Assembly: GCF_901827185.1 (NCBI RefSeq)
Contig: NZ_LR594671.1
Span: 2,418,001 to 2,482,000, forward strand
DNA length: 64,000 nt
Direction of reading: 5' to 3'
DNA from: Variovorax sp. PBL-E5
GTDB lineage: Bacteria; Pseudomonadota; Gammaproteobacteria; Burkholderiales; Burkholderiaceae_C
Under the pieces are notes generated by a model, which was given only the letters and a program-made list of their open reading frames with translations, ran no database searches and had not been told where the DNA came from. Within the stretch, counting starts at the first letter, position 1. Every line of letters begins with the position of its first letter. This document shows, in pieces, positions 1-64,000 of this stretch. The position numbers and the translations under genes are program-made.

Positions 1-260
1 TCAACTCGGTGCACTTCGCGATGGGCGAGCCGCTGCTGCTGCGCGCCTTCGCGATCATCATCCTCGGCGGGCTGGGCAGCATTCCGGGCGCGCTGATCGC
101 CGGGCTCGCGATCGGCATCGTGCAGACGCTCGCGGTGGCCTACGTGTCGTCGGGCGTGTCCGAGGCGGTGGTGTTCATCGCGCTCTTCGTCGTCATCCTG
201 CTCAGGCCGACGGGGCTCTTCGGCCAGTCCACCGCCGCGATGCGGGTGCAACGCGCATGA
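1..260 (+). CDS. livH: Branched-chain amino acid-type ABC transporter permease (LivH family), C-terminal part
   Basis: Only the last 86 or so codons are present; the reading frame is open from base 3 and the start lies upstream of the window. The fragment is very hydrophobic and carries the LivH C-terminal pattern GGLGSIPGALIAG followed by a last membrane helix ending in LLRPTGLFG. In LivH proteins this is the inner-membrane channel subunit that pairs with LivM. The stop overlaps the start of the next permease (ATGA), which indicates translational coupling in a livHMGF operon. The real substrate may be an aromatic or organic acid rather than an amino acid, given the catabolic genes that follow; this is inference. 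Confidence 0.9.
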   Translation, partial: NSVHFAMGEPLLLRAFAIIILGGLGSIPGALIAGLAIGIVQTLAVAYVSSGVSEAVVFIALFVVILLRPTGLFGQSTAAMRVQRA

Positions 261-1198
261 TGAACTTCTTCTACACCTACCAGTCGCTGCTCGACCATGT
301 GCTGGTCTACGCGCTGCTGGCGATGAGCCAGTACGTCGTGCTGCGCGCCGGCGTGTTCTCGCTCGGCACTGCGGGCTTCGCGGCCCTGGGCGCCTATGCG
401 TGCGCGCTGCTGATCACCAAGGCCGGATGGACGCCGCTCGCGGCCATCGTCGCCGGCACCTTGCTCGGCGCGGTCGCGAGCGGGCTGCTGGCCATGCCGC
501 TGTCGCGGCTGCGCGGCGTGTTCCAGGCGGTGGCCACGCTGGCGATGGTGCAGATCGTGCTGTCGGCCACGCAGAACTGGGTCAGCGTCACCAACGGCGC
601 GCTCGGCGTCAACGGCATCCCCAAGGTGGCGGGCACCGGCGAGCTGCTGCTGACCGTGGTCGTGGTGGTGGCGGTGCTGGGCGCGATGGGGCGCTACCGC
701 ATCGGCCGCGCCATGGACGTGATCCGCGAGGACGAGACGGTGGCGGTGTCGCTGGGCATCTCGGTGCCGCACTACCACCGCATCGCGTTCGTTCTGTCGG
801 GCTTTCTGGCGGGCCTGGGCGGCGCGCTGCAGGCGACCAGCAGCTATGCGATCACCCCCGGCGAGTTCGGCTTCGGCATGCTGGTGACTGTGCTCGCGAT
901 GGTGGTGCTCGGCGGCCGCACGTCGGTGTGGGGTGCGCTGGCGGGCGCCGCGATCCTCACCACGCTGCCCGAGCTTTTCCGCGTGTTCGCCGACTACCGC
1001 AATGTGGTGGAAGGCATCCTGCTGATGCTGGTCATCGTGTACCTGCCGCGCGGCGTGGCCGACACGCTGATCGCCATGCTGCGCGACCGCCGCCTGCGGC
1101 ACCGGGCCGGCGGCGCGCGCGCGGGACAGGCATCGCTGCCGGCGATCACGAAGACCGTCACTGTCAACACCTCGATCGAAGGGGGCGCGCGCCCATGA
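257..1198 (+). CDS. livM: Branched-chain amino acid-type ABC transporter permease (LivM family)
   Basis: A 313-residue inner-membrane protein of the LivM family, forming the channel with LivH. Several hydrophobic segments are visible, with the family motif GRALDVIREDE-like (here GRAMDVIREDE, about residues 153-163) and GFLAGLGGALQA near residue 185. The C-terminus is slightly extended and rich in Arg, Gly and Thr. Its ATG overlaps the livH stop and its own stop overlaps the livG start, so the genes are almost certainly one transcript. There is no periplasmic binding protein gene next to it within the window; it probably lies upstream. Confidence 0.92.
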   Translation: MMNFFYTYQSLLDHVLVYALLAMSQYVVLRAGVFSLGTAGFAALGAYACALLITKAGWTPLAAIVAGTLLGAVASGLLAMPLSRLRGVFQAVATLAMVQIVLSATQNWVSVTNGALGVNGIPKVAGTGELLLTVVVVVAVLGAMGRYRIGRAMDVIREDETVAVSLGISVPHYHRIAFVLSGFLAGLGGALQATSSYAITPGEFGFGMLVTVLAMVVLGGRTSVWGALAGAAILTTLPELFRVFADYRNVVEGILLMLVIVYLPRGVADTLIAMLRDRRLRHRAGGARAGQASLPAITKTVTVNTSIEGGARP

Positions 1199-1953
1199 CC
1201 GCAACCCTGGTCCTTGAGGGCGTGGCCCGGCATTTCGGGGGCGTCCCCGCGGTGGACGGCCTCAGCCTGCAGGTGCCGGCCGGCCGGATCACCGGCCTGA
1301 TCGGGCCCAACGGCGCCGGCAAGACGACGGTGGTGAACTTGATCACCGGCCTGTTGCATCTCACCGCCGGCAGGGTGCTGCTCGACGGGCGCGACGTCTC
1401 GCGCGACGAGGCGCCCGCATTGGCGCGCGCCGGCGTGGCGCGCACTTTCCAGAACATCCGGCTGGTGCCCGACGCGACCGTGGTCGAGAACGTGGTCGCC
1501 GGCTTTCATCGGCACGAGAAGTCCGGGCTGCTCGCCAACCTGCTGGGGTTGCCGTCGGCACGCGCCGAGGCACGCCGGATGAACGAGCGCGCGCGAGAAC
1601 TGCTCGATGAGTTCGGCATGACGGCGCTGGCCGAGCACCGCGCGGGCAGCCTTTCCTATGGTCACCAGCGTCGCATCGAGATGATGCGCGCGCTGGCCAC
1701 CAGCCCCAGGCTGCTGTTGCTCGACGAGCCGGTGGCCGGCATGAACGACGCCGAGGCCGAGAGCCTCGCGGGCATCTTTCGCAAGGTGGCCGCGAGCGGC
1801 GTGGCCGTGCTGCTGATCGAGCACAACATGCGCTTCGTCATGTCGCTGTGCTCGGATCTCTACGTGCTCGCTTCGGGCCGGCTGATCGCCGATGGACCGC
1901 CGCAGGCCGTGGGACGCGATCCGAAGGTGATCGAAGCCTATCTGGGAGCCTGA
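1195..1953 (+). CDS. livG: ABC transporter ATP-binding protein (LivG family)
   Basis: A 252-residue cytoplasmic ATPase that powers the LivHM channel. The Walker A box GPNGAGKT is at about residues 37-44, the signature is LSYGHQRR (family norm LSYGQQRR) and the Walker B region is LLLLDEPVAGM. The C-terminus has the LivG ending VIEAYLGA. The ATG is chosen because it overlaps the livM stop by four bases and gives the usual LivG length. An open frame extends far upstream in the same phase, but that part is a shadow of livM. Confidence 0.93.
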   Translation: MTATLVLEGVARHFGGVPAVDGLSLQVPAGRITGLIGPNGAGKTTVVNLITGLLHLTAGRVLLDGRDVSRDEAPALARAGVARTFQNIRLVPDATVVENVVAGFHRHEKSGLLANLLGLPSARAEARRMNERARELLDEFGMTALAEHRAGSLSYGHQRRIEMMRALATSPRLLLLDEPVAGMNDAEAESLAGIFRKVAASGVAVLLIEHNMRFVMSLCSDLYVLASGRLIADGPPQAVGRDPKVIEAYLGA

Positions 1954-1956
1954 CAC

Positions 1957-2673
1957 ATGCTGGACATCCGACATCTCGACGTCCACTACCGCGGCATCCA
2001 GGCGCTGCGCGGGGTGAACCTGACGGTGAAGAAGGGCGAGATCTTCGCCCTGATCGGCCCCAACGGCGCCGGCAAGTCGAGCCTCGTCAATGCCTTGTCG
2101 GGCATCGTGCCCGCCGGCGGCGAGATCCTCTTCGAAGGCCGTCCGCTGGGGCGGCTGCCTGCGCACCTGCGTTCGCGTGCCGGCATCATCCAGGTGCCCG
2201 AGGGGCGGCGCGTGATCGCGCCGCTGTCGGTGGCCGAGAACCTCGACCTGGGTCGTCAGGCGGCGGGCGTGCGCGGCAGCGATGCAGAGGACCTCGCCCG
2301 CGTGCACGCGCTGTTTCCCGTGCTGAAGGACAAGCGCAACCAGCTGTCGGGATCGCTGTCGGGCGGCCAGCAGCAGATGCTGGCGATCGGCCGCGCATTG
2401 ATGGGGCGGCCCAGGGTGCTGATGCTCGACGAGCCGAGCCTCGGGCTGGCGCCGGTGATCATCAAGGAGGTGTTTCGCGCGCTGGTCCAGCTCAACCGCG
2501 AGGGCGTGACGATCCTGCTGGTCGAGCAGAACGCGCGCCTCGCGCTGCAGACCGCGCACCGCGCCGCGGTGCTGGAGCAGGGCCGCGTCGTTCACCAGGG
2601 CGAGGCCTGCGCGCTGGCGAACGATCCGGTGATCGCCGACCACTACTTCGGCCGTGCGGGCCTGATTGCGTGA
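1957..2673 (+). CDS. livF: ABC transporter ATP-binding protein (LivF family)
   Basis: A 238-residue ATPase, the second ATP-binding subunit of the LivHMGF-type importer. It shows Walker A GPNGAGKS, the signature LSGGQQQMLAIGRAL and Walker B MLDEPSLGLAP, all typical of LivF. It starts three bases after the livG stop. It is the last gene of the operon; a strong GC-rich hairpin lies just downstream before the convergent receptor gene. Confidence 0.93.
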   Translation: MLDIRHLDVHYRGIQALRGVNLTVKKGEIFALIGPNGAGKSSLVNALSGIVPAGGEILFEGRPLGRLPAHLRSRAGIIQVPEGRRVIAPLSVAENLDLGRQAAGVRGSDAEDLARVHALFPVLKDKRNQLSGSLSGGQQQMLAIGRALMGRPRVLMLDEPSLGLAPVIIKEVFRALVQLNREGVTILLVEQNARLALQTAHRAAVLEQGRVVHQGEACALANDPVIADHYFGRAGLIA

Positions 2674-2691
2674 TCGAGCAGAGGCCCGATC

Positions 2692-2712
2692 GGCCGCGAC
2701 CGGGTCGCGGCC
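2692..2712. terminator. GC-rich hairpin between convergent genes
   Basis: The nine-base arms GGCCGCGAC and GTCGCGGCC are perfectly complementary with a CGG loop. The hairpin lies between the ends of livF (plus) and the Bug receptor gene (minus). There is no clear T-tract on either side, so it may be a weak or bidirectional terminator or only an RNA 3'-end stabiliser. Confidence 0.45.
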
Positions 2713-2723
2713 TGCAGCAGTCG

Positions 2724-3707
2724 CTACTCGGCCTTGATGTTCCGCTCGCGAACCACGCGGCGCCACTTCTCGGTCTCCGCCTCGATGTAGCGGGTGAACT
2801 GTTCCGGCGTGCCGCTGACCGGATCGATGCCGTTCTCGTTGAGCTTCTGTTTCACCTCGGCGGGTGCGATCGCCTTGAGGTACGCGGCGCTCAACGCGCG
2901 CACGACCGGCGCGGGCGTGCCGGCGCGCACGGTGAAGCCTTGCCAGCCTTCGACCTCGAAGCCCTTGATGCCTTGCTCGGCGACGGTCGGCAGGTCGGGG
3001 TAGGCCGGGATGCGATGGGCGCCGGCGGCGGCGATCGCGCGCAGCCGGCCTGATTCGATGTGCGAGCGCGCCGACGCCCGATCGAGGAACATCATGCCGA
3101 CCTGTCCGCCGAGCAGATCCTGCACCGCCGGACCTCCGCCCTTGTAGGTGATGGCCACCACCTTCATGCCGGTCTCGCGGGCAAGCAGCTCGGTCGCCAG
3201 GTGGTGCGTGGTGCCCACGCTCGGGGAGGCATAGTTCAGCCCCTGCGGCATGCGCGCCGCCAGCGCCACCAGCTCCGGCACGTTGCGCACCGGCAGCACC
3301 GTGGGATTGACCACCAGCAGGAAGTCGAACTTGGCCGTCATGGTCACGGGCGCCAGATCCTTCAGCGGATCGTAGGCGAGCTTCTCGAACATGCTGGGAT
3401 TGACGGCATAGGTCGTCATGTCGCCGAGCAGGAAGGTGTAGCCGTCGGCCGGCAAATGCCTGGCCACCGCCGTCGCGCCGATGATGCCGGAGGCGCCCGG
3501 CCGGTTCTCCACGATCACGGGCTGTCCCAGTGCCTCGCCCATGCCGGGCGCGACCAGCCGCGCGAAGTAGTCGGTGCCGCCGCCGGCCGGGTAGGGAACG
3601 ATCAGGCGGATCGGCTGGCTGGGCCAGGCCGCCTGCGCAAGGACCGGGAACGCCGCCGGGACCAGCGAACCGGTGGCGAGCAGGGAAAGCAGGGAGCGTC
3701 TTTGCAT
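2724..3707 (-). CDS. Bug-family tripartite tricarboxylate transporter substrate-binding protein
   Basis: A 327-residue periplasmic protein with a signal peptide at the N-terminus (RRSLLSLLATGSLVPAAFPVLAQA). The mature start shows the Bug/TctC pattern WPSQPIRLIVPYPAGGGTDYFAR and, further on, VIVENRPGASGIIGA, which bind a carboxylate ligand in family members. Comamonadaceae carry very many such receptors, mostly without TctAB membrane genes nearby, as here. It probably captures an organic acid linked to the neighbouring catabolic genes. The ligand cannot be read from the sequence. It is followed after 30 bp by the monooxygenase gene only in the antisense sense of the map: that gene lies upstream of it on the same strand, so the two are likely co-transcribed. 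Confidence 0.9.
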   Translation of the reverse strand: MQRRSLLSLLATGSLVPAAFPVLAQAAWPSQPIRLIVPYPAGGGTDYFARLVAPGMGEALGQPVIVENRPGASGIIGATAVARHLPADGYTFLLGDMTTYAVNPSMFEKLAYDPLKDLAPVTMTAKFDFLLVVNPTVLPVRNVPELVALAARMPQGLNYASPSVGTTHHLATELLARETGMKVVAITYKGGGPAVQDLLGGQVGMMFLDRASARSHIESGRLRAIAAAGAHRIPAYPDLPTVAEQGIKGFEVEGWQGFTVRAGTPAPVVRALSAAYLKAIAPAEVKQKLNENGIDPVSGTPEQFTRYIEAETEKWRRVVRERNIKAE

Positions 3708-3737
3708 GGTGATGTCTCTTCGTTCGGGTCGCTTCGT

Positions 3738-5519
3738 CTATGCCGTGAGGTCGCGCTGAAGAATCCTCGAGAAGGCCGCGGCCAGCTGGGACTGCGCCGC
3801 GTCGCTGCGGCCCATGGCGCGCCAGGCCACGTGCTGGTCGGGCCGCACCAGGATCGCGCCGTCGGACGACACGCCGCGCAGGCAGCGCCAGGTGCCTTCC
3901 ACATCGCGCACCGCGGCTTCGTCGTGGATCTCGACCACGTCGAGCGGCACGCCGCCGCGCCGCGCCACAGTGGCCGCCGCATCGGCCCAGGCCGATGCCC
4001 CGCGCCCGGTCAGCAGCACGAAGCGGCCCGGCTGCACGAGATCGAGCGTGGAGATCTTCCGGCCATCGCGTTCGAGCCACGCGTGCGGCAGCCGATGCCC
4101 GGGCCGGGTGGTCGGCACGTAGGTCTGGCCGAGCGGGTCGCGTTCGGGCGTGGGCGTGCCGTCAGGCATCACCGCGCCGATGTCGTAGTGGTAGCCGAGC
4201 TCGATGTCGTGCGCCTGCCATTCCATGCGCTGCACTTCCATGATCTGTGCCAGCCGTGCGCGGCGGGTGCGGCCTTCCGGGTCGTCGGCGAAGAAGCGGC
4301 GGAAGTTGGCCTGGCTCAGTTCGGCATTGCCGCGCACCAGGCCGATGCCGGCGTCGGTGAGCTGGTGGTTCTGGAAGGTCATCAGCGCCCACTGGATGTT
4401 GGCGGCAGCGACCGGCCGGCGCTCGGCCTCGTAGCTGTCGAGCAGGCTGTCGTGCGCCTGTTCCTTCAGCACCGCGGCGATCTTCCAGGCGAGGTTGTGC
4501 GCATCCTGGATCGCGGAGTTCAGGCCGAGGCCGGTGGTGGGCGGATGGCGATGCGCCGCGTCGCCGGCCAGCAGCACGCGGCCCCAGCGGTAGCGGTCGA
4601 CCAGCACGCCTTCGACGGTCCAGTGGCCGATGCCGATGATGTCGGGGTCGAGATCGGGGATCTTCAGGAGTTCGCGCATGCGCGGCAGCAGCGAGGCTTC
4701 CTCGAAGCGCGAGGGATCGTCGGGCCGGAAGCTGAAGTGGAACATCCACTCTTGCGAGTGCCGGCCGAAGCGCGTGGGGCCGAGCTGTCCCAGCACGCCG
4801 CTGGCCCACGAACCGCCTTCGGGGTTCACGAACCAGGTCGTCATTGAATCGTCGTCGTCCCAGTACTGCGAGAGGTCCGCGCGGAAGTACACGGTGACCA
4901 TGTGCGCGAGGTCGGTCGCGCCGGTCATCACCGCGCCCACGGCGGGCCCGACGGTCTTGCCGCCATCGGCGCCGATGAGGTACCTGGCGCGCACGCGGAA
5001 TTCCTCGCCGCTGGCACGGTCGAGCACCAGCGCGGTGACGCCGCTGTCATCCTGCCCGAACGATTGCAGCTGATGGTTGTAGCGCACCTGCGCAAGGTCT
5101 TCGGCCGCGGCCATCTCGCGCAGCAGCGGCTCCATGCGCACCTGGGGATACAGCGTCGACTCGCAGGGGCTGTCCTTGGCGTAGTGCTGCGCGAGCGAAC
5201 CCCCGCCGAAGGATTCGATGCGGTAGAAGGTGCGGCGGTCGAGCTCGCCGTCGCCGGCGAGCGAGGTGCACCAGCGGATGTGCGAGATGTGCTTGAGCGG
5301 CATCGAGCGCTCGTAGACGCGCTGGGCCGCGTCGAACTGGCGCAGCAGTTCCATGGTGCGCTGGCTGATGTAGCGCGCCTTGGGCAGGCGCCCGGGCGCG
5401 GGATGGCGCTCGATCAGCAGGCTGCGGATGCCCTGGCGGGAGAGGAACAGCGACGCGGCGAGGCCGCAGCCTCCGCCGCCGACGATCAGAACGGGAATGT
5501 CGATGTCTTTCATGGTCAT
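3738..5519 (-). CDS. FAD-dependent aromatic-type monooxygenase (PheA/TfdB/MhpA-like)
   Basis: A 593-residue flavoprotein hydroxylase. The N-terminal FAD dinucleotide motif VGGGGCGLAAS is at about residues 13-23, the middle motif GADGGKT corresponds to the family DG motif, and GDAAHRHPPTTGLGLNSAIQDAHNLAWK is the second FAD-binding GD motif (split here as GDAAH and GLNSAIQDAHNLAWK). A C-terminal thioredoxin-like domain is expected from the length. Family members use NAD(P)H and O2 to hydroxylate phenols or related rings. The ATG at 5519 overlaps the stop of the hemerythrin gene (ATGA); a second ATG two codons later is possible. Substrate unknown. Confidence 0.88.
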   Translation of the reverse strand: MTMKDIDIPVLIVGGGGCGLAASLFLSRQGIRSLLIERHPAPGRLPKARYISQRTMELLRQFDAAQRVYERSMPLKHISHIRWCTSLAGDGELDRRTFYRIESFGGGSLAQHYAKDSPCESTLYPQVRMEPLLREMAAAEDLAQVRYNHQLQSFGQDDSGVTALVLDRASGEEFRVRARYLIGADGGKTVGPAVGAVMTGATDLAHMVTVYFRADLSQYWDDDDSMTTWFVNPEGGSWASGVLGQLGPTRFGRHSQEWMFHFSFRPDDPSRFEEASLLPRMRELLKIPDLDPDIIGIGHWTVEGVLVDRYRWGRVLLAGDAAHRHPPTTGLGLNSAIQDAHNLAWKIAAVLKEQAHDSLLDSYEAERRPVAAANIQWALMTFQNHQLTDAGIGLVRGNAELSQANFRRFFADDPEGRTRRARLAQIMEVQRMEWQAHDIELGYHYDIGAVMPDGTPTPERDPLGQTYVPTTRPGHRLPHAWLERDGRKISTLDLVQPGRFVLLTGRGASAWADAAATVARRGGVPLDVVEIHDEAAVRDVEGTWRCLRGVSSDGAILVRPDQHVAWRAMGRSDAAQSQLAAAFSRILQRDLTA

Positions 5520-6088
5520 TTCTGAAGGGAAGGATGGGCCTTGATGCGCGCGAACAGGGCGCGGTGGCCCTGCGTCATCGATGGGTCGGTGTCGTTGCGC
5601 TGGTGCGCGAGCGCCTCGGCCAGTTCGCGCCAGTCGGCCGGCGAAAGGTAGTCGGCCGCCACCGGCAGCACGTAGCTTTCCTCGACTTCCATGTGACCGA
5701 GGTAGAGCGTGCCGTGGGCGTGCAGCAGCAGCTGGAAGGATTCGCGGTGCACCTCGCCCATCACTTCCCAGGCGGTGAGGGCGTGCGCCAGTTCGCGCAC
5801 CGCGCAATCGCAGCGCTCGTGTTCGGCCTCGAGCCGATCGAGCACCGGATGCAGCGCGGGGCAGCGCTCGCGGATCTTCGGGAAAAGCAGCTCGCTCTCG
5901 CTGGCGTGGTGCATGCGCGCAGGCATCTCGTCGAGGTAGAACAGCATTGCGCGCAGCTCGTCGAAATCCGGCGCCTGGCCCGAGCGGCCGACACGCTCGA
6001 CGGCGTTGCGCAGCGCCCCGAGCACTGTCGCGAGGGCTTCATGGTCCTCGCGGATCAGCTGGACGGCGAAGGGCTGGAAGGAGGGCAT
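5516..6088 (-). CDS. Hemerythrin HHE domain protein
   Basis: A roughly 190-residue, mostly helical protein with hemerythrin-type iron ligands: REDHEAL near the N-terminus, MHHASESELLFPKI, LEAEHERCD and HMEVEESYVLP. These give the H-HxxxE-H-HxxxE arrangement expected for a diiron site that binds O2 or NO or senses iron and oxygen. The ATG at 6088 is chosen; a GTG at 6121 in frame would add eleven residues. The stop overlaps the monooxygenase start, so the two proteins are probably made together, perhaps coupling oxygen handling with the hydroxylase (inference). Confidence 0.85.
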   Translation of the reverse strand: MPSFQPFAVQLIREDHEALATVLGALRNAVERVGRSGQAPDFDELRAMLFYLDEMPARMHHASESELLFPKIRERCPALHPVLDRLEAEHERCDCAVRELAHALTAWEVMGEVHRESFQLLLHAHGTLYLGHMEVEESYVLPVAADYLSPADWRELAEALAHQRNDTDPSMTQGHRALFARIKAHPSLQK

Positions 6089-6139
6089 CGGCGGCACATG
6101 GGCTTGGCTCCATTGGCGCACAGCCGCGCGCCACGGTCT

Positions 6140-6156
6140 GTCCCACTGCAGGGGAC
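6140..6156. promoter_or_regulatory. GTCCC-N7-GGGAC dyad, candidate operator (site 1)
   Basis: An inverted repeat GTCCC-N7-GGGAC sits about 52 bp upstream of the hemerythrin-monooxygenase genes and just past the end of the LuxR-type regulator gene. The flanking GTCTGTCCC on the plus strand (GGGACAGAC on the minus) recurs at site 2. It is a candidate site for the adjacent LuxR-family regulator; binding is inference. Confidence 0.45.
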
Positions 6157-6167
6157 GCCGGATACGC

Positions 6168-7016
6168 TCAGTGAAGCGCCTTGGAGGCGGCGGTCTGGAA
6201 GCGCTCGGCGCTCCAGCGGCCCCAGCGTGCGAGGTACCAGGTCAGCAGCTCGCGTTCGCTGCCGATGACCAGGCGCTGATACGCGCGCTTGCGGTAGGTC
6301 TTGACGGTCTCTTCGCTCACCGAGAGATCGAGCGCGATGCCCACCGACGACAGGCCGTAGAGAATGCGCGCGCAGACCTCGGCCTCGCGCCGCGGCAGCG
6401 CGCTGGTGGCGACGATGCAGCTCTCGATCTCGTCGAGCGTGGTCAGCGCCTGTGCCACGTTGGGCCGGCTCTGGCAGACGTCCGCGTGCTTGGACAGCAT
6501 GGCCAGCAGCAACTCCGCCGCCTGGGCCAGCTTCTCGATGCCTTCGTGCGCGAAGGGCGTGTGCGGGTCGGCGCGCAGCACGCTCAGGCCGAAGGCGCCG
6601 CTGGCACCGCGGCCGCACAGCAGGATGCGGTCCCGCACGTGGGGGTAGACGCGCGGACGCAGGTCGTCGTACTCGTGGTCGCTGAAGTCGACGTGGATGA
6701 TGGTGGCGGTGGCACCGTCGACGCGGCGCTGCGCCTCCGTCATGGCCGGGTCGTGCTTCCAGAGGCCCTGGTTGACATAGCTCTCGACGCGGTCGCGCGC
6801 GGTGCGTTCGGGCTGCACGCAGCAGGCCGCGACTTCGCGCAGCTCGTCGCGTCCGAGGCGAAAGGCCGCGAAGTGATCGGCGCCGCACAGCGAGTGGAGA
6901 TAGTTCGCGAAGGCCGGGCCGAAACGCTCGTTGCCCATGCAGTCGACGAGCTGCGCAAGGAGCGTCTCGGAGCTGTGGGCGACCGCTGGCCGGTCCTGAA
7001 TCATCACCGTCATCAT
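6168..7016 (-). CDS. LuxR-family transcriptional regulator
   Basis: A 282-residue regulator. The C-terminal 65 or so residues form a LuxR-type helix-turn-helix: LPRREAEVCARILYGLSSVGIA, then LSVSEETVKTYRKRAYQRL as turn and recognition helix. The N-terminal part has no receiver domain and looks like a ligand-sensing region (GAF/PAS-like), as in LuxR regulators of catabolic genes in betaproteobacteria. The ATG at 7016 is preceded by a good ribosome site AGGAGA. It is flanked by hemerythrin/monooxygenase genes and an IclR gene, and is the natural candidate activator of this cluster. The effector is unknown. Confidence 0.85.
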   Translation of the reverse strand: MMTVMIQDRPAVAHSSETLLAQLVDCMGNERFGPAFANYLHSLCGADHFAAFRLGRDELREVAACCVQPERTARDRVESYVNQGLWKHDPAMTEAQRRVDGATATIIHVDFSDHEYDDLRPRVYPHVRDRILLCGRGASGAFGLSVLRADPHTPFAHEGIEKLAQAAELLLAMLSKHADVCQSRPNVAQALTTLDEIESCIVATSALPRREAEVCARILYGLSSVGIALDLSVSEETVKTYRKRAYQRLVIGSERELLTWYLARWGRWSAERFQTAASKALH

Positions 7017-7094
7017 GGTTGTCTCCTGGGTGCTGGGATGCGCCCTGGGGCGCCAGCTGCCCGGACTTCTGTGTTCCGGGCAAGTTTCGAACTC

Positions 7095-7109
7095 CGTAAT
7101 CAGATTACG
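7095..7109. promoter_or_regulatory. Palindrome CGTAATC-A-GATTACG, candidate operator
   Basis: A perfect seven-base inverted repeat around a single central base lies in the 150-bp gap upstream of the LuxR-type gene, about 79 bp before its ATG, and downstream of the IclR gene. It is AT-rich compared with the surroundings. It could serve autoregulation of the LuxR gene or binding by the IclR protein. No promoter could be assigned with confidence. Confidence 0.4.
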
Positions 7110-7166
7110 CTCTTTGAAATCTCGTGTGTCTCCGGATAAACCCTTCGATGGGTGCCGCGCCGCGGT

Positions 7167-8021
7167 TCAACCCCAGCCCATGCGCCGCGAAACGTCTTCG
7201 GCGCGCGCCGCGAGGGCCTTGGCGACCGGGCCGTCGAAACGGGTGTCGATCCGGCCGGCCGGACCCATCACGGTGATCACGCCCGCCACCGCGCCGGCGT
7301 GATCGAAGACCGGCGCCGAGATGCCGTGCAGGCCGGGATTGAGGTCGCCCTCGATGCGCGCGAGCTTGCGCTTGCGCACGGCCTCGAACAGGGCCCGCAC
7401 GTCGGCCTTGCTCATCGTGCGGGCGATCTTGTTCGGGATGGCGCCCGGGTGCTGCACGCCTGCCAGTTCGCGCTCGATGAACGGTGCCGTCACCGATGCG
7501 GGCATGTAGGCACCGAAGAGCTGCCCGGTGGACGAGGTCAGCATCGGCATCACCGAGCCCGGCCGGCCGCTGATGACGAGCGCATCGTTGGTTTCCTCGA
7601 AGCGCACGTAGGTCGGACCTGCCGAGCCCCAGACGGCGAGGCCGACAGTGAAGCCGAGTTCGTCGCGCATTTCGCCCAGCGTCGGCGATGCGACCTGAAC
7701 GACGTTCAGCCGGCGCAGTGCCGCCAGACCGATGCGCACGGCCAGCGGCCCGAGCCGATAGCCGCCGCTCGCGGAATCGCGTTCGGCGAGGCCGCCGCGG
7801 CAGAAGCTCACGAGGTAGCGGTGGGCCTTCGGCGGCTGCATCTCGGCACGCTCGGCCACCGTCTTGAGCATCAGCGGCGCGCCGGTGTCGATCAGCGCGG
7901 AGAGCACGCGCACCGCGGTATCCACGGCCTGCACGCCGCCGGCATCTTCGTCGCTCGCGCCCCCGCCGCCGTCGCCGTTTCCTGGAGACTTTGCATCGAT
8001 CATGGGTGGGGATGGGTCCAT
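7167..8021 (-). CDS. IclR-family transcriptional regulator
   Basis: About 284 residues. The N-terminal winged helix-turn-helix begins near AVDTAVRVLSAL and includes KTVAERAEMQPPKAHRYLVSF; the C-terminal IclR effector domain follows, with the motif LNPGLHGISAPVFDHAG typical of the family. IclR proteins commonly control uptake and breakdown of aromatic or organic acids and respond to a pathway intermediate. An extra Gly/Asp-rich leader precedes the DNA-binding domain. The ATG at 8021 is preferred over a GTG two codons upstream at 8027; an ATG at 8003 is also possible. Confidence 0.88.
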   Translation of the reverse strand: MDPSPPMIDAKSPGNGDGGGGASDEDAGGVQAVDTAVRVLSALIDTGAPLMLKTVAERAEMQPPKAHRYLVSFCRGGLAERDSASGGYRLGPLAVRIGLAALRRLNVVQVASPTLGEMRDELGFTVGLAVWGSAGPTYVRFEETNDALVISGRPGSVMPMLTSSTGQLFGAYMPASVTAPFIERELAGVQHPGAIPNKIARTMSKADVRALFEAVRKRKLARIEGDLNPGLHGISAPVFDHAGAVAGVITVMGPAGRIDTRFDGPVAKALAARAEDVSRRMGWG

Positions 8022-8060
8022 CCGCACGAGCCTAGCATGGGCCTTTCGGATCGACTCGCC

Positions 8061-8666
8061 TCAGCCGCGGGCCGTCGCGAGCAGGGCGGCGAAGCGTGCG
8101 ACGCGCTGGCCCTGGAAGCGCGCGGCGGCGAGTTTTTCCTCGGGCAATCCCTTGCCGCGGCCGTCGGTGAAGCTCACGCCGTAGGGGTTGCCGCCGGCCG
8201 CATACAGCAGCGGGTCGGTGTAGCCGACGGGCACGATGATCGATCCCCAGTGATAGAAGACGTTGTGCATCGCGAGCAGCGTCGATTCCTGGCCGCCATG
8301 CAGGTTGCCTGCGCCGGTGAATGCGGCGGCCGCCTTGTCCTGCAGCTTGCCCTGCGCCCACAGCGGGCCGAGCGTGTCGATGAACTGTTTCAGCTGCGCC
8401 GCCGGCAGGCCGAAGCGCGTGGGCGTGCCGAAGACGAAGCCGTCGGCCCAGTCCAGATCGTCGAGCGTGGCTTCGGGCACGTCCTGCGTGGCCTCGAGGT
8501 GCGCCTTCCAGGCCGGCTTGGCCTCGATGGCTTGCGCATCCGCGAGTTCGCGGACCTTGCGCAGGCGTGTCTGCGCGCCGGCAGCGCGCGCACCTTCCTC
8601 GATGGAACGCGCGATCTGCCAGGTGTGGCCGGTGCTGCTGTAGTAGACGATGGTGATGTGGGCCAT
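8061..8666 (-). CDS. Flavodoxin-like NAD(P)H:quinone oxidoreductase (WrbA family)
   Basis: A 201-residue flavodoxin-fold protein. The FMN phosphate loop is YSSTGHTWQIA at about residues 9-19, followed by the WrbA-type segments DWADGFVFGTPTRFG, FTGAGNLHGGQEST and HWGSIIVPVGYTDPLLY. WrbA enzymes reduce quinones by two electrons and so limit redox cycling. It sits head to tail with the next quinone reductase gene upstream (33 bp gap), a fitting pair for a pathway that makes hydroquinones or catechols. Confidence 0.88.
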   Translation of the reverse strand: MAHITIVYYSSTGHTWQIARSIEEGARAAGAQTRLRKVRELADAQAIEAKPAWKAHLEATQDVPEATLDDLDWADGFVFGTPTRFGLPAAQLKQFIDTLGPLWAQGKLQDKAAAAFTGAGNLHGGQESTLLAMHNVFYHWGSIIVPVGYTDPLLYAAGGNPYGVSFTDGRGKGLPEEKLAAARFQGQRVARFAALLATARG

Positions 8667-8699
8667 TGCTTGTGGGTTCTTTGTTCTCTGGGGCGTGCG

Positions 8700-9650
8700 T
8701 CAGACGGTGAGCACGATCTTTCCGAAGTGCGCGTTGCTGCTCATGCGCGCGAGCGCTGCGGCGGCGTCGGACAGCGGGAAGCGGCTGTCGATCGGCAGCC
8801 TCAGCTGCCGGGCGGCGATGGCCTCGCCGAGGTCGGCGAGCATCCGCGCGTTGAGCGTGCGGATCTCCTCGATCGAGCGTGAGCGGAAGGTGACGCCGAC
8901 ATAGCTGAGCCGGCGCAGCGCGTGCAGCTGGAAATCGAAGCTGCCGCCGGCGCCGCCGAGGCGTCCGAGGTTGACGATGCGTCCGCCGGTCGCAGCGGTC
9001 TGCATGGTTTGTGCAAACTGCGCGCCCGTCACTTGGTCGACGACCACGTCCACGCCCTTGCCGCCGGTGGCCTCGCGCACGCGCTCATGCCAGTCGGCTT
9101 CGCCGGGATCGAGCGCCAGGTCGGCACCGAATTCGGCCAGCCGCGCGCGGCGCTGTGGATGGGTGGAGGTGCCGATCACCCGGCGCGCGCCGAGCAGCCG
9201 CGCGATCTGCAGGCCCATGAGGCCGACGCCGGAACTCGCGCCGTGGATCAGCACGTCCTGCCCGCGACGCAGCTGGCCGTGGGTGACGATGGCGTCGTGC
9301 ATGGCCTGCAGCGCCAGGGTGAGGACGCTGGCCTCCTCGAAGGGCAGGGTGCTGTCGGGAATCCTGCAGGCACGGCCGCCGTCGGTGACCGCGTACTCGG
9401 CATAGGCGCCGGCGCCGGTGCACATCACGCGGTCGCCGGCTTTCCAGGGGCCGGCTTGCGGGCCGGCCTCCACCACTTCGCCCGCCCACTCCATGCCGAT
9501 CACTTTGCCGTCCTTCGCGGCGAGGCCGGCGAGATCGGCGCGGTTGAGGCTGGCCGCCTTCACGCGCACCAGGATTTCGTGGGATCCGGGTTGCGGCGGC
9601 GGCACGTCGGCCGACTGCGCACCCTGCGCTGTGGAGATGATTGCTTTCAT
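8700..9650 (-). CDS. NAD(P)-dependent quinone oxidoreductase / zinc-less alcohol dehydrogenase (MDR superfamily)
   Basis: A 316-residue medium-chain dehydrogenase/reductase. It opens with a GroES-like domain (HEILVRVKAASLNRADLAGL) and has the nucleotide-binding motif GASSGVGLMGLQIARLLGA near residue 145. Catalytic zinc ligands are not evident, which fits quinone reductase or enoyl reductase branches. It is divergent from the NIPSNAP gene, and the shared 87-bp gap holds a GGGAC dyad found elsewhere in this cluster. The true substrate is not known. Confidence 0.85.
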   Translation of the reverse strand: MKAIISTAQGAQSADVPPPQPGSHEILVRVKAASLNRADLAGLAAKDGKVIGMEWAGEVVEAGPQAGPWKAGDRVMCTGAGAYAEYAVTDGGRACRIPDSTLPFEEASVLTLALQAMHDAIVTHGQLRRGQDVLIHGASSGVGLMGLQIARLLGARRVIGTSTHPQRRARLAEFGADLALDPGEADWHERVREATGGKGVDVVVDQVTGAQFAQTMQTAATGGRIVNLGRLGGAGGSFDFQLHALRRLSYVGVTFRSRSIEEIRTLNARMLADLGEAIAARQLRLPIDSRFPLSDAAAALARMSSNAHFGKIVLTV

Positions 9651-9684
9651 CCGGCGAGCATAGGCAGCGGCTTGCGCGTGGTAT

Positions 9685-9702
9685 GCCCCCCTCGGGTGGG
9701 AC
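9685..9702. promoter_or_regulatory. GCCCC-N8-GGGAC dyad, candidate operator (site 2)
   Basis: Within the divergent gap, GTATGCCCC-N8-GGGACAGACA closely matches the site upstream of the flavoprotein gene at 19.1 kb (GTATGTCCC-N8-GGGACGACAGACA). The centre is about 40 bp from the start codons on both sides. One base of the left half differs from the perfect dyad. Confidence 0.45.
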
Positions 9703-9737
9703 AGACAGCCGCCGCCGGGCCGCTAAGGTGGCGTTCC

Positions 9738-10448
9738 ATGATCTACGAGCTTCGTCTTTACGCCGTCGCGCCGGGGCGCATGGCCGACGTCCACGCGCGC
9801 TTCAACGAGCACTTTCCGGCACTGTTCGCCAAGCACGGCGTGGACTGCGTGGCGCGCTGGAATGCCGTGGCCGGTCCCGACGCGCCGCGCTTCGTCTACC
9901 TGATGGCCTACCGCGACTACGCGCAACGCGAGGCGGTGTGGGCCAGCTTCTATGCGGACGCCGAGTGGTGGCGCATCCGCGCCGAGACCAATGCGGGGCA
10001 TGAGATGGTGGAGCGGCACGATCTGTTCTTCCTCAAGCCCAACGCGGCGTGGCCCGCGCCGTTGGCACGCGATGCCGGGACGGCGATCGGCGGATTGCAC
10101 GAGCTGGTCCAGCAGCAGATCGCGCCAGGCCAGAACGCGCATGCCAACGCCTTTCTTCAGGAGACGTGGCTGCCGCGCGTGCGCAAGGCCGGCGCCCGGG
10201 TTCTGGCCGTCTGGGACACGGCCGCGGGTGCCGGCATGCAGAAGATCGTGCTGCTCTATGCATGGCCCGATGCGGCTGCGTGGCACGCGGGGCGCAGGTC
10301 GATGGACGGCGACGAGACACTGCAGGCGGCCTTCGCCGCGCAACGCAGGCAATACGGCACGGCACTGTTCGAGCGCAGCGAGGTCAACCTGCTCGACCCG
10401 GCGCCCGGGATGATCATTCGCGCAGGCCTTGGACGCGTCGCGGATTGA
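9738..10448 (+). CDS. NIPSNAP family protein
   Basis: A 236-residue protein with the NIPSNAP start MIYELRLYAVAPGRMADVHA and a second related ferredoxin-like repeat later (GLHELVQQQIAPGQNAHANAFLQ). The fold is a dimeric alpha/beta barrel; bacterial members have no settled function but often sit in catabolic clusters. Here it is divergent from a quinone reductase and convergent, four bases apart, with an MFS exporter gene. Confidence 0.85.
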   Translation: MIYELRLYAVAPGRMADVHARFNEHFPALFAKHGVDCVARWNAVAGPDAPRFVYLMAYRDYAQREAVWASFYADAEWWRIRAETNAGHEMVERHDLFFLKPNAAWPAPLARDAGTAIGGLHELVQQQIAPGQNAHANAFLQETWLPRVRKAGARVLAVWDTAAGAGMQKIVLLYAWPDAAAWHAGRRSMDGDETLQAAFAAQRRQYGTALFERSEVNLLDPAPGMIIRAGLGRVAD

Positions 10449-10452
10449 TGCG

Positions 10453-11703
10453 CTAGGACGTCGGGCGCAGGCGTGTTGCCGCAGCCCGCTGCCGCAGACT
10501 GAGCGCCAACGCCGCGCCGATCGCCAGCAGCGCCGCCGCGCAGACCATGAACACCGGCCGCGCGCCAATGCGGTCGACCACCGCCGAGGCGCCTGCCACG
10601 CCGGCGGCGATGCCCAGGAACATCGTGGAGGCGAACAGGCTCACGGCCGTTCCGCGCAGCGCGGGCACCATCTGCGTGGCCAGTGTCTGCAGCGTGCCGT
10701 GCAGCATGTAGAAGCCCACGCCCGCGACCAGGCACGCCGGTAGCGCCAGCGCCCAGTGGCGGCCCACGGCGAGCACCAGCCAGCCGATGCCGAGCGCGAT
10801 GCCGCCGGTGAAGACCATGCCGCTCTCGCCGAGCCTGGCCAGCAGGCGGCGCGCCGCGAAGGCGTAGAAGAAGCCGCCGATGCCGTACAGGACGACCACG
10901 CCGGCCGCAGCCGACAGGGCCAGCCCGAACTCGCGCACCAGATAGGCCGGCAGAAAGGCGAGGCCGGAGAAGGCGAAGGCGCCCTCTGCCGCCACCACCA
11001 GCAGCATCCAGCGTGCCCAGGGTTCGGAGAGCACCCGCACGATGTCGCGCACGTGGCCATGCGGGGAGGGCGCGCGCACGGCCTCCGTGCGCACCTCGCG
11101 GTTCAGGCTGATCGCCAGGCCGCCGATGCAGAAGACTCCGGCCAGCAGCGCGAAAACGGCGCGCCAGCCCAGCCACTCGGTGAAGACGGCCGACACCCAC
11201 TGTCCGGCGATCATTCCGCCCAGCGAGAGCATGAGGAAACGCGCCAGCACCGGCTGCCGCTCGTCGTAGGGCACGGTGTCCCCCACCCAGGCCAGCACCA
11301 GCGCGATGATCCCTGCCGCGGCGGCGCCGGCGAGAAAGCGCGCCAGCACCAGCATCTCGAGGCTCGCCGCGAACATCGCGAGCACGTTGCCCAGCACGCA
11401 GCCGAGCGCGGCGAAGCCGATGGTGCGCCGCTTGCCGTAGCGATCGCCGAGGGGGCCGAACAGCAATTGCAGCAGGCCATAGGCCACCGCGTAGACCGAG
11501 ACGGTGAGAGCAGCGCGCCCGGCCGTGACGCCGAAGGTCTGTGCCAGCGAGGGCAGCATCGGATCGCAGGCGCGCATCATGGCACTGCTGCAGAAGTGGA
11601 CCGTGGCGAGCGCCGCCAGGCCGCCCGGCCGCGCACGGTTTACTGGAGTACCTTCGCGCAGCAGCGCTTCGGTATTCGCCTTCGGAACGGCCGGGCGGCT
11701 CAT
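10453..11703 (-). CDS. MFS transporter
   Basis: A 416-residue major facilitator protein with about twelve membrane segments. The conserved loop between helices 2 and 3 is GPLGDRYGKRRTIG, and helix 5 has a drug-exporter-like pattern. It probably exports or imports a small molecule of the local pathway; the substrate is not evident. The ATG at 11703 overlaps the stop of the SDR gene by four bases, so the two are coupled. Confidence 0.87.
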   Translation of the reverse strand: MSRPAVPKANTEALLREGTPVNRARPGGLAALATVHFCSSAMMRACDPMLPSLAQTFGVTAGRAALTVSVYAVAYGLLQLLFGPLGDRYGKRRTIGFAALGCVLGNVLAMFAASLEMLVLARFLAGAAAAGIIALVLAWVGDTVPYDERQPVLARFLMLSLGGMIAGQWVSAVFTEWLGWRAVFALLAGVFCIGGLAISLNREVRTEAVRAPSPHGHVRDIVRVLSEPWARWMLLVVAAEGAFAFSGLAFLPAYLVREFGLALSAAAGVVVLYGIGGFFYAFAARRLLARLGESGMVFTGGIALGIGWLVLAVGRHWALALPACLVAGVGFYMLHGTLQTLATQMVPALRGTAVSLFASTMFLGIAAGVAGASAVVDRIGARPVFMVCAAALLAIGAALALSLRQRAAATRLRPTS

Positions 11704-12515
11704 GCTTGCGCGTCCTGCTTCTCGAAGCCCGGCCGCGGGATCAGCGACAGCCAGGTGGTGCTGAGGCCGCCGTCGACCAGCACGTCCTGTCCGTTCACGT
11801 AGCCCGAGCGCGGGCTGGCCAGGAAGGCGACCACGTCGGCGATGTCCTTGGGTCCGCTGATGCGCCCCGCGGGCACGATGGATTCGCGCCTCGCGAGCAC
11901 CGCCGGTTGCCGGTAGATGCCTTCGGTGAGCGGCGTGCGCACCATCGCCGGGCTGACGACGTTGCTGCGGATGCGATGTTCGCCCAGTTCGACCGCCAGC
12001 AACTGCGACAGCATCTTCACGCCGGCCTTGCTCACGCTGTACGGACCGCTGTACGGCTGCGGCACGCGCCCCGAGATCGAGGCGACGTGCACCATGCTGC
12101 CGCCGCCCGCGGCCATCATCTGCCGGCCGAAGGCCTGCGCACACAGCAGGAAGCCGCTGAGGTTCACGGCCATCAGCTGGTTCCAGCGGTCGAGCTCGAT
12201 GTCCATCAGCGCCGCGGCGTAGATGGTGGCCGCGTTGTTCACCAGCACGTCGCAGCGGCCCAGGTCGCGCGCCACGGCCGCCGCGGCGCGCTCCACGCTC
12301 GTTCTGTCGGTGATGTCGCAGCCGACCGCGATGGCGCGCGCACCCGTCTGCGCGATGCCGGCGGCGGCCTGGGCCGCGCCAGTTTCATCGCGGTCGAGCA
12401 ACGCGACCCTGGCGCCGACCCGCGCGAGTTCGCGCGCGATCTCGGTGCCGATGCCGCCTGCTGCGCCGGTGACGACGCAGACCTTGTCTTCGAGTTGCAG
12501 CCAGGAATCTGTCAT
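11700..12515 (-). CDS. Short-chain dehydrogenase/reductase (SDR)
   Basis: About 271 residues with a classical SDR layout: cofactor motif TGAAGGIGTEIA near the N-terminus, NNAAT, catalytic Ser in HVASISG, and YSVSK as the YxxxK pair. Asp in ALLDRDE after the second strand suggests NAD(H). It most likely oxidises or reduces a hydroxyl or keto group of a pathway intermediate. The ATG at 12515 fits the family; an upstream ATG at 12539 would add eight residues. It is coupled with the MFS gene and divergent from the hydrolase. Confidence 0.88.
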   Translation of the reverse strand: MTDSWLQLEDKVCVVTGAAGGIGTEIARELARVGARVALLDRDETGAAQAAAGIAQTGARAIAVGCDITDRTSVERAAAAVARDLGRCDVLVNNAATIYAAALMDIELDRWNQLMAVNLSGFLLCAQAFGRQMMAAGGGSMVHVASISGRVPQPYSGPYSVSKAGVKMLSQLLAVELGEHRIRSNVVSPAMVRTPLTEGIYRQPAVLARRESIVPAGRISGPKDIADVVAFLASPRSGYVNGQDVLVDGGLSTTWLSLIPRPGFEKQDAQA

Positions 12516-12549
12516 GGTGCAACTGTCCGGCGGGGGCATGTCGATGTCA

Positions 12550-12566
12550 GTCCCCTCGAAGGGGAC
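12550..12566. promoter_or_regulatory. GTCCC-N7-GGGAC dyad in divergent promoter (site 4)
   Basis: GTCCC-N7-GGGAC lies between the SDR and hydrolase genes, with the same spacing as site 1. It lacks the flanking ACAGAC element of sites 1-3 and lies next to GC-rich sequence resembling dispersed intergenic repeats, so it may be a repeat hairpin and not an operator. Confidence 0.3.
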
Positions 12567-12631
12567 GGCGTGCCGGCATGTACCGCCGCCGGGGGACTGT
12601 GGCGGCCGAAGCCGCGGCGTACATTGACGCC

Positions 12632-13810
12632 ATGAACGCAGCCTTCAACGTCGAGACCGAATGGGTGCATCTCCAATACGAGGAGCGCGCCGCCTTCACC
12701 GAAACCTACGGCTTTTCCGGCAACCAGGGGGCGGTGAACCTCGAGGGCATTCGCTTGCGGCCCGCCGGCCATGAATCCGAAACGCTGATGGTGTTCATGC
12801 ACCCGGCCTCCACGCTGCAGTTGCTGCCGGTGCCGCGCGCCATGGCAGCGACCGGCGCGCACGTGCTGTGCGCCGGCAGCCGCTATCAACGCAACGACAC
12901 CGCGCTGATCATGGAGAAGGTGTTCCTCGATCTGGGTGCCTACATCCGTCACGCCAAGGAGGTCTGGGGCTACCGCAAGGTGGTGCTGGTCGGCTGGTCC
13001 GGCGGCGGCGCATTGGCCGTGAGCTACCAGGCCGAGGCGCAGGCGCCCTCCATCACCCATACACCCGCCGGCGACCCGGTCAATGTGAAAGGCGCCGGAC
13101 TGATCCCGGCCGACGCCGTGGTCTACCAGGCGGCGCATCTTTCACGCGCCCACTTGCTGGCCGAGGCCATCGACCCCTCGGTGACGGATGAGCTGAATCC
13201 CGACAGCCGCGACCTCGAACTCGACATCTACGATCCGCGCAACCCCCATCAGCCGCCGTACTCGCCCGCCTACATCGAGCGTTACCGTGCCGCACAGCTG
13301 GCACGCATGCGGCGCATCACGGCCTGGGCGAAGCAGACGCTGGCCGAATTGAAGGCGCGCGGCACCGGCGAGATCGAACGTCCCTTCATCGTGCACCGCA
13401 CCCTTGCCGATCCGCGATTTCTCGACCCCACGCTCGACCTCAACGACCGCAAGCCGCACTGGTGCTACATGGGCAACCCGGAGACGGTGAACACCGGCCC
13501 GGTGGGGCTGGCGCGTTTCACCACCCTGCGTTCGTGGCTGTCGCAATGGTCGCTCGACGACTCCTGCGGCAATGGCCTGGAAGGCGCCCGGCGGATCAGC
13601 GCGCCGCTGCTGGTGATCGAGAACAGCGCCGACGACGCGGCACCCCAGACGCATCCGAAGATGCTGTTCGAGGCAGCAGCCTCGCCCGACAAGACCTTCC
13701 GCATCATCAAGGGCGCGACGCACTACTACGCCGGCCAGCCGGAGTTGCTGCAGGAAGCGACGGAACTGATCCGTGGCTGGCTGCAGCAGCGCGGAATGCT
13801 GGCGCCATGA
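12632..13810 (+). CDS. Alpha/beta hydrolase
   Basis: A 392-residue alpha/beta hydrolase fold protein. The nucleophile elbow is GWSGG with Ser at about residue 123; the likely acid and base lie late in the chain (ENSADDAAPQTHPKM and KGATHYYAG, His). It is longer than simple esterases, with a large insert between about residues 135 and 290 that would form a lid. It may hydrolyse a ring-cleavage product, ester or lactone. The ATG at 12632 is chosen by family start; 18 further codons are open upstream. It heads the plus-strand run hydrolase, MFS, thiolase, ligase. Confidence 0.82.
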   Translation: MNAAFNVETEWVHLQYEERAAFTETYGFSGNQGAVNLEGIRLRPAGHESETLMVFMHPASTLQLLPVPRAMAATGAHVLCAGSRYQRNDTALIMEKVFLDLGAYIRHAKEVWGYRKVVLVGWSGGGALAVSYQAEAQAPSITHTPAGDPVNVKGAGLIPADAVVYQAAHLSRAHLLAEAIDPSVTDELNPDSRDLELDIYDPRNPHQPPYSPAYIERYRAAQLARMRRITAWAKQTLAELKARGTGEIERPFIVHRTLADPRFLDPTLDLNDRKPHWCYMGNPETVNTGPVGLARFTTLRSWLSQWSLDDSCGNGLEGARRISAPLLVIENSADDAAPQTHPKMLFEAAASPDKTFRIIKGATHYYAGQPELLQEATELIRGWLQQRGMLAP

Positions 13811-13832
13811 CAGCTTGAACGCCAAGGCCGCC

Positions 13833-15074
13833 ATGGGGCTGGCGCTGATCGTCGTCGTCGTGACCCTGGCCACCGCGATGCAGCCGCTGGGCACCGACCT
13901 CTACCTGGCGGCGCTGCCCGCCATCCGCAACGAGTACGCGGCGAAGGTGGGCGTGGTGCAGCTCACGCTGGCCGTGCTGGTGTTCAGCTTCGGCCTCAGC
14001 CAGCTGCTGTGGGGGCCGGCCGCCGATCGCTTCGGCCGGCGGCCGGTGCTGCTGACGGGTTTTCTGCTCTACACCGCCGGGGCAGCGCTGGGTGCGCTGG
14101 CACCGGGCATCGAGGTGCTGATTGCTGCGCGCGCCATGCAGGGCCTGGGCATCGCCGCCACCATGGTGTGCGGTCGCGCCATCGTGCGCGACCTGTTCGA
14201 GCAGCAACGCGGCACGCACGTCATGACCATGGCCATGTCGATGCTGGCCTTTCTGACCATGCTGATCCCCGTGACCGGCGCACTGCTGACCGAGGCGCTG
14301 GGCTGGCGCTCCACGCTCTGGTCGATGGCGCTGTGCGGCGTGGGCGGCGCCGTGCTGGTGCTGCTGCGTGTGCCCGAGACGGCACCTGCGCTCAAACCCG
14401 ATGCGCTGCGGCTGCGGCCGCTGTTCGCGGGCTATGCACGCATCGCCCGCAACCCGGCCTTCCGGTCCTGGACCCTGCTCAATTCCTTCGGCTACGCGGC
14501 CAACTTCGGCTTCTTTTCCAGTTCGGCCTATCTCTTCATCGAGACCTTCGGCGTCACGCGCGTGGGCTTCGGGCTCGTGATCGGCGGTGCGTCGATCACG
14601 TACCTCATCGGCACCATGCTGTGCCGGCGCTGGATCGCGGCGGACGGCATCGTGGCTTCGGTGCGCCGCGCCGGCTTCCTGTCGTTGGCGGCGGCGACGC
14701 TGCTGATCGTGCCGCAGCTTGCCGATGCGCACTCGCCCGTCACGCTCACGGCGGGGCTCTGGCTGATGCTGCTGGCCTACGGCATCCACCAGCCCTGCGG
14801 CCACGTCGGCATGGCCACGCCGTTCCCGCTGCAGGCCGGCGCTGCCTCCGCGCTCGGCGGCTTTGTGTTCGCCGCCGCGGCCTTCCTCTGCGGCACCTGG
14901 ATGGGGCTGCTCTACAGGAGCGGCAGCGCGGCCGTGCTGTCGCTCACCACCGGCGTGCTGGCGGCATCCACGGGCGTGATTGCCCTGACCCTGGTGCAGC
15001 GGCATGGTCGTGTCCAGCCCTGCGGCCCGCCGCACCCTGAATCTTCCATCCTTCATTTCAAGGGACCCTCATGA
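13833..15074 (+). CDS. MFS multidrug-type transporter (Bcr/CflA family)
   Basis: About 413 residues and twelve predicted membrane helices. The N-terminus TDLYLAALPAI and loop GPAADRFGRRPVLL are hallmarks of the Bcr/CflA drug:H+ antiporter subfamily. It starts about 22 bases after the hydrolase stop; a TTG at 13815 is an alternative start. The stop overlaps the thiolase start (ATGA), so it belongs to the same operon and may export a toxic intermediate. Confidence 0.86.
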   Translation: MGLALIVVVVTLATAMQPLGTDLYLAALPAIRNEYAAKVGVVQLTLAVLVFSFGLSQLLWGPAADRFGRRPVLLTGFLLYTAGAALGALAPGIEVLIAARAMQGLGIAATMVCGRAIVRDLFEQQRGTHVMTMAMSMLAFLTMLIPVTGALLTEALGWRSTLWSMALCGVGGAVLVLLRVPETAPALKPDALRLRPLFAGYARIARNPAFRSWTLLNSFGYAANFGFFSSSAYLFIETFGVTRVGFGLVIGGASITYLIGTMLCRRWIAADGIVASVRRAGFLSLAAATLLIVPQLADAHSPVTLTAGLWLMLLAYGIHQPCGHVGMATPFPLQAGAASALGGFVFAAAAFLCGTWMGLLYRSGSAAVLSLTTGVLAASTGVIALTLVQRHGRVQPCGPPHPESSILHFKGPS

Positions 15075-16240
15075 ACAACGCCTACATCGTCGGCTGGGGC
15101 CACACGGCCTTCGGCAAACTGGACAACGTCGAACTCGAACAGCTCATTCGCGATGCGGTGCAGCCGGCACTGGACAGCGCCGGCGTGGACGCTGGCGATA
15201 TCGACGGCATCTTCGTCGGCCACTTCAACGCTGGCTTCGTCGGACAGGACTTCACCGCCGCGCTGCCTGCCGTGGCGATACCCGCCTTGCGCCACACGCC
15301 GGCCGTGCGCGCCGAGAACGCCTGTGCCACCGGCTCGGCAGCGATCTGGGCGGCGCTCGATGCGATGGCTGCAGGCCGCATGAAGCGCACGCTGGTGATC
15401 GGCATGGAACGGATGAACGGGCTGCGAACGCCGGAGGTGGCCGCCACGCTCATCAAGTGCGCCTACGTCAAGGAAGAGGGCAGCGACCCGGCCGGCTTCG
15501 CCGGCATCTTCGGCGGCATCGCGACGAGCTACTTCGATCGCTTCGGCGACCAGTCGGACGCGTTGGCCGCCATCGCGGCGAAGAACCACGCCAACGGCAT
15601 GCACAACCCCTACGCGCACATGCGGCGCGACTTCGGCTTCGACTTCTGCCGCACGCCGTCCGAGAAGAACCCCTTCGTGTCGGGGCCGTTGAAGCGGTCC
15701 GACTGCTCCCTGGTGTCCGACGGCGCCGCGGCGCTGGTCCTGTCGACCGAGCCGCTGCCGGGCGCCCGGGCGCCGGCGGTGCGCTGGCGCTCGCGCACCC
15801 ATGTCAATGATTTCCTGCCGATGTCTCGCCGCGACCCGACGAAGTTCGAAGGTGCTGCGATGGCGTGGCAGAAGGGGCTGGCCTCGGCCGATGCGAGCTT
15901 GGGCGATCTCTCTTTCGTCGAGACGCACGATTGCTTCACCATCGCCGAATTGCTGGAGTACGAAGCCATGGGCCTCGCGCCGCACGGCCAGGGCGCGCGC
16001 GTGATTCTCGACGGCGTGACGCGCAAGGACGGCAGGCTGCCCGTCAATCCCTCGGGCGGGTTGAAGTCGAAGGGTCACCCGATCGGCGCGACCGGCGTGT
16101 CGCAGCATGTGATGGCCGCCATGCAGCTCTCCGGCACCGCCGGCGGCATGCAGGTGGATGGCGCGCGCATGGGTGCGGTGTTCAACATGGGCGGCTCGGC
16201 CGTGGCCAGCTATCTCAGCATTCTGGAGTCCGTCTCGTGA
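15071..16240 (+). CDS. Thiolase / acetyl-CoA acetyltransferase (SCP2-type)
   Basis: A 389-residue thiolase-fold enzyme. The reactive Cys is in ENACATGSAA (about residue 85), the HDCF motif in VETHDCFTIAE, and the C-terminal GGLKSKGHPIGATGVSQ closes the active site. The presence of HDCF with no usual C-terminal CxG places it with the SCP2-like/lipid-transfer thiolases, which include enzymes of steroid and terpenoid side-chain breakdown. It overlaps the preceding MFS gene and the following CoA ligase gene, implying CoA-dependent chain shortening in this pathway. Confidence 0.87.
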   Translation: MNNAYIVGWGHTAFGKLDNVELEQLIRDAVQPALDSAGVDAGDIDGIFVGHFNAGFVGQDFTAALPAVAIPALRHTPAVRAENACATGSAAIWAALDAMAAGRMKRTLVIGMERMNGLRTPEVAATLIKCAYVKEEGSDPAGFAGIFGGIATSYFDRFGDQSDALAAIAAKNHANGMHNPYAHMRRDFGFDFCRTPSEKNPFVSGPLKRSDCSLVSDGAAALVLSTEPLPGARAPAVRWRSRTHVNDFLPMSRRDPTKFEGAAMAWQKGLASADASLGDLSFVETHDCFTIAELLEYEAMGLAPHGQGARVILDGVTRKDGRLPVNPSGGLKSKGHPIGATGVSQHVMAAMQLSGTAGGMQVDGARMGAVFNMGGSAVASYLSILESVS

Positions 16241-17820
16241 ATGCGGCGCAGGTCATGAACCTCGGGCGCCTGCTCACGCAGACGGCCCAATTGTTCGGGG
16301 ATCGGCCGGCGCTGATCCAGGAAGGCGGGCCGACCTGGACCTGGGGCGAGATGGAACAGCGCGTGGCCGCGATGGCCGTGGCGCTGCACAAGCTGGGGCT
16401 GCGCAAGGGGGACCGCATCCTCGTGCAGTCGCGCAACAACCTGCAGATGTTCGAGAGTTGCTGGGTCGCTTTCCGGCTGGGCTGCATCTGGGTGCCGACC
16501 AACTTTCGCCTGACGCCGCCGGAGGTCGCCTACCTGGGTGCGTCCAGCGGGGCAAGCGCCATGATCGTGGAAGACGTGTTCGCGGGCCACACCGATGCCG
16601 TGCGCGAAGCATCGCCGGCGCTGAAGCACGTGATCGCGATCGGCCGGCCGCGTGCGGGTGAGCACGCCTACGAGGAACTGGTGCGCGAACATCGCGGCCA
16701 GTCCGCAGATCACGAGACCGTCGCCAGCGACGATCCGCTCTGGTTCTTCTATACCTCGGGCACCACCGGACGGCCCAAGGCCGGTGTGCTCACGCATGGG
16801 CAGATGGCCTTCGTCGTGACGAACCATCTGGCCGACCTGATCCCGGGAACGACCGAGCACGACCGTTCCATCGCGGTGGCGCCGCTGTCGCACGGCGCGG
16901 GCATTCACGCATTGCTGAACGTGGCGCGCGGCGCGGCGACGGTGTTGCCCGCCAGCGAGAAGCTCGACGCCGAGGCGGTCTGGCAGGCGATCGAGAAGCA
17001 TCGGGTCACGAATCTTTTCACTGTGCCCACGATCGTGAAGCTCCTGGTGGAGCACCCGGCGGTGGACCGCTACGACCACAGTTCGCTGCGCTACATGATC
17101 TATGCCGGCGCGCCCATGTACCGCGCCGACCAGAAGCTGGCGCTGCAGAAGCTCGGCAAGGTGCTCGTGCAGTACTTCGGGCTCGGCGAGGTGACCGGCA
17201 ACATCACCGTGCTGCCGCCCGCCATGCATTCGGATGACGATGCCGACCCGAATGCGAACATCGGATCGTGCGGCCGGGCGCGCACCGGCATGGAAGTGGC
17301 GATCCTCGATGCCGCGCTCCAGCGGCTGCCGACGGGGGAGGTCGGTGAAATCTGCTGCCGGGGGCCGGCCGTGTTTTCGGGCTACCACGACAACGCGCAG
17401 GCCACCGGGAAGGCGCTGCGCGGCGGCTGGTTCCACACCGGCGACCTCGGCCGCATGGACGCGCGCGGGCTGCTCTACATCACGGGCCGTGAATCCGACA
17501 TGTACATCTCGGGCGGCTCCAACGTCTATCCGCGCGAAGTGGAAGAAGTGCTGCTGACGCATCCCGCCGTTGCGGAGGTGGCGGTGCTGGGCGTGCCCGA
17601 TGCCAGATGGGGCGAGGTCGGCGTGGCCATCGTGGTCCGTCGCGAAGGCGCGCAGGTGGACAGCGATGCGCTCATGGCGCATCTGGACGGCCGCTGCGCA
17701 CGCTATCGCTGGCCGCAGCGCGTGTTCTTCTGGGACATGCTGCCGAAGTCCGGCTACGGGAAGATCGCGAAGAAGGACATCCGGCAACTGCTGCTCGATC
17801 GCGGCGAGATCGAGGCCTGA
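16237..17820 (+). CDS. Acyl-CoA synthetase (AMP-forming)
   Basis: A 527-residue ANL-superfamily ligase that activates a carboxylic acid with ATP and CoA. The phosphate loop YTSGTTGRPKAG is at about residues 171-182; the A5-like GLGEVTGN and A7-A8 region GDLGRMD, GRESDMYISGG and the C-terminal Lys in SGYGKIAKKDI are present. The GTG start at 16237 overlaps the thiolase stop (GTGA) and has GGAG eight bases upstream; an ATG six codons later is possible. As the last gene of the operon it probably charges the substrate or a side-chain acid for the thiolase. Confidence 0.88.
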   Translation: MNAAQVMNLGRLLTQTAQLFGDRPALIQEGGPTWTWGEMEQRVAAMAVALHKLGLRKGDRILVQSRNNLQMFESCWVAFRLGCIWVPTNFRLTPPEVAYLGASSGASAMIVEDVFAGHTDAVREASPALKHVIAIGRPRAGEHAYEELVREHRGQSADHETVASDDPLWFFYTSGTTGRPKAGVLTHGQMAFVVTNHLADLIPGTTEHDRSIAVAPLSHGAGIHALLNVARGAATVLPASEKLDAEAVWQAIEKHRVTNLFTVPTIVKLLVEHPAVDRYDHSSLRYMIYAGAPMYRADQKLALQKLGKVLVQYFGLGEVTGNITVLPPAMHSDDDADPNANIGSCGRARTGMEVAILDAALQRLPTGEVGEICCRGPAVFSGYHDNAQATGKALRGGWFHTGDLGRMDARGLLYITGRESDMYISGGSNVYPREVEEVLLTHPAVAEVAVLGVPDARWGEVGVAIVVRREGAQVDSDALMAHLDGRCARYRWPQRVFFWDMLPKSGYGKIAKKDIRQLLLDRGEIEA

Positions 17821-17847
17821 TGCCGCCGCGCCGGGGCGGCCGATGGC

Positions 17848-19110
17848 TCAATGCAGATCCTTGAGCTGAAAGGCGGGTGCCCTTGCCTGCTCGGCGGCCA
17901 GGCGAACGCCCTTTGCCAGCAGCCGGCGTGCGAGCATGTGATCGCCCGGGCGGTTGATGGTTTCCACAGCCGCCAGCCGCTCGTTGCGAATGCAGAGGAC
18001 GGTGTGCGTCCGCCCTTGCGGCTCTGGCAGTACCACGTGCTCGTCATCCACCGAACGCAGGCCGGCAATCTGCAGCTTGATGTCGCCCTGGTCACTCCAG
18101 AACCACGGGACCGCGTTGTGCGAGACCGCCTTGCCCATGAGTCGTGCGGCCGCGCTTCGGGCCTGGTCGGACGCGTTCTGAACCGATTCGAGCCGTATCC
18201 GCCGACCGGATGCCGCGTCGGGAAAACCTGCCACGTCGCCGATGGCAGAGATCGCCGGATCGGAGGTGAGCAGCTTTTCGTCGACCGAGATGCCGTTGTC
18301 GACGGCCAGTCCGGCCTGCGTTGCAAGCTGCGTTCGGGGCTGCGCACCGATGCCGACGACGACGATGTCCGCCGGAAGCGTCTTGCCGTCCGCGGTATGC
18401 ACGGCGGCGATCTTGCCGTTTCGTCCTTCGAGCGCGGAGACGCCGCAGCCGAACAGCAGGCGCGTACCTTTCTCCGTGTGCGAATCGGCGATGGTTCGCG
18501 CGCATTCGGGCGACACGGCGCGGGCCAATGCACGCGCTGCGACGTCGATGACGGTGACGTCGAGCCCGAGCGTGCGGGCGACGGCGGCGAACTCGAGCCC
18601 GATGAAGCCTGCGCCGGCCACCACGGCGCGCCGACCGGGTTGGAGACGTGGTCGCAGTCCGTCTGCGTCGCCCAGGGTCTGCAGACCCACGACGCCGTCG
18701 AGATCGGCACCCTGCAGGGCCATCTTCCGCGGGCTCGAACCGGTGGCTATCACGAGGTGGTCGTAAGCGATGCGCTGGCCTGATTGCAGCGAGATTCGCT
18801 GCGCCGTCCGATCGATGGATTCGGCGCGTGTCTGCACGAGCTGCACGTGTTGATCCTGGAAGAAGCGTTCGGGACGGAAATGCAGATCGGAAGCCGATGC
18901 CTTGGCGAGAAGGTAAGCCTTGGAGAGCGGCGGTCGCTGGTAGGGAAGGCTCGCTTCATCGCCCACCAGCAGGATCTTGCCGCCGAAGCCTTCCTGGCGC
19001 AGGGATGCACAGCACTGGAATCCTGCGTGGCCCGCGCCGATGATGACGATCTGCTGCATGTCGGCCGGGCCGGGGTGGGGTTCGAATTCGTACGGAATCG
19101 GCCGGTTCAT
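17848..19110 (-). CDS. FAD-dependent NAD(P)H oxidoreductase (ferredoxin/rubredoxin reductase-like)
   Basis: A 420-residue pyridine-nucleotide-disulfide oxidoreductase-fold flavoprotein. It has an N-terminal FAD motif GAGHAGFQCCASLRQ, the NAD motif GAGFIGLEFAA, the GD motif AIGDVAGF and a C-terminal reductase domain with VPWFWSDQGDIKLQIAG, typical of ferredoxin reductases of dioxygenase and P450 systems. No ferredoxin or oxygenase partner gene lies beside it. An internal ATG 17 codons in (19059) is a possible start. It converges on the ligase gene; the upstream gap holds operator site 3. Confidence 0.88.
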   Translation of the reverse strand: MNRPIPYEFEPHPGPADMQQIVIIGAGHAGFQCCASLRQEGFGGKILLVGDEASLPYQRPPLSKAYLLAKASASDLHFRPERFFQDQHVQLVQTRAESIDRTAQRISLQSGQRIAYDHLVIATGSSPRKMALQGADLDGVVGLQTLGDADGLRPRLQPGRRAVVAGAGFIGLEFAAVARTLGLDVTVIDVAARALARAVSPECARTIADSHTEKGTRLLFGCGVSALEGRNGKIAAVHTADGKTLPADIVVVGIGAQPRTQLATQAGLAVDNGISVDEKLLTSDPAISAIGDVAGFPDAASGRRIRLESVQNASDQARSAAARLMGKAVSHNAVPWFWSDQGDIKLQIAGLRSVDDEHVVLPEPQGRTHTVLCIRNERLAAVETINRPGDHMLARRLLAKGVRLAAEQARAPAFQLKDLH

Positions 19111-19159
19111 CTGCGTGTCTCCTGCGCAGGAATGATCGGCGCGAATGCATGCGCTGTAT

Positions 19160-19177
19160 GTCCCTGCGGAAGGGGAC
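19160..19177. promoter_or_regulatory. GTCCC-N8-GGGAC dyad, candidate operator (site 3)
   Basis: The dyad GTATGTCCC-N8-GGGACGACAGACA lies 50 bp upstream of the flavoprotein start. It shares both the dyad and the flanking GTATG and ACAGACA with site 2, suggesting one regulator acts on both promoters and so ties this flavoprotein to the catabolic cluster. Confidence 0.45.
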
Positions 19178-19218
19178 GACAGACATCCCCCTGCCGCCGC
19201 CCGGACGCTCAGGTCGGC

Positions 19219-19578
19219 CTAGACTTTGATCATGGCTTCGGCGTCCTGCACCTTGCGGCGCGCCAGCGCCAGGTTGGCGCGGGCCTTGTCGAGCACGATA
19301 TAGAAGAACAGGCCCGCGTTCGACGCGATGGGGCGGATGATGTGGTACTGCTTGCCCAGCGTGATCAGGATGTCGTCGATGCTGTCGTTCAACTTGAGCG
19401 ACTGCATCGTGCGTATCTTGGCGCGCACCACTTCAGTATTGCCGGCAGCCGCCAGCTCGATGTCGACGCCGGAGCCGGCCTGGCCCAGCACCATGCCCGA
19501 GTTGCTGTCGACGAGCGCGGCGCACATCGCGCCGTCGATCGACATGGCCTGGCTCAAGGATTGTTCGATGGATGCCAT
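19219..19578 (-). CDS. Roadblock/LC7 domain protein (119 residues)
   Basis: A small protein consisting of a single roadblock/LC7 domain: N-terminal helix MASIEQSLSQAM, then the strand AALVDSNSGMVLG, a central helix, ILITLGKQYHIIRPI and FFYIVLD as later strands. Such domains dimerise and, in MglB-type proteins, act as GTPase-activating partners of small GTPases. It is the last gene of a four-gene minus-strand module with another roadblock protein, a GTPase-like protein and a two-domain protein. A good ribosome site (GGGAG) precedes the ATG. Its exact role is unknown. Confidence 0.83.
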   Translation of the reverse strand: MASIEQSLSQAMSIDGAMCAALVDSNSGMVLGQAGSGVDIELAAAGNTEVVRAKIRTMQSLKLNDSIDDILITLGKQYHIIRPIASNAGLFFYIVLDKARANLALARRKVQDAEAMIKV

Positions 19579-19613
19579 GGTTATCTACTCCCTTTCATTG
19601 CAATTGCAGAACG

Positions 19614-20027
19614 TTAGATCAAAGAAATGGCCTTGCCGATCTCATCGGCGGCCCACAGGGCGGCACCCAGCAGCATGCCGGGTGCCAGCACCATGCACAG
19701 CAGCAGCCCGTCGCCCTTGCCCACCGGGCGTATGAGCAACTTGCCGTTCGGACTCTCCACGATCAGGCCGTCGCAGCCTTCATGGCCCACTTCGCGGCTG
19801 GCGGCGCGCGCCACGGCGATCAGCGAACCCGCCATGGCTGCGAATTGGGCCGATCGAGGCTCGCCCTGGTAGTGGACCGCGGCGACCTCGAAGCCATCCG
19901 GCGTCGCCAGCACCACGGTCGTCACCTTGGAGTGCGACTCGGTGTGTTGCTTCAGGACGGCGACATACCGGTCTCGCTTGGCGTGATGCGCCGAGACGAA
20001 TGGCTTGCGGTGGCGGGAATTGGTCAT
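19614..20027 (-). CDS. Roadblock/LC7 domain protein (137 residues)
   Basis: A second roadblock/LC7 protein. After a basic N-terminal tail (about 20 residues) come VTTVVLATPDGFEVAAV, the long helix FAAMAGSLIAVARAASREV and GLIVESPNGKLLIRPV with LLLCMVLAPGMLLG. This is the strand-helix pattern of bacterial MglB/CvnB-like proteins. It lies eight bases downstream of the GTPase-like gene, so the two are certainly co-expressed; it is the best candidate direct partner or activator of that GTPase. Confidence 0.83.
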   Translation of the reverse strand: MTNSRHRKPFVSAHHAKRDRYVAVLKQHTESHSKVTTVVLATPDGFEVAAVHYQGEPRSAQFAAMAGSLIAVARAASREVGHEGCDGLIVESPNGKLLIRPVGKGDGLLLCMVLAPGMLLGAALWAADEIGKAISLI

Positions 20028-20035
20028 GGTGCTGG

Positions 20036-20566
20036 TCAGTACGTGGGGTCCGGCAGCACGGCGACCAGCAGTTCGAGCGCATCGAGCATCTGCTGCCTGT
20101 CCCGTACGTCGACCTGCATCACCGGAACCGCCCAGCCGACACGGCCGGCGAGTTCTTCGGCAAAGTGCTGGATGAGCGCGGGATCCGCCGGCCGCGCAAC
20201 CAGCACGACGACGGCCGCTTCGGGCGCGAGTTCGCTTGTCATCGCGATGGCGTGCTGCGCATGGTCGATGGCATCGGCCTCCGCGAGATCGACCAGCACC
20301 ATCACGCCCATCGCGAAGCTGAGCAGCCAGCGGCGCATGAAATCGAAGCGGCTTTGACCGGGACTGCCGTAGACGTGCAATTCATCGCCGTTGCCCAAGC
20401 GCACGATGCCGAAGTCCGCGCCAACGGTGGTCGTGGCCTTCGCGTGGCGCTCGGTGTCCAGATTGGCGACATCGCAATCCACCACCGTGTCGCCGCAGAG
20501 CGCGCGCACGGCCGTTGTCTTTCCGATGCCCATCTCGCCGAAAAGCACGATGCGTGGTGCATTCAT
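20036..20566 (-). CDS. Ras-like P-loop GTPase-family protein (COG2229/MglA/CvnD-like)
   Basis: A 176-residue P-loop protein. The G1 loop is GEMGIGKTT (residues 10-18), the switch I region is TTTVGADFG (45-53) and the G3 region is YGSPGQSRF (66-74), very like the FGTPGQERF of the COG2229 predicted GTPases. The G4 motif NKxD is not present; the equivalent strand reads VVVLVARPADP, so guanine specificity is uncertain. It overlaps the upstream gene by four bases (ATGA) and is followed by a roadblock gene, as in MglA-MglB and in Streptomyces conservons. Likely a nucleotide-dependent switch at the membrane or cell pole; this is inference. Confidence 0.8.
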   Translation of the reverse strand: MNAPRIVLFGEMGIGKTTAVRALCGDTVVDCDVANLDTERHAKATTTVGADFGIVRLGNGDELHVYGSPGQSRFDFMRRWLLSFAMGVMVLVDLAEADAIDHAQHAIAMTSELAPEAAVVVLVARPADPALIQHFAEELAGRVGWAVPVMQVDVRDRQQMLDALELLVAVLPDPTY

Positions 20567-21249
20567 GAGGTGTGCGGCCCCGTGGGCACCGGCGTCGATC
20601 GTGCGCCGGAAAGCCATTGCCTTAGCTTGCCGATAAAGCCGGGCGTGGCCTGGCGATCGCCGATGGTCGTATTGACGAGTGCGGCGGCGGGCGCTTCGGA
20701 GATATACAGGGCATCCCTGCGTTGCAGGGCATTCAGCAATGCATCGATCTGGGTGGCACTCAATTCGCAATTCTTGACAATCCAGTCCCGTGTCACCGCT
20801 TTTCTCGCCATGGCCGCCAATGCTCTCGAATGCGCGGGACTTGCCATTCCCGAATCCAGGCTGACCCAATGCCGGAGTTTGAAAGCGAGTGCGATGTCGC
20901 CGCCGAGCGGCATCGGCTGCGACTTGTTGTTGGCATCCCGGAGATTGAGAATACGAACGGCCGCCAGGTCGAGTGCCGCAATGAGCGATGCGACACCGTA
21001 TGCGGCTTCCAGTCGAACGGCCTGAATCGGGCATGCCTGCTTCGGCGCATCGCCGATGACAAGGGCAACAGCATCCGCGCGCACTTCAATGGCTCGATCG
21101 ACCACCACGACATCCGCGCCGATCGGTGCCACGGACTCCCACTGAACGATGCTGCGCGTCCGGGCGACATTGAACAATGCGTCGAATCGCATGCCCAGCG
21201 AAGCCGGCAGAAGATCGGCACTGATACGAACCGTTTTTTTCATTTCCAT
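20563..21249 (-). CDS. Uncharacterised two-domain protein of the roadblock/GTPase module
   Basis: About 228 residues, not matched to a named family by eye. The N-terminal 110 residues alternate strands and helices (ADVVVVDRAIEVRADAVALVIGD, then ASLIAALDLAAVRIL), resembling a degenerate receiver-like fold. The second half (FKLRHWVSLDSG..., RKAVTRDWIVKNCELSATQIDALLNALQRRDALYI) looks like a winged helix, comparable in position to the DUF742 protein CvnC of conservons. It is the first gene of the operon. ATG codons at 21249 and 21243 both suit; the frame is open further up to a GTG at 21375. Confidence 0.65.
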   Translation of the reverse strand: MEMKKTVRISADLLPASLGMRFDALFNVARTRSIVQWESVAPIGADVVVVDRAIEVRADAVALVIGDAPKQACPIQAVRLEAAYGVASLIAALDLAAVRILNLRDANNKSQPMPLGGDIALAFKLRHWVSLDSGMASPAHSRALAAMARKAVTRDWIVKNCELSATQIDALLNALQRRDALYISEAPAAALVNTTIGDRQATPGFIGKLRQWLSGARSTPVPTGPHTS

Positions 21250-21445
21250 TCGACATTCGATGCGGCATCCGGATTCGTCGAGATGAGTGAGTGCGATGAA
21301 TGATGGATTCAATCTCCACAAAGAATCATCTGCGCGATTGGATGCAAGAAAAGTGCGATGGGCAATAGTACCCACTCGCCGAGAGCCATTCGCCGCATTG
21401 CGAGGACTCTCTGCATTTCGCCATCATTGTTCAGATTTGCACTCT

Positions 21446-21476
21446 CGCATTGATTTGATAATTCCAAATCAATGCG
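21446..21476. promoter_or_regulatory. Perfect 11-bp inverted repeat, candidate operator
   Basis: CGCATTGATTT and AAATCAATGCG are perfect reverse complements separated by nine bases. The element lies about 200 bp upstream of the first gene of the roadblock/GTPase module. No T-tract follows on either strand, which argues against a terminator and for a protein-binding site. Confidence 0.5.
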
Positions 21477-21565
21477 TTAGAACTTCTATTTGCGCTCAGC
21501 AGAGTTCAATGCGTATCGAAGATGCTCGGCGGCCAGTCGATCCGGATGCGGGTCTCGAACATGAC

Positions 21566-21607
21566 GAAGACCGAAGACCGAAGACCGAAGACCGAAGACC
21601 GAAGACC
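21566..21607. repeat. Tandem repeat (GAAGACC)x6
   Basis: Six exact, uninterrupted copies of the seven-base unit GAAGACC lie just beyond the 3' end of hpnE. Such arrays change copy number by replication slippage, so it may vary between strains. It is outside coding sequence. Confidence 0.9.
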
Positions 21608-21628
21608 AAGGGCAGCGGCCGCGCAGCG

Positions 21629-22891
21629 TCAGAGTGCCTGCACCACCGCGAGCGCGCTGCGCACCGCGCCTTCGATGGTGGAAGGATAGGGGCCATCGAT
21701 ATAGTCGCCGCAGGCCAGCAGGCCCGGCGCGATGTGCAGTCCCGGCCGCACCAGCGCCGGCGTGCAGGCAAAGCTCGCGCGGCGTTCGACCACGGTCTGC
21801 ACGGCGCGCAGGTCCCTCAGCCCGAGCTGTTGCCGGGCTTGCGCCAGCACCTGGCTTTGCAGCGCGTCACGCGCCTCGTTGCTCGCACTGACGACGAAGG
21901 CGAGCAAGCCTCGAGGCCCGCCGAGCTGGCCACGATCGAAGACGAATTGCGCCGGTGCGCCGATGCCCGAGCGCAATGCAAGCAGTGGCGCGGGCAGCGA
22001 GGCGTTCGCCGCGACATAGACGGTGGCGATGCCTTCGTGCTGCAGTGCCTCGGTCGTCCGCGACCAGGCCGTCGCGTCGGCGTGCTCCGCGCCAGCGGCG
22101 AGGCGCGCGGCTTCCCATGGCGAACAGGCGAGAACCGCGCGATCGAAGTGCTGGCCATCGATCTCCCAGCCGATCGTGCGACGCACGACGGCGTGGACGC
22201 GCGTGCCGGCATGGACCGTCGCGCCCTGCACGCCGAGCCAGCGCGCCGCTGCATCCGGCAGCAGGGCGCCGAGATCGACGCGCGGCAGCAGCAGGTCGGC
22301 GCCGCCGCGTTCGGCGAACAGGGCATCGTGCAGCACGCGCAGGAAGACCTGGCCGCTGGCCTGTTCGATGCGCGTGTTGAGCGCCGAGACGCACAGGGGC
22401 TCGACGAGTTCGCGCACGACGCGCGGCGTCAGCGGTCCGCAGAGCGCGGCCACCGTGGCGCCGGGTTCGCAGCGAAAGCCGCTCGCGCGCCAGCCGATGG
22501 CGGTGCGCAGCAGCGCGGTCTTGTCGCGCCAGGACCAGCCGCGCGCATGGACGATGCCGGCCAGCAGGTCGAGCGATGGCGGCCATCGGGGCACTTGCAG
22601 ACCGCCGCCATCCGGAAAACGCAAGGTGAGCGGCAAGCGAAGCAGCACCGTCTCGGGATCGACGCCGACCGTTCGCATCAGCGCCAGCGTGGCGGCATAG
22701 GCGCCGATCAGGATGTGCTGGCCGTTGTCGAGCATCACCGGCTGACCGTCTGGCATCTGCGCCGGCAATGCGCGTGCGCGTCCCCCGAGCGTGCGCGCGG
22801 CCTCGAAAACGCTGACCGAATGTCCGCCGCGCGTGGCTTCGATCGCGCAGGCCAGGCCGGCCCAGCCGGCGCCGACGATCGCGACCTTCAT
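21629..22891 (-). CDS. hpnE: Hydroxysqualene dehydroxylase (squalene-associated FAD oxidoreductase)
   Basis: A 420-residue flavoprotein of the amine-oxidase/phytoene-desaturase fold. The FAD dinucleotide motif GAGWAGLACAIEATRGG is at the N-terminus with the Glu of VFEAARTLGGRAR, and the C-terminal GDYIDGPYPSTIEGAVRSA is the family's second FAD contact. HpnE reduces hydroxysqualene to squalene, the last step of the HpnCDE route. It follows hpnD with a 31-bp gap in the order hpnC-hpnD-hpnE on the minus strand. Confidence 0.92.
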   Translation of the reverse strand: MKVAIVGAGWAGLACAIEATRGGHSVSVFEAARTLGGRARALPAQMPDGQPVMLDNGQHILIGAYAATLALMRTVGVDPETVLLRLPLTLRFPDGGGLQVPRWPPSLDLLAGIVHARGWSWRDKTALLRTAIGWRASGFRCEPGATVAALCGPLTPRVVRELVEPLCVSALNTRIEQASGQVFLRVLHDALFAERGGADLLLPRVDLGALLPDAAARWLGVQGATVHAGTRVHAVVRRTIGWEIDGQHFDRAVLACSPWEAARLAAGAEHADATAWSRTTEALQHEGIATVYVAANASLPAPLLALRSGIGAPAQFVFDRGQLGGPRGLLAFVVSASNEARDALQSQVLAQARQQLGLRDLRAVQTVVERRASFACTPALVRPGLHIAPGLLACGDYIDGPYPSTIEGAVRSALAVVQAL

Positions 22892-22922
22892 GGACGCGAA
22901 GGCCGCCGCCGAGGGGGTGCCG

Positions 22923-23762
22923 TCATAGCTTGCCGAGCGCCTGCACGCGCCAGGCCAGCCAGAGCTTGCGCACCGGCGTCAGGCTGACACGCTGATGCAG
23001 CACCTGGAAGTTGTCGCGCTCGATCTCGCGCAGCAGGGTGCGGTAGATGCTGGCCATCATCAGCCCCGGTTTCTGCGTCCGGCGATCGGCCGGCGGGAGC
23101 AGGGCGATCGCCTCGTCGTAGGCCGCCTGCGCGCGCGCCGTCTGGAATTTCATGAGGGCGACGAAGCGTTCGGAGTGCACGCGGTTCAGTATCTCGTGCG
23201 CCTTGACGTCGAAACGCTGCAGCTCGTCGACCGGCAGGTAGATGCGTCCGCGCAAGGCGTCCTCGCCGACGTCGCGGATGATGTTGGTCAGCTGCAGCGC
23301 CAGGCCCAGCTTGTGGGCATAGGCGGTGGTCTGCGGATCGGTCTGGCCGAAGATGCGCGCCGCGCCTTCGCCGACCACGCCGGCCACCAGGTGGCAGTAG
23401 CGCCGCAGCGCGGGAAAGTCGAGGTAGCGCGTCTGCTCGAGGTCCATCTGGCAGCCCGCGATGACCTCGTGCAGCTGGCGTTCCTCGATGCCGTAGGCCG
23501 CGGCATGCGGCATCAGCGCCTGCATCACCGGATGGTGCGGCTGGCCGGCGAAGGATTGGGCGACCTCGGTGCGCCACCATGCGAGCTTGGTCGCCGCGAC
23601 GCCGGGATCGCTGACTTCGTCGACCACGTCGTCGATCTCGCGGCAGAACGCATAGAAGGCGGTGATGGCTGCGCGCCGCGGCTTCGGCAGGAACAGGAAG
23701 GCGTAGTAGAAGCTGCTGCCCGAGGCCGCCGCCTTGTCCTGGACGTACTGCTCGGGATTCAT
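22923..23762 (-). CDS. hpnD: Presqualene diphosphate synthase
   Basis: A 279-residue trans-isoprenyl diphosphate synthase (squalene/phytoene synthase family). It has the first Asp-rich motif DDVVDE (about residues 44-49), the second NIIRDVGEDALRGRIYLP and the MDLEQTRY region near residue 120. HpnD joins two farnesyl diphosphates to presqualene diphosphate. The ATG at 23762 gives the normal start MNPEQYVQDKAA; it lies 13 bases after the hpnC stop. The frame is open upstream but that part is an hpnC shadow. Confidence 0.93.
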   Translation of the reverse strand: MNPEQYVQDKAAASGSSFYYAFLFLPKPRRAAITAFYAFCREIDDVVDEVSDPGVAATKLAWWRTEVAQSFAGQPHHPVMQALMPHAAAYGIEERQLHEVIAGCQMDLEQTRYLDFPALRRYCHLVAGVVGEGAARIFGQTDPQTTAYAHKLGLALQLTNIIRDVGEDALRGRIYLPVDELQRFDVKAHEILNRVHSERFVALMKFQTARAQAAYDEAIALLPPADRRTQKPGLMMASIYRTLLREIERDNFQVLHQRVSLTPVRKLWLAWRVQALGKL

Positions 23763-23775
23763 CGTGAGGGCCTCA

Positions 23776-24642
23776 TCATGCGGGCGATTGTCTCCGCATC
23801 CCGAAGGCCCGCCAGGCCATCGGCAGCATGTCGGCCTTGCCGAGGGTCGGGCGCCGCGAGAAGCTATCGCAGCCTTGCGCCTCGATCCGGTCGAGGATGC
23901 GCTGGCCGCCCTGCACGACGAAGCGCAGCTCCCAGCCCGCACGCCCCGGCAGCCGGTGCACCAGCGGCGCGCCCTCGCGCATCAGTGCGCGGGCCCAGGC
24001 CACTTCGGTCGCCACCAGTGCGATGGCGGCCGGCGGCGGCGCGGCGGGCGCGAGCGGCCTGAACGTCCTGAAGTCCCGGCCCGCCAGGCCGTGCATCGCG
24101 CTGTCGGCGCGCGGCAGATAGAAGCGGCCGCGCGGAAGATCGACGCTGAGGTCCTGCCAGAAGTTGATGAGCTGCAAGGCGCTGCAGATGGCATCGCTCT
24201 GCGCCAGCGCGATCGCGTCATCGACGCCGTAGAGATGCAGCAGCAGGCGGCCGACCGGGTTGGCCGAGCGGCGGCAATAGTCCAGCAGTCCACCGCGGTC
24301 GGCATAGCCGCTGCCGTCGCGCGTCTTCTCGATGTCCTGCATGAAGGCCGAGAGCAGATCGGCCAGCAACCGCTCGGGCAGCGCGAACGCGTGCATTGCC
24401 TGCGCGAGCGGACCGAACACGCCGGGCCAGCGCGCCGAAGGCGCCTTGCCGCGTGCCACGGCGCCGAGATCGGCGCGGAAGGCATGCAGGTCGTCGAGCC
24501 GCTGCGCCGGGTCGGCGTCGCCTTCGTCGGCGATGTCGTCGGCCGTGCGCGCGAAGCCGTAGATGGCGGCGATCGGCGGCCGCAATCGCGGTGGGCACAG
24601 CCAGGAGGCGACCGGAAAATTCTCGTAGTGGGTGGATGGCAC
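23776..24642 (-). CDS. hpnC: Hydroxysqualene synthase
   Basis: A 288-residue member of the squalene/phytoene synthase family. The HpnC-type N-terminus HYENFPVASWL is followed by the Asp-rich motif TADDIADEGD (about 33-42) and the second motif NFWQDLSVDLPRGRFYLP. HpnC converts presqualene diphosphate to hydroxysqualene. It uses a GTG start at 24642. It is the first gene of the hpnCDE operon and is divergent from kup with only 56 bp between. Confidence 0.92.
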   Translation of the reverse strand: MPSTHYENFPVASWLCPPRLRPPIAAIYGFARTADDIADEGDADPAQRLDDLHAFRADLGAVARGKAPSARWPGVFGPLAQAMHAFALPERLLADLLSAFMQDIEKTRDGSGYADRGGLLDYCRRSANPVGRLLLHLYGVDDAIALAQSDAICSALQLINFWQDLSVDLPRGRFYLPRADSAMHGLAGRDFRTFRPLAPAAPPPAAIALVATEVAWARALMREGAPLVHRLPGRAGWELRFVVQGGQRILDRIEAQGCDSFSRRPTLGKADMLPMAWRAFGMRRQSPA

Positions 24643-24698
24643 GCGGCGGATTGTGCGGCACGACCCGGTACGATCGGCCCCGCCAACGGCTCCATTCG

Positions 24699-26612
24699 AT
24701 GAACACGACGACGCAGAAACTGAATCCCGCGGATGCTGCGCCTCGTGCGCACGCCGGTCCCGCCCTGATGATCGCCGCGCTGGGCGTGGTCTTCGGGGAC
24801 ATCGGCACTTCGCCGCTCTATGCCTTCAAGGAGACGATGAACCCGGCGCACGGCGTGCCGTTCACGCCGCAGGCGGTGCTGGGGCTGCTGTCGCTGATCT
24901 TCTGGGGGTTGATGTTCGTCGTGACGCTGAAGTACGTGGTGTTCGTGTTGCGTGCCGACCACGACGGCGAGGGCGGCATCCTGGCGCTGCAGGCGCTGGC
25001 GCGCAACGCGGTCACCGGCCCGACGACCCGGCCCTGGGTCTGGCACGCGATCGGGCTGCTGGGCCTGGTCGGCGCCGCGATGTTCTATGGCGACAGCCTG
25101 ATCACGCCCGCCATCTCGGTCCTGTCGGCGGTCGAAGGGCTGGAGGTGGAGGCGCCGGGCCTGCAGCACTTCGTGATCCCGATCACGATGCTGATCCTGA
25201 TCGGCCTTTTCGCCGTGCAGCGCAAGGGCACCGGGGTGGTGGGCAAGGTGTTCGGCCCGGTGATGCTGCTGTGGTTTCTCGTGATCGCACTGGCGGGCCT
25301 GTGGCAGGTGCTGCGGCAGCCGCAGGTGCTGGCCGCGCTGGATCCGCGCTACGCGATCGGCTTCCTCGTGGTTCACCATGCGCAATCGCTCGCGGTGCTG
25401 GGCGCGGTCTTCCTGGCCTTCACCGGCGGCGAGGCGCTCTATGCGGACATGGGGCATTTCGGCGCGAAGCCGATCCGGCTGGCGTGGCTCTTCATCGCGC
25501 TGCCCGGGCTGGTGCTCAACTATTTCGGCCAGGGCGCGCTGGTGCTGGCGAATCCCGCGGCCATCGACAACCCCTTCTTCCGGCTCTTTCCTTCGTGGGC
25601 GGTGTTGCCGATGGTGGTGCTGGCCGCGATGGCCACGGTGATTGCGTCGCAGGCGGTCATCTCGGGCGCGTTCTCGCTCACGGCGCAGGCCATGCGCATG
25701 GCCTACCTGCCGCGCATGCGCGTGGTGCAGACCTCGGGCGACGCCATCGGACAGATCTACGTGCCTGGCATCAACTGGCTGCTGATGGTGGGCGTGCTGC
25801 TGCTGGTGCTGGGCTTTCGCAGTTCGAGCGCGCTGTCGGCGGCCTACGGCATCGCGGTCTCGATCACGATGGTCACCACCACGCTGCTGGCCGGCGTGGT
25901 GGCGTTCCGGCTCTGGCGCTGGAACCGCGTGGCGGTCGTGATCAGCGTGCTGCTGTTCGCGGTGGTCGACGTGACCTTCGTGATCGCCAACAGCCTCAAG
26001 ATCGCCGAAGGCGGCTGGATCACGCTGGCGGTGGCGGTGCTCGTGATGATCGTGTTCACCACCTGGGCCAAGGGCCGCCGCCTGGGGCTGGAGGCGGCGG
26101 AGGCGGAGCGCCTGCCGCTGGTGCCCTTCGTCGCGTCGCTGGCGGCCCATATGCCGCACCGGGTCAGGGGCACGGCTGTGTTCCTCAACGCGGATGCCGA
26201 TTCGGTGCCGCATGCGCTGCTGCACAACCTCAAGCACAACCAGGTGCTGCACGAACAGGTGATCGTGCTGCGCGTGCTGACCTGCGACACGCCGCGCGTC
26301 GACGCTCGCCTGCGCATCGAGGCCGAGCCGCTCGGCCACGGCGTGTGGGTCGTCACCGCGCGGCATGGCTACATGGAGCGGCCCGACGTGCCCGAATTCA
26401 TCCGTATCCTGGCCTACCAGAAGGGCCTGGCCTGCGATTCGATGACCACCTCGTACTTCGTTTCCCGTGCCTCGGTGGGCGACGAACAGTTGCCGGGCAT
26501 GAACCCGGTGCGCCGGGCCTTGTTCGGATGGATGCAGCGCAACGCCGGACGCGCGTCCGACTACTTCGAACTGCCCGGCAACCGGCTGGTCGAAATGGGA
26601 CAGCGGACTTAG
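24699..26612 (+). CDS. kup: Low-affinity potassium uptake protein Kup
   Basis: A 637-residue inner-membrane K+/H+ symporter of the KUP/HAK/KT family. The signature GVVFGDIGTSPLYAFKE is in the first helix, GGEALYADMGHFG in the fifth, and about twelve membrane helices are followed by a soluble C-terminal domain of about 180 residues. The length and ending (FELPGNRLVEMG) are normal. The start was chosen at the ATG that gives the standard short cytoplasmic leader; the open frame upstream is antisense to hpnC. Confidence 0.94.
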   Translation: MNTTTQKLNPADAAPRAHAGPALMIAALGVVFGDIGTSPLYAFKETMNPAHGVPFTPQAVLGLLSLIFWGLMFVVTLKYVVFVLRADHDGEGGILALQALARNAVTGPTTRPWVWHAIGLLGLVGAAMFYGDSLITPAISVLSAVEGLEVEAPGLQHFVIPITMLILIGLFAVQRKGTGVVGKVFGPVMLLWFLVIALAGLWQVLRQPQVLAALDPRYAIGFLVVHHAQSLAVLGAVFLAFTGGEALYADMGHFGAKPIRLAWLFIALPGLVLNYFGQGALVLANPAAIDNPFFRLFPSWAVLPMVVLAAMATVIASQAVISGAFSLTAQAMRMAYLPRMRVVQTSGDAIGQIYVPGINWLLMVGVLLLVLGFRSSSALSAAYGIAVSITMVTTTLLAGVVAFRLWRWNRVAVVISVLLFAVVDVTFVIANSLKIAEGGWITLAVAVLVMIVFTTWAKGRRLGLEAAEAERLPLVPFVASLAAHMPHRVRGTAVFLNADADSVPHALLHNLKHNQVLHEQVIVLRVLTCDTPRVDARLRIEAEPLGHGVWVVTARHGYMERPDVPEFIRILAYQKGLACDSMTTSYFVSRASVGDEQLPGMNPVRRALFGWMQRNAGRASDYFELPGNRLVEMGQRT

Positions 26613-26632
26613 CGACGCCGCGCAGGCTGTCA

Positions 26633-26661
26633 TTGACAGCGATTGGCGTATACCCTAGATT
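26633..26661 (+). promoter_or_regulatory. Sigma70 promoter of the RND efflux operon
   Basis: TTGACA (26633-26638), a 17-bp spacer and TAGATT (26656-26661) form a strong -35/-10 pair upstream of the adaptor gene. Transcription would begin near 26668, about 45 bp before the ATG. Confidence 0.7.
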
Positions 26662-26672
26662 ACTAACCGGCT

Positions 26673-26686
26673 GGTCATTAATGACC
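26673..26686. promoter_or_regulatory. Palindromic operator GGTCATTAATGACC
   Basis: A perfect 14-bp palindrome lies directly downstream of the predicted transcription start of the RND operon, a standard repressor position. TetR-family repressors of RND pumps bind sites of this kind; no such gene is adjacent in the window. Confidence 0.6.
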
Positions 26687-26711
26687 CCGTTCGGCTTTTC
26701 AAGGGTGTTCC

Positions 26712-27884
26712 ATGACCGCGTCGCTTTTCTCTCCGACTCACCCCCGCGCCTGGCTGTTGCTGGCCGTCCTCGCGCTGGCCGGCTGCTCGCGGCCGCCTGC
26801 CGCCGAGGAGCCGGTGCGCGCGGTCAAGGTCATGGCCGTCGGTACCAGCGCCTATGGCACCGAGCCGGAGTTTTCCGGGCAGGTGCAGGCGCGCATCGAA
26901 TCCGGCCTCGGCTTCCGGGTGGCCGGCAAGATCACGCGCCGGCAGGTCGACCTCGGCCAGCACGTGCAGGCGGGCCAGGTGCTGGCGCAGCTCGACCCTC
27001 AGGACTTTCGGCTCGCTGCCGAGGCCGCGCGTGCGCAGCAGGCCGCCGCGCTGACCAACCGCGACCTGGCGGCCGCGGACCTCAAGCGCTATCGCCAATT
27101 GCTCGAGCAGAAATTCATCAGCGGCGCCGACCTGGAAAAGCGCGAGACCACCTACAAGGCCGCGCAGGCCCAACTGGAGCAGGCGCAGGCGCAGCTGAGC
27201 TCGCAGGGCAACCAGGCCGCCTACACGACGCTGGTGGCCGATGTTCCCGGCATCGTGACCGCGGTCCAGGCAGAGCCGGGGCAGGTCGTCTCGGCCGGCA
27301 TGCCGGTGCTGCGCATCGCTCAGGACGGCGCGCGCGACGTGGTGTTCGCCGTGCCCGAAGACCGCGCGGCGCTCATCAAGCCGGGTTCACCCGTCAGCGT
27401 GCGCGGCTGGGCCGGCGGCAGCGCGCTCGAGGGCAAGGTGCGTGAAGTGGCGGCCAGCGCCGATGCCGTCACGCGCACCTATGCGGTCAAGGTGGCGATC
27501 GATCCGGCGACAGCGCCGGCGCTGGGTGCGACGGTCTACGCACGGCCGCAGGCGCTGTCGCACGCCGGCGCGCCGGTGCTGAAGCTGCCGACCAGCGCGC
27601 TGCGCCAGGAAGGAAAGGGCACGGCGGTCTGGGTGCTCGACAAGGACAGCATGACCGTGCGTTCGCAGCCGGTCCAGGTCGCGACCGCCGACGGCAACGA
27701 CGCGGTGATCGCCGAAGGCATCGAGCCGGGCATGCTGGTGGTGGTGGCCGGCGTGCACGTGCTGTCGCCGGGGCAGAAGGTGTCGATCTACCGGGAAAAG
27801 TCGGCCACAGCGCCGGCGGGCCCGGCGCAGCAGGACGGCAGGATGCCGGCACCCGCGACCGCTGCTGCGGTCGCCCTGCGCTGA
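26712..27884 (+). CDS. RND efflux periplasmic adaptor (membrane fusion lipoprotein)
   Basis: A 390-residue HlyD/AcrA-type adaptor linking the inner-membrane pump to an outer-membrane channel. The N-terminus has a lipoprotein signal with lipobox LALAGC (Cys about residue 19). A biotinyl-lipoyl-like half appears at GRQVDLGQHVQAGQVLAQLDP-like sequence, followed by a helical hairpin and barrel domains. It is followed 10 bases later by its RND permease. No outer-membrane factor gene is present, so the pump probably uses a shared TolC/OprM channel. Confidence 0.9.
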   Translation: MTASLFSPTHPRAWLLLAVLALAGCSRPPAAEEPVRAVKVMAVGTSAYGTEPEFSGQVQARIESGLGFRVAGKITRRQVDLGQHVQAGQVLAQLDPQDFRLAAEAARAQQAAALTNRDLAAADLKRYRQLLEQKFISGADLEKRETTYKAAQAQLEQAQAQLSSQGNQAAYTTLVADVPGIVTAVQAEPGQVVSAGMPVLRIAQDGARDVVFAVPEDRAALIKPGSPVSVRGWAGGSALEGKVREVAASADAVTRTYAVKVAIDPATAPALGATVYARPQALSHAGAPVLKLPTSALRQEGKGTAVWVLDKDSMTVRSQPVQVATADGNDAVIAEGIEPGMLVVVAGVHVLSPGQKVSIYREKSATAPAGPAQQDGRMPAPATAAAVALR

Positions 27885-27894
27885 GTCCGCGTTC

Positions 27895-30800
27895 ATGAGC
27901 TCGCAGACCGCCGAGACCGGCAAGCCCGGCTTCAATCTCTCGAAATGGGCGCTCGACCATGCGCCGCTCACGCGCTACCTGATGGTGGTGCTGATCGTGC
28001 TGGGCTTCGCGTCCTACTTCCAGCTCGGGCAGGACGAGGATCCGCCGTTCACCTTCCGTGCGATGGTGATCCGCACCTACTGGCCCGGCGCGACCGCGCA
28101 GCAGATGGCCGAGCAGGTGACGGACAAGCTCGAGCGCACGCTGCAGGAAGCACCCTATGCGGACAAGATCCGCAGCTACTCCAAGCCCGGCGAGTCGCAG
28201 ATCATCTTCGAGATCAAGGATTCGTCGAAGTCGGCCGACGTGCCGAACGTCTGGTACACGGTGCGCAAGGACATCGGCGACATGCGCAGCACCTTGCCGG
28301 CGGGCATCCAGGGGCCGTTCTTCAACGACGATTTCGGCGATGTCTACGGCGTGATCTACGCGCTGGAAGGCGACGGCTTCAGCTATGCCGAGCTCAAGAC
28401 CTTTTCCGACGACGTGCGTCAGCGGCTGCTGCGCGTGAAGGACGTCGCCAAGGTCGATCCGTTCGGCATCCAGGACGAGAAGGTGTACGTCGAGGTGTCG
28501 CAAAAGCGCGTGGCGCAGCTCGGGCTGGACTTCAATGCGGTGCTGGCGCAGATCGGATCGCAGAACGCGGTCGAGAGCGCGGGCACCATCCAGTCGCCGC
28601 AGGACGTGGTGCAGGTGCGCGTTGCCGGGCAGTTCACCAGCGTCGAGCAGCTGCGCGCGATGCCGATCCGGGGCAGTTCCGGCAACCAGTTGCGCCTGGG
28701 CGACATCGCTGACATCCACCGCGGCTACGTCGATCCGCCGGCGGTCAAGGTGCGGCACCAGGGCAACGAGGTGATCGCGCTCGGCGTCTCGATGGCCAAG
28801 GGCGGCGACATCATCGCGCTCGGCAAGGCGCTGAAGCTCGCCACGGCCGGCATCCAGAAACAGTTGCCGGTCGGCGTGAACCTCGCGCAGGTGCAGGACC
28901 AGCCGGTGTCGGTCGCCGACTCGGTCAACGAATTCGTCGGCGTGCTGATCGAGGCGGTGGCCATCGTGCTGGCCGTGAGCTTCATCGCGCTCGGGCTGCA
29001 CAAGGGCGGGCGCTTCGGCTGGTACGTCGACATCCGGCCCGGGCTGGTGGTGGCGATCACCATTCCGCTGGTGCTGGCCGTGACCTTCCTGGCCATGAAC
29101 TACTTCGGCATCGGGCTGCACAAGATATCGCTCGGCTCGCTGATCATCGCGCTCGGCCTCTTGGTCGACGACGCGATCATCGCGGTCGAGATGATGGTGC
29201 GCAAGATGGAGGAAGGCTACGACAAGGTGCGCGCCGCCACCTTCGCCTACGACGTGACGGCCAAGCCGATGCTCACGGGCACGCTGATCACGGCGGCCGG
29301 CTTCCTGCCGATCGGCCTTGCGAAATCGGTGACGGGCGAATACACCTTCGCGATCTTCGCGGTCACGGTGATCGCGCTGGTGCTGAGCTGGATCGTCTCG
29401 GTGTACTTCGTGCCCTACCTCGGCACGCTGCTGCTCAAGGTCAAGCCGCACGACCCCGAAGCGCCGCCGCACGAACTCTTCGACACGCCCTTCTACAACA
29501 CCTTCCGCCGCATGGTGAACGGGTGCGTGGAACACCGCTGGCTCACCATCGGCGCGACGCTGCTGACCTTTGCGCTCGGCATCGCCGGCATGGGCCGCGT
29601 GCAGCAGCAGTTCTTTCCCGATTCGAGCCGGCCCGAGATCCTGGTCGAACTGTGGTTTCCTGAAGGCACCTCCTTCGCGGCCAACGAGCAGGTGGCCAAA
29701 CGGGTCGAGGCGCGGCTGCTGAAAGAGGAAGGCATCGCCACTGTCACCAGCTGGATCGGATCCGGCGTGCCGCGCTTCTATCTGCCGCTGGACCAGGTTT
29801 TCCCGCAGAGCAACGTGTCGCAGATGATCGTGCTGGCCAAGGACTTGAAGGTGCGCGAGACGCTGCGCATCAAGCTGCCGGCCGTGCTCGCAGAGGAGGC
29901 GCCCGAGGCGCGCGGCCGCGTCAAGCTGCTGCCCAACGGGCCGCCGGTGCCGTACCCGGTGCAGTTCCGCGTGATCGGCACCGACCCCGCCCAGCTGCGT
30001 GTGCATGCCGACGAGGTGAAGGCGGTGATGCGCGGCAACCCCAACATGCGCGGCGTCAACGACAACTGGAACGAGTCGGTGAAAGTGATCCGCCTGGACG
30101 TCGACCAGGCCAAGGCGCGCGCACTCGGCGTGACGAGCCAGGCGATCGCGCAGGCCTCGCGCACCATGTTCAGCGGCACGACGGTCGGCCAGTACCGCGA
30201 GAACGATCTGCTGATCGACATCGTGCTGCGGCAGTCGCCCGACGAGCGCGAGGCGATCTCGGACATCGGCAATGCCTACCTGCCGACCAGTTCGGGCGCG
30301 TCGATTCCGCTGGCGCAGATCGCCAGGGCGGTCTTCACCTGGGAGCCCGGCGTGATGTGGCGCCAGAACCGCGACTACGCGATCACCGTGCAGGGCGACA
30401 TCGTCGAAGGGCTTCAGGGCGCGACCGTCACCGGCCAGCTGCTGCCGAAGCTGCGCGAACTCGAAGCCAAATGGCATGCCGACGGCGACGGCGCCTACCG
30501 CATCGAGGTCGCCGGTGCGGTCGAGGAGAGCAGCAAGGGCTCGGCCTCGATCGTGGCCGGCGTGCCGATCATGCTGTTCCTGGTGTTCACGCTGCTGATG
30601 CTGCAGCTGCACAGCTTCAGCCGTTCGCTGCTGGTGTTCATCACCGGGCCGCTGGGCATTGCCGGCGTGGCGATGGCGTTGCTGGTGCTGGACCGGCCCT
30701 TCGGCTTCGTCGCGCTGCTCGGCGTGATCGCACTGATGGGGATGATCCAGCGCAACGCCGTGATCCTGATCGACCAGATCGAGCACGACCGCGCGGCCGG

Positions 30801-31059
30801 CGTGCCGACCTGGGACGCCATCGTCGAATCCGCGGTGCGGCGGCTGCGGCCGATCGTGCTGACCGCGGCGGCGGCGGTGCTGGCGATGATCCCGCTGTCG
30901 CGCAGCGTGTTCTGGGGGCCGATGGCGGTCGCGATCATGGGCGGGCTGATCGTCGCCACTGTGCTGACGCTGCTGGCATTGCCTGCGATGTATGCCGCCT
31001 GGTTCCGGGTCCGGCGCGAGGGTGAGGTGCAGCCGGAAGAGGGTCTGGTTAGCGTTTAA
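27895..31059 (+). CDS. RND efflux permease (HAE1 family)
   Basis: A 1054-residue proton-driven efflux pump of the AcrB/MexB superfamily with twelve membrane helices and two large periplasmic loops. The proton-relay Asp pair is seen in ALGLLVDDAIIAVE, and the late helices carry MGMIQRNAVILIDQIE, the family counterpart of GLVVKNAILIVE. Homologues of this branch export biocides, dyes or organic compounds. It is co-transcribed with the adaptor from the promoter at 26.63 kb. Substrates cannot be read from sequence. Confidence 0.92.
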   Translation: MSSQTAETGKPGFNLSKWALDHAPLTRYLMVVLIVLGFASYFQLGQDEDPPFTFRAMVIRTYWPGATAQQMAEQVTDKLERTLQEAPYADKIRSYSKPGESQIIFEIKDSSKSADVPNVWYTVRKDIGDMRSTLPAGIQGPFFNDDFGDVYGVIYALEGDGFSYAELKTFSDDVRQRLLRVKDVAKVDPFGIQDEKVYVEVSQKRVAQLGLDFNAVLAQIGSQNAVESAGTIQSPQDVVQVRVAGQFTSVEQLRAMPIRGSSGNQLRLGDIADIHRGYVDPPAVKVRHQGNEVIALGVSMAKGGDIIALGKALKLATAGIQKQLPVGVNLAQVQDQPVSVADSVNEFVGVLIEAVAIVLAVSFIALGLHKGGRFGWYVDIRPGLVVAITIPLVLAVTFLAMNYFGIGLHKISLGSLIIALGLLVDDAIIAVEMMVRKMEEGYDKVRAATFAYDVTAKPMLTGTLITAAGFLPIGLAKSVTGEYTFAIFAVTVIALVLSWIVSVYFVPYLGTLLLKVKPHDPEAPPHELFDTPFYNTFRRMVNGCVEHRWLTIGATLLTFALGIAGMGRVQQQFFPDSSRPEILVELWFPEGTSFAANEQVAKRVEARLLKEEGIATVTSWIGSGVPRFYLPLDQVFPQSNVSQMIVLAKDLKVRETLRIKLPAVLAEEAPEARGRVKLLPNGPPVPYPVQFRVIGTDPAQLRVHADEVKAVMRGNPNMRGVNDNWNESVKVIRLDVDQAKARALGVTSQAIAQASRTMFSGTTVGQYRENDLLIDIVLRQSPDEREAISDIGNAYLPTSSGASIPLAQIARAVFTWEPGVMWRQNRDYAITVQGDIVEGLQGATVTGQLLPKLRELEAKWHADGDGAYRIEVAGAVEESSKGSASIVAGVPIMLFLVFTLLMLQLHSFSRSLLVFITGPLGIAGVAMALLVLDRPFGFVALLGVIALMGMIQRNAVILIDQIEHDRAAGVPTWDAIVESAVRRLRPIVLTAAAAVLAMIPLSRSVFWGPMAVAIMGGLIVATVLTLLALPAMYAAWFRVRREGEVQPEEGLVSV

Positions 31060-31087
31060 AATGCGCGGTTGCCTGAAATACGGGACC

Positions 31088-31174
31088 GCGCGGGTGGCGA
31101 AATTGGTAGACGCACCAGGTTTAGGTCCTGACGCCAGCAATGGCGTGCCGGTTCGAGTCCGGCCCCGCGCACCA
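31088..31174 (+). tRNA. tRNA-Leu (anticodon UAG)
   Basis: An 87-base tRNA with acceptor stem GCGCGGG/CCCGCGC, a D-arm GAAATTGGTAGACGC typical of leucine tRNAs, anticodon loop TTTAGGT (TAG), a long variable arm and T-arm GGTTCGAGTCC. CCA is encoded. The outermost anticodon-stem pair is a C/A mismatch. A TAAAAT box at 31057 could be its -10. It lies between the RND operon and tig. Confidence 0.95.
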
Positions 31175-31203
31175 GACACAGACCCTCACAAGGAAGACAC
31201 AAA

Positions 31204-32517
31204 ATGACCGTGAACGTTGAAACCCTCGAGAAGCTCGAACGCAAGATCACGCTGACCTTGCCCGTCGGCACCATCCAGTCCGAGGTCGATTCGCGCCTCA
31301 AGAAGCTGGCCCGCACCGTCAAGATGGACGGCTTTCGTCCAGGCAAGGTGCCGATGAACGTCGTGGCCCAGCGCTACGGTTATACCGTCCACTACGAGGT
31401 CATGAACGACAAGGTCGGCGAGGCCTTCTCGCAGGCGGCCAACGAAGCCAAGCTGCGCGTCGCCGGTCAGCCGCGCATCACCGAGAAGGAAGACTCGCCC
31501 GAAGGCGAACTCGCGTTCGACGCCGTCTTCGAGGTCTTCCCCGACGTCAAGATCAGCGACCTGTCCGCAGCCGTTGTCGACAAGCTCAGCGCCGACGTGG
31601 GCGACGAGGCGATCGACAAGACGCTCGACATCCTGCGCAAGCAGCGCCGCACCTTCGCGCAGCGCGCGCAGGACGCCGCCGCGCAGAACGACGACCGCGT
31701 CACGGTCGATTTCGAAGGCAAGATCGACGGCGAACCCTTCCAGGGCGGCAAGGCCGAGGACTTCCAATTCATCATCGGCGAAGGCCAGATGCTCAAGGAA
31801 TTCGAGGACGCGGTGCGCGGTCTCAAGGCCGGCGACAGCCGCACCTTCCCGCTCTCGTTCCCCGCCGACTACCACGGCAAGGACGTGGCCGGCAAGCAGG
31901 CCGACTTCATGGTCACCGTGAAGAAGATCGAGTCCACCCACCTGCCCGAAGTCAACGAGCAGCTCGCCAAGTCGCTCGGCATCGCCGAAGCCACGGTCGA
32001 GGGCTTGCGCGCCGACATCAAGCGCAACCTGGAGCGCGAAGTCAAGTTCCGCCTGCTGGCCCGCAACAAGAACGCGGTGATGGACACGCTGATCGCCAAC
32101 GCCGAACTCGACCTGCCGAAGTCGAGCGTGCAGGCCGAGGTCGACCGCATGGTCGAGGGCGCGCGCGCCGAACTCAAGCAGCGCGGCATCAAGGATGCCG
32201 ACAAGGCGCCGATCCCCGACGACGTGTTCCGCCCGCAGGCCGAGCGCCGCGTGCGCCTGGGCCTGGTGGTGGCCGAGCTGGTGCGCGCCAACAACCTGCA
32301 GGCCAAGCCGGAGCAGATCAAGGCCCACATCGACGAACTCGCGGCCAGCTATGAGAAGCCGGCCGACGTGGTGCGCTGGTATTTCAGCGACAACCGCCGG
32401 CTGGCCGAGGTCGAGGCGGTCGTGATCGAGAACAACGTGACGGATTTCGTGCTCGGCAAGGCCAAGGTCAATGCCAAGTCGGTGTCCTTCGACGAGCTGA
32501 TGGCGCAACAGGGCTGA
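31204..32517 (+). CDS. tig: Trigger factor
   Basis: A 437-residue ribosome-associated chaperone and peptidyl-prolyl isomerase. The N-terminal ribosome-binding domain has the signature GFRPGKVP (E. coli GFRKGKVP), the FKBP-type domain starts near [16 protein letters not shown] at about residue 165, and the long helical C-terminal domain follows. The ATG has an AGGAAG ribosome site. The tig-clpP-clpX-lon order is conserved across proteobacteria. Confidence 0.96.
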
Positions 32518-32546
32518 GCACGCCGGCCGGCCTGCGATCCATGGGG

Positions 32547-32574
32547 CTTGTGCTTTGCAGCACGAGCCCCATGT
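32547..32574 (+). promoter_or_regulatory. Sigma32-type heat-shock promoter of clpP
   Basis: CTTGTGC (32547-32553), a 13-bp spacer and CCCCATGT (32567-32574) match the RpoH consensus CTTGAAA / CCCCATnT, the -10 perfectly. Transcription would start about 30 bp before the clpP ATG. The same bases form a long hairpin (32541-32572). Confidence 0.65.
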
Positions 32575-32611
32575 CGTCTGGGTACAGTACCAACCCCTCT
32601 GGAGAGCAAAC

Positions 32612-33220
32612 ATGAGCGCACAGGAAATTCAGGGCCTCGGCATGGTTCCGATGGTCATCGAGCAATCGGGTCGCGGCGAGCGGTCCTATGACATCTATTC
32701 GCGCCTGCTCAAGGAGCGTGTGATCTTCCTGGTCGGCGAAGTCAACGACCAGACCGCCAACCTCGTGGTCGCGCAGCTGCTGTTCCTGGAGAGCGAGAAC
32801 CCCGACAAGGACATCTCGTTCTACATCAACTCCCCCGGCGGCAGCGTGAGCGCCGGCATGGCGATCTACGACACCATGCAGTTCATCAAGCCCGACGTGT
32901 CGACGCTGTGCATCGGCTTCGCGGCGAGCATGGGCGCCTTCCTGCTGGCGGCCGGCGAGAAGGGCAAGCGTTTTTCGCTGCCCAATTCGAAGGTCATGAT
33001 CCACCAGGTGCTCGGCGGCGCCCGCGGGCAGGCCACCGACATCGAGATCCACGCACGCGACATCCTCAAGACGCGCGAGCAGATGAACCGGATCCTGGCC
33101 GAGCGCACCGGCCAGTCGCTGGAGAAGATCGCGCGCGACACCGAACGCGATTACTTCCTGACCGCGGACGAATCCAAGGAATACGGCCTGATCGACCAAG
33201 TGATCGCCAAGCGCAGTTGA
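32612..33220 (+). CDS. clpP: ATP-dependent Clp protease proteolytic subunit
   Basis: A 202-residue serine protease that assembles into a double heptamer and degrades proteins fed by ClpX or ClpA. The catalytic Ser is in [11 protein letters not shown] (about residue 106), the His in MIHQ (about 131) and the Asp near the C-terminus. The ATG at 32612 is preceded by GGAGAG. It lies between tig and clpX, with a heat-shock-type promoter upstream and a strong terminator-like hairpin downstream. Confidence 0.96.
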
Positions 33221-33251
33221 GTTCCAAGGCGCTGCGGCGTCCCGGCAACAG

Positions 33252-33286
33252 CGGCGTTTTCCACACGGAGAACGCCGTTTTTGTTT
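33252..33286 (+). terminator. Rho-independent terminator between clpP and clpX
   Basis: CGGCGTTTTCC pairs with GGAGAACGCCG around an ACAC loop (11 pairs, one T-G wobble), followed by TTTTTGTTT. It would end or attenuate clpP transcription only 40 bp before the clpX ATG, so clpX may rely on read-through. Confidence 0.75.
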
Positions 33287-33325
33287 CGCTATCATTGCTA
33301 CACCCCTGTTACGAGGCATTTGCCC

Positions 33326-34591
<1,266 letters not shown>

Positions 34592-34657
34592 GTGAACTTC
34601 GGGCCGGCCGCTTCCCTCCGGGCGTCCGGCGTCTTCGGCGAATACCGTGTCCGCAGG

Positions 34658-34685
34658 CTTGAAAAGCGCGCGCGGCCAACCATCT
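34658..34685 (+). promoter_or_regulatory. Sigma32-type heat-shock promoter of lon
   Basis: CTTGAAA (34658-34664) is an exact RpoH -35, followed by 13 bp and AACCATCT (34678-34685), six of eight bases of CCCCATnT. The -10 ends 25 bp before the lon ATG. The same 13-bp spacing is seen at clpP. Confidence 0.65.
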
Positions 34686-34710
34686 TTCCATGATCAAGTA
34701 AAGGATTTCC

Positions 34711-37152
<2,442 letters not shown>

Positions 37153-37162
37153 GCATCGAGAG

Positions 37163-37192
37163 TTGCGGGAGCCCGAAAAACTGCTATATAAT
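37163..37192 (+). promoter_or_regulatory. Sigma70 promoter of tRNA-Gly
   Basis: TTGCGG (37163-37168), an 18-bp spacer and a perfect TATAAT (37187-37192) lie just before tRNA-Gly. Transcription would start about 37200, a few bases before the mature tRNA. Confidence 0.7.
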
Positions 37193-37206
37193 TCGAGGCT
37201 CGAAAC

Positions 37207-37282
37207 GCGGGAATAGCTCAGTTGGTAGAGCGCAACCTTGCCAAGGTTGAGGTCGAGAGTTCGAGACTCTTTTCCCGCTCCA
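37207..37282 (+). tRNA. tRNA-Gly (anticodon GCC)
   Basis: A 76-base tRNA: acceptor stem GCGGGAA/TTCCCGC, D-arm GCTCAGTTGGTAGAGC, anticodon stem CAACC/GGTTG with loop TTGCCAA (GCC), T-loop TTCGAGA and encoded TCCA end. It is nearly identical to other bacterial tRNA-Gly(GCC). It has its own promoter and terminator. Confidence 0.97.
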
Positions 37283-37290
37283 GTTTTGAA

Positions 37291-37319
37291 AAAGGGAAGC
37301 TCAGGCTTCCCTTTTTTTC
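37291..37319 (+). terminator. Rho-independent terminator after tRNA-Gly
   Basis: AAGGGAAGC and GCTTCCCTT pair around a TCAG loop and run into TTTTTTT. Upstream A residues make it able to work on both strands. It stands about 20 bp before tRNA-Cys. Confidence 0.85.
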
Positions 37320-37337
37320 GCGAGTTCAAAGCAGCGT

Positions 37338-37411
37338 GGCGCGATAGCAAAGCGGTTATGCAACGGATTGCAAATCCGTCTAGCCCGGTTCGACTCCGGG
37401 TCGCGCCTCCA
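37338..37411 (+). tRNA. tRNA-Cys (anticodon GCA)
   Basis: A 74-base tRNA: acceptor stem GGCGCGA/TCGCGCC, anticodon stem ACGGA/TCCGT with loop TTGCAAA (GCA), T-arm CCCGGTTCGACTCCGGG and encoded TCCA end. It lies between two terminators with no clear promoter of its own. Confidence 0.97.
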
Positions 37412-37432
37412 CCCTACATGACCCTCATCGAA

Positions 37433-37470
37433 CAGCTCCGCCAACCTTCGTTGTCGGAGCTGCTTTTGTT
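37433..37470 (+). terminator. Rho-independent terminator after tRNA-Cys
   Basis: CAGCTCCG-C-CAAC pairs with GTTG-T-CGGAGCTG around CTTC, followed by CTTTTGTTT. The hairpin is long and well formed. Confidence 0.8.
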
Positions 37471-37497
37471 TGGGGTATCGTCGATATCCGACCCGAC

Positions 37498-37590
37498 GCC
37501 CGGATGGTGAAATTGGTAGACACATCGGACTTAAAATCCGCCGCTTCCTGCATAAGGGGCGTACCGGTTCGACCCCGGTTCCGGGCACCA
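37498..37590 (+). tRNA. tRNA-Leu (anticodon UAA)
   Basis: A 93-base class II tRNA: acceptor stem GCCCGGA/TCCGGGC, leucine-type D-arm GAAATTGGTAGACAC, anticodon loop CTTAAAA (TAA), long variable arm, T-arm CCGGTTCGACCCCGG and encoded ACCA end. It lies 22 bp before the next protein gene. Confidence 0.96.
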
Positions 37591-37612
37591 CCACATCACA
37601 AGGGAGCAAGAC

Positions 37613-38245
37613 ATGCCTCGCTACAACGCTCCGTTTGAAATCCACGTGCATGGCGACGTGCCGCTGCGTTCCGACGTGAGCTTCGACCAGATCCAGGAGG
37701 CGCTCGGGCCGCTCTGGAAATATGCCGGCGCCAAGTCGCTGGCCGACGGCGCGACCAGCGTCTACGAAGAAGAGCCCGGCATCCGCTTCGAGCAGAAGGA
37801 GCACATGCTCCAGATCTGCTGGACGGTTGCCGGCGACGACGATTTCCGTCAGGCGCTCGACGAGATGTGCATGGCACTCAACGAACTCTCGGAGCAGGGT
37901 GCGGCCCTCGAGGTCACCTTCTACGACACCGACTTCGACGAGGAAGAGGGCGACCCCGACGAAGAATCGCGCGACGATTTCCTGATGCTGTTCGTCGGCC
38001 CCAATCCGGCCGCGATCATGCAGGTGCAGCGCGACCTGCTGGTCGAGGATGTCGTCAGCCTCATGGAGCGCCATTTCGACGGCGCCGAGCTCGGTGGCGT
38101 GGTCGCCGAGATCGACAAGCTGTTCGGAGACCGCTTCGACGCGCTGGTGAATTCGCTCGAGATCGGCAAGCGCCCGCGCGGTGGCACCGGCGGTGCGGGC
38201 AGCGGCGGCCATGGCGGCGGTCGTCGTCCTCGGCATCTTCATTAG
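37613..38245 (+). CDS. Conserved Burkholderiales protein of unknown function (DUF6806-like)
   Basis: A 210-residue soluble, acidic protein starting MPRYNAPFEIHVHGDVPLR. It alternates strands and helices through an acidic stretch DTDFDEEEGDPDEESRDD and ends in a Gly/Arg/His-rich low-complexity tail (about residues 188-210). No catalytic motif is seen. Homologues are, as far as I recall, confined to Burkholderiales and grouped as DUF6806; that name is from memory. An AAGGGAG ribosome site precedes the ATG. It may be co-transcribed with the tRNA-Leu just upstream. Confidence 0.8.
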   Translation: MPRYNAPFEIHVHGDVPLRSDVSFDQIQEALGPLWKYAGAKSLADGATSVYEEEPGIRFEQKEHMLQICWTVAGDDDFRQALDEMCMALNELSEQGAALEVTFYDTDFDEEEGDPDEESRDDFLMLFVGPNPAAIMQVQRDLLVEDVVSLMERHFDGAELGGVVAEIDKLFGDRFDALVNSLEIGKRPRGGTGGAGSGGHGGGRRPRHLH

Positions 38246-38246
38246 C

Positions 38247-38339
38247 CTCCCGGCTTTTCACTGCGCTTCGCTTCGTGTAATTCGCCACCTCCCGAGGAGG
38301 GGACCCCGCCTGCGGCCTGGCATAGCCAGTTCCGCGGCG
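38247..38339. repeat. Dispersed intergenic repeat, copy 1
   Basis: This stretch shares CTTCGTGTA, CGCCA, a GC-rich hairpin and CCTGCGGCCTGGC...AGCC.GTTCCGCGGCG with the gaps at 48.4 and 59.1 kb. Order and spacing are kept. It looks like a REP-type element common in Comamonadaceae. Confidence 0.6.
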
Positions 38340-38410
38340 CGTGCCTGGAATGCGCTGGGTCCACTTCGTGCTCCGCTATGCTCGCGGCGGTTCTTGTCTG
38401 GAGACGTCGC

Positions 38411-39718
38411 GTGGCCCTTTTTCCCCAATCCGCTTTGCAGCCGGGCGTGCGCAAGCGCGAGGTCTTCGGCTGGGCCATGTACGACTTCGCCAACTCGGGC
38501 TACACCACGGTGGTCATCACGGCGGTGTTCGCTGCCTATTTCGTCGGCGGCATTGCGAAGGGTGCGCCCTGGGGGCCTTTCGCTTGGACGGTGGCGCTCA
38601 GCATTTCGTACGCGATCGTGATGTTCACGATGCCGGCCATCGGGGCCTGGGCCGATTTGCATGCGGCCAAGAAGCGCGTGCTGGCGATGGCGACGACGGG
38701 TTGCGTCGCGGGTACCGCGGCGCTCGCGCTCACGTCCGATATCGGCGGCATGTCTGCGGTCGCACTGGCGATGGCGCTGGTCATCGTCTCCAACACCTTC
38801 TACTCCTACGGCGAATCGCTGACGGGCGCCTTCCTGCCCGAACTCGCGACGGCCGAAGGCATGGGCAAGGTCAGCGGCTGGGGATGGGCGTTCGGCTATC
38901 TCGGCGGCATGCTGGCGCTCGGCCTCTGCCTGGCCTACGTGCTCTGGGCGCAGGCCCGCGGTCTGCCGGCTGCGCATTTCGTGCCGGTCACTATGCTGAT
39001 CACCGCGGCGATCTACGGTGTCGCGGCTTGTGCCACCTTTGCGCTGCTGCCCGAGCGCGCGGTGCCGCAGGCTGCCGCCGGGCGGCAAGGCGCGTGGCAG
39101 CAGCTCGGTGCCACTTTTCGCGAAGCGCGCGCCTACCGCGACTTCATGTGGCTGCTGGCCTGCACGGTCTGCTACCAGGGCGGCGTGGCGGTGGCAATCA
39201 CGCTGGCCGCGATCTATGCCGAGCAGGTGATCGGCTTCGTCGCCAGCGAGACCATGATGCTGATCTTCGTGCTCAACATCGCGGCAGCGCTGGGCGCCTT
39301 CGGCTTCGGCTACCTGCAGGACCGGCTCGGCCACAAGCCCTCGCTGGCGGGCACGCTGGTGGCCTGGATCGTCGTGTGCGTGATTGCTGCATCGGTCAGC
39401 ACCAAGGGCGGCTTCTGGTGGGCTGCGACGATCGCCGGGCTGGCCATGGGCTCGAGCCAGTCGGCGGGTCGAGCGATGACGGGCGTTCTGGCGCCGCCGC
39501 GGCAACTCGCCGAGTTCTTCGGGCTCTGGACCTTCGCCACCCGGCTGGCCAGCATCGTCGGGCCGCTGAGCTACGGCGCGATCACTTGGGCGACGGGCGG
39601 CAACCAGCGCATCGCGATCCTCGCGACCAGCGTGCTGTTTGTCGGCGGTCTCGCATTGCTGCTGCCGATCGACCTGCAGCGAGGCCGCGCCGCGGCATTG
39701 CGCCGCGAGAATGCCTGA
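38411..39718 (+). CDS. MFS transporter (UMF1/Atg22-like)
   Basis: About 435 residues and twelve membrane helices. The N-terminus REVFGWAMYDFANSGYTTVVITAVFAAYFV is the hallmark of the UMF1 (vacuole effluxer Atg22-like) family. The late helices carry GLAMGSSQSAGRAMTG, also typical. Substrates of bacterial members are not established. The GTG at 38411 has a well-placed GGAG site; an ATG at 38378 is an alternative. Confidence 0.87.
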   Translation: MALFPQSALQPGVRKREVFGWAMYDFANSGYTTVVITAVFAAYFVGGIAKGAPWGPFAWTVALSISYAIVMFTMPAIGAWADLHAAKKRVLAMATTGCVAGTAALALTSDIGGMSAVALAMALVIVSNTFYSYGESLTGAFLPELATAEGMGKVSGWGWAFGYLGGMLALGLCLAYVLWAQARGLPAAHFVPVTMLITAAIYGVAACATFALLPERAVPQAAAGRQGAWQQLGATFREARAYRDFMWLLACTVCYQGGVAVAITLAAIYAEQVIGFVASETMMLIFVLNIAAALGAFGFGYLQDRLGHKPSLAGTLVAWIVVCVIAASVSTKGGFWWAATIAGLAMGSSQSAGRAMTGVLAPPRQLAEFFGLWTFATRLASIVGPLSYGAITWATGGNQRIAILATSVLFVGGLALLLPIDLQRGRAAALRRENA

Positions 39719-39742
39719 GCCGAAGGGCGCGCCGCCGACCGC

Positions 39743-40504
39743 TCAATCCGCGGCGACGTTCCCGGACGCGCGGTAGCTCTTGCCGTTGTAGCGCAGCATC
39801 GTCGACTTGAATTTCGCCGGCCTGTCCTGCGTCACGCATTCCTCGCCCTGCAGGATGGAGCGGCTCTCCGAGCGCGTCTCGCGCACGTTCAGGTCGGCCA
39901 GGCCGTTGCTCGTGCTGCGCGCGAGCGCAAGGCTGCTGTGGACGGTCTCGAAATTGCCTTCGCAGCTGGTGTCCCATGCGCCCAGCTCCATGACGGTCTC
40001 GAACTTGTCCAGGACCTTGACGAGCCGCTGCCCCTGCGGCAGATACAGCGTGAGCGTCTCGTTCGAATAGGGATGATCGCGCGACGAGCCCTGGTGGAGG
40101 ATGCGCAGCCCGAAAGCCCGCGCATCCGGCGCCAGCACGTAGCGCGCGGTGTCGACCTTGATCGCGCTGATGCGCACGGCGTCTTCGGTCAGTGCCGCTT
40201 CCTCGAAGAGCCGGCTGACGATCTTCGCCCGGTCGGTGTTGCCGTTGTCGGCCTGCTGAACGACCAGCACGTCGAGATCGAATTCGCTCGCGTCGGGGCG
40301 CGATGACGGCCGTGGCAGGGGCAGCACCACAATGAACCGGCCCGGCAAGCCGCGCCAGGGCTCGCACACGGCGCGTTCGTGGTCGAGCTGGCGCTGGGGG
40401 TGGAGCTTGGCATGCATGCGCTCTGCAAGGCCGGTGTCGCAGGCTGCATGGCCGGCGATGCAGAAGGTGGCGAGAAGACCGGCGACGAAAGGGTAGCGGC
40501 GCAT
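39743..40504 (-). CDS. Secreted protein of unknown function
   Basis: About 253 residues with a signal peptide (RRYPFVAGLLATFCIAGHA, cleavage before ACDTG). The mature protein has four cysteines (ACDTG, VCEPW, SCEGN and ECVTQ) that could form two disulfides, and is otherwise beta-rich. No family was recognised. It follows murI on the same strand; a GTG at 40516 overlapping the murI stop is an alternative start. Probably periplasmic. Confidence 0.7.
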   Translation of the reverse strand: MRRYPFVAGLLATFCIAGHAACDTGLAERMHAKLHPQRQLDHERAVCEPWRGLPGRFIVVLPLPRPSSRPDASEFDLDVLVVQQADNGNTDRAKIVSRLFEEAALTEDAVRISAIKVDTARYVLAPDARAFGLRILHQGSSRDHPYSNETLTLYLPQGQRLVKVLDKFETVMELGAWDTSCEGNFETVHSSLALARSTSNGLADLNVRETRSESRSILQGEECVTQDRPAKFKSTMLRYNGKSYRASGNVAAD

Positions 40505-40512
40505 GCGATGGA

Positions 40513-41361
40513 TCACGCGGAGGTCGGAACGAGGGCGGATGCCCGCGTGGCGCAGCGGAACGGACGGTCGAGCCAGCGCGCACCTGCGGTGTCGAGCGAT
40601 TCCGGCGCGCCGCTGCAGACCAGCGTCACGCTGCCGTCCGGTCCTTCATCGTTCAGGCGATGGCCCGCGGCGAGCAGCCGCCGCGTCTGCTGCGCGACCG
40701 GCGCCCCGGTATCGATGAAACGCACCGTGTCGCCGGTGCAGCGGCGCAGCGCGTCGGCGATGAAAGGGTAGTGCGTGCAGCCCAGCACCAGCGTGTCGAT
40801 CTGCCCTGGCTCGGTGCCGAAGCGGCCTGCCGCGCCGAGATACCGTTCGCACAGCGCCGCGATCTGCGCCGCGTCGGAACGCTCGATCGCACCCGCGAGG
40901 CCATCGCAGGGCACGATGCTGAAGTGCGCCTGGCTGGCCAGCGATGCGTGCAGCGCCTCGAACTTGCGGCTCTCCAGCGTCACGCGCGTCGCGATGACGG
41001 CGATGCGCCCGGTCCGGCTGATCGCCACTGCCGGCTTGAGCGCGGGTTCGACTCCGATCAGCGGCAAGCTCGGGTGATCGGCGCGCAGCCGATGGATCGC
41101 GGCGGCCGTCGCCGTGTTGCAGGCGACCACCAGCGCCTTGATGCGATGCGCTTCGAGCAGGTAGCGCGTGACCTCGAGGCTGCGCTGCGTGACGTAGGCA
41201 TCGCTGCGCTCACCGTAGGGCGCATGGTCCGTGTCCGCGAAGTACACGAAGTGCTCGCGCGGCAGTTCGCTTCGCAGCGCGTTGAGCACGCTCAGGCCGC
41301 CCACGCCGCTGTCGAACACGCCGATCGGCAGAGCGGCGTTCGTCCGATCGCCGATCGGCAC
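40513..41361 (-). CDS. murI: Glutamate racemase
   Basis: A 282-residue enzyme making D-glutamate for peptidoglycan. The two catalytic Cys motifs are VACNTATA and LGCTHYP; the N-terminal IGVFDSGVGGLSVL binds substrate (Asp and Ser). The GTG at 41361 is chosen by homology to the family start; it lies five bases after the fumarase stop, so the two genes are co-transcribed. A TTG at 41370 is a weaker alternative. Confidence 0.93.
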   Translation of the reverse strand: MPIGDRTNAALPIGVFDSGVGGLSVLNALRSELPREHFVYFADTDHAPYGERSDAYVTQRSLEVTRYLLEAHRIKALVVACNTATAAAIHRLRADHPSLPLIGVEPALKPAVAISRTGRIAVIATRVTLESRKFEALHASLASQAHFSIVPCDGLAGAIERSDAAQIAALCERYLGAAGRFGTEPGQIDTLVLGCTHYPFIADALRRCTGDTVRFIDTGAPVAQQTRRLLAAGHRLNDEGPDGSVTLVCSGAPESLDTAGARWLDRPFRCATRASALVPTSA

Positions 41362-41366
41362 GATGC

Positions 41367-42917
41367 TCAAGCCGGTTCCAGCGCGATGGTCTTGAACTCG
41401 CCGCTCGCGATGCGCTTTTGCCACTCGGCCGGCCCGGTGATGTGCGCGCTGGTGCCGCCGGCATCGACCGCGACCGTGACCGGCATGTCGACCACGTCGA
41501 ACTCGTAAATCGCTTCCATGCCGAGGTCCGCGAAGCCGACCACGCGGGCCGTCTTGATCGCCTTGCTCACGAGGTAGGCCGCGCCGCCGACCGCCATCAG
41601 GTAGGCGCTTTTGTGCTTCTTGATCGCCTCGATCGCGACCGGGCCGCGCTCGGCCTTGCCGATCATCGCGATCAGGCCGGTCTGTGCGAGCATCATCTCG
41701 GTGAAGCCGTCCATGCGCGTGGCAGTGGTCGGGCCGGCCGGGCCCACGGCCTCGTCCCTGACCGGGTCGACCGGGCCGACGTAGTAGATCACGCGGTGGG
41801 TGAAGTCCACCGGCAGCTTCTCGCCCTTGGCCAGCATGTCGGCGATGCGCTTGTGCGCGGCGTCGCGGCCGGTCAGCATCTTGCCGTTGAGCAGCAGCGT
41901 GTCGCCCGGCTTCCAGCTTGCGACTTCGGCCGGCGTGAGCTTGTCGAGGTCGACGCGCTTGCTCTTGTCGTAGTCGGGCGCCCAGTCGATCTTGGGCCAG
42001 AGGTCGAGCGACGGCGCCTCGAGGTACACCGGCCCCGAGCCGTCGAGCACGAAGTGGGCATGCCGGGTGGCTGCGCAGTTCGGGATCATCGCCACCGGCT
42101 TGCTGGCGGCATGCGTCGGATACATCTTGATCTTGACGTCGAGCACGGTCGAGAGTCCGCCCAGCCCCTGCGCGCCGATGCCGAGCGCGTTGACCTTCTC
42201 GTAGAGCTCGATGCGCAGGGCCTCGACCTTCGTCAACTCGGCGCCCGATGCCTTCTTGGCCTGCAGCTCGTGCATGTCCAGGTCGTCCATCAGGCTTTCC
42301 TTGGCGAGCAGGGCGGCCTTCTCGGCCGTGCCGCCGATGCCGATGCCCAGCATGCCCGGCGGGCACCAGCCGGCGCCCATGGTGGGCACGGTCTTGAGCA
42401 CCCAGTCGACCACGCTGTCGCCCGGGTTCAGCATCACCAGCTTGCTCTTGTTCTCGCTGCCGCCGCCCTTGGCTGCGACCGTCACTTCGACGGTGTTGCC
42501 GGGCACGATCTCGGTGAAGATCACGGCCGGCGTGTTGTCCTTGGTGTTCTTGCGGTCGAACTGCGGATCGGCCACGACCGAGGCGCGCAGCGTGTTGTCC
42601 GGATGGTTGTAGCCGCGGCGCACGCCTTCGTTGATGGCGTCGTCCAGGCTGCCGGTGAAGCCGGCCCAGCGCACGTCCATGCCGACCTTCAGGAACACGT
42701 TGACGATGCCGGTGTCCTGGCAGATCGGGCGGTGCCCGGTCGCGCTCATCTTGCTGTTGGTGAGGATCTGCGCCATCGCGTCCTTGGCCGCGGGACTCTG
42801 CTCGCGTTCATAGGCTTTGGCCAGGTGAGCGATGTAGTCGGTCGGGTGGTAGTAGCTGATGTACTGCAGCGCAGCTGCGACCGACTCGATCAGGTCGGCC
42901 TGTTGAATGGTGGTCAT
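41367..42917 (-). CDS. Fumarate hydratase, class I (Fe-S type)
   Basis: A 516-residue class I fumarase that hydrates fumarate to malate in the TCA cycle with a [4Fe-4S] cluster. The cluster Cys are in RPICQDTGI, PNCAATRH and GWCPPGMLGIGIGG. The N- and C-terminal halves are fused as in FumA/FumB. The ATG at 42917 gives the standard N-terminus; ten more codons are open upstream. A second, iron-free fumarase (fumC) lies 1.3 kb away. Confidence 0.93.
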   Translation of the reverse strand: MTTIQQADLIESVAAALQYISYYHPTDYIAHLAKAYEREQSPAAKDAMAQILTNSKMSATGHRPICQDTGIVNVFLKVGMDVRWAGFTGSLDDAINEGVRRGYNHPDNTLRASVVADPQFDRKNTKDNTPAVIFTEIVPGNTVEVTVAAKGGGSENKSKLVMLNPGDSVVDWVLKTVPTMGAGWCPPGMLGIGIGGTAEKAALLAKESLMDDLDMHELQAKKASGAELTKVEALRIELYEKVNALGIGAQGLGGLSTVLDVKIKMYPTHAASKPVAMIPNCAATRHAHFVLDGSGPVYLEAPSLDLWPKIDWAPDYDKSKRVDLDKLTPAEVASWKPGDTLLLNGKMLTGRDAAHKRIADMLAKGEKLPVDFTHRVIYYVGPVDPVRDEAVGPAGPTTATRMDGFTEMMLAQTGLIAMIGKAERGPVAIEAIKKHKSAYLMAVGGAAYLVSKAIKTARVVGFADLGMEAIYEFDVVDMPVTVAVDAGGTSAHITGPAEWQKRIASGEFKTIALEPA

Positions 42918-42979
42918 GGGCGTGGAGCGGTTGTTTTGCCGCTCCAATTATCGTCTGCGCCCGGCTTCGGGCGCCGCCG

Positions 42980-43957
42980 TCAGTAGGAGCCGGGCGGCGG
43001 CGGCAACGCGCTGCGGCCGCGCAACGGGGCCAGCACGGTCTTGGCCATCTGGCGCGAAACGCCGATCAATTGGCCCAGCGGCGCCTTCAGCGCATCGATC
43101 GGGCGCGACATCCCGGGATAGGTGGGCGCCATGCCCAGACTCCTGCGCAACAGACGGTTCACCTGGTGCACGCGCGCAGTGCGGCGCGTGGCGTCCGTGT
43201 AGAAATTGACGCCGAAGGACACCGAGACACCGTCGCCCGGCCGCACCCAGTCGCGCTCCGAGCGCGTGGTGTGCGGGGAGGTGCTCGGAAAATACACGCC
43301 ATCGCCCGGCCCGACGTCGAACTCGTGGCTGCGCGCTCGCAGCTCTTCCTTGAACTTCACCTTCGAGGCGTTGTGGGCCACGATGTAGTCCTCGACGACG
43401 TCGGCCGCCACGGTGACCCGGTCGGTGTGGGGCCACACGTTCATGGTCTTGCGCCCGTGCAACTGCAGCCAGAAATTGTTCTCGCGATCGATGTGGAAGG
43501 GTGTCACCGAGGGCGGTGCCGAAATGAAGATGAATCCGGTCTCCAGGAAGGTCCTGCCCTGATCGCGCCGGATCATGGGGCGGACCGTGTCGAGGATCTC
43601 GGTGAGCAGCGCCTGGTAGCGCGGAATCGATTCGACGTTGTAGAGCGCGACCCAGGAGCCCGCCTCCTGGATGCGGCGAAACACCTCGTCGATGCCGAGC
43701 CCGTCGGGATGCGTGGGGTCATGGTGGAAGTTCGACGCCTGGGTGATGCCTGGCTTGACGAAGCGGCATTGGCGCAACGGCACGAGATCATGGGCGAGCC
43801 GCTCGAGCTCGTCGAGCTGCAGCAGCGGATGTTCGTGGAAGTTGTGGTGAAGGCGGCCGATCGCCAGGGTGGTGAACGCCTGGGCATCGTCGGCCCAGAC
43901 GCGGCACGCCGGGCGAGCCTGCGCGGTTGCCACGGTGCTGTTTTCATCCATTCTCAT
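42980..43957 (-). CDS. Cupin-8/JmjC-like oxygenase family protein
   Basis: A 325-residue protein. The centre carries a cupin fold with TPFHIDRENNFWLQLHG (HxD) and later PSTSPHTTR (distal His), the 2-His-1-Asp iron triad of Fe(II)/2-oxoglutarate oxygenases of the JmjC/cupin-8 type. Family members hydroxylate proteins or small molecules; the substrate here is unknown. The ATG at 43957 has a GGAG ribosome site; the frame is open to 44041. It lies between two fumarase genes. An AT-rich stretch at 43.99-44.04 kb upstream probably holds its promoter. Confidence 0.75.
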   Translation of the reverse strand: MRMDENSTVATAQARPACRVWADDAQAFTTLAIGRLHHNFHEHPLLQLDELERLAHDLVPLRQCRFVKPGITQASNFHHDPTHPDGLGIDEVFRRIQEAGSWVALYNVESIPRYQALLTEILDTVRPMIRRDQGRTFLETGFIFISAPPSVTPFHIDRENNFWLQLHGRKTMNVWPHTDRVTVAADVVEDYIVAHNASKVKFKEELRARSHEFDVGPGDGVYFPSTSPHTTRSERDWVRPGDGVSVSFGVNFYTDATRRTARVHQVNRLLRRSLGMAPTYPGMSRPIDALKAPLGQLIGVSRQMAKTVLAPLRGRSALPPPPGSY

Positions 43958-44229
43958 CGCTCGCTCCGATAGCCGGGTCTCTGGCCGGCCTAATCCAAAA
44001 TGATAAATAGAATGGGTCAATAAATGAGTACTAAATGTCACGTTTCCGGCCTATATCGAAAGCGGGACGCGATGCTTGCCGAAGGGGCCGGCCTTTGCGC
44101 TGCGGCGGCAGCCTCCAAGGGAAAACGCTTGTTCGGGAAGGGTGTTCCCGTTCGCGGCGATACTGGCCCGTCATCCGGTGCGTGCGCGTCGCACCCGCAC
44201 TCTTTTCTTGCTGGCAGCGGAGCATTTTC

Positions 44230-45627
44230 ATGACGACACCCCTCAAGAGCCGCGTCGAGCGCGACACCTTCGGTCCGATCGAGGTGCCGGCCGACAAACT
44301 GTGGGGCGCGCAGACGCAACGCTCGCTGCAGAACTTCGACATCTCGGGTGAACAGCAACCGCGCGAGATCATCCGGGCGCTGGCACAGGTCAAGCGGGCA
44401 TCGGCCGTGGTGAATCACGCACTCGGGCTTCAGGACGAGAAGAAGACGAAGGCCATCGTCGCGGCCGCCGACGAGGTCATCGCCGGCCAGCATCCCGGCG
44501 AGTTTCCGCTGGTGGTCTGGCAGACCGGCTCGGGCACGCAGACCAACATGAACGTGAACGAGGTGCTGGCCAACCGCGCGAGCGAGCTGCTGGGCGGCGA
44601 GCGCGGCGAAGCGCGGCGGGTGCATCCCAACGACGACGTGAACCGCAGCCAGTCGTCGAACGACGTCTTCCCGACCGCGATGCACGTGGCCGCGGTCGAT
44701 GCGATCACCCACCGGCTGCTGCCGGCGATCGCGAAGCTGCGCGCCACGCTCGAGAAGAAATCGAAGGACTTCGCGGACATCGTCAAGATCGGCCGCACGC
44801 ACCTGCAGGATGCAACGCCCCTCACGCTCGGCCAGGAATTCTCGGGCTATGCTGCGCAGCTGACGCATGGCGAGGCGCACGTGCGCGCCGCGCTGCCGCA
44901 CCTGTGCGAGCTCGCGCTCGGCGGCACGGCGGTGGGCACCGGCCTCAACGCGCCCAAGGGCTATGCCGAGCAGGTCGCGGCCGAGCTGGCCCGGCTCACC
45001 GGCCTGCCTTTCGTCACCGCGCCCAACAAGTTCGAGGCCATGGCTTCGGTCGATGCGCTGGTGCATGCGCATGGCGCGCTCAAGACGCTGGCCGCCAGCA
45101 TGAACAAGATCGCCAACGACGTGCGCTGGCTGGCCAGCGGCCCGCGCAGCGGCATCGGCGAGCTCAGCATCCCGGAGAACGAGCCGGGTTCCTCGATCAT
45201 GCCGGGCAAGGTCAATCCGACCCAGAGCGAGGCGGTCACGATGCTGGCGGCGCAGGTGTTCGGCAACGACGTCGCGATCAACATCGGCGGCGCTTCCGGC
45301 AACTTCGAGCTCAATGTGTTCCGCCCGATGGTGGCGCACAACTTCCTGCAAAGCGTGCGCCTGCTGGCCGACGGCATGACGAGCTTCAACGACCACTGCG
45401 CGGTCGGCATCGAGCCGAACCGCGAACGCATCGCCGAGCTGGTGCAGCGCTCGCTGATGCTGGTGACCGCGCTCAACACGCACATCGGCTACGACAAGGC
45501 GGCCTTCATTGCCAAGAAGGCGCACAAGGAAGGCACCAGCCTGCGCGAGGCCGCGATCGCCTCGGGGCACCTCGCGGCGGAACAGTTCGACGCCTGGGTG
45601 GTGCCGGAGGCGATGACCGGACGCTGA
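44230..45627 (+). CDS. fumC: Fumarate hydratase, class II
   Basis: A 465-residue class II fumarase, oxygen-stable and cluster-free. The superfamily signature [13 protein letters not shown] is present with the flexible active-site loop, along with [11 protein letters not shown] and [20 protein letters not shown]. It does the same reaction as the class I enzyme encoded nearby and would replace it under oxidative stress or low iron. A GGAG site lies eight bases before the ATG. Confidence 0.95.
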
Positions 45628-45642
45628 GCCCGCGGTGCGTCT

Positions 45643-46257
45643 TCAGTGGGCGTCGGGCGGCCTGGCCATCAGCCGGTCCGTGACCGCGATGGCCATGGCC
45701 GAGAGCAGGAAGGTGATGTGGATCGCGGTCTGCGCGATCAGCACGCGATCGGTGTAGTTGTCCGCGTTGATGAAGGTCTTCAGCAGGTGGATCGAGCTGA
45801 TGCCGATGATGGCCGTCGCCAGCTTGACCTTGAGCACCGAGGCGTTCACGTGGCTCAGCCATTCGGGCTGGTCGCGGTGGCCTTCGAGGTCCATGCGGCT
45901 CACGAAGGTCTCGTAGCCGCCGACGATCACCATGATCAGCAGGTTGGAGATCATCACCACGTCAATCAGCGCCAGCACCACCAGCATGATCACCGTCTCG
46001 TTGAGCGTGGTGATCGGTGCCGTGGTCTTGTAGCCGATGCTGGTGATCAGTGCTTCGAGCGCCCCCTTGCTGCCGAACGCTGCCTGTACCAGGTGGGCCA
46101 GCTCGACCAGGAAGTGCACCACGTACACGGCCTGCGCGACGATCAGGCCGAGGTACAGCGGCAGCTGCAGCCAGCGGCTGGCGAAGATCAGGTTCGGCAG
46201 CGGTCGCAGCGGCTGGGTCCTGCCGCTGATCACGGCGAATGGATCGGGATTCGACAT
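45643..46257 (-). CDS. YqhA/UPF0114 (TIGR00645) family membrane protein
   Basis: A 204-residue protein with about four membrane helices. FASRWLQLPLYLGLIVAQ, LALIDVVMISNLLIMVIVGGYE and KLATAIIGISSIHLLKTFI are characteristic of the TIGR00645 family. The function is unknown; a transporter or channel role has been suggested for homologues. It converges on fumC and is divergent from the acetyl-CoA synthetase gene. Confidence 0.85.
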   Translation of the reverse strand: MSNPDPFAVISGRTQPLRPLPNLIFASRWLQLPLYLGLIVAQAVYVVHFLVELAHLVQAAFGSKGALEALITSIGYKTTAPITTLNETVIMLVVLALIDVVMISNLLIMVIVGGYETFVSRMDLEGHRDQPEWLSHVNASVLKVKLATAIIGISSIHLLKTFINADNYTDRVLIAQTAIHITFLLSAMAIAVTDRLMARPPDAH

Positions 46258-46346
46258 TGGGAAGTGGGTTGGGCAAGCGAGGGGAAGCGCGCGATTCTAG
46301 GATGCCCGCGCCGCCTTCCACAGCACAGCCCTGCCGTTAACATGTT

Positions 46347-46361
46347 CGCGTCAGTGACGCG
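46347..46361. promoter_or_regulatory. Palindrome CGCGTCA-G-TGACGCG, candidate operator
   Basis: A perfect seven-base dyad around one base lies in the 161-bp divergent gap between the YqhA-type gene and acs, about 58 bp before the acs ATG. It is a plausible regulator site for acetate activation; the regulator is unknown. Confidence 0.4.
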
Positions 46362-46418
46362 TAAGTGCGCCCGCCGACATTAGCGCCCGTCATACCGTTG
46401 GCATAGGAGACAGAGAGA

Positions 46419-48416
<1,998 letters not shown>

Positions 48417-48421
48417 GCACA

Positions 48422-48505
48422 CCCTCAGGCTTGCTCACTTCGTGTAGCCGCCAACCCCCTTGCAGGGGGCAACACCTGCAGCCCGGCTGAGCCGGATCTG
48501 CGGTG
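48422..48505. repeat. Dispersed intergenic repeat, copy 2
   Basis: CAGGCTT, ACTTCGTGTAGCCGCCAACCC, a CCCCCTTGCAGGGGG hairpin and GCCCGGCTGAGCCGGA follow the same order as the copies at 38.3 and 59.1 kb. It fills most of the gap between acs and the next gene. Confidence 0.65.
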
Positions 48506-48586
48506 TTTCCGGAATGGGCTCCTTCGTCTGACAGGCTGGGTGGCGCGGATGGGTTACAAAGGCCCATCGATGCTCGAGGAGAGACC

Positions 48587-49093
48587 ATGGGATTGAGAAC
48601 TGGTGTGCTGGCAGTCGTCGTGCTGCTGATCGCGGCGCTGGCCGCGCTGAACTGGAGCGTGCTCGCGGCGCCCACGGTGATGTCCTTGGGCTTCATGCAG
48701 GTGACCGCGCCGCTGGGTCTGATCATGCTCGGGCTGACGGCGCTGCTGGCGATCTTCTTCGCGGCCTACGTCGTCTACCTGCACAGCACGGTGTTCTTCG
48801 AGTCGCGCCGCCACACGAAGGAATTGCAGGCCCAGCGCGATCTGGCCGATCGGGCCGAAGCCTCGCGCTTCACCGAGCTGCGCAACTTTCTCGAGAGCCA
48901 GGAGAACGCCCACATGGCCCGCAATGCCGAACGCCATGCCGCCCTGCTGGCGCGCGTGGAACAGCTCGAGAACGCGATCCGCCTGCGTGCCGACCAGACC
49001 GACAACACGGTCGCTGCCCACCTCGGGCAGCTGGAAGACCGCTTCGAGCGCAGGCCGGCGAGCTCCGCGGCCGTGATGCCGCCGGCGGTCTGA
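48587..49093 (+). CDS. Small membrane protein with C-terminal coiled coil (LapA-like)
   Basis: A 168-residue protein. Two membrane helices (GVLAVVVLLIAALAALNW and LGLIMLGLTALLAIFFAAYVVYL) are followed by a charged, helical segment (about residues 75-150) likely to form a coiled coil in the cytoplasm. The layout is like LapA/DUF1049 proteins; the assignment is tentative. A GAGGAGAG ribosome site supports the start. Confidence 0.65.
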   Translation: MGLRTGVLAVVVLLIAALAALNWSVLAAPTVMSLGFMQVTAPLGLIMLGLTALLAIFFAAYVVYLHSTVFFESRRHTKELQAQRDLADRAEASRFTELRNFLESQENAHMARNAERHAALLARVEQLENAIRLRADQTDNTVAAHLGQLEDRFERRPASSAAVMPPAV

Positions 49094-49099
49094 GCGCCG

Positions 49100-49405
49100 C
49101 TATTTGGTCGACAGCACCCAGGCCGCGAGCTTCTTCGCCTCGGCTTCGTTGACCTGGTTGTTGGCCGGCATCGGCACCGGCCCCCAGACGCCGGAGCCGC
49201 CCTTCATGATCTTGGCGGCGAGCAGGTCGACGGCGCCCTTGTTGTCCTTGTATTTCGCCGCCACGTCCTTGAAGGAAGGCCCGAGCACCTTGCGATCGAC
49301 CGCATGACAGCTCATGCAGTTCTTCGAACTGGCGAGGGCGAGGTCGGCGAACGCCGGGACGGCGATGCCGAGGCCCAGCGCGGCGAGGATGAGCGCTTTT
49401 TTCAT
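49100..49405 (-). CDS. Small c-type cytochrome (class I)
   Basis: A 101-residue periplasmic cytochrome. A signal peptide (ALILAALGLGIAVPAFA) precedes one haem site CMSCH (CxxCH) near residue 30, and PMPANNQ supplies the axial Met. The size and KVLGPSFKDVAAKY segment are those of cytochrome c551/c552-type electron carriers. It probably shuttles electrons between respiratory complexes. It is divergent from the Trp-rich protein gene. Confidence 0.9.
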   Translation of the reverse strand: MKKALILAALGLGIAVPAFADLALASSKNCMSCHAVDRKVLGPSFKDVAAKYKDNKGAVDLLAAKIMKGGSGVWGPVPMPANNQVNEAEAKKLAAWVLSTK

Positions 49406-49509
49406 GGGGTTGCGTGGCGTGGGTGGGTTAAAGTCGATCCAACGCGATTGTAGGCAGCGCTGTGCGCGGCCGCCTCGACGCGTCCCTGAAGAAAAAGGAG
49501 GGATCCGCG

Positions 49510-49770
49510 ATGTGGTTTCTGCTGCTGGGCGTGCTGGGGATGGTGCTCAAATATTTCGAGGTCGGCTTTGTCGGCAGGCTCAGCTGGTGGGTCGTGCTGA
49601 TTCCCTTCGGGCTCGCGATGGTGTGGTGGGCCTACGCGGACATGTCGGGCTACACCAAACGCAAGGTCATCGAAAAGGAAAACGCGCGCAAGCAGGAGCG
49701 CATCGATCGCCAGCGCAGCGCGCTCGGCATGCTGAACGGCCGCTCCAACCGCCGCCGCGGCGGCCGCTGA
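49510..49770 (+). CDS. Small Trp-rich membrane protein (TIGR04438 family)
   Basis: An 86-residue protein with two short membrane helices holding several Trp residues (MWFLLLGVLGMVLKYFEV, WWVVLIPFGLAMVWWAYAD) and a strongly basic C-terminus ending RSNRRRGGR. It fits the small Trp-rich family TIGR04438 of betaproteobacteria, whose function is unknown. A GGAGGGA ribosome site precedes the ATG. Confidence 0.8.
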   Translation: MWFLLLGVLGMVLKYFEVGFVGRLSWWVVLIPFGLAMVWWAYADMSGYTKRKVIEKENARKQERIDRQRSALGMLNGRSNRRRGGR

Positions 49771-49786
49771 GCGGCTCGGCAGCGGC

Positions 49787-51481
49787 TCAGTACTTGTCGA
49801 GCACTGCGCCCGAGCTCGCGCTCGATGCGTTGAACGCGAACTTGGCCTGCACGCCGCGCGTGTAGCGCGGGGCCGGTGCCTTCCAGGCCGCGCGGCGCTT
49901 CGCGATCTCGGCTTCCGGCACGTTGAGTTCCAGTTTGAGTTCGTGCGCGTCGATGGTGATGGAATCGCCCTCGTGCACGAAAGCGATGGTGCCGCCGGCC
50001 GCCGCTTCGGGCGCCACGTGGCCGACCACCATGCCCCAGGTGCCGCCCGAGAAGCGGCCGTCGGTGATCAAGCCCACGCTTTCGCCGAGGCCGGCGCCGA
50101 TCAGCGCGCCGGTGGGCGCCAGCATCTCGGGCATGCCGGGGCCGCCCTTGGGGCCGAGGTAGCGCAGCACCATCACGTCGCCGGCCACGATCTTGCCGTC
50201 GAGGATCGCCTTGAGCGCCGATTGCTCGTCGTCGAACACGCGCGCCGGGCCGGTAATGACCGGGTTTTTGAGTCCAGTGATCTTGGCGACCGCGCCTTCG
50301 GGCGAGAGGTTGCCCTTGAGGATCGCCAGATGGCCTTCGGCGTACATCGGCTTGCCGATCGGACGGATCACGTCCTGGTCGGCGCGCGGCGCGTCGGGCA
50401 CGTCCTTCAGCACTTCGGCGATGGTCTGGCCGGTGATGGTGATGCAGTCGCCGTGCAGCAGGCCGGCATTCAGCAGCACCTTCATGACCTGCGGAATGCC
50501 GCCGGCCTGGTGCAGGTCGACCGCGAGGTACTTGCCGCTGGGCTTCAGGTCGCACAGCACCGGCACCTTCTTGCGCATGCGCTCGAAATCGTCGATCGAC
50601 CATTCCACCTCCGCCGCATGTGCGATGGCCAGGAAATGCAGCACCGCGTTGGTCGAGCCGCCGGTGGCCATGATCACGGCCACGGCGTTCTCGATCGCCT
50701 TCTTCGTCACGATGTCGCGCGGCTTGAGGTCCTTCTTGATCGCCTCGATCAGCACCTTGGCCGACTCCTTGGCCGAGTTGGCCTTCTCGTCGTGCGGATT
50801 GGCCATGGTCGACGAATAGGGCAGCGAGATGCCGAGCGCCTCGAAGGCCGAGCTCATGGTGTTGGCCGTGTACATGCCGCCGCAGGAGCCGGTGCCCGGG
50901 ATCGCGCGCATCTCGATCTCGCGCAGTTCCTCGTCGCTCATCTTGCCGGCGGCGTTCTGGCCGACCGCCTCGAACACGCTGACGATGTTCAGGTCCTGGC
51001 CCTTGTACCTGCCCGGCAGGATGGTGCCGCCGTAGACGTAGATGGCCGGCACGTTGGCGCGCAGCATGCCCATCAGGCCGCCGGGCATGTTCTTGTCGCA
51101 GCCGCCGACCACCAGCACGCCGTCCATCCACTGGCCGCCGACGCAGGTCTCGATGCAGTCGGAGATCACCTCGCGGCTGACCAGCGAGTACTTCATGCCC
51201 TCGGTGCCCATCGCCATGCCGTCCGAGATGGTGGGCGTGCCGAACACCTGCGCGTTGCCGCCGGCTTCCTCGATGCCGGCGATCGCCGCGTCGGCCAGCT
51301 TCTGCAGGCCCGAGTTGCAGGGCGTGATGGTGCTGTGGCCGTTGGCCACGCCGACCATCGGCTTCTTGAAGTCGCCTTCCTGGTAGCCCATCGCGTAGAA
51401 CATCGAGCGGTTGGGTGCGCGGCTCTTGCCTTCGACGATGTTGGCGCTGCGGCGGTTGATCTGGATCGGTGAAGTGGCCAT
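49787..51481 (-). CDS. ilvD: Dihydroxy-acid dehydratase
   Basis: A 564-residue Fe-S dehydratase of branched-chain amino acid synthesis, converting dihydroxyisovalerate and dihydroxymethylvalerate to the 2-keto acids. Cluster Cys are seen in [14 protein letters not shown] and [16 protein letters not shown], with a third near DCIETCVGG. The start [24 protein letters not shown] is standard. It is divergent from a LysR-type gene, with a shared 98-bp gap. Confidence 0.94.
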
Positions 51482-51579
51482 GGTGTCTCTTGTCGGGGGG
51501 AATCGGGGGAAGCCAAGTATCCGACGATTGACTGATTGCTTCCAATCCGATTTGGACGGCCGATTGATATGCTGTGCAT

Positions 51580-52533
51580 ATGAAGGAAAACCCCATCGAC
51601 CTGCGTGCCTGGCGCCAGTTCGTCGCCGTGGCCGAGGAACTGCACTTCGGCCGCGCCGCCGCCCGCCTGCACCTGACCCAGCCACCCGTGACGCAGGCCA
51701 TCGCGCAGATGGAAAGAACGCTGGGCGTGATGCTGTTCGACCGCACGCGCCGCCGCGTGGCGCTGACGCCGGCCGGCGAGGCGCTGTTGCCGGAAGTGCG
51801 CGAACTGCTCGCTCGCGCGCAGGCGCTGCCGGCCCGGGCGCGGGCCGCCGCGGCGGGCGAGGTCGGCCGCGTGCGCCTGGCCTTCGTCTCGACCATCGGC
51901 TTCGAGCGCCTGCCGGCGTGGGTGCGCGAGTTCCGCCTGCATTGCCCGCAGGTCGCGCTCGAATTGGTCGAGGCCACCGGCGACGTGCAGCTCGAAGCCT
52001 TCTCGCGCGGCGAGATCGACGCCGGCCTGATGCTGCATTCGCCCGGCTTCGCACCGCCCGGCCTCGAGCGCCTCGCCGTGGCGCAGGAGCGGTTGGTGCT
52101 GGCGCTGCCGGCAAAGCATCCGCTGGCGCGGGTCGAGAAAGTGCCGCTGGCCGCCGCGCTGGCCGAGCCGCTGGTGATCTTTCCGCGGCGCATCGTGCCC
52201 TCGCTGCACGATGCGATCTTCGGCCTCTACCACGCGGCCGGCCGTGCGCCCGTGATCGCGCAGGAGGCGATCCAGATGCAGACCATCGTCAACCTGGTCT
52301 GGGGCGGCCTCGGCATCGCCTGGGTGCCGGAGAGCGTCATGCAATTCCGCCGCGCCGGCGTGGTCTATCGTGCGGCCAGCGAATTCGCGCCGGCCGGGCG
52401 CCGCCGTACCGCCGCGCCGCTGCCGGGCTGCGAGACCAGCCTGGTCTGGCCGAGCCGTGCGGACAACGCGGCGCTTGCGCGCTTCGTCCGATTCGTCGAG
52501 GACCAAGGGCTCTCGCATCCGTTGGCACAATAG
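51580..52533 (+). CDS. LysR-family transcriptional regulator (divergent from ilvD)
   Basis: A 317-residue LysR regulator. The N-terminal winged helix contains [34 protein letters not shown] (helix-turn-helix about residues 20-40) and a periplasmic-binding-protein-like effector domain follows. LysR proteins usually act on the divergent gene, so ilvD is the first target to consider. It is followed eight bases later by lgt. An ATG at 51580 is chosen over a GTG two codons upstream. Confidence 0.9.
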
Positions 52534-52541
52534 CTCTCCAT

Positions 52542-53369
52542 ATGATCATGTATCCCCAGATCAATCCGGTTGCCTTGCAACTGGGTCCGATCGCCGTCCA
52601 TTGGTATGGCCTGACCTATCTGGTCGGCTTCGCACTGTTCTACTTTCTCGGCACGCGGCGGCTGCGGCACGAGCCGTTCCGCTCTCTGGCCGGGCCGCAG
52701 GCCTGGAGCCGCAAGGACGTGGAGGACATTCTCTTTCTCGGCGTGATGGGCACGATCATCGGCGGCCGGCTCGGCTACTGCCTGTTCTACAAGCCGGGCT
52801 TCTACCTCACGCATCCTCTGGAGATTTTCTTCGTCTGGCAGGGCGGCATGAGCTTCCACGGCGGGCTGCTCGGCGTGATCGGATCGATGGTGTATTTCGC
52901 GCACTCGCGTTCGCGGCGCTTCTGGCAGGTGATGGACTTCGTCGCGCCCTGCGTGCCGACCGGCCTGGCGGCGGGCCGGGTCGGCAATTTCATCAACGGC
53001 GAACTCTGGGGCCGCTTCTGCAGCCCGGATCTGCCCTGGGGCATGGTGTTCCCGCAGAGCGGATCGATGCAGCCGCGCCATCCGTCGCAGATCTACCAGT
53101 TCCTGCTCGAAGGGCTGTTGCTGTTCACCATCCTTTGGCTCTATGCGCGCAAGGATCGGCGCGAGCGCCGCGTGTCGGCAGTGTTCCTGATCGGCTACGG
53201 GCTGATGCGCTTCATCGCCGAGTATTTCCGCGAGCCGGACGACTTCCTCGGCCTGCTCGCGCTCAACATGAGCATGGGCCAGTGGCTCTGCGTGCCGATG
53301 ATCGTGTTCGGTGTCTGGCTCTATGCCAGCGCGCGGCCGGCGCGTGCCGCGATGCCGGCGCGCGGCTGA
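52542..53369 (+). CDS. lgt: Prolipoprotein diacylglyceryl transferase
   Basis: A 275-residue inner-membrane enzyme with about seven helices that transfers diacylglycerol to the lipobox Cys of prolipoproteins. The signatures are [10 protein letters not shown], the catalytic-site HGGLLG (FHGGLLGVI) and [14 protein letters not shown]. Lgt is essential in most Gram-negative bacteria. It is placed between a LysR gene and the malonyl-CoA decarboxylase gene (five-base gap). A second ATG two codons downstream is possible. Confidence 0.93.
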
Positions 53370-53374
53370 TCGTC

Positions 53375-54844
53375 ATGGCCGCCGGCGACTGGATCACGCG
53401 CGGTGTCTCGCGCCTCAAGACGGCCGGCGACGCGGCCGTCAAGTCGACGGCCGCGGCCGGCATCAAGAAGGCGGGTGACGCCAAGACCGCACTCTTCGGG
53501 GATGCGCGTCCGCTCGCCGAACGGCTCGAGGCCACATTGCGTCGCCCCGGCGAGGCGATGGCGCCGCGCACGCTGCGGCGCGCGCTGGCCGAACTGCAGG
53601 CGGTGCTCGATCCGAGCGTGAGCGATGTCGAGGCCGGCCGGCGCGCGCATGCGGTCGTGCAGTGGTATGCCGGGCGCGATCCTGGCGAGCGGCACGATGT
53701 GTGGCTCTTGATGAGCGAGCGCTTCGCGCCCGATGCGCGCAAGCTCAGCAGCGCGCGCGACAAGCACGAAGCCGCGGCCGGCACGCCCGACGAAGGCCAG
53801 GCCGAGGTGCATCTGCGCCGCGCGCTGGCCGCGCCGCGCGCGCGCCTCTTGCAGCGCTTCGCGATCGATCCCGACGGCATGCGCTTCCTGGTCGACCTGC
53901 GCGCCGAACTGCTGCCGCATCTCAGGAACGACCGCCGCCTGCTGCCGCTCGATGCCGAGCTCGAACACCTGTTCTCGACCTGGTTCGACGTCGCCTTCCT
54001 CGATCTGCGCCGCATCAGCTGGGACTCGCCGGCCTCGCTGATCGAAAAGCTCATCCAGTACGAGGCGGTGCACGACATCAAGAGCTGGGCCGACGTCAAG
54101 AACCGGCTCGACAGCGACCGCCGCTGCTACGGCTTCTTCCATCCGCGCCTGCCCGACACGCCGCTGATCTTCGTCGAGGTGGCGCTGGTCAACCGCATCA
54201 GCGAGGGCATCGAGCCGCTGCTCGATGAAGCGGCGGCCTTGGTGCAGCCCGACAAGGCCAGCACCGCGATCTTCTATTCGATCAGCAACACGCAGACCGG
54301 CCTGCGTGGCGTGAGCTTCGGCGATTCGCTGATCAAGCGTGTGGTCGAGACCTTGCAGGGCGAGCTGCCGCGTCTGAAAGTTTTCGCGACGCTATCGCCG
54401 ATCCCGGGTTTCCGCGGCTGGCTGGCCAAGCATGCGGGCACGTTGCTCGCGAAGCTCGACGAGAAGCGCGCCGCCGAACTCGGTCGCGTGCTCGGCTCGC
54501 TGCCGCCGACGGCAGAGCGCTTCCTGTCGGCGGCCGAAGAGGCCAGGACGCTCGATGCCAAGTCGCCGGTGCGGCAGCTGCTGCTGCAGTCGGCGGCCGA
54601 ATACCTCGGCCGCGCCACTGCCGACGGCAAGCCGGTAGATCCGGTGGCGCGCTTCCATCTCGGCAACGGCGCGCGCGTCGAGAAGCTCGACTGGGCCGGC
54701 GACCTGTCGGCCAAGGGGCTGAAGCAATCCTACGGGCTGATGGTCAACTATCTCTACGATCTGAAGCGGCTCGACAAGCACCGCGCGCTGCTGGCGCAGG
54801 GCAAGGTGGCGGTGTCGGGCGACATCGACGGTCTCTTTCTCTAG
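53375..54844 (+). CDS. Malonyl-CoA decarboxylase
   Basis: A 489-residue protein matching the malonyl-CoA decarboxylase (MatA/MLYCD) family. It has an N-terminal helical domain and a GNAT-like catalytic domain with RRCYGFFHPRLPDTPLIFVEVAL (His and Pro at the active site) and SISNTQTGLRGVSFGDSLIK (Ser/Asn). It releases acetyl-CoA and CO2 from malonyl-CoA. It is followed 22 bases later by malonyl-CoA synthetase, giving the malonate-use pair. Confidence 0.9.
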   Translation: MAAGDWITRGVSRLKTAGDAAVKSTAAAGIKKAGDAKTALFGDARPLAERLEATLRRPGEAMAPRTLRRALAELQAVLDPSVSDVEAGRRAHAVVQWYAGRDPGERHDVWLLMSERFAPDARKLSSARDKHEAAAGTPDEGQAEVHLRRALAAPRARLLQRFAIDPDGMRFLVDLRAELLPHLRNDRRLLPLDAELEHLFSTWFDVAFLDLRRISWDSPASLIEKLIQYEAVHDIKSWADVKNRLDSDRRCYGFFHPRLPDTPLIFVEVALVNRISEGIEPLLDEAAALVQPDKASTAIFYSISNTQTGLRGVSFGDSLIKRVVETLQGELPRLKVFATLSPIPGFRGWLAKHAGTLLAKLDEKRAAELGRVLGSLPPTAERFLSAAEEARTLDAKSPVRQLLLQSAAEYLGRATADGKPVDPVARFHLGNGARVEKLDWAGDLSAKGLKQSYGLMVNYLYDLKRLDKHRALLAQGKVAVSGDIDGLFL

Positions 54845-54866
54845 GCTTTCGCTTCCAGGACACTCC

Positions 54867-56420
54867 ATGAACGCAAAGACCCACGCCAACCTCTTTGCCG
54901 CGCTGCGCGCGGGCTTTCCGGCCGACCTGGACCGCATCGCGGTCGAAACCGACACCGGCCTTCGCTATTCGTGGCGCGACCTCGACCGCGCCAGCGCGAT
55001 GATCGCCAATCTGCTGAAGGCGCTGGATCTCGAGGAGGGCGCATGCATCGCGGTGCAGGTCGAGAAATCGGTCGAGGCCATGATCCTGTACCTCGCGACG
55101 CTGCGCGCGGGCTACGTGTTCCTGCCGCTCAACACCGCCTACCGCAGCGCCGAGATGGGCTACTTCATCGGCAACGCCGAGCCCGCGGTGGTGGTCTGCA
55201 GCAGCGCCAACGCGGCCTGGCTCGCGCCCATCGCGACCGCGGCCGGCACGCCGCACGTCTTCACGCTCGACGGCGACCGCACCGGCACGCTGCTCGAAGT
55301 CGCTTCGCGCTGCAGCGATCGCCACGAAATCGCGCACAAGAACGACGACGACCTCGCCGCCATCATCTACACCAGCGGCACCACCGGCCGCAGCAAGGGC
55401 GCGATGCTCACGCACCGCAACCTGCTGTCGAACGCCGAAGTGCTGAAGGACTACTGGGGCTGGCGCAGCGAGGCCGAGGGCGGTGACGTGCTGATCCACG
55501 CGTTGCCGATCTTCCATGTGCACGGCCTGTTCGTCGCGATCCACGGCGCGCTGCTCAACGGCAGCCGGATGATCTGGCTCGACAGGTTCGATCCGAAGCG
55601 CGTGGTGGACCGGCTGCCCGAGGCGTCCGTCTTCATGGGCGTGCCCACGCTTTACGGCCGCATGCTGGCCGAGCCCGGGCTCACGCGCAAGGCCTGCGCG
55701 AACATGCGGCTCTTCATCTCGGGCTCTGCGCCGCTGCTGATCGAGACCTTCAACGAATGGCGCGAGCGCACCGGCCACACGATCCTCGAGCGCTACGGCA
55801 TGAGCGAGACCGCGATGCTCACCTCGAACCCCTACAACCCGGTCCAGGGCGAGCGCCGCGGCGGCACGGTCGGCTTTCCGCTGCCGGGCGTGCAGCTGCG
55901 CGTGCGCAGCGATGCGGGCGAGGACTGCACGACGGACGAGATCGGCCACATCGAGGTCGACGGACCGAACGTGTTCGCCGGTTACTGGCGCATGCCCGAG
56001 AAGACGAAGGAAGAATTCACCGCGGACGGCTACTTCAGGACCGGTGACGTCGGCAAGATCGACGGCCTCGGCTACGTCACCATCGTCGGGCGCAGCAAGG
56101 ACCTGATCATCAGCGGTGGCTACAACGTCTACCCGGCCGAGATCGAGGGCTACATCAATGAGATGGCCGGCGTGGCCGAAAGCGCGATCGTCGGCGTGCC
56201 GCATGCGGACTTCGGCGAGGTCGGCGTGGCCATCGTGATCGCGAAGGCGGGCGCCACGTTGGACGCCGAGGCGATCCTGGCCGAGCTCAAGGCGAAGCTG
56301 GCCAACTTCAAGATTCCCAAGCGCTGCTTCGTCGTCGCCGAGCTGCCGCGCAATGCCATGGGCAAGGTGCAGAAGGCGCTGCTGCGCGAGCAGCACCAGG
56401 CGCTGTTCGCCAACCCGTAG
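54867..56420 (+). CDS. matB: Malonyl-CoA synthetase
   Basis: A 517-residue AMP-forming ligase. The phosphate loop is YTSGTTGRSKGAML, the malonate-binding Arg region lies after ERYGMSETAM, and the C-terminal Lys is in RNAMGKVQK. It makes malonyl-CoA from malonate, ATP and CoA. The pairing with malonyl-CoA decarboxylase is the malonate catabolic module of rhizobia and Burkholderiales. An AGGA site precedes the ATG. Confidence 0.9.
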   Translation: MNAKTHANLFAALRAGFPADLDRIAVETDTGLRYSWRDLDRASAMIANLLKALDLEEGACIAVQVEKSVEAMILYLATLRAGYVFLPLNTAYRSAEMGYFIGNAEPAVVVCSSANAAWLAPIATAAGTPHVFTLDGDRTGTLLEVASRCSDRHEIAHKNDDDLAAIIYTSGTTGRSKGAMLTHRNLLSNAEVLKDYWGWRSEAEGGDVLIHALPIFHVHGLFVAIHGALLNGSRMIWLDRFDPKRVVDRLPEASVFMGVPTLYGRMLAEPGLTRKACANMRLFISGSAPLLIETFNEWRERTGHTILERYGMSETAMLTSNPYNPVQGERRGGTVGFPLPGVQLRVRSDAGEDCTTDEIGHIEVDGPNVFAGYWRMPEKTKEEFTADGYFRTGDVGKIDGLGYVTIVGRSKDLIISGGYNVYPAEIEGYINEMAGVAESAIVGVPHADFGEVGVAIVIAKAGATLDAEAILAELKAKLANFKIPKRCFVVAELPRNAMGKVQKALLREQHQALFANP

Positions 56421-56431
56421 CCCGCAAGCGT

Positions 56432-57211
56432 TCAGGCGGCGAGCTGCCGCGCGATCATGTAGGCGCCCAGCAGGACTAGCCCGACGAAGAAGCATCGGCG
56501 AAAGGTCGCGAGCGACAGGCGCGAGCGGATCCATTGGCCGGCCGCCATCCCGATGAGCGCCGGCACCAGCATGGCCAGCGATTCGCCGATCAGCGAGCCC
56601 GAATAGCTGCCGTGTCCCGCGAGGGCGATGCCCAGCGCCACCGTCGAGGTGGTGAAGGACAGGCCCATGGCCTGGATCAGCTCGTCGCGCGTCATGTTCA
56701 GCGCCTGCAGGTAGGCGACGGCCGGCACCACGAAGACGCCGGTGAACGCGGTCACCACTCCCGTCAACGCGCCCGCCGCCGGGCCGAGCCATCGTTCGCG
56801 GCCGGCCGACACATGGAGCGGCCGCGCCGCCAGGCCCCAGGCCGCGTAGCCGATCAGCGCGATGCCCAGCGCGACCGTGGCCCAGGCACCGGCCGGCGCG
56901 CCGAACAGCAGCGCACCGCCCAGCGTGCCCGCGAAGATGCCGGCCTGCATGGCGCCGACACGGCGCCACACCGGGCCGATCGCCGGCCACGGCCGCAACT
57001 GCCAGACATTGGTCACGAACGAAGGCACGATCAGCAGCGCCGCCGCCTCGGCCGGCGGCATCCACAGCGCGAGCAGCGCCATCGACAGCGTCGGCAGTCC
57101 GAGGCCGACGACGCCCTTGACGATGCCCGCCGCCAGGAAGACGGCCGCCACCGCCAGCCAGGCCATGGCGGCGGTCGCGGCGATCGGATGGATGAAGGGC
57201 AGGCCGTCCAT
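56432..57211 (-). CDS. TauE/SafE family sulfite/organic anion permease
   Basis: A 259-residue membrane protein with about eight helices. The family repeats are visible as GIVKGVVGLGLPTLSMALL near the N-terminus and AGALTGVVTAFTGVFVVPAVAYLQAL in the second half. Members export sulfite, sulfoacetate or other C2-C3 anions; here, next to malonate genes, a malonate-related role is possible but unproven. It converges on matB and is divergent from a LysR gene. Confidence 0.87.
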   Translation of the reverse strand: MDGLPFIHPIAATAAMAWLAVAAVFLAAGIVKGVVGLGLPTLSMALLALWMPPAEAAALLIVPSFVTNVWQLRPWPAIGPVWRRVGAMQAGIFAGTLGGALLFGAPAGAWATVALGIALIGYAAWGLAARPLHVSAGRERWLGPAAGALTGVVTAFTGVFVVPAVAYLQALNMTRDELIQAMGLSFTTSTVALGIALAGHGSYSGSLIGESLAMLVPALIGMAAGQWIRSRLSLATFRRCFFVGLVLLGAYMIARQLAA

Positions 57212-57267
57212 GCCACGCAGTCTGCCGGCGATGCGGCCGCTCGAAAATGCGGAAATCGCAGACCCGT

Positions 57268-57286
57268 CCTCAGTGGCAGGCTGAGG
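57268..57286. promoter_or_regulatory. CCTCAG-N7-CTGAGG dyad before LysR gene
   Basis: Six-base arms with a seven-base spacer lie 21 bp before the LysR ATG in the gap shared with the TauE/SafE gene. This could be the LysR autoregulatory site; it is short and may be chance. Confidence 0.3.
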
Positions 57287-57307
57287 CTGTCGTGATACCT
57301 TGGGCGC

Positions 57308-58207
57308 ATGCGATTCGACCTCATCGATCTGCGCCTGTTCCTGAACATCGTCGATGCCGGCACCATCACCGCCGGCGCGCAGCGCACGCACATGACGCTG
57401 GCCTCGGCCAGCCAGCGCGTGCTGGGCATGGAGGACGTGCTGGCGACGCCGCTCCTGGTGCGCGAGAAACAGGGCGTGCGCGCCACCGACGCGGGCAGAA
57501 CGCTGGCGCATCATGCGCGGCTCGTGCTCGCGCAGATGGAGCAGATGCGCGCCGAGCTCGGCGCGTACGGCGCCGGGCTCAAGGGGCAGGTCCGTCTTCT
57601 GTGCAACACCTCCGCGATGACCGAGCATCTGCCCGAGGTCTTGAGCGGCTTCCTGGCGGCGCATCCGCACGTCTCGGTCGACCTCGAAGAACAGGCGAGC
57701 CAGGACATCGCCGATGCCGTGCGCGCCGGCCTGTGCGACATCGGCATCGTTTCGGATGCGGTCGATGCGGGCGGGCTGCAGCGCTTCGTGTTCCGCAGCG
57801 ACCACCTCGTGCTCGTCGTTGCGCGCGGGCACGATCTGGCGCGGCGGCGGCGCATCGCCTTTGCCGAGATCGTCGAGCACGAGTTCGTCGGTCTGGCGCC
57901 GGGCAGTCCGCTGCAGGAGCACCTCGCGCAGCATGCGAAGCGGCTCGGCAAGCGCCTGGTCTATCGCGTGCGGGTGCGCGGCTTCGAGGCCGTGTGCCGG
58001 ATGGTCGAGCAGCGCATCGGCATCGGCATCGTTCCGCAGGCCGCGGCCGTGCGCTGTGCGAAGTCGATGCGCCTGGTCGGCGTGCCGCTCACCGATGCAT
58101 GGGCCCAGCGCAAGCTGATGGCCTGCGTGCGCCAGCACGACGAGTTGCCGTTGAACGTGCAGCGCATGCTGCAGCATCTGCTGGCCGGCGTAGCACCGAT
58201 GAACTGA
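57308..58207 (+). CDS. LysR-family transcriptional regulator
   Basis: A 299-residue LysR regulator: N-terminal winged helix LIDLRLFLNIVDAGTITAGAQRTHMTLASASQRV, then a ligand-binding domain. It is divergent from the TauE/SafE permease gene and is the probable regulator of that permease. It may also act on the malonate genes next door (inference). The following 330 bp hold a terminator and 6S RNA on the opposite strand. Confidence 0.9.
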   Translation: MRFDLIDLRLFLNIVDAGTITAGAQRTHMTLASASQRVLGMEDVLATPLLVREKQGVRATDAGRTLAHHARLVLAQMEQMRAELGAYGAGLKGQVRLLCNTSAMTEHLPEVLSGFLAAHPHVSVDLEEQASQDIADAVRAGLCDIGIVSDAVDAGGLQRFVFRSDHLVLVVARGHDLARRRRIAFAEIVEHEFVGLAPGSPLQEHLAQHAKRLGKRLVYRVRVRGFEAVCRMVEQRIGIGIVPQAAAVRCAKSMRLVGVPLTDAWAQRKLMACVRQHDELPLNVQRMLQHLLAGVAPMN

Positions 58208-58278
58208 GCGCCAAGACAGATAAAGGTCGTTTCATTGGCCCAAGACGAAAAACCCAAGGCCATCGCCGTTCGGACATC

Positions 58279-58312
58279 CAAAAGCAACGGCCCCCGCGAG
58301 GAGGCCGTTGTC
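58279..58312 (-). terminator. Rho-independent terminator after 6S RNA
   Basis: On the minus strand CAACGGCC and GGCCGTTG pair around a GC-rich loop and are followed by CTTTTGG. It lies about 10 bases past the 3' end of the 6S RNA gene. Confidence 0.7.
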
Positions 58313-58321
58313 GTCGAAAAA

Positions 58322-58496
58322 GGTGTCTGCGAGTGAGGCCGGACTCGCATCCTGAACCAGGGTTCAGGTGGGCGAGGGCAGCAAGGCTTCGGGTTCATCT
58401 GACGCGAGATGATCACACCCGCCAAGCGATATACCAAGCCCTGCTCCGGAGAGCATTGGTACAAGGAAATATTAAGCCCGACAGTCACCGCAGACG
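58322..58496 (-). ncRNA. ssrS: 6S RNA
   Basis: About 175 bases downstream of zapA, the standard place of ssrS. The ends pair as a closing stem (GTCTGCG-GTGA with TCAC-TCGCAGAC, one bulge), and the 3' half holds the conserved CACCTGAACCCTGGTTCAGG hairpin, the counterpart of E. coli CACCTTGAACCAAGGGTTCAAGG. The central bulge would mimic an open promoter and bind sigma70 RNA polymerase in stationary phase. The ends are estimated from pairing. Confidence 0.85.
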
Positions 58497-58537
58497 GTGC
58501 CGATTTTACGCCTGCAAAGGCGTGTGCATGTCGTCCT

Positions 58538-58897
58538 TCAGAGTAAAAGACCGTCGCCTGCGAGGGCATGGTCCAGGCGCTGGATCAGTTGCGAGGCCTG
58601 GGTTTCGCCGGCGGCGTCATCGACCGCACCGGCTTCGCTCGCGGGCGCAGGCGCAGGCGCGGGTACGGGTGCAGATGCGGACGCCGCGAGCGCGGCCTCG
58701 CGCTGGCCCAGGTCGAAGGCGAGATTGAGCGAGGCCAGCACCGCGATGCGGTCGCGCGCCTTCACCTTGCCGGCATCGCGGATCTTGCACATCGCGGCAT
58801 CGACGCGTTCGACTGCGTCGCGCAACTGCTGCTCGCCGCCTTCGGGACAGCCGAGCAGGTAGCTCTGGCCCATGATCTGGACTTCGATTTGTTTCAT
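58538..58897 (-). CDS. zapA: Cell division protein ZapA
   Basis: A 119-residue FtsZ-ring stabiliser. The N-terminal MKQIEVQIMGQSYLLGCPEGGEQQL and the following helix RDAVERVDAAMCKIRD are the ZapA globular part, followed by the long coiled-coil helix and an Ala/Pro-rich stretch (APVPAPAPAPAS). It overlaps the stop of the upstream coiled-coil gene (ATGA). 6S RNA follows downstream, as in many proteobacteria. Confidence 0.9.
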   Translation of the reverse strand: MKQIEVQIMGQSYLLGCPEGGEQQLRDAVERVDAAMCKIRDAGKVKARDRIAVLASLNLAFDLGQREAALAASASAPVPAPAPAPASEAGAVDDAAGETQASQLIQRLDHALAGDGLLL

Positions 58898-59121
58898 CGG
58901 GAGGAGGTCGAATCTTGTGAGGGATCTGCCGGCAACTGCTCGAGCAGGGCGTCGAGCCGCGTGCGCGCCGCAGCCAGCCGCGACCTGAGCGCATCGCGCT
59001 CGCGCGTGAGCGCGTCCACCTGCTCCTGCAGCAACGCATTGGTGCGCTGCACTTCTTCGTGGCGTACGAGCAAACGTTCGACGCGCTCGGCGATCTGGTC
59101 CATACGGCTCGGTGCGGGCAT
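58894..59121 (-). CDS. ZapB-like coiled-coil cell division protein (TIGR02449-like)
   Basis: A 75-residue protein, almost wholly a coiled coil (IAERVERLLVRHEEVQRTNALLQEQVDALTRERDAL as heptads). Small coiled-coil genes directly before zapA belong to the TIGR02449 group, proposed to act with ZapA at the division ring. The start at 59121 is an ATG; an internal ATG at codon 7 is possible. Confidence 0.8.
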   Translation of the reverse strand: MPAPSRMDQIAERVERLLVRHEEVQRTNALLQEQVDALTRERDALRSRLAAARTRLDALLEQLPADPSQDSTSSR

Positions 59122-59137
59122 GGAAGCATTGTATGTA

Positions 59138-59225
59138 CCCCCAGGCTTCGCGCACTTCGTGTCGCTTCGCCAACCCCCTTGCAGGCGCCGCCGCCCGCGG
59201 CCCGGCGAAGCCGGTTCCGCGGCGG
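59138..59225. repeat. Dispersed intergenic repeat, copy 3
   Basis: CCCCAGGCTTCGCGCACTTC, GTGTCGCTTCGCCAACCCCC, CTTGCAGG and GCGGCCCGGCGAAGCCGG-TTCCGCGG follow the same order as copies 1 and 2. It sits between the ZapB-like gene and the cobalamin riboswitch. Confidence 0.65.
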
Positions 59226-59257
59226 CTCACGGACGGGCGAGCTTAAAATGCTTTCGT

Positions 59258-59470
59258 TGGTGCTCGCGCCGCGGTTCACGCGGCGCAGTTCAACGGGAAG
59301 CAGGAGTCGAAGCCCCACACCGGGCCGAGCCAGCCTGCGCTGCCCCCGCAACGGTCAAGCAGCCGGCATCCCGATCAAGGATGCCACCCTCGTCAATCAG
59401 CCACTGGGTGCCCTGAAACAGGCACCTGGGAAGGCGGCGAGGGCAGTGCTGTCAGCCCGGATACCGGCCA
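59258..59470 (+). promoter_or_regulatory. Cobalamin riboswitch
   Basis: The leader of the B12 operon has the conserved blocks of the adenosylcobalamin riboswitch: GGTGCTCGCGCC-GCGG at the 5' side, CTGCCCCCGCAACGGT, the B12 box-type GCCACTGGGTGCC with its hairpin, GGGAAGGCGGCGAGGGC and GTCAGCCCGGATACCGGCC at the 3' side. Ligand binding should reduce expression of the receptor and downstream cob genes. A TAAAAT box at 59244 may be its -10. About 95 bases separate it from the btuB-type ATG. Confidence 0.92.
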
Positions 59471-59566
59471 ACGAGGCGGCTGCCGCATGCGCGATCCTGC
59501 AGGCAGCCATGACGTCCAAGCACTGGCGGGGAAGCCGGTGGCGGGCTTTGATCTCTTGTCGTTCCC

Positions 59567-61486
59567 ATGAAAACCTGTGTTTCCTCCTCGCGCCTCTCCC
59601 GCGCATCCGCGCCTGCGCGCCTTCGGCTCGCCTGCCTTCCGCTCGCGCTCGTCTCGGCCATCGGCGGCAACGCCTTTGCGCAGGCGGTGCCATCGCTCGG
59701 CGAAACCGTCGTCACCGCGAACCGCGTCGCGCAGCCCGTGTCCGACCTCGTCAGCGACGTCTCGATCATCGACCGCGAGACCATCGAGCGCAGCGGCGCG
59801 GTCGGCGTGGCCGGCGTGCTGGCGCGCCTGCCCGGTGTCGAGATCACACGCAACGGCGGCCCCGGCAACACCAGCAGCGTGTTCCTGCGCGGCGCCGAGA
59901 CGCGCTTCACCGCGGTCTACATCGATGGCGTGCGGGTCGACTCGCAATCCACCGGCGGCGCCGCCTGGGAAAGCATTCCGCTCGCGCAGATCGACCGCAT
60001 CGAGGTGCTGCGCGGCCCGGCCGCCGCGGTCTACGGCTCGGATGCGATCGGCGGCGTGATCCAGCTTTTCACGAAGAAGGGCGAGGCCGGCGTGGCGCCT
60101 TACGCGGGTGTCGGCTTCGGCAGCTACGGCCTGCGCCACCTCGAGGCCGGTGTCAGCGGCGCGAGCGGCGCCTTCGACTACTCGCTCGGCGTCGCGCACG
60201 ACGAGAACACCGGCTTCAACGTGCAGCCGGTCAGCAAGCGCGACATCTCGAAGGTCGGCATCACCGACCCCGACAAGGACGGCTACAACAGCACCTCGGG
60301 CAACCTGCGGCTCGGCTTCCAGATCGATCCCTCGCAGCGCATCGAGACCTCGCTGCTCTACAACGACATGGCTGCGCGCTACGACAATTCCGGCGTCAAG
60401 AAGCCGATCCTGTTCTTCCCCGACGACATCGGCTACAACCGGCTGCGCACCGCCAGCGTGGCCTGGCTCGCGAAGTGGAGCGACGTCTACAGCACGCGCG
60501 TGCAGGTGACCGATTCCGACAGCCTCTACAAGACCGAGCCTTCGTTCTACCAGACCGAGACGCATCTGCGCAGCTACCTGTTCCAGAACGAATTCCGCTT
60601 CGGTCCGCACCTGTTCACCGCGGCGCTGGAACGCCGCGAGGACGCGCTCGACAACGCCGCCACCTCGGCCACCAGCCCCGAGCTGTCGCGCGACCGGGCC
60701 CAGAACGCACTCTCGCTCGGCTACAGCTACGTGCAGGGTCCGCACTCGCTGCAACTGCATGTGCGCCACGACGAGGACAGCGAGTTCGGCGGCAAGACCA
60801 CCGGCAGCGCGGCCTACGGCTTCGCGATCACGCCGCAATGGCGCGCCACCGTGTCGGCCGGCAACGCCTTCCGCGTGCCGACGCTGTTCCAGCGCTTCAG
60901 CCAGTACGGTTCGGCGAGCCTCAAGCCTGAAGAGAGCCGCAACGTCGAGGCCGGCCTGCAGTACACGCAGGGCGCGACGCACGCGGGCTTCGTGGTCTAC
61001 CGCAACCGCGTGACCAACCTGATCAACTTCGACGGCGGCGCCACGGCCTGCGGTTCGGGCTTCGGCTGCTATGCCAACACCGGGCGCGCCGAGTACGAAG
61101 GCATCACGCTCACGGCCGACGACCGCATCGGCGAGGTCACGCTGCGCGGCTCGCTCGACTTCCAGGATCCGCACGACCGCAGCAACGACAACCTGCTGGC
61201 CCGCCGCGCGCGCCGTCATGCGAGCTTCGGCGCCGACTGGCGCGTCGGCGGCTGGCTGCTGGGCGCCGAGGTGCAGGCCTCGAGCAAGCGCTTCGACGAT
61301 TCGGCCAACACCATCACGCTCGGCGGCTACACGCTGCTCAACCTCGTGGCCAGCACGCAGCTCACGCCCGAGCTGAGCCTGGTGGCGCGCATCGACAATG
61401 TGGGCAACAAGGACTATATGCTGGCCAACACCTACGCCATGGCGGGACGTTCGGCCTACGTCGGCCTCAAGTGGACGCCGCACTGA
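59567..61486 (+). CDS. btuB: TonB-dependent vitamin B12 receptor (BtuB-type)
   Basis: A 639-residue outer-membrane receptor. After a signal peptide (cleavage near ALVSAIGGNAFA) comes the TonB box/plug start ETVVTANRVAQPVSD, the plug domain with VLARLPGVEITRNGG and VLRGPAAAVYGSDAIGGVIQ, and a 22-strand barrel ending in YVGLKWTPH. The cobalamin riboswitch upstream and cob genes downstream make B12 or cobinamide the likely cargo. It overlaps the next gene by 16 bases. Confidence 0.92.
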   Translation: MKTCVSSSRLSRASAPARLRLACLPLALVSAIGGNAFAQAVPSLGETVVTANRVAQPVSDLVSDVSIIDRETIERSGAVGVAGVLARLPGVEITRNGGPGNTSSVFLRGAETRFTAVYIDGVRVDSQSTGGAAWESIPLAQIDRIEVLRGPAAAVYGSDAIGGVIQLFTKKGEAGVAPYAGVGFGSYGLRHLEAGVSGASGAFDYSLGVAHDENTGFNVQPVSKRDISKVGITDPDKDGYNSTSGNLRLGFQIDPSQRIETSLLYNDMAARYDNSGVKKPILFFPDDIGYNRLRTASVAWLAKWSDVYSTRVQVTDSDSLYKTEPSFYQTETHLRSYLFQNEFRFGPHLFTAALERREDALDNAATSATSPELSRDRAQNALSLGYSYVQGPHSLQLHVRHDEDSEFGGKTTGSAAYGFAITPQWRATVSAGNAFRVPTLFQRFSQYGSASLKPEESRNVEAGLQYTQGATHAGFVVYRNRVTNLINFDGGATACGSGFGCYANTGRAEYEGITLTADDRIGEVTLRGSLDFQDPHDRSNDNLLARRARRHASFGADWRVGGWLLGAEVQASSKRFDDSANTITLGGYTLLNLVASTQLTPELSLVARIDNVGNKDYMLANTYAMAGRSAYVGLKWTPH

Positions 61487-62853
61487 ACGCGCACGCCGGC
61501 GACCCGGCGGCCCCTGCCGCCTGCGCCGCGCTGCTCGTGGCCGCGCCGGCCTCCGGGCAGGGCAAGACCACGGTGGCCGCGGCGCTCGCGCGGCTGCATG
61601 CGCGCCAGGGCCGCCGCGTGCGGGCCTTCAAGTGCGGCCCCGATTTTCTCGACCCGCACTGGCTCGCGCTCGCGAGCGGCGCGCCCGTGCATTCGCTCGA
61701 TCTCTGGATGACCGGCGAGGCCGATTGCCGCGCGCGCCTGCATGCGGCGGCGAGCGCGGCGGAACTGGTGATCGTCGAAGGCGTGATGGGCCTGTTCGAC
61801 GGGTCGCCCAGCGCGGCCGATCTGGCCGAGCGCTTCGGTCTGCCGGTGATGGCCGTGATCGATGCGCAGGCCATGGCCGGCACCTTCGGCGCGCTGGCCT
61901 ACGGGCTGCAGAACTTCCGGCCCGGCCTGCCATGGGCCGGCGTGCTGGCCAACCGCGTGGCCGGCGAACGCCATGCCGGCATGCTGAAGGACGCGCTGCG
62001 CGAGCCGGACCAGTGGCTCGGCGCCTTGCCGCGCGGCACGGACTTCGCGCTGCCCGAACGCCATCTCGGCCTGGTCGCGACCGGCGAGCTCGGCGATGCG
62101 ATGGCCCGGCTCGATGCCGCCGCCGATGCGCTGGCCGCGACGCCGCTGGGCCGGCTGCCGGTCGAAGGGCTGCCGCGCGTTCGCTTCGATGCGGTCGCGC
62201 CGGCGCAGCCCGCGCCGAGCGCGCCGCTGCTGGCCGGCCGCACCCTCGCGATCGCGCGCGACGCGGCCTTCTCGTTCATCTATCCGGCCAATCTCGATGT
62301 GCTGAGCGCGCTCGGTGCGCAGCTCTCGTTCTTTTCGCCGCTGGCCGGCGAGGTGCTGCCGCCCTGCGATGCGGTCTGGCTGCCGGGCGGCTATCCTGAG
62401 CTGCATGCGGGTGCGCTCGCCGTCCACGTTGCCTTGCGCGAGTCGCTGGCGCGCCATGTCGTGCAGGGCAAGCCGGTCTGGGCCGAATGCGGCGGCATGA
62501 TGGCGTTGTTCGACACGCTGACCACGGCCGACGGACAGGCGCATCGCATGTGGGGCCTGCTGCCGGGCCATGTGCGAATGCACAAGCGGCTCGCGGGTCT
62601 CGGGCCGCAGCAACTGACACTCGGAGACGCAACTTTGCGCGGGCATACCTTCCATTTCTCGAGTTGCGAGACACCGCTGGCGCCCTCGGCCCATACGGTG
62701 CGGCCCGGTGGCGGCCGCACGGCGAGCGCAGGCGAAGCGCTCTATGTGCAGGGGCCGGTGCGCGCGAGTTATTTCCACGCGTGGTTCGATTCCAGTTTCG
62801 CGGCCACCGCGCGGCTCTTCCTGCCAGCGCCGATCGGCTTCGACCATGGCTGA
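61471..62853 (+). CDS. cobB: Cobyrinic acid a,c-diamide synthase
   Basis: A 460-residue ATP-dependent amidotransferase that amidates side chains a and c of the corrin ring. The N-terminal ATPase part has APASGQGKTTVAAAL and the C-terminal glutamine amidotransferase domain has WAECGGMMALF with the catalytic Cys; LPGGYPELHA is also typical. A GTG start inside the btuB end gives the family length. It implies at least partial cobalamin synthesis in this organism. Confidence 0.93.
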   Translation: MDAALNAHAGDPAAPAACAALLVAAPASGQGKTTVAAALARLHARQGRRVRAFKCGPDFLDPHWLALASGAPVHSLDLWMTGEADCRARLHAAASAAELVIVEGVMGLFDGSPSAADLAERFGLPVMAVIDAQAMAGTFGALAYGLQNFRPGLPWAGVLANRVAGERHAGMLKDALREPDQWLGALPRGTDFALPERHLGLVATGELGDAMARLDAAADALAATPLGRLPVEGLPRVRFDAVAPAQPAPSAPLLAGRTLAIARDAAFSFIYPANLDVLSALGAQLSFFSPLAGEVLPPCDAVWLPGGYPELHAGALAVHVALRESLARHVVQGKPVWAECGGMMALFDTLTTADGQAHRMWGLLPGHVRMHKRLAGLGPQQLTLGDATLRGHTFHFSSCETPLAPSAHTVRPGGGRTASAGEALYVQGPVRASYFHAWFDSSFAATARLFLPAPIGFDHG

Positions 62854-63412
62854 GCGCGAATTCATCCTCGGCGGCCAGAAGAGCGGCAAGTCGCGGCGCG
62901 CCGAACAGCGCGCCGTCGACTGGCTCGCCGCGTCGCCGGGCCGCCATGCGGTGTTGATCGCGACCGCCATGCCGCACGACGACGAGATGCGCGAGCGCAT
63001 CGCGCGCCATCGGGCCGATCGCGCCCAGCGCGTGCCCGGGCTCGTCACGGTCGAGGAGCCGGTCGCGCTGGCAGAGGCCATCGATGCGCACAGCGCGCCC
63101 GCAACGCTGGTGTTAGTCGACTGCCTCACCCTGTGGCTCACCAACCTGCTGATGCCGCTCGATGCCGCGCTGAGCCCGGCGCCGCCGCAGATCGTGACCG
63201 CCCAAGCCTTGCTGTTGAAGGCGCTGGCCGATGCGCGCGGTCCCATCGTGCTGGTCGGCAACGAGATCGGCCTCGGCGTGATCCCGCTCGGCCGCGAGGT
63301 GCGTGCCTTCGTCGATGCGCTGGGCCGTCTCAACCAGGAGGTCGCAGCCGCCTGCGACCGCGTCACGCTGATGGCGGCCGGCTTGCCGCTCGCCTTGAAG
63401 GAACCCCGATGA
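62846..63412 (+). CDS. cobU: Adenosylcobinamide kinase/guanylyltransferase
   Basis: A 188-residue bifunctional enzyme (CobU/CobP) that phosphorylates adenosylcobinamide and adds GMP. The P-loop is GGQKSGKSRRAEQ near the N-terminus; LIATAMPHDDEMRERIARHRADR carries the guanylylated His region, and VLVGNEIGLGVIP is conserved. It overlaps cobB by eight bases and the next gene by four, so the operon is tightly coupled. Confidence 0.93.
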   Translation: MAEREFILGGQKSGKSRRAEQRAVDWLAASPGRHAVLIATAMPHDDEMRERIARHRADRAQRVPGLVTVEEPVALAEAIDAHSAPATLVLVDCLTLWLTNLLMPLDAALSPAPPQIVTAQALLLKALADARGPIVLVGNEIGLGVIPLGREVRAFVDALGRLNQEVAAACDRVTLMAAGLPLALKEPR

Positions 63413-64000
63413 ACCGTCTTCTGCGCCTGGCGTCCGCCGTGCTGCTGTGCGCACTGGCCTTCGCCGCGCAAGCGGTGGTCGTGTCCGACGAGCGCGGCGT
63501 CCGCGTCGATCTGCCGCGGCCGCCGCAGCGCATCGTGTCGCTGCTGCCTTCGCTGACCGAATCGGTCTGCACGCTCGGCGCCTGCGCCCGGCTGGTCGGC
63601 GTCGACCGCTATTCCAACTGGCCCGATCCGGTGCGTGCGCTGCCGCAGGTCGGCGGCGGGCTCGATCCGAATGTCGAGGCGATCGTCGCGCTCCAGCCCG
63701 ATCTGGTGCTGCTGGCCAAGTCCTCGCGCGTGACGCAGCGGCTCGAGGCCCTCGGCCTCAAGGTGCTGGTGCTCGAACCGAAGAGCCATGCCGACGTGCG
63801 GCGCGTGCTCGACGCGCTGGGCCGTGCGCTCGGCGTCGACGATGCGCAGCAGGTATGGCGCACCATCGATGCCAGCGTCTCGGCCGCGGCGCAATCGCTG
63901 CCCGCGGAAGTGATGAAGCGCACGCGCGTGTACTTCGAAGTCAACAGCGCGCCCTATGCGGCCGGCGAAGTTTCGTTCATCGGCGAGACGCTCGCGCGGC
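63409..64000 (+). CDS. btuF: BtuF-like cobalamin ABC transporter substrate-binding protein, N-terminal part
   Basis: The gene runs off the window after about 197 codons with an open frame. A signal peptide (LLRLASAVLLCALAFAAQA) is followed by a class III periplasmic-binding fold: RIVSLLPSLTESVCTLG, LVGVDRYSNWP, VEAIVALQPDLVLL. In this operon it should deliver B12 or cobinamide to a BtuCD permease encoded further on. The ATG overlaps the cobU stop. A heme or siderophore role is less likely given the riboswitch and neighbours. Confidence 0.85.
   Translation, partial: MNRLLRLASAVLLCALAFAAQAVVVSDERGVRVDLPRPPQRIVSLLPSLTESVCTLGACARLVGVDRYSNWPDPVRALPQVGGGLDPNVEAIVALQPDLVLLAKSSRVTQRLEALGLKVLVLEPKSHADVRRVLDALGRALGVDDAQQVWRTIDASVSAAAQSLPAEVMKRTRVYFEVNSAPYAAGEVSFIGETLAR

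Follow-up and report, generated by a model that had tools for sequence, protein, structure and literature searches.

Organization of the locus

The window analysed here is the whole stretch of 64,000 nucleotides from Variovorax sp. PBL-E5, and all positions are counted from its first letter. Between 19219 and 21249 it carries four minus-strand genes (Table 1), which were confirmed as real and lie where the original prediction had placed them. When the coordinates were re-derived from the open reading frames, the tight operon that had been claimed was recovered, with a four-base overlap of genes 1 and 2 and gaps of 8 bases between genes 2 and 3 and of 35 bases between genes 3 and 4. The start codon of gene 1 is perhaps at 21243 rather than at 21249. 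The squalene synthesis genes hpnE, hpnD and hpnC lie upstream of the module and a gene for a ferredoxin-NAD reductase-like protein lies downstream; in the eight relatives viewed, the genes downstream of hpnE were other than those in the window. The seven neighbours scanned code for metabolic or transport proteins, none of which resembles a signalling partner, and a histidine kinase (CvnA) is absent among them, in agreement with the proposal of a switch without a kinase.

Searches of the host genome, which spans 7.09 Mb in 4 contigs, gave a single Robl_LC7 match and a single copy each of a GTPase of this kind and of gene 4. The GC content was 63.2% in the module and 52% in the spacer that separates hpnE from gene 1, compared to 67.7% for the window. 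In this spacer, the heptamer CGAAGAC is repeated in tandem without a mismatch (6.1 copies, 100% match, window 21565-21607). A scan for promoters and terminators returned 0 and 2 sites, respectively, which is the level of chance.

Table 1. Positions of the module genes and of their predicted parts in the window
Feature	Position	Strand	Basis or remark
Gene 1, input protein, 228 aa	20563..21249	-	ORF calls; pseudo-receiver, winged helix, linker and amphipathic tail
Degenerate receiver-like domain, gene 1 residues 6-109	20923..21234	-	strand-helix-strand-strand-strand-strand-helix
Winged helix, CvnC/DUF742-like, gene 1 residues 121-185	20695..20889	-	
C-terminal amphipathic helix GFIGKLRQWLSG, gene 1 residues 205-217	20599..20637	-	after disordered linker 189-203
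Overlap of genes 1 and 2, ATGA	20563..20566	-	ORF calls
Gene 2, MglA-family GTPase, 176 residues	20036..20566	-	Ras 4.5e-6; motif table, 61 sequences
Gene 3, roadblock/LC7, 137 residues, MglB-like, D-G pair, presumed GAP	19614..20027	-	Robl_LC7 1.2e-6
Gene 4, hyperconserved roadblock protein, 119 residues	19219..19578	-	MglB fold; missed by Pfam

GTPase and roadblock proteins

The module had been predicted to combine a Ras-like GTPase and a two-domain partner with two roadblock proteins that differ from each other. The Ras and Robl_LC7 profile matches and the MglB fold of gene 4 support this composition. The GTPase has the P-loop GEMGIGKT, TT in G2, GSPGQ in G3 (with serine for threonine) and DVR in G5, and the NKxD of G4 is absent from it. 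Across the 61 sequences of the motif table, TT in G2 and GxPGQ in G3 were found in all 61 and the arginine in G5 in 45. A sequence search of the PDB with the GTPase returned Rab/Sec4-type proteins (best 3.3e-5) and no MglA among the best 60 of 114 matches.

Gene 3 matches Robl_LC7 above the cut-off and retains the Asp-Gly pair, as PDGF; judged from its sequence, it is MglB-like and probably a GAP for gene 2. Gene 4 adopts the MglB/roadblock fold in structure comparison, though Pfam does not recognize it. Median identities to the window, taken only over loci with a BLAST match among 49 loci, 18 of which had been retrieved with gene 4 itself, were 27% for gene 1 (10 loci), 41% for gene 2 (42), 35% for gene 3 (28) and 69% for gene 4 (49). 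By this measure gene 1 was the least and gene 4 the best conserved component.

A search of a database of 5.8 billion proteins with gene 4 gave 7788 relatives (E <= 0.001), and relatives occur on plasmids of Streptomyces, Deinococcus and Hymenobacter (28 records). No GTPase is annotated beside the gene 4 relatives in the Streptomyces and Deinococcus plasmid regions viewed, and the role of gene 4 is therefore wider than this module. One Streptomyces plasmid (L145, 3233-5375) carries two gene-4-like proteins with a roadblock protein and a protein that joins a DUF4388-like domain (just below the cut-off) to a helix-turn-helix; within the 10.4 kb viewed there, no GTPase is annotated.

Architecture of the proposed input protein

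The predicted structure of gene 1 (pLDDT 83.1, pTM 0.54) has an N-terminal domain with the fold of a receiver in structure comparison. Its acceptor site is incomplete: among 65 sequences, with the positions read by eye off the model, residue 51 is D or E in all 65 and residue 12 is acidic in 46, and the lysine conserved in receivers is missing where the last strand ends (residues 80-82). Pfam and NCBIfam returned nothing above threshold for gene 1, DUF742 included. A hint of DprA_WH was rejected as sub-threshold (E 0.006); one CvnC protein shows an equally weak DprA_WH hint (0.0066). A search of the same large database with the single sequence recovered gene 1 itself and one other protein, and the profile recovered at least 82.

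The winged helix was compared by hhalign with five DUF742 proteins from two plasmid records and scored 85% one way and 89% the other, over 46 columns at 13% identity. The controls scored 28% (IclR), 15% (DeoR), 0.3% (LysR) and 0.2% (reversed sequences), with small alignments of 3, 1 and 5 sequences for the three families. Winged helices are alike in general, and CvnC against IclR itself reached 39.5%. The earlier assignment of the first protein to the CvnC position gains moderate support from its winged helix, which in these small alignments is nearer to CvnC/DUF742 than to the three control families. However, the receiver-like N-terminal domain is missing from CvnC, and gene 1 is therefore more than a CvnC. 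In the Mfp system, MfpD acts as a GAP, and the CvnC homologue MfpC is described as the likely GEF for MfpB (PMC13343842). By analogy with MfpC, gene 1 may carry the exchange function for its GTPase.

Gene 1 ends in a basic amphipathic helix after a flexible linker. The helix is present in the model at low confidence (block pLDDT about 57), and its tryptophan, W212, is invariant in the 11 homologues aligned. The corresponding tails are GLLSRIRRRLGL in a second Variovorax type, GFLSRLLKKVAGL in a Neisseriales-like genome (L050) and GFYAKMRSFLRL in a protein with a BLUF domain. A pattern composed post hoc from the tails, many of one genus, matched 46 of the 49 distinct proteins from the loci, counted after the removal of three wrong-frame picks. 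Among the remaining genes of the loci it matched 20 of 458, and among shuffled tails 3.6%. It was also found in 62 of 73 database proteins and, out of sample, in both of two later proteins. The best hydrophobic moment was modestly higher in the tails than in controls (median 0.52 vs 0.47, p 3e-7); an earlier measure of amphipathicity on the Eisenberg scale was discarded, as it often picked windows outside the tail helix. MinD binds membranes through an amphipathic tail of this kind. The MinD of the host ends in EKPGFFKRIFGR, which itself fails the exact pattern. The MinD-like tail of gene 1 makes membrane attachment a good prediction. One database protein with PilC joined to a gene 1 tail (P0202) was set aside as a probably chimaeric metagenome record.

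The input domain of gene 1 is exchangeable: it is receiver-like in the window and BLUF in gamma-proteobacterial copies. BLUF replaces the N-terminal domain in four modules, two of them in one genome (L110 and L111), one in L112 and one on an Agarilytica plasmid (L148), with Pfam E values from 8e-23 to 6e-20, and the winged helix and the tail are retained behind it. The plasmid protein is annotated by NCBI as 'BLUF domain-containing'. No report of a BLUF-MglA system was found in the literature searched, which covered few subscription papers. In another locus (L122, 4003-5604), a 534-residue protein consists of BLUF, a middle part, a Pro/Ala-rich linker and a gene-4 roadblock domain. By eye its middle part was taken for a broken GTPase, a reading that was dropped, as the 195-residue piece has no Pfam match.

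Distribution and gene order

Among 150 relatives, 45 gave a match to the GTPase (weak and partial in one, G036) and 39 to gene 4, every one of the 39 being among those with the GTPase. In a class sample of 274 genomes, the GTPase was found in 50 and gene 4 in 12, of which 11 have the GTPase. The co-occurrence of the two is significant in both sets (Fisher, 5e-30 and 3e-8, respectively, uncorrected for kinship). Some genomes have the GTPase but no gene 4, among them the Neisseriales-like genomes L050 to L052.

The expectation that the gene set is kept in relatives was borne out by a profile survey of gene order, in which all four components were together in 29 of 44 loci; several of the loci come from shared genomes, and most of the 44 had also served to build the profiles. 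Two proteins left out of the gene 1 profile, L148 and L150, still matched it (5e-9 and 1e-6, respectively). The order was 1-2-3-4 in 22 of the 29 loci (with gene 4 on the opposite strand in L109), 4-1-2-3 in five and 3-4-1-2 in two. A fourth order, 2-3-1-4, was seen on an Acinetobacter plasmid, where it spans the record origin (L055 and L150). Gene 4 was missing from six of the 44 loci, and in seven it had no adjacent GTPase, one of these being the BLUF fusion in L122.

Some of these loci have other genes beside or fused to the GTPase. In L050, a phosphonate-binding-type protein (PhnD-like, E 1e-30; 4332-5078, minus strand), seemingly without a signal peptide, follows the GTPase and roadblock genes, and a similar protein follows in L052. 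A link to FimV was suspected by eye for a TPR gene upstream in L050 and was dropped, since NCBIfam gave TPR-type matches only, with PilW below threshold and none for FimV. In L052, from a genome of the same order, a 499-residue protein (6440-7936, minus strand) joins a Ser/Thr kinase domain (Pkinase E 9e-34) to an MglA-type GTPase.

Relation to known systems

Bacterial MglA GTPases have been split into five groups, of which Group 3 is almost confined to beta- and gamma-proteobacteria (Wuichet and Sogaard-Andersen 2014, PMC4316618). In that description, such loci typically pair an MglA and either one or two MglB homologues with a functionally unassigned protein that has a receiver-like and a winged-helix part. 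The Group 3 GTPase has the P-loop GxxxxGK[T/S], TT in place of the arginine in G2, GTPGQ in G3, a G4 that departs from [NT]KxD and a DAR-like G5. The window has the same gene content, with the receiver-like and winged-helix partner present as gene 1 in the model, and the same GTPase motifs, differing in its GSPGQ. The locus shows the Group 3 features tested and is therefore assigned to the Group 3 MglA systems, a class that has been described but whose function is uncharacterised. The view that the module was undescribed is therefore not retained, since Group 3 was already outlined in 2014 (PMC4316618). The amphipathic tail of the unknown protein, the BLUF swap of its input domain and the strong conservation of the second roadblock protein are not mentioned in the treatment of Group 3 in that paper.

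Three other systems use similar parts. The actinobacterial conservons (CvnA-D; AGPS) are also four-gene operons with a roadblock protein, a DUF742-like winged helix and an MglA-family GTPase with a deviant G4. In comparison, the window has no histidine kinase among the neighbours scanned, its winged helix is fused to a receiver-like domain, and it has a second roadblock protein. Myxococcus MglA/MglB/MglC with RomR likewise combines a GTPase with a roadblock GAP, a second roadblock paralogue and a receiver-domain partner. However, the Myxococcus partners are not in one operon, and its Group 1 GTPase is described with an intrinsic arginine and TVPGQ (PMC4316618), where the window has TT and GSPGQ. 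In Thermus and Deinococcus, an input protein, an ATP/GTP-binding protein and a roadblock protein stand in a row, but the input is DUF4388, a protoglobin gene lies downstream and gene 4 has no match in that locus. On one Thermus plasmid (L054, 2369-4498), the DUF4388 protein, GTPase, roadblock and protoglobin-domain genes are consecutive, and the last suggests a gas or redox input.

Possible mechanism and significance

We suggest, at about even confidence and from sequence and predicted structure, that a membrane-tethered gene 1 controls nucleotide exchange on the GTPase, with gene 3 as its GAP and gene 4 as a roadblock partner. The receiver-like domain would be the sensing part that takes in a signal, the CvnC-type winged helix would probably be the exchange-factor or GTPase-contact part, and the short C-terminal helix on its flexible linker would hold the protein at the inner membrane. 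A signal passing through gene 1 would then shift gene 2 between its GDP and GTP forms at the membrane, and gene 2 bound to GTP would in turn engage an effector. Gene 3 would probably be the GAP. Gene 4 may pair with another copy of itself, with the gene 3 protein or with the GTPase, as the constant core of the complex. The folds, motifs, gene content and exchangeable input domain come from computation; we infer the GAP and exchange roles, the membrane attachment and the direction of signalling.

It is also conceivable, though unlikely, that gene 1 is a DNA-binding protein like a response regulator and that the module regulates transcription, as PMC4316618 suggests. The receiver-like and winged-helix architecture is in line with this, and mutants of the related conservons show changed gene expression (PMC13343842). 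However, the winged helix is closer to CvnC than to the IclR, DeoR and LysR controls, the amphipathic tail is conserved and the receiver acceptor-site residues are incomplete. We hold a polarity switch for type IV pili, as in Myxococcus, to be equally improbable. In favour of such a switch, Snodgrassella, which has a Group 3 locus, is reported to colonise a non-native bee better and to spread differently on soft agar when an mglB not linked to that locus is mutated (PMC11112851). On the other hand, no pilus gene is among the seven neighbours scanned, and the module is patchy within the genus. PilT-family genes are present in 147 of 150 relatives irrespective of the module, and co-occurrence with pili is therefore uninformative. 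A mobile, dispensable cassette with a function apart from the core biology of the host, such as a transferred niche-specific sensor, is the least probable of these, for although the two proteins flanking the module in the window have no tblastn match in 40 loci, copies occur on plasmids and the GC content is below that of the window, the four components stay together across families and orders and gene 4 is strongly conserved; it would in any case be compatible with the membrane-bound exchange mechanism.

To the known class, this locus and its relatives add a constant fourth protein, an exchangeable input and a predicted membrane tail, together with the recurrence of four components in four gene orders and a winged helix in gene 1 that resembles conservon CvnC. 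A more speculative generalization, which we offer tentatively, is that Group 3 systems might be plug-in, membrane-bound G-protein receptors. In such receptors, the exchange-factor winged helix, of CvnC type, in a MinD-tailed protein would be joined to one of several exchangeable inputs (pseudo-receiver, BLUF and perhaps DUF4388), gene 4 would be the common coupling element, and light would switch a Ras-like GTPase in the BLUF versions. The gene content of Group 3 has been listed since 2014, yet no input or location is assigned to it in the literature searched. If the tail and the exchangeable input are real, control of the GTPase could be tested through membrane binding of gene 1 and, in the BLUF versions, through light. 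Gene 4 would add to bacterial G-protein complexes a new constant component, as yet unnamed by the domain databases.
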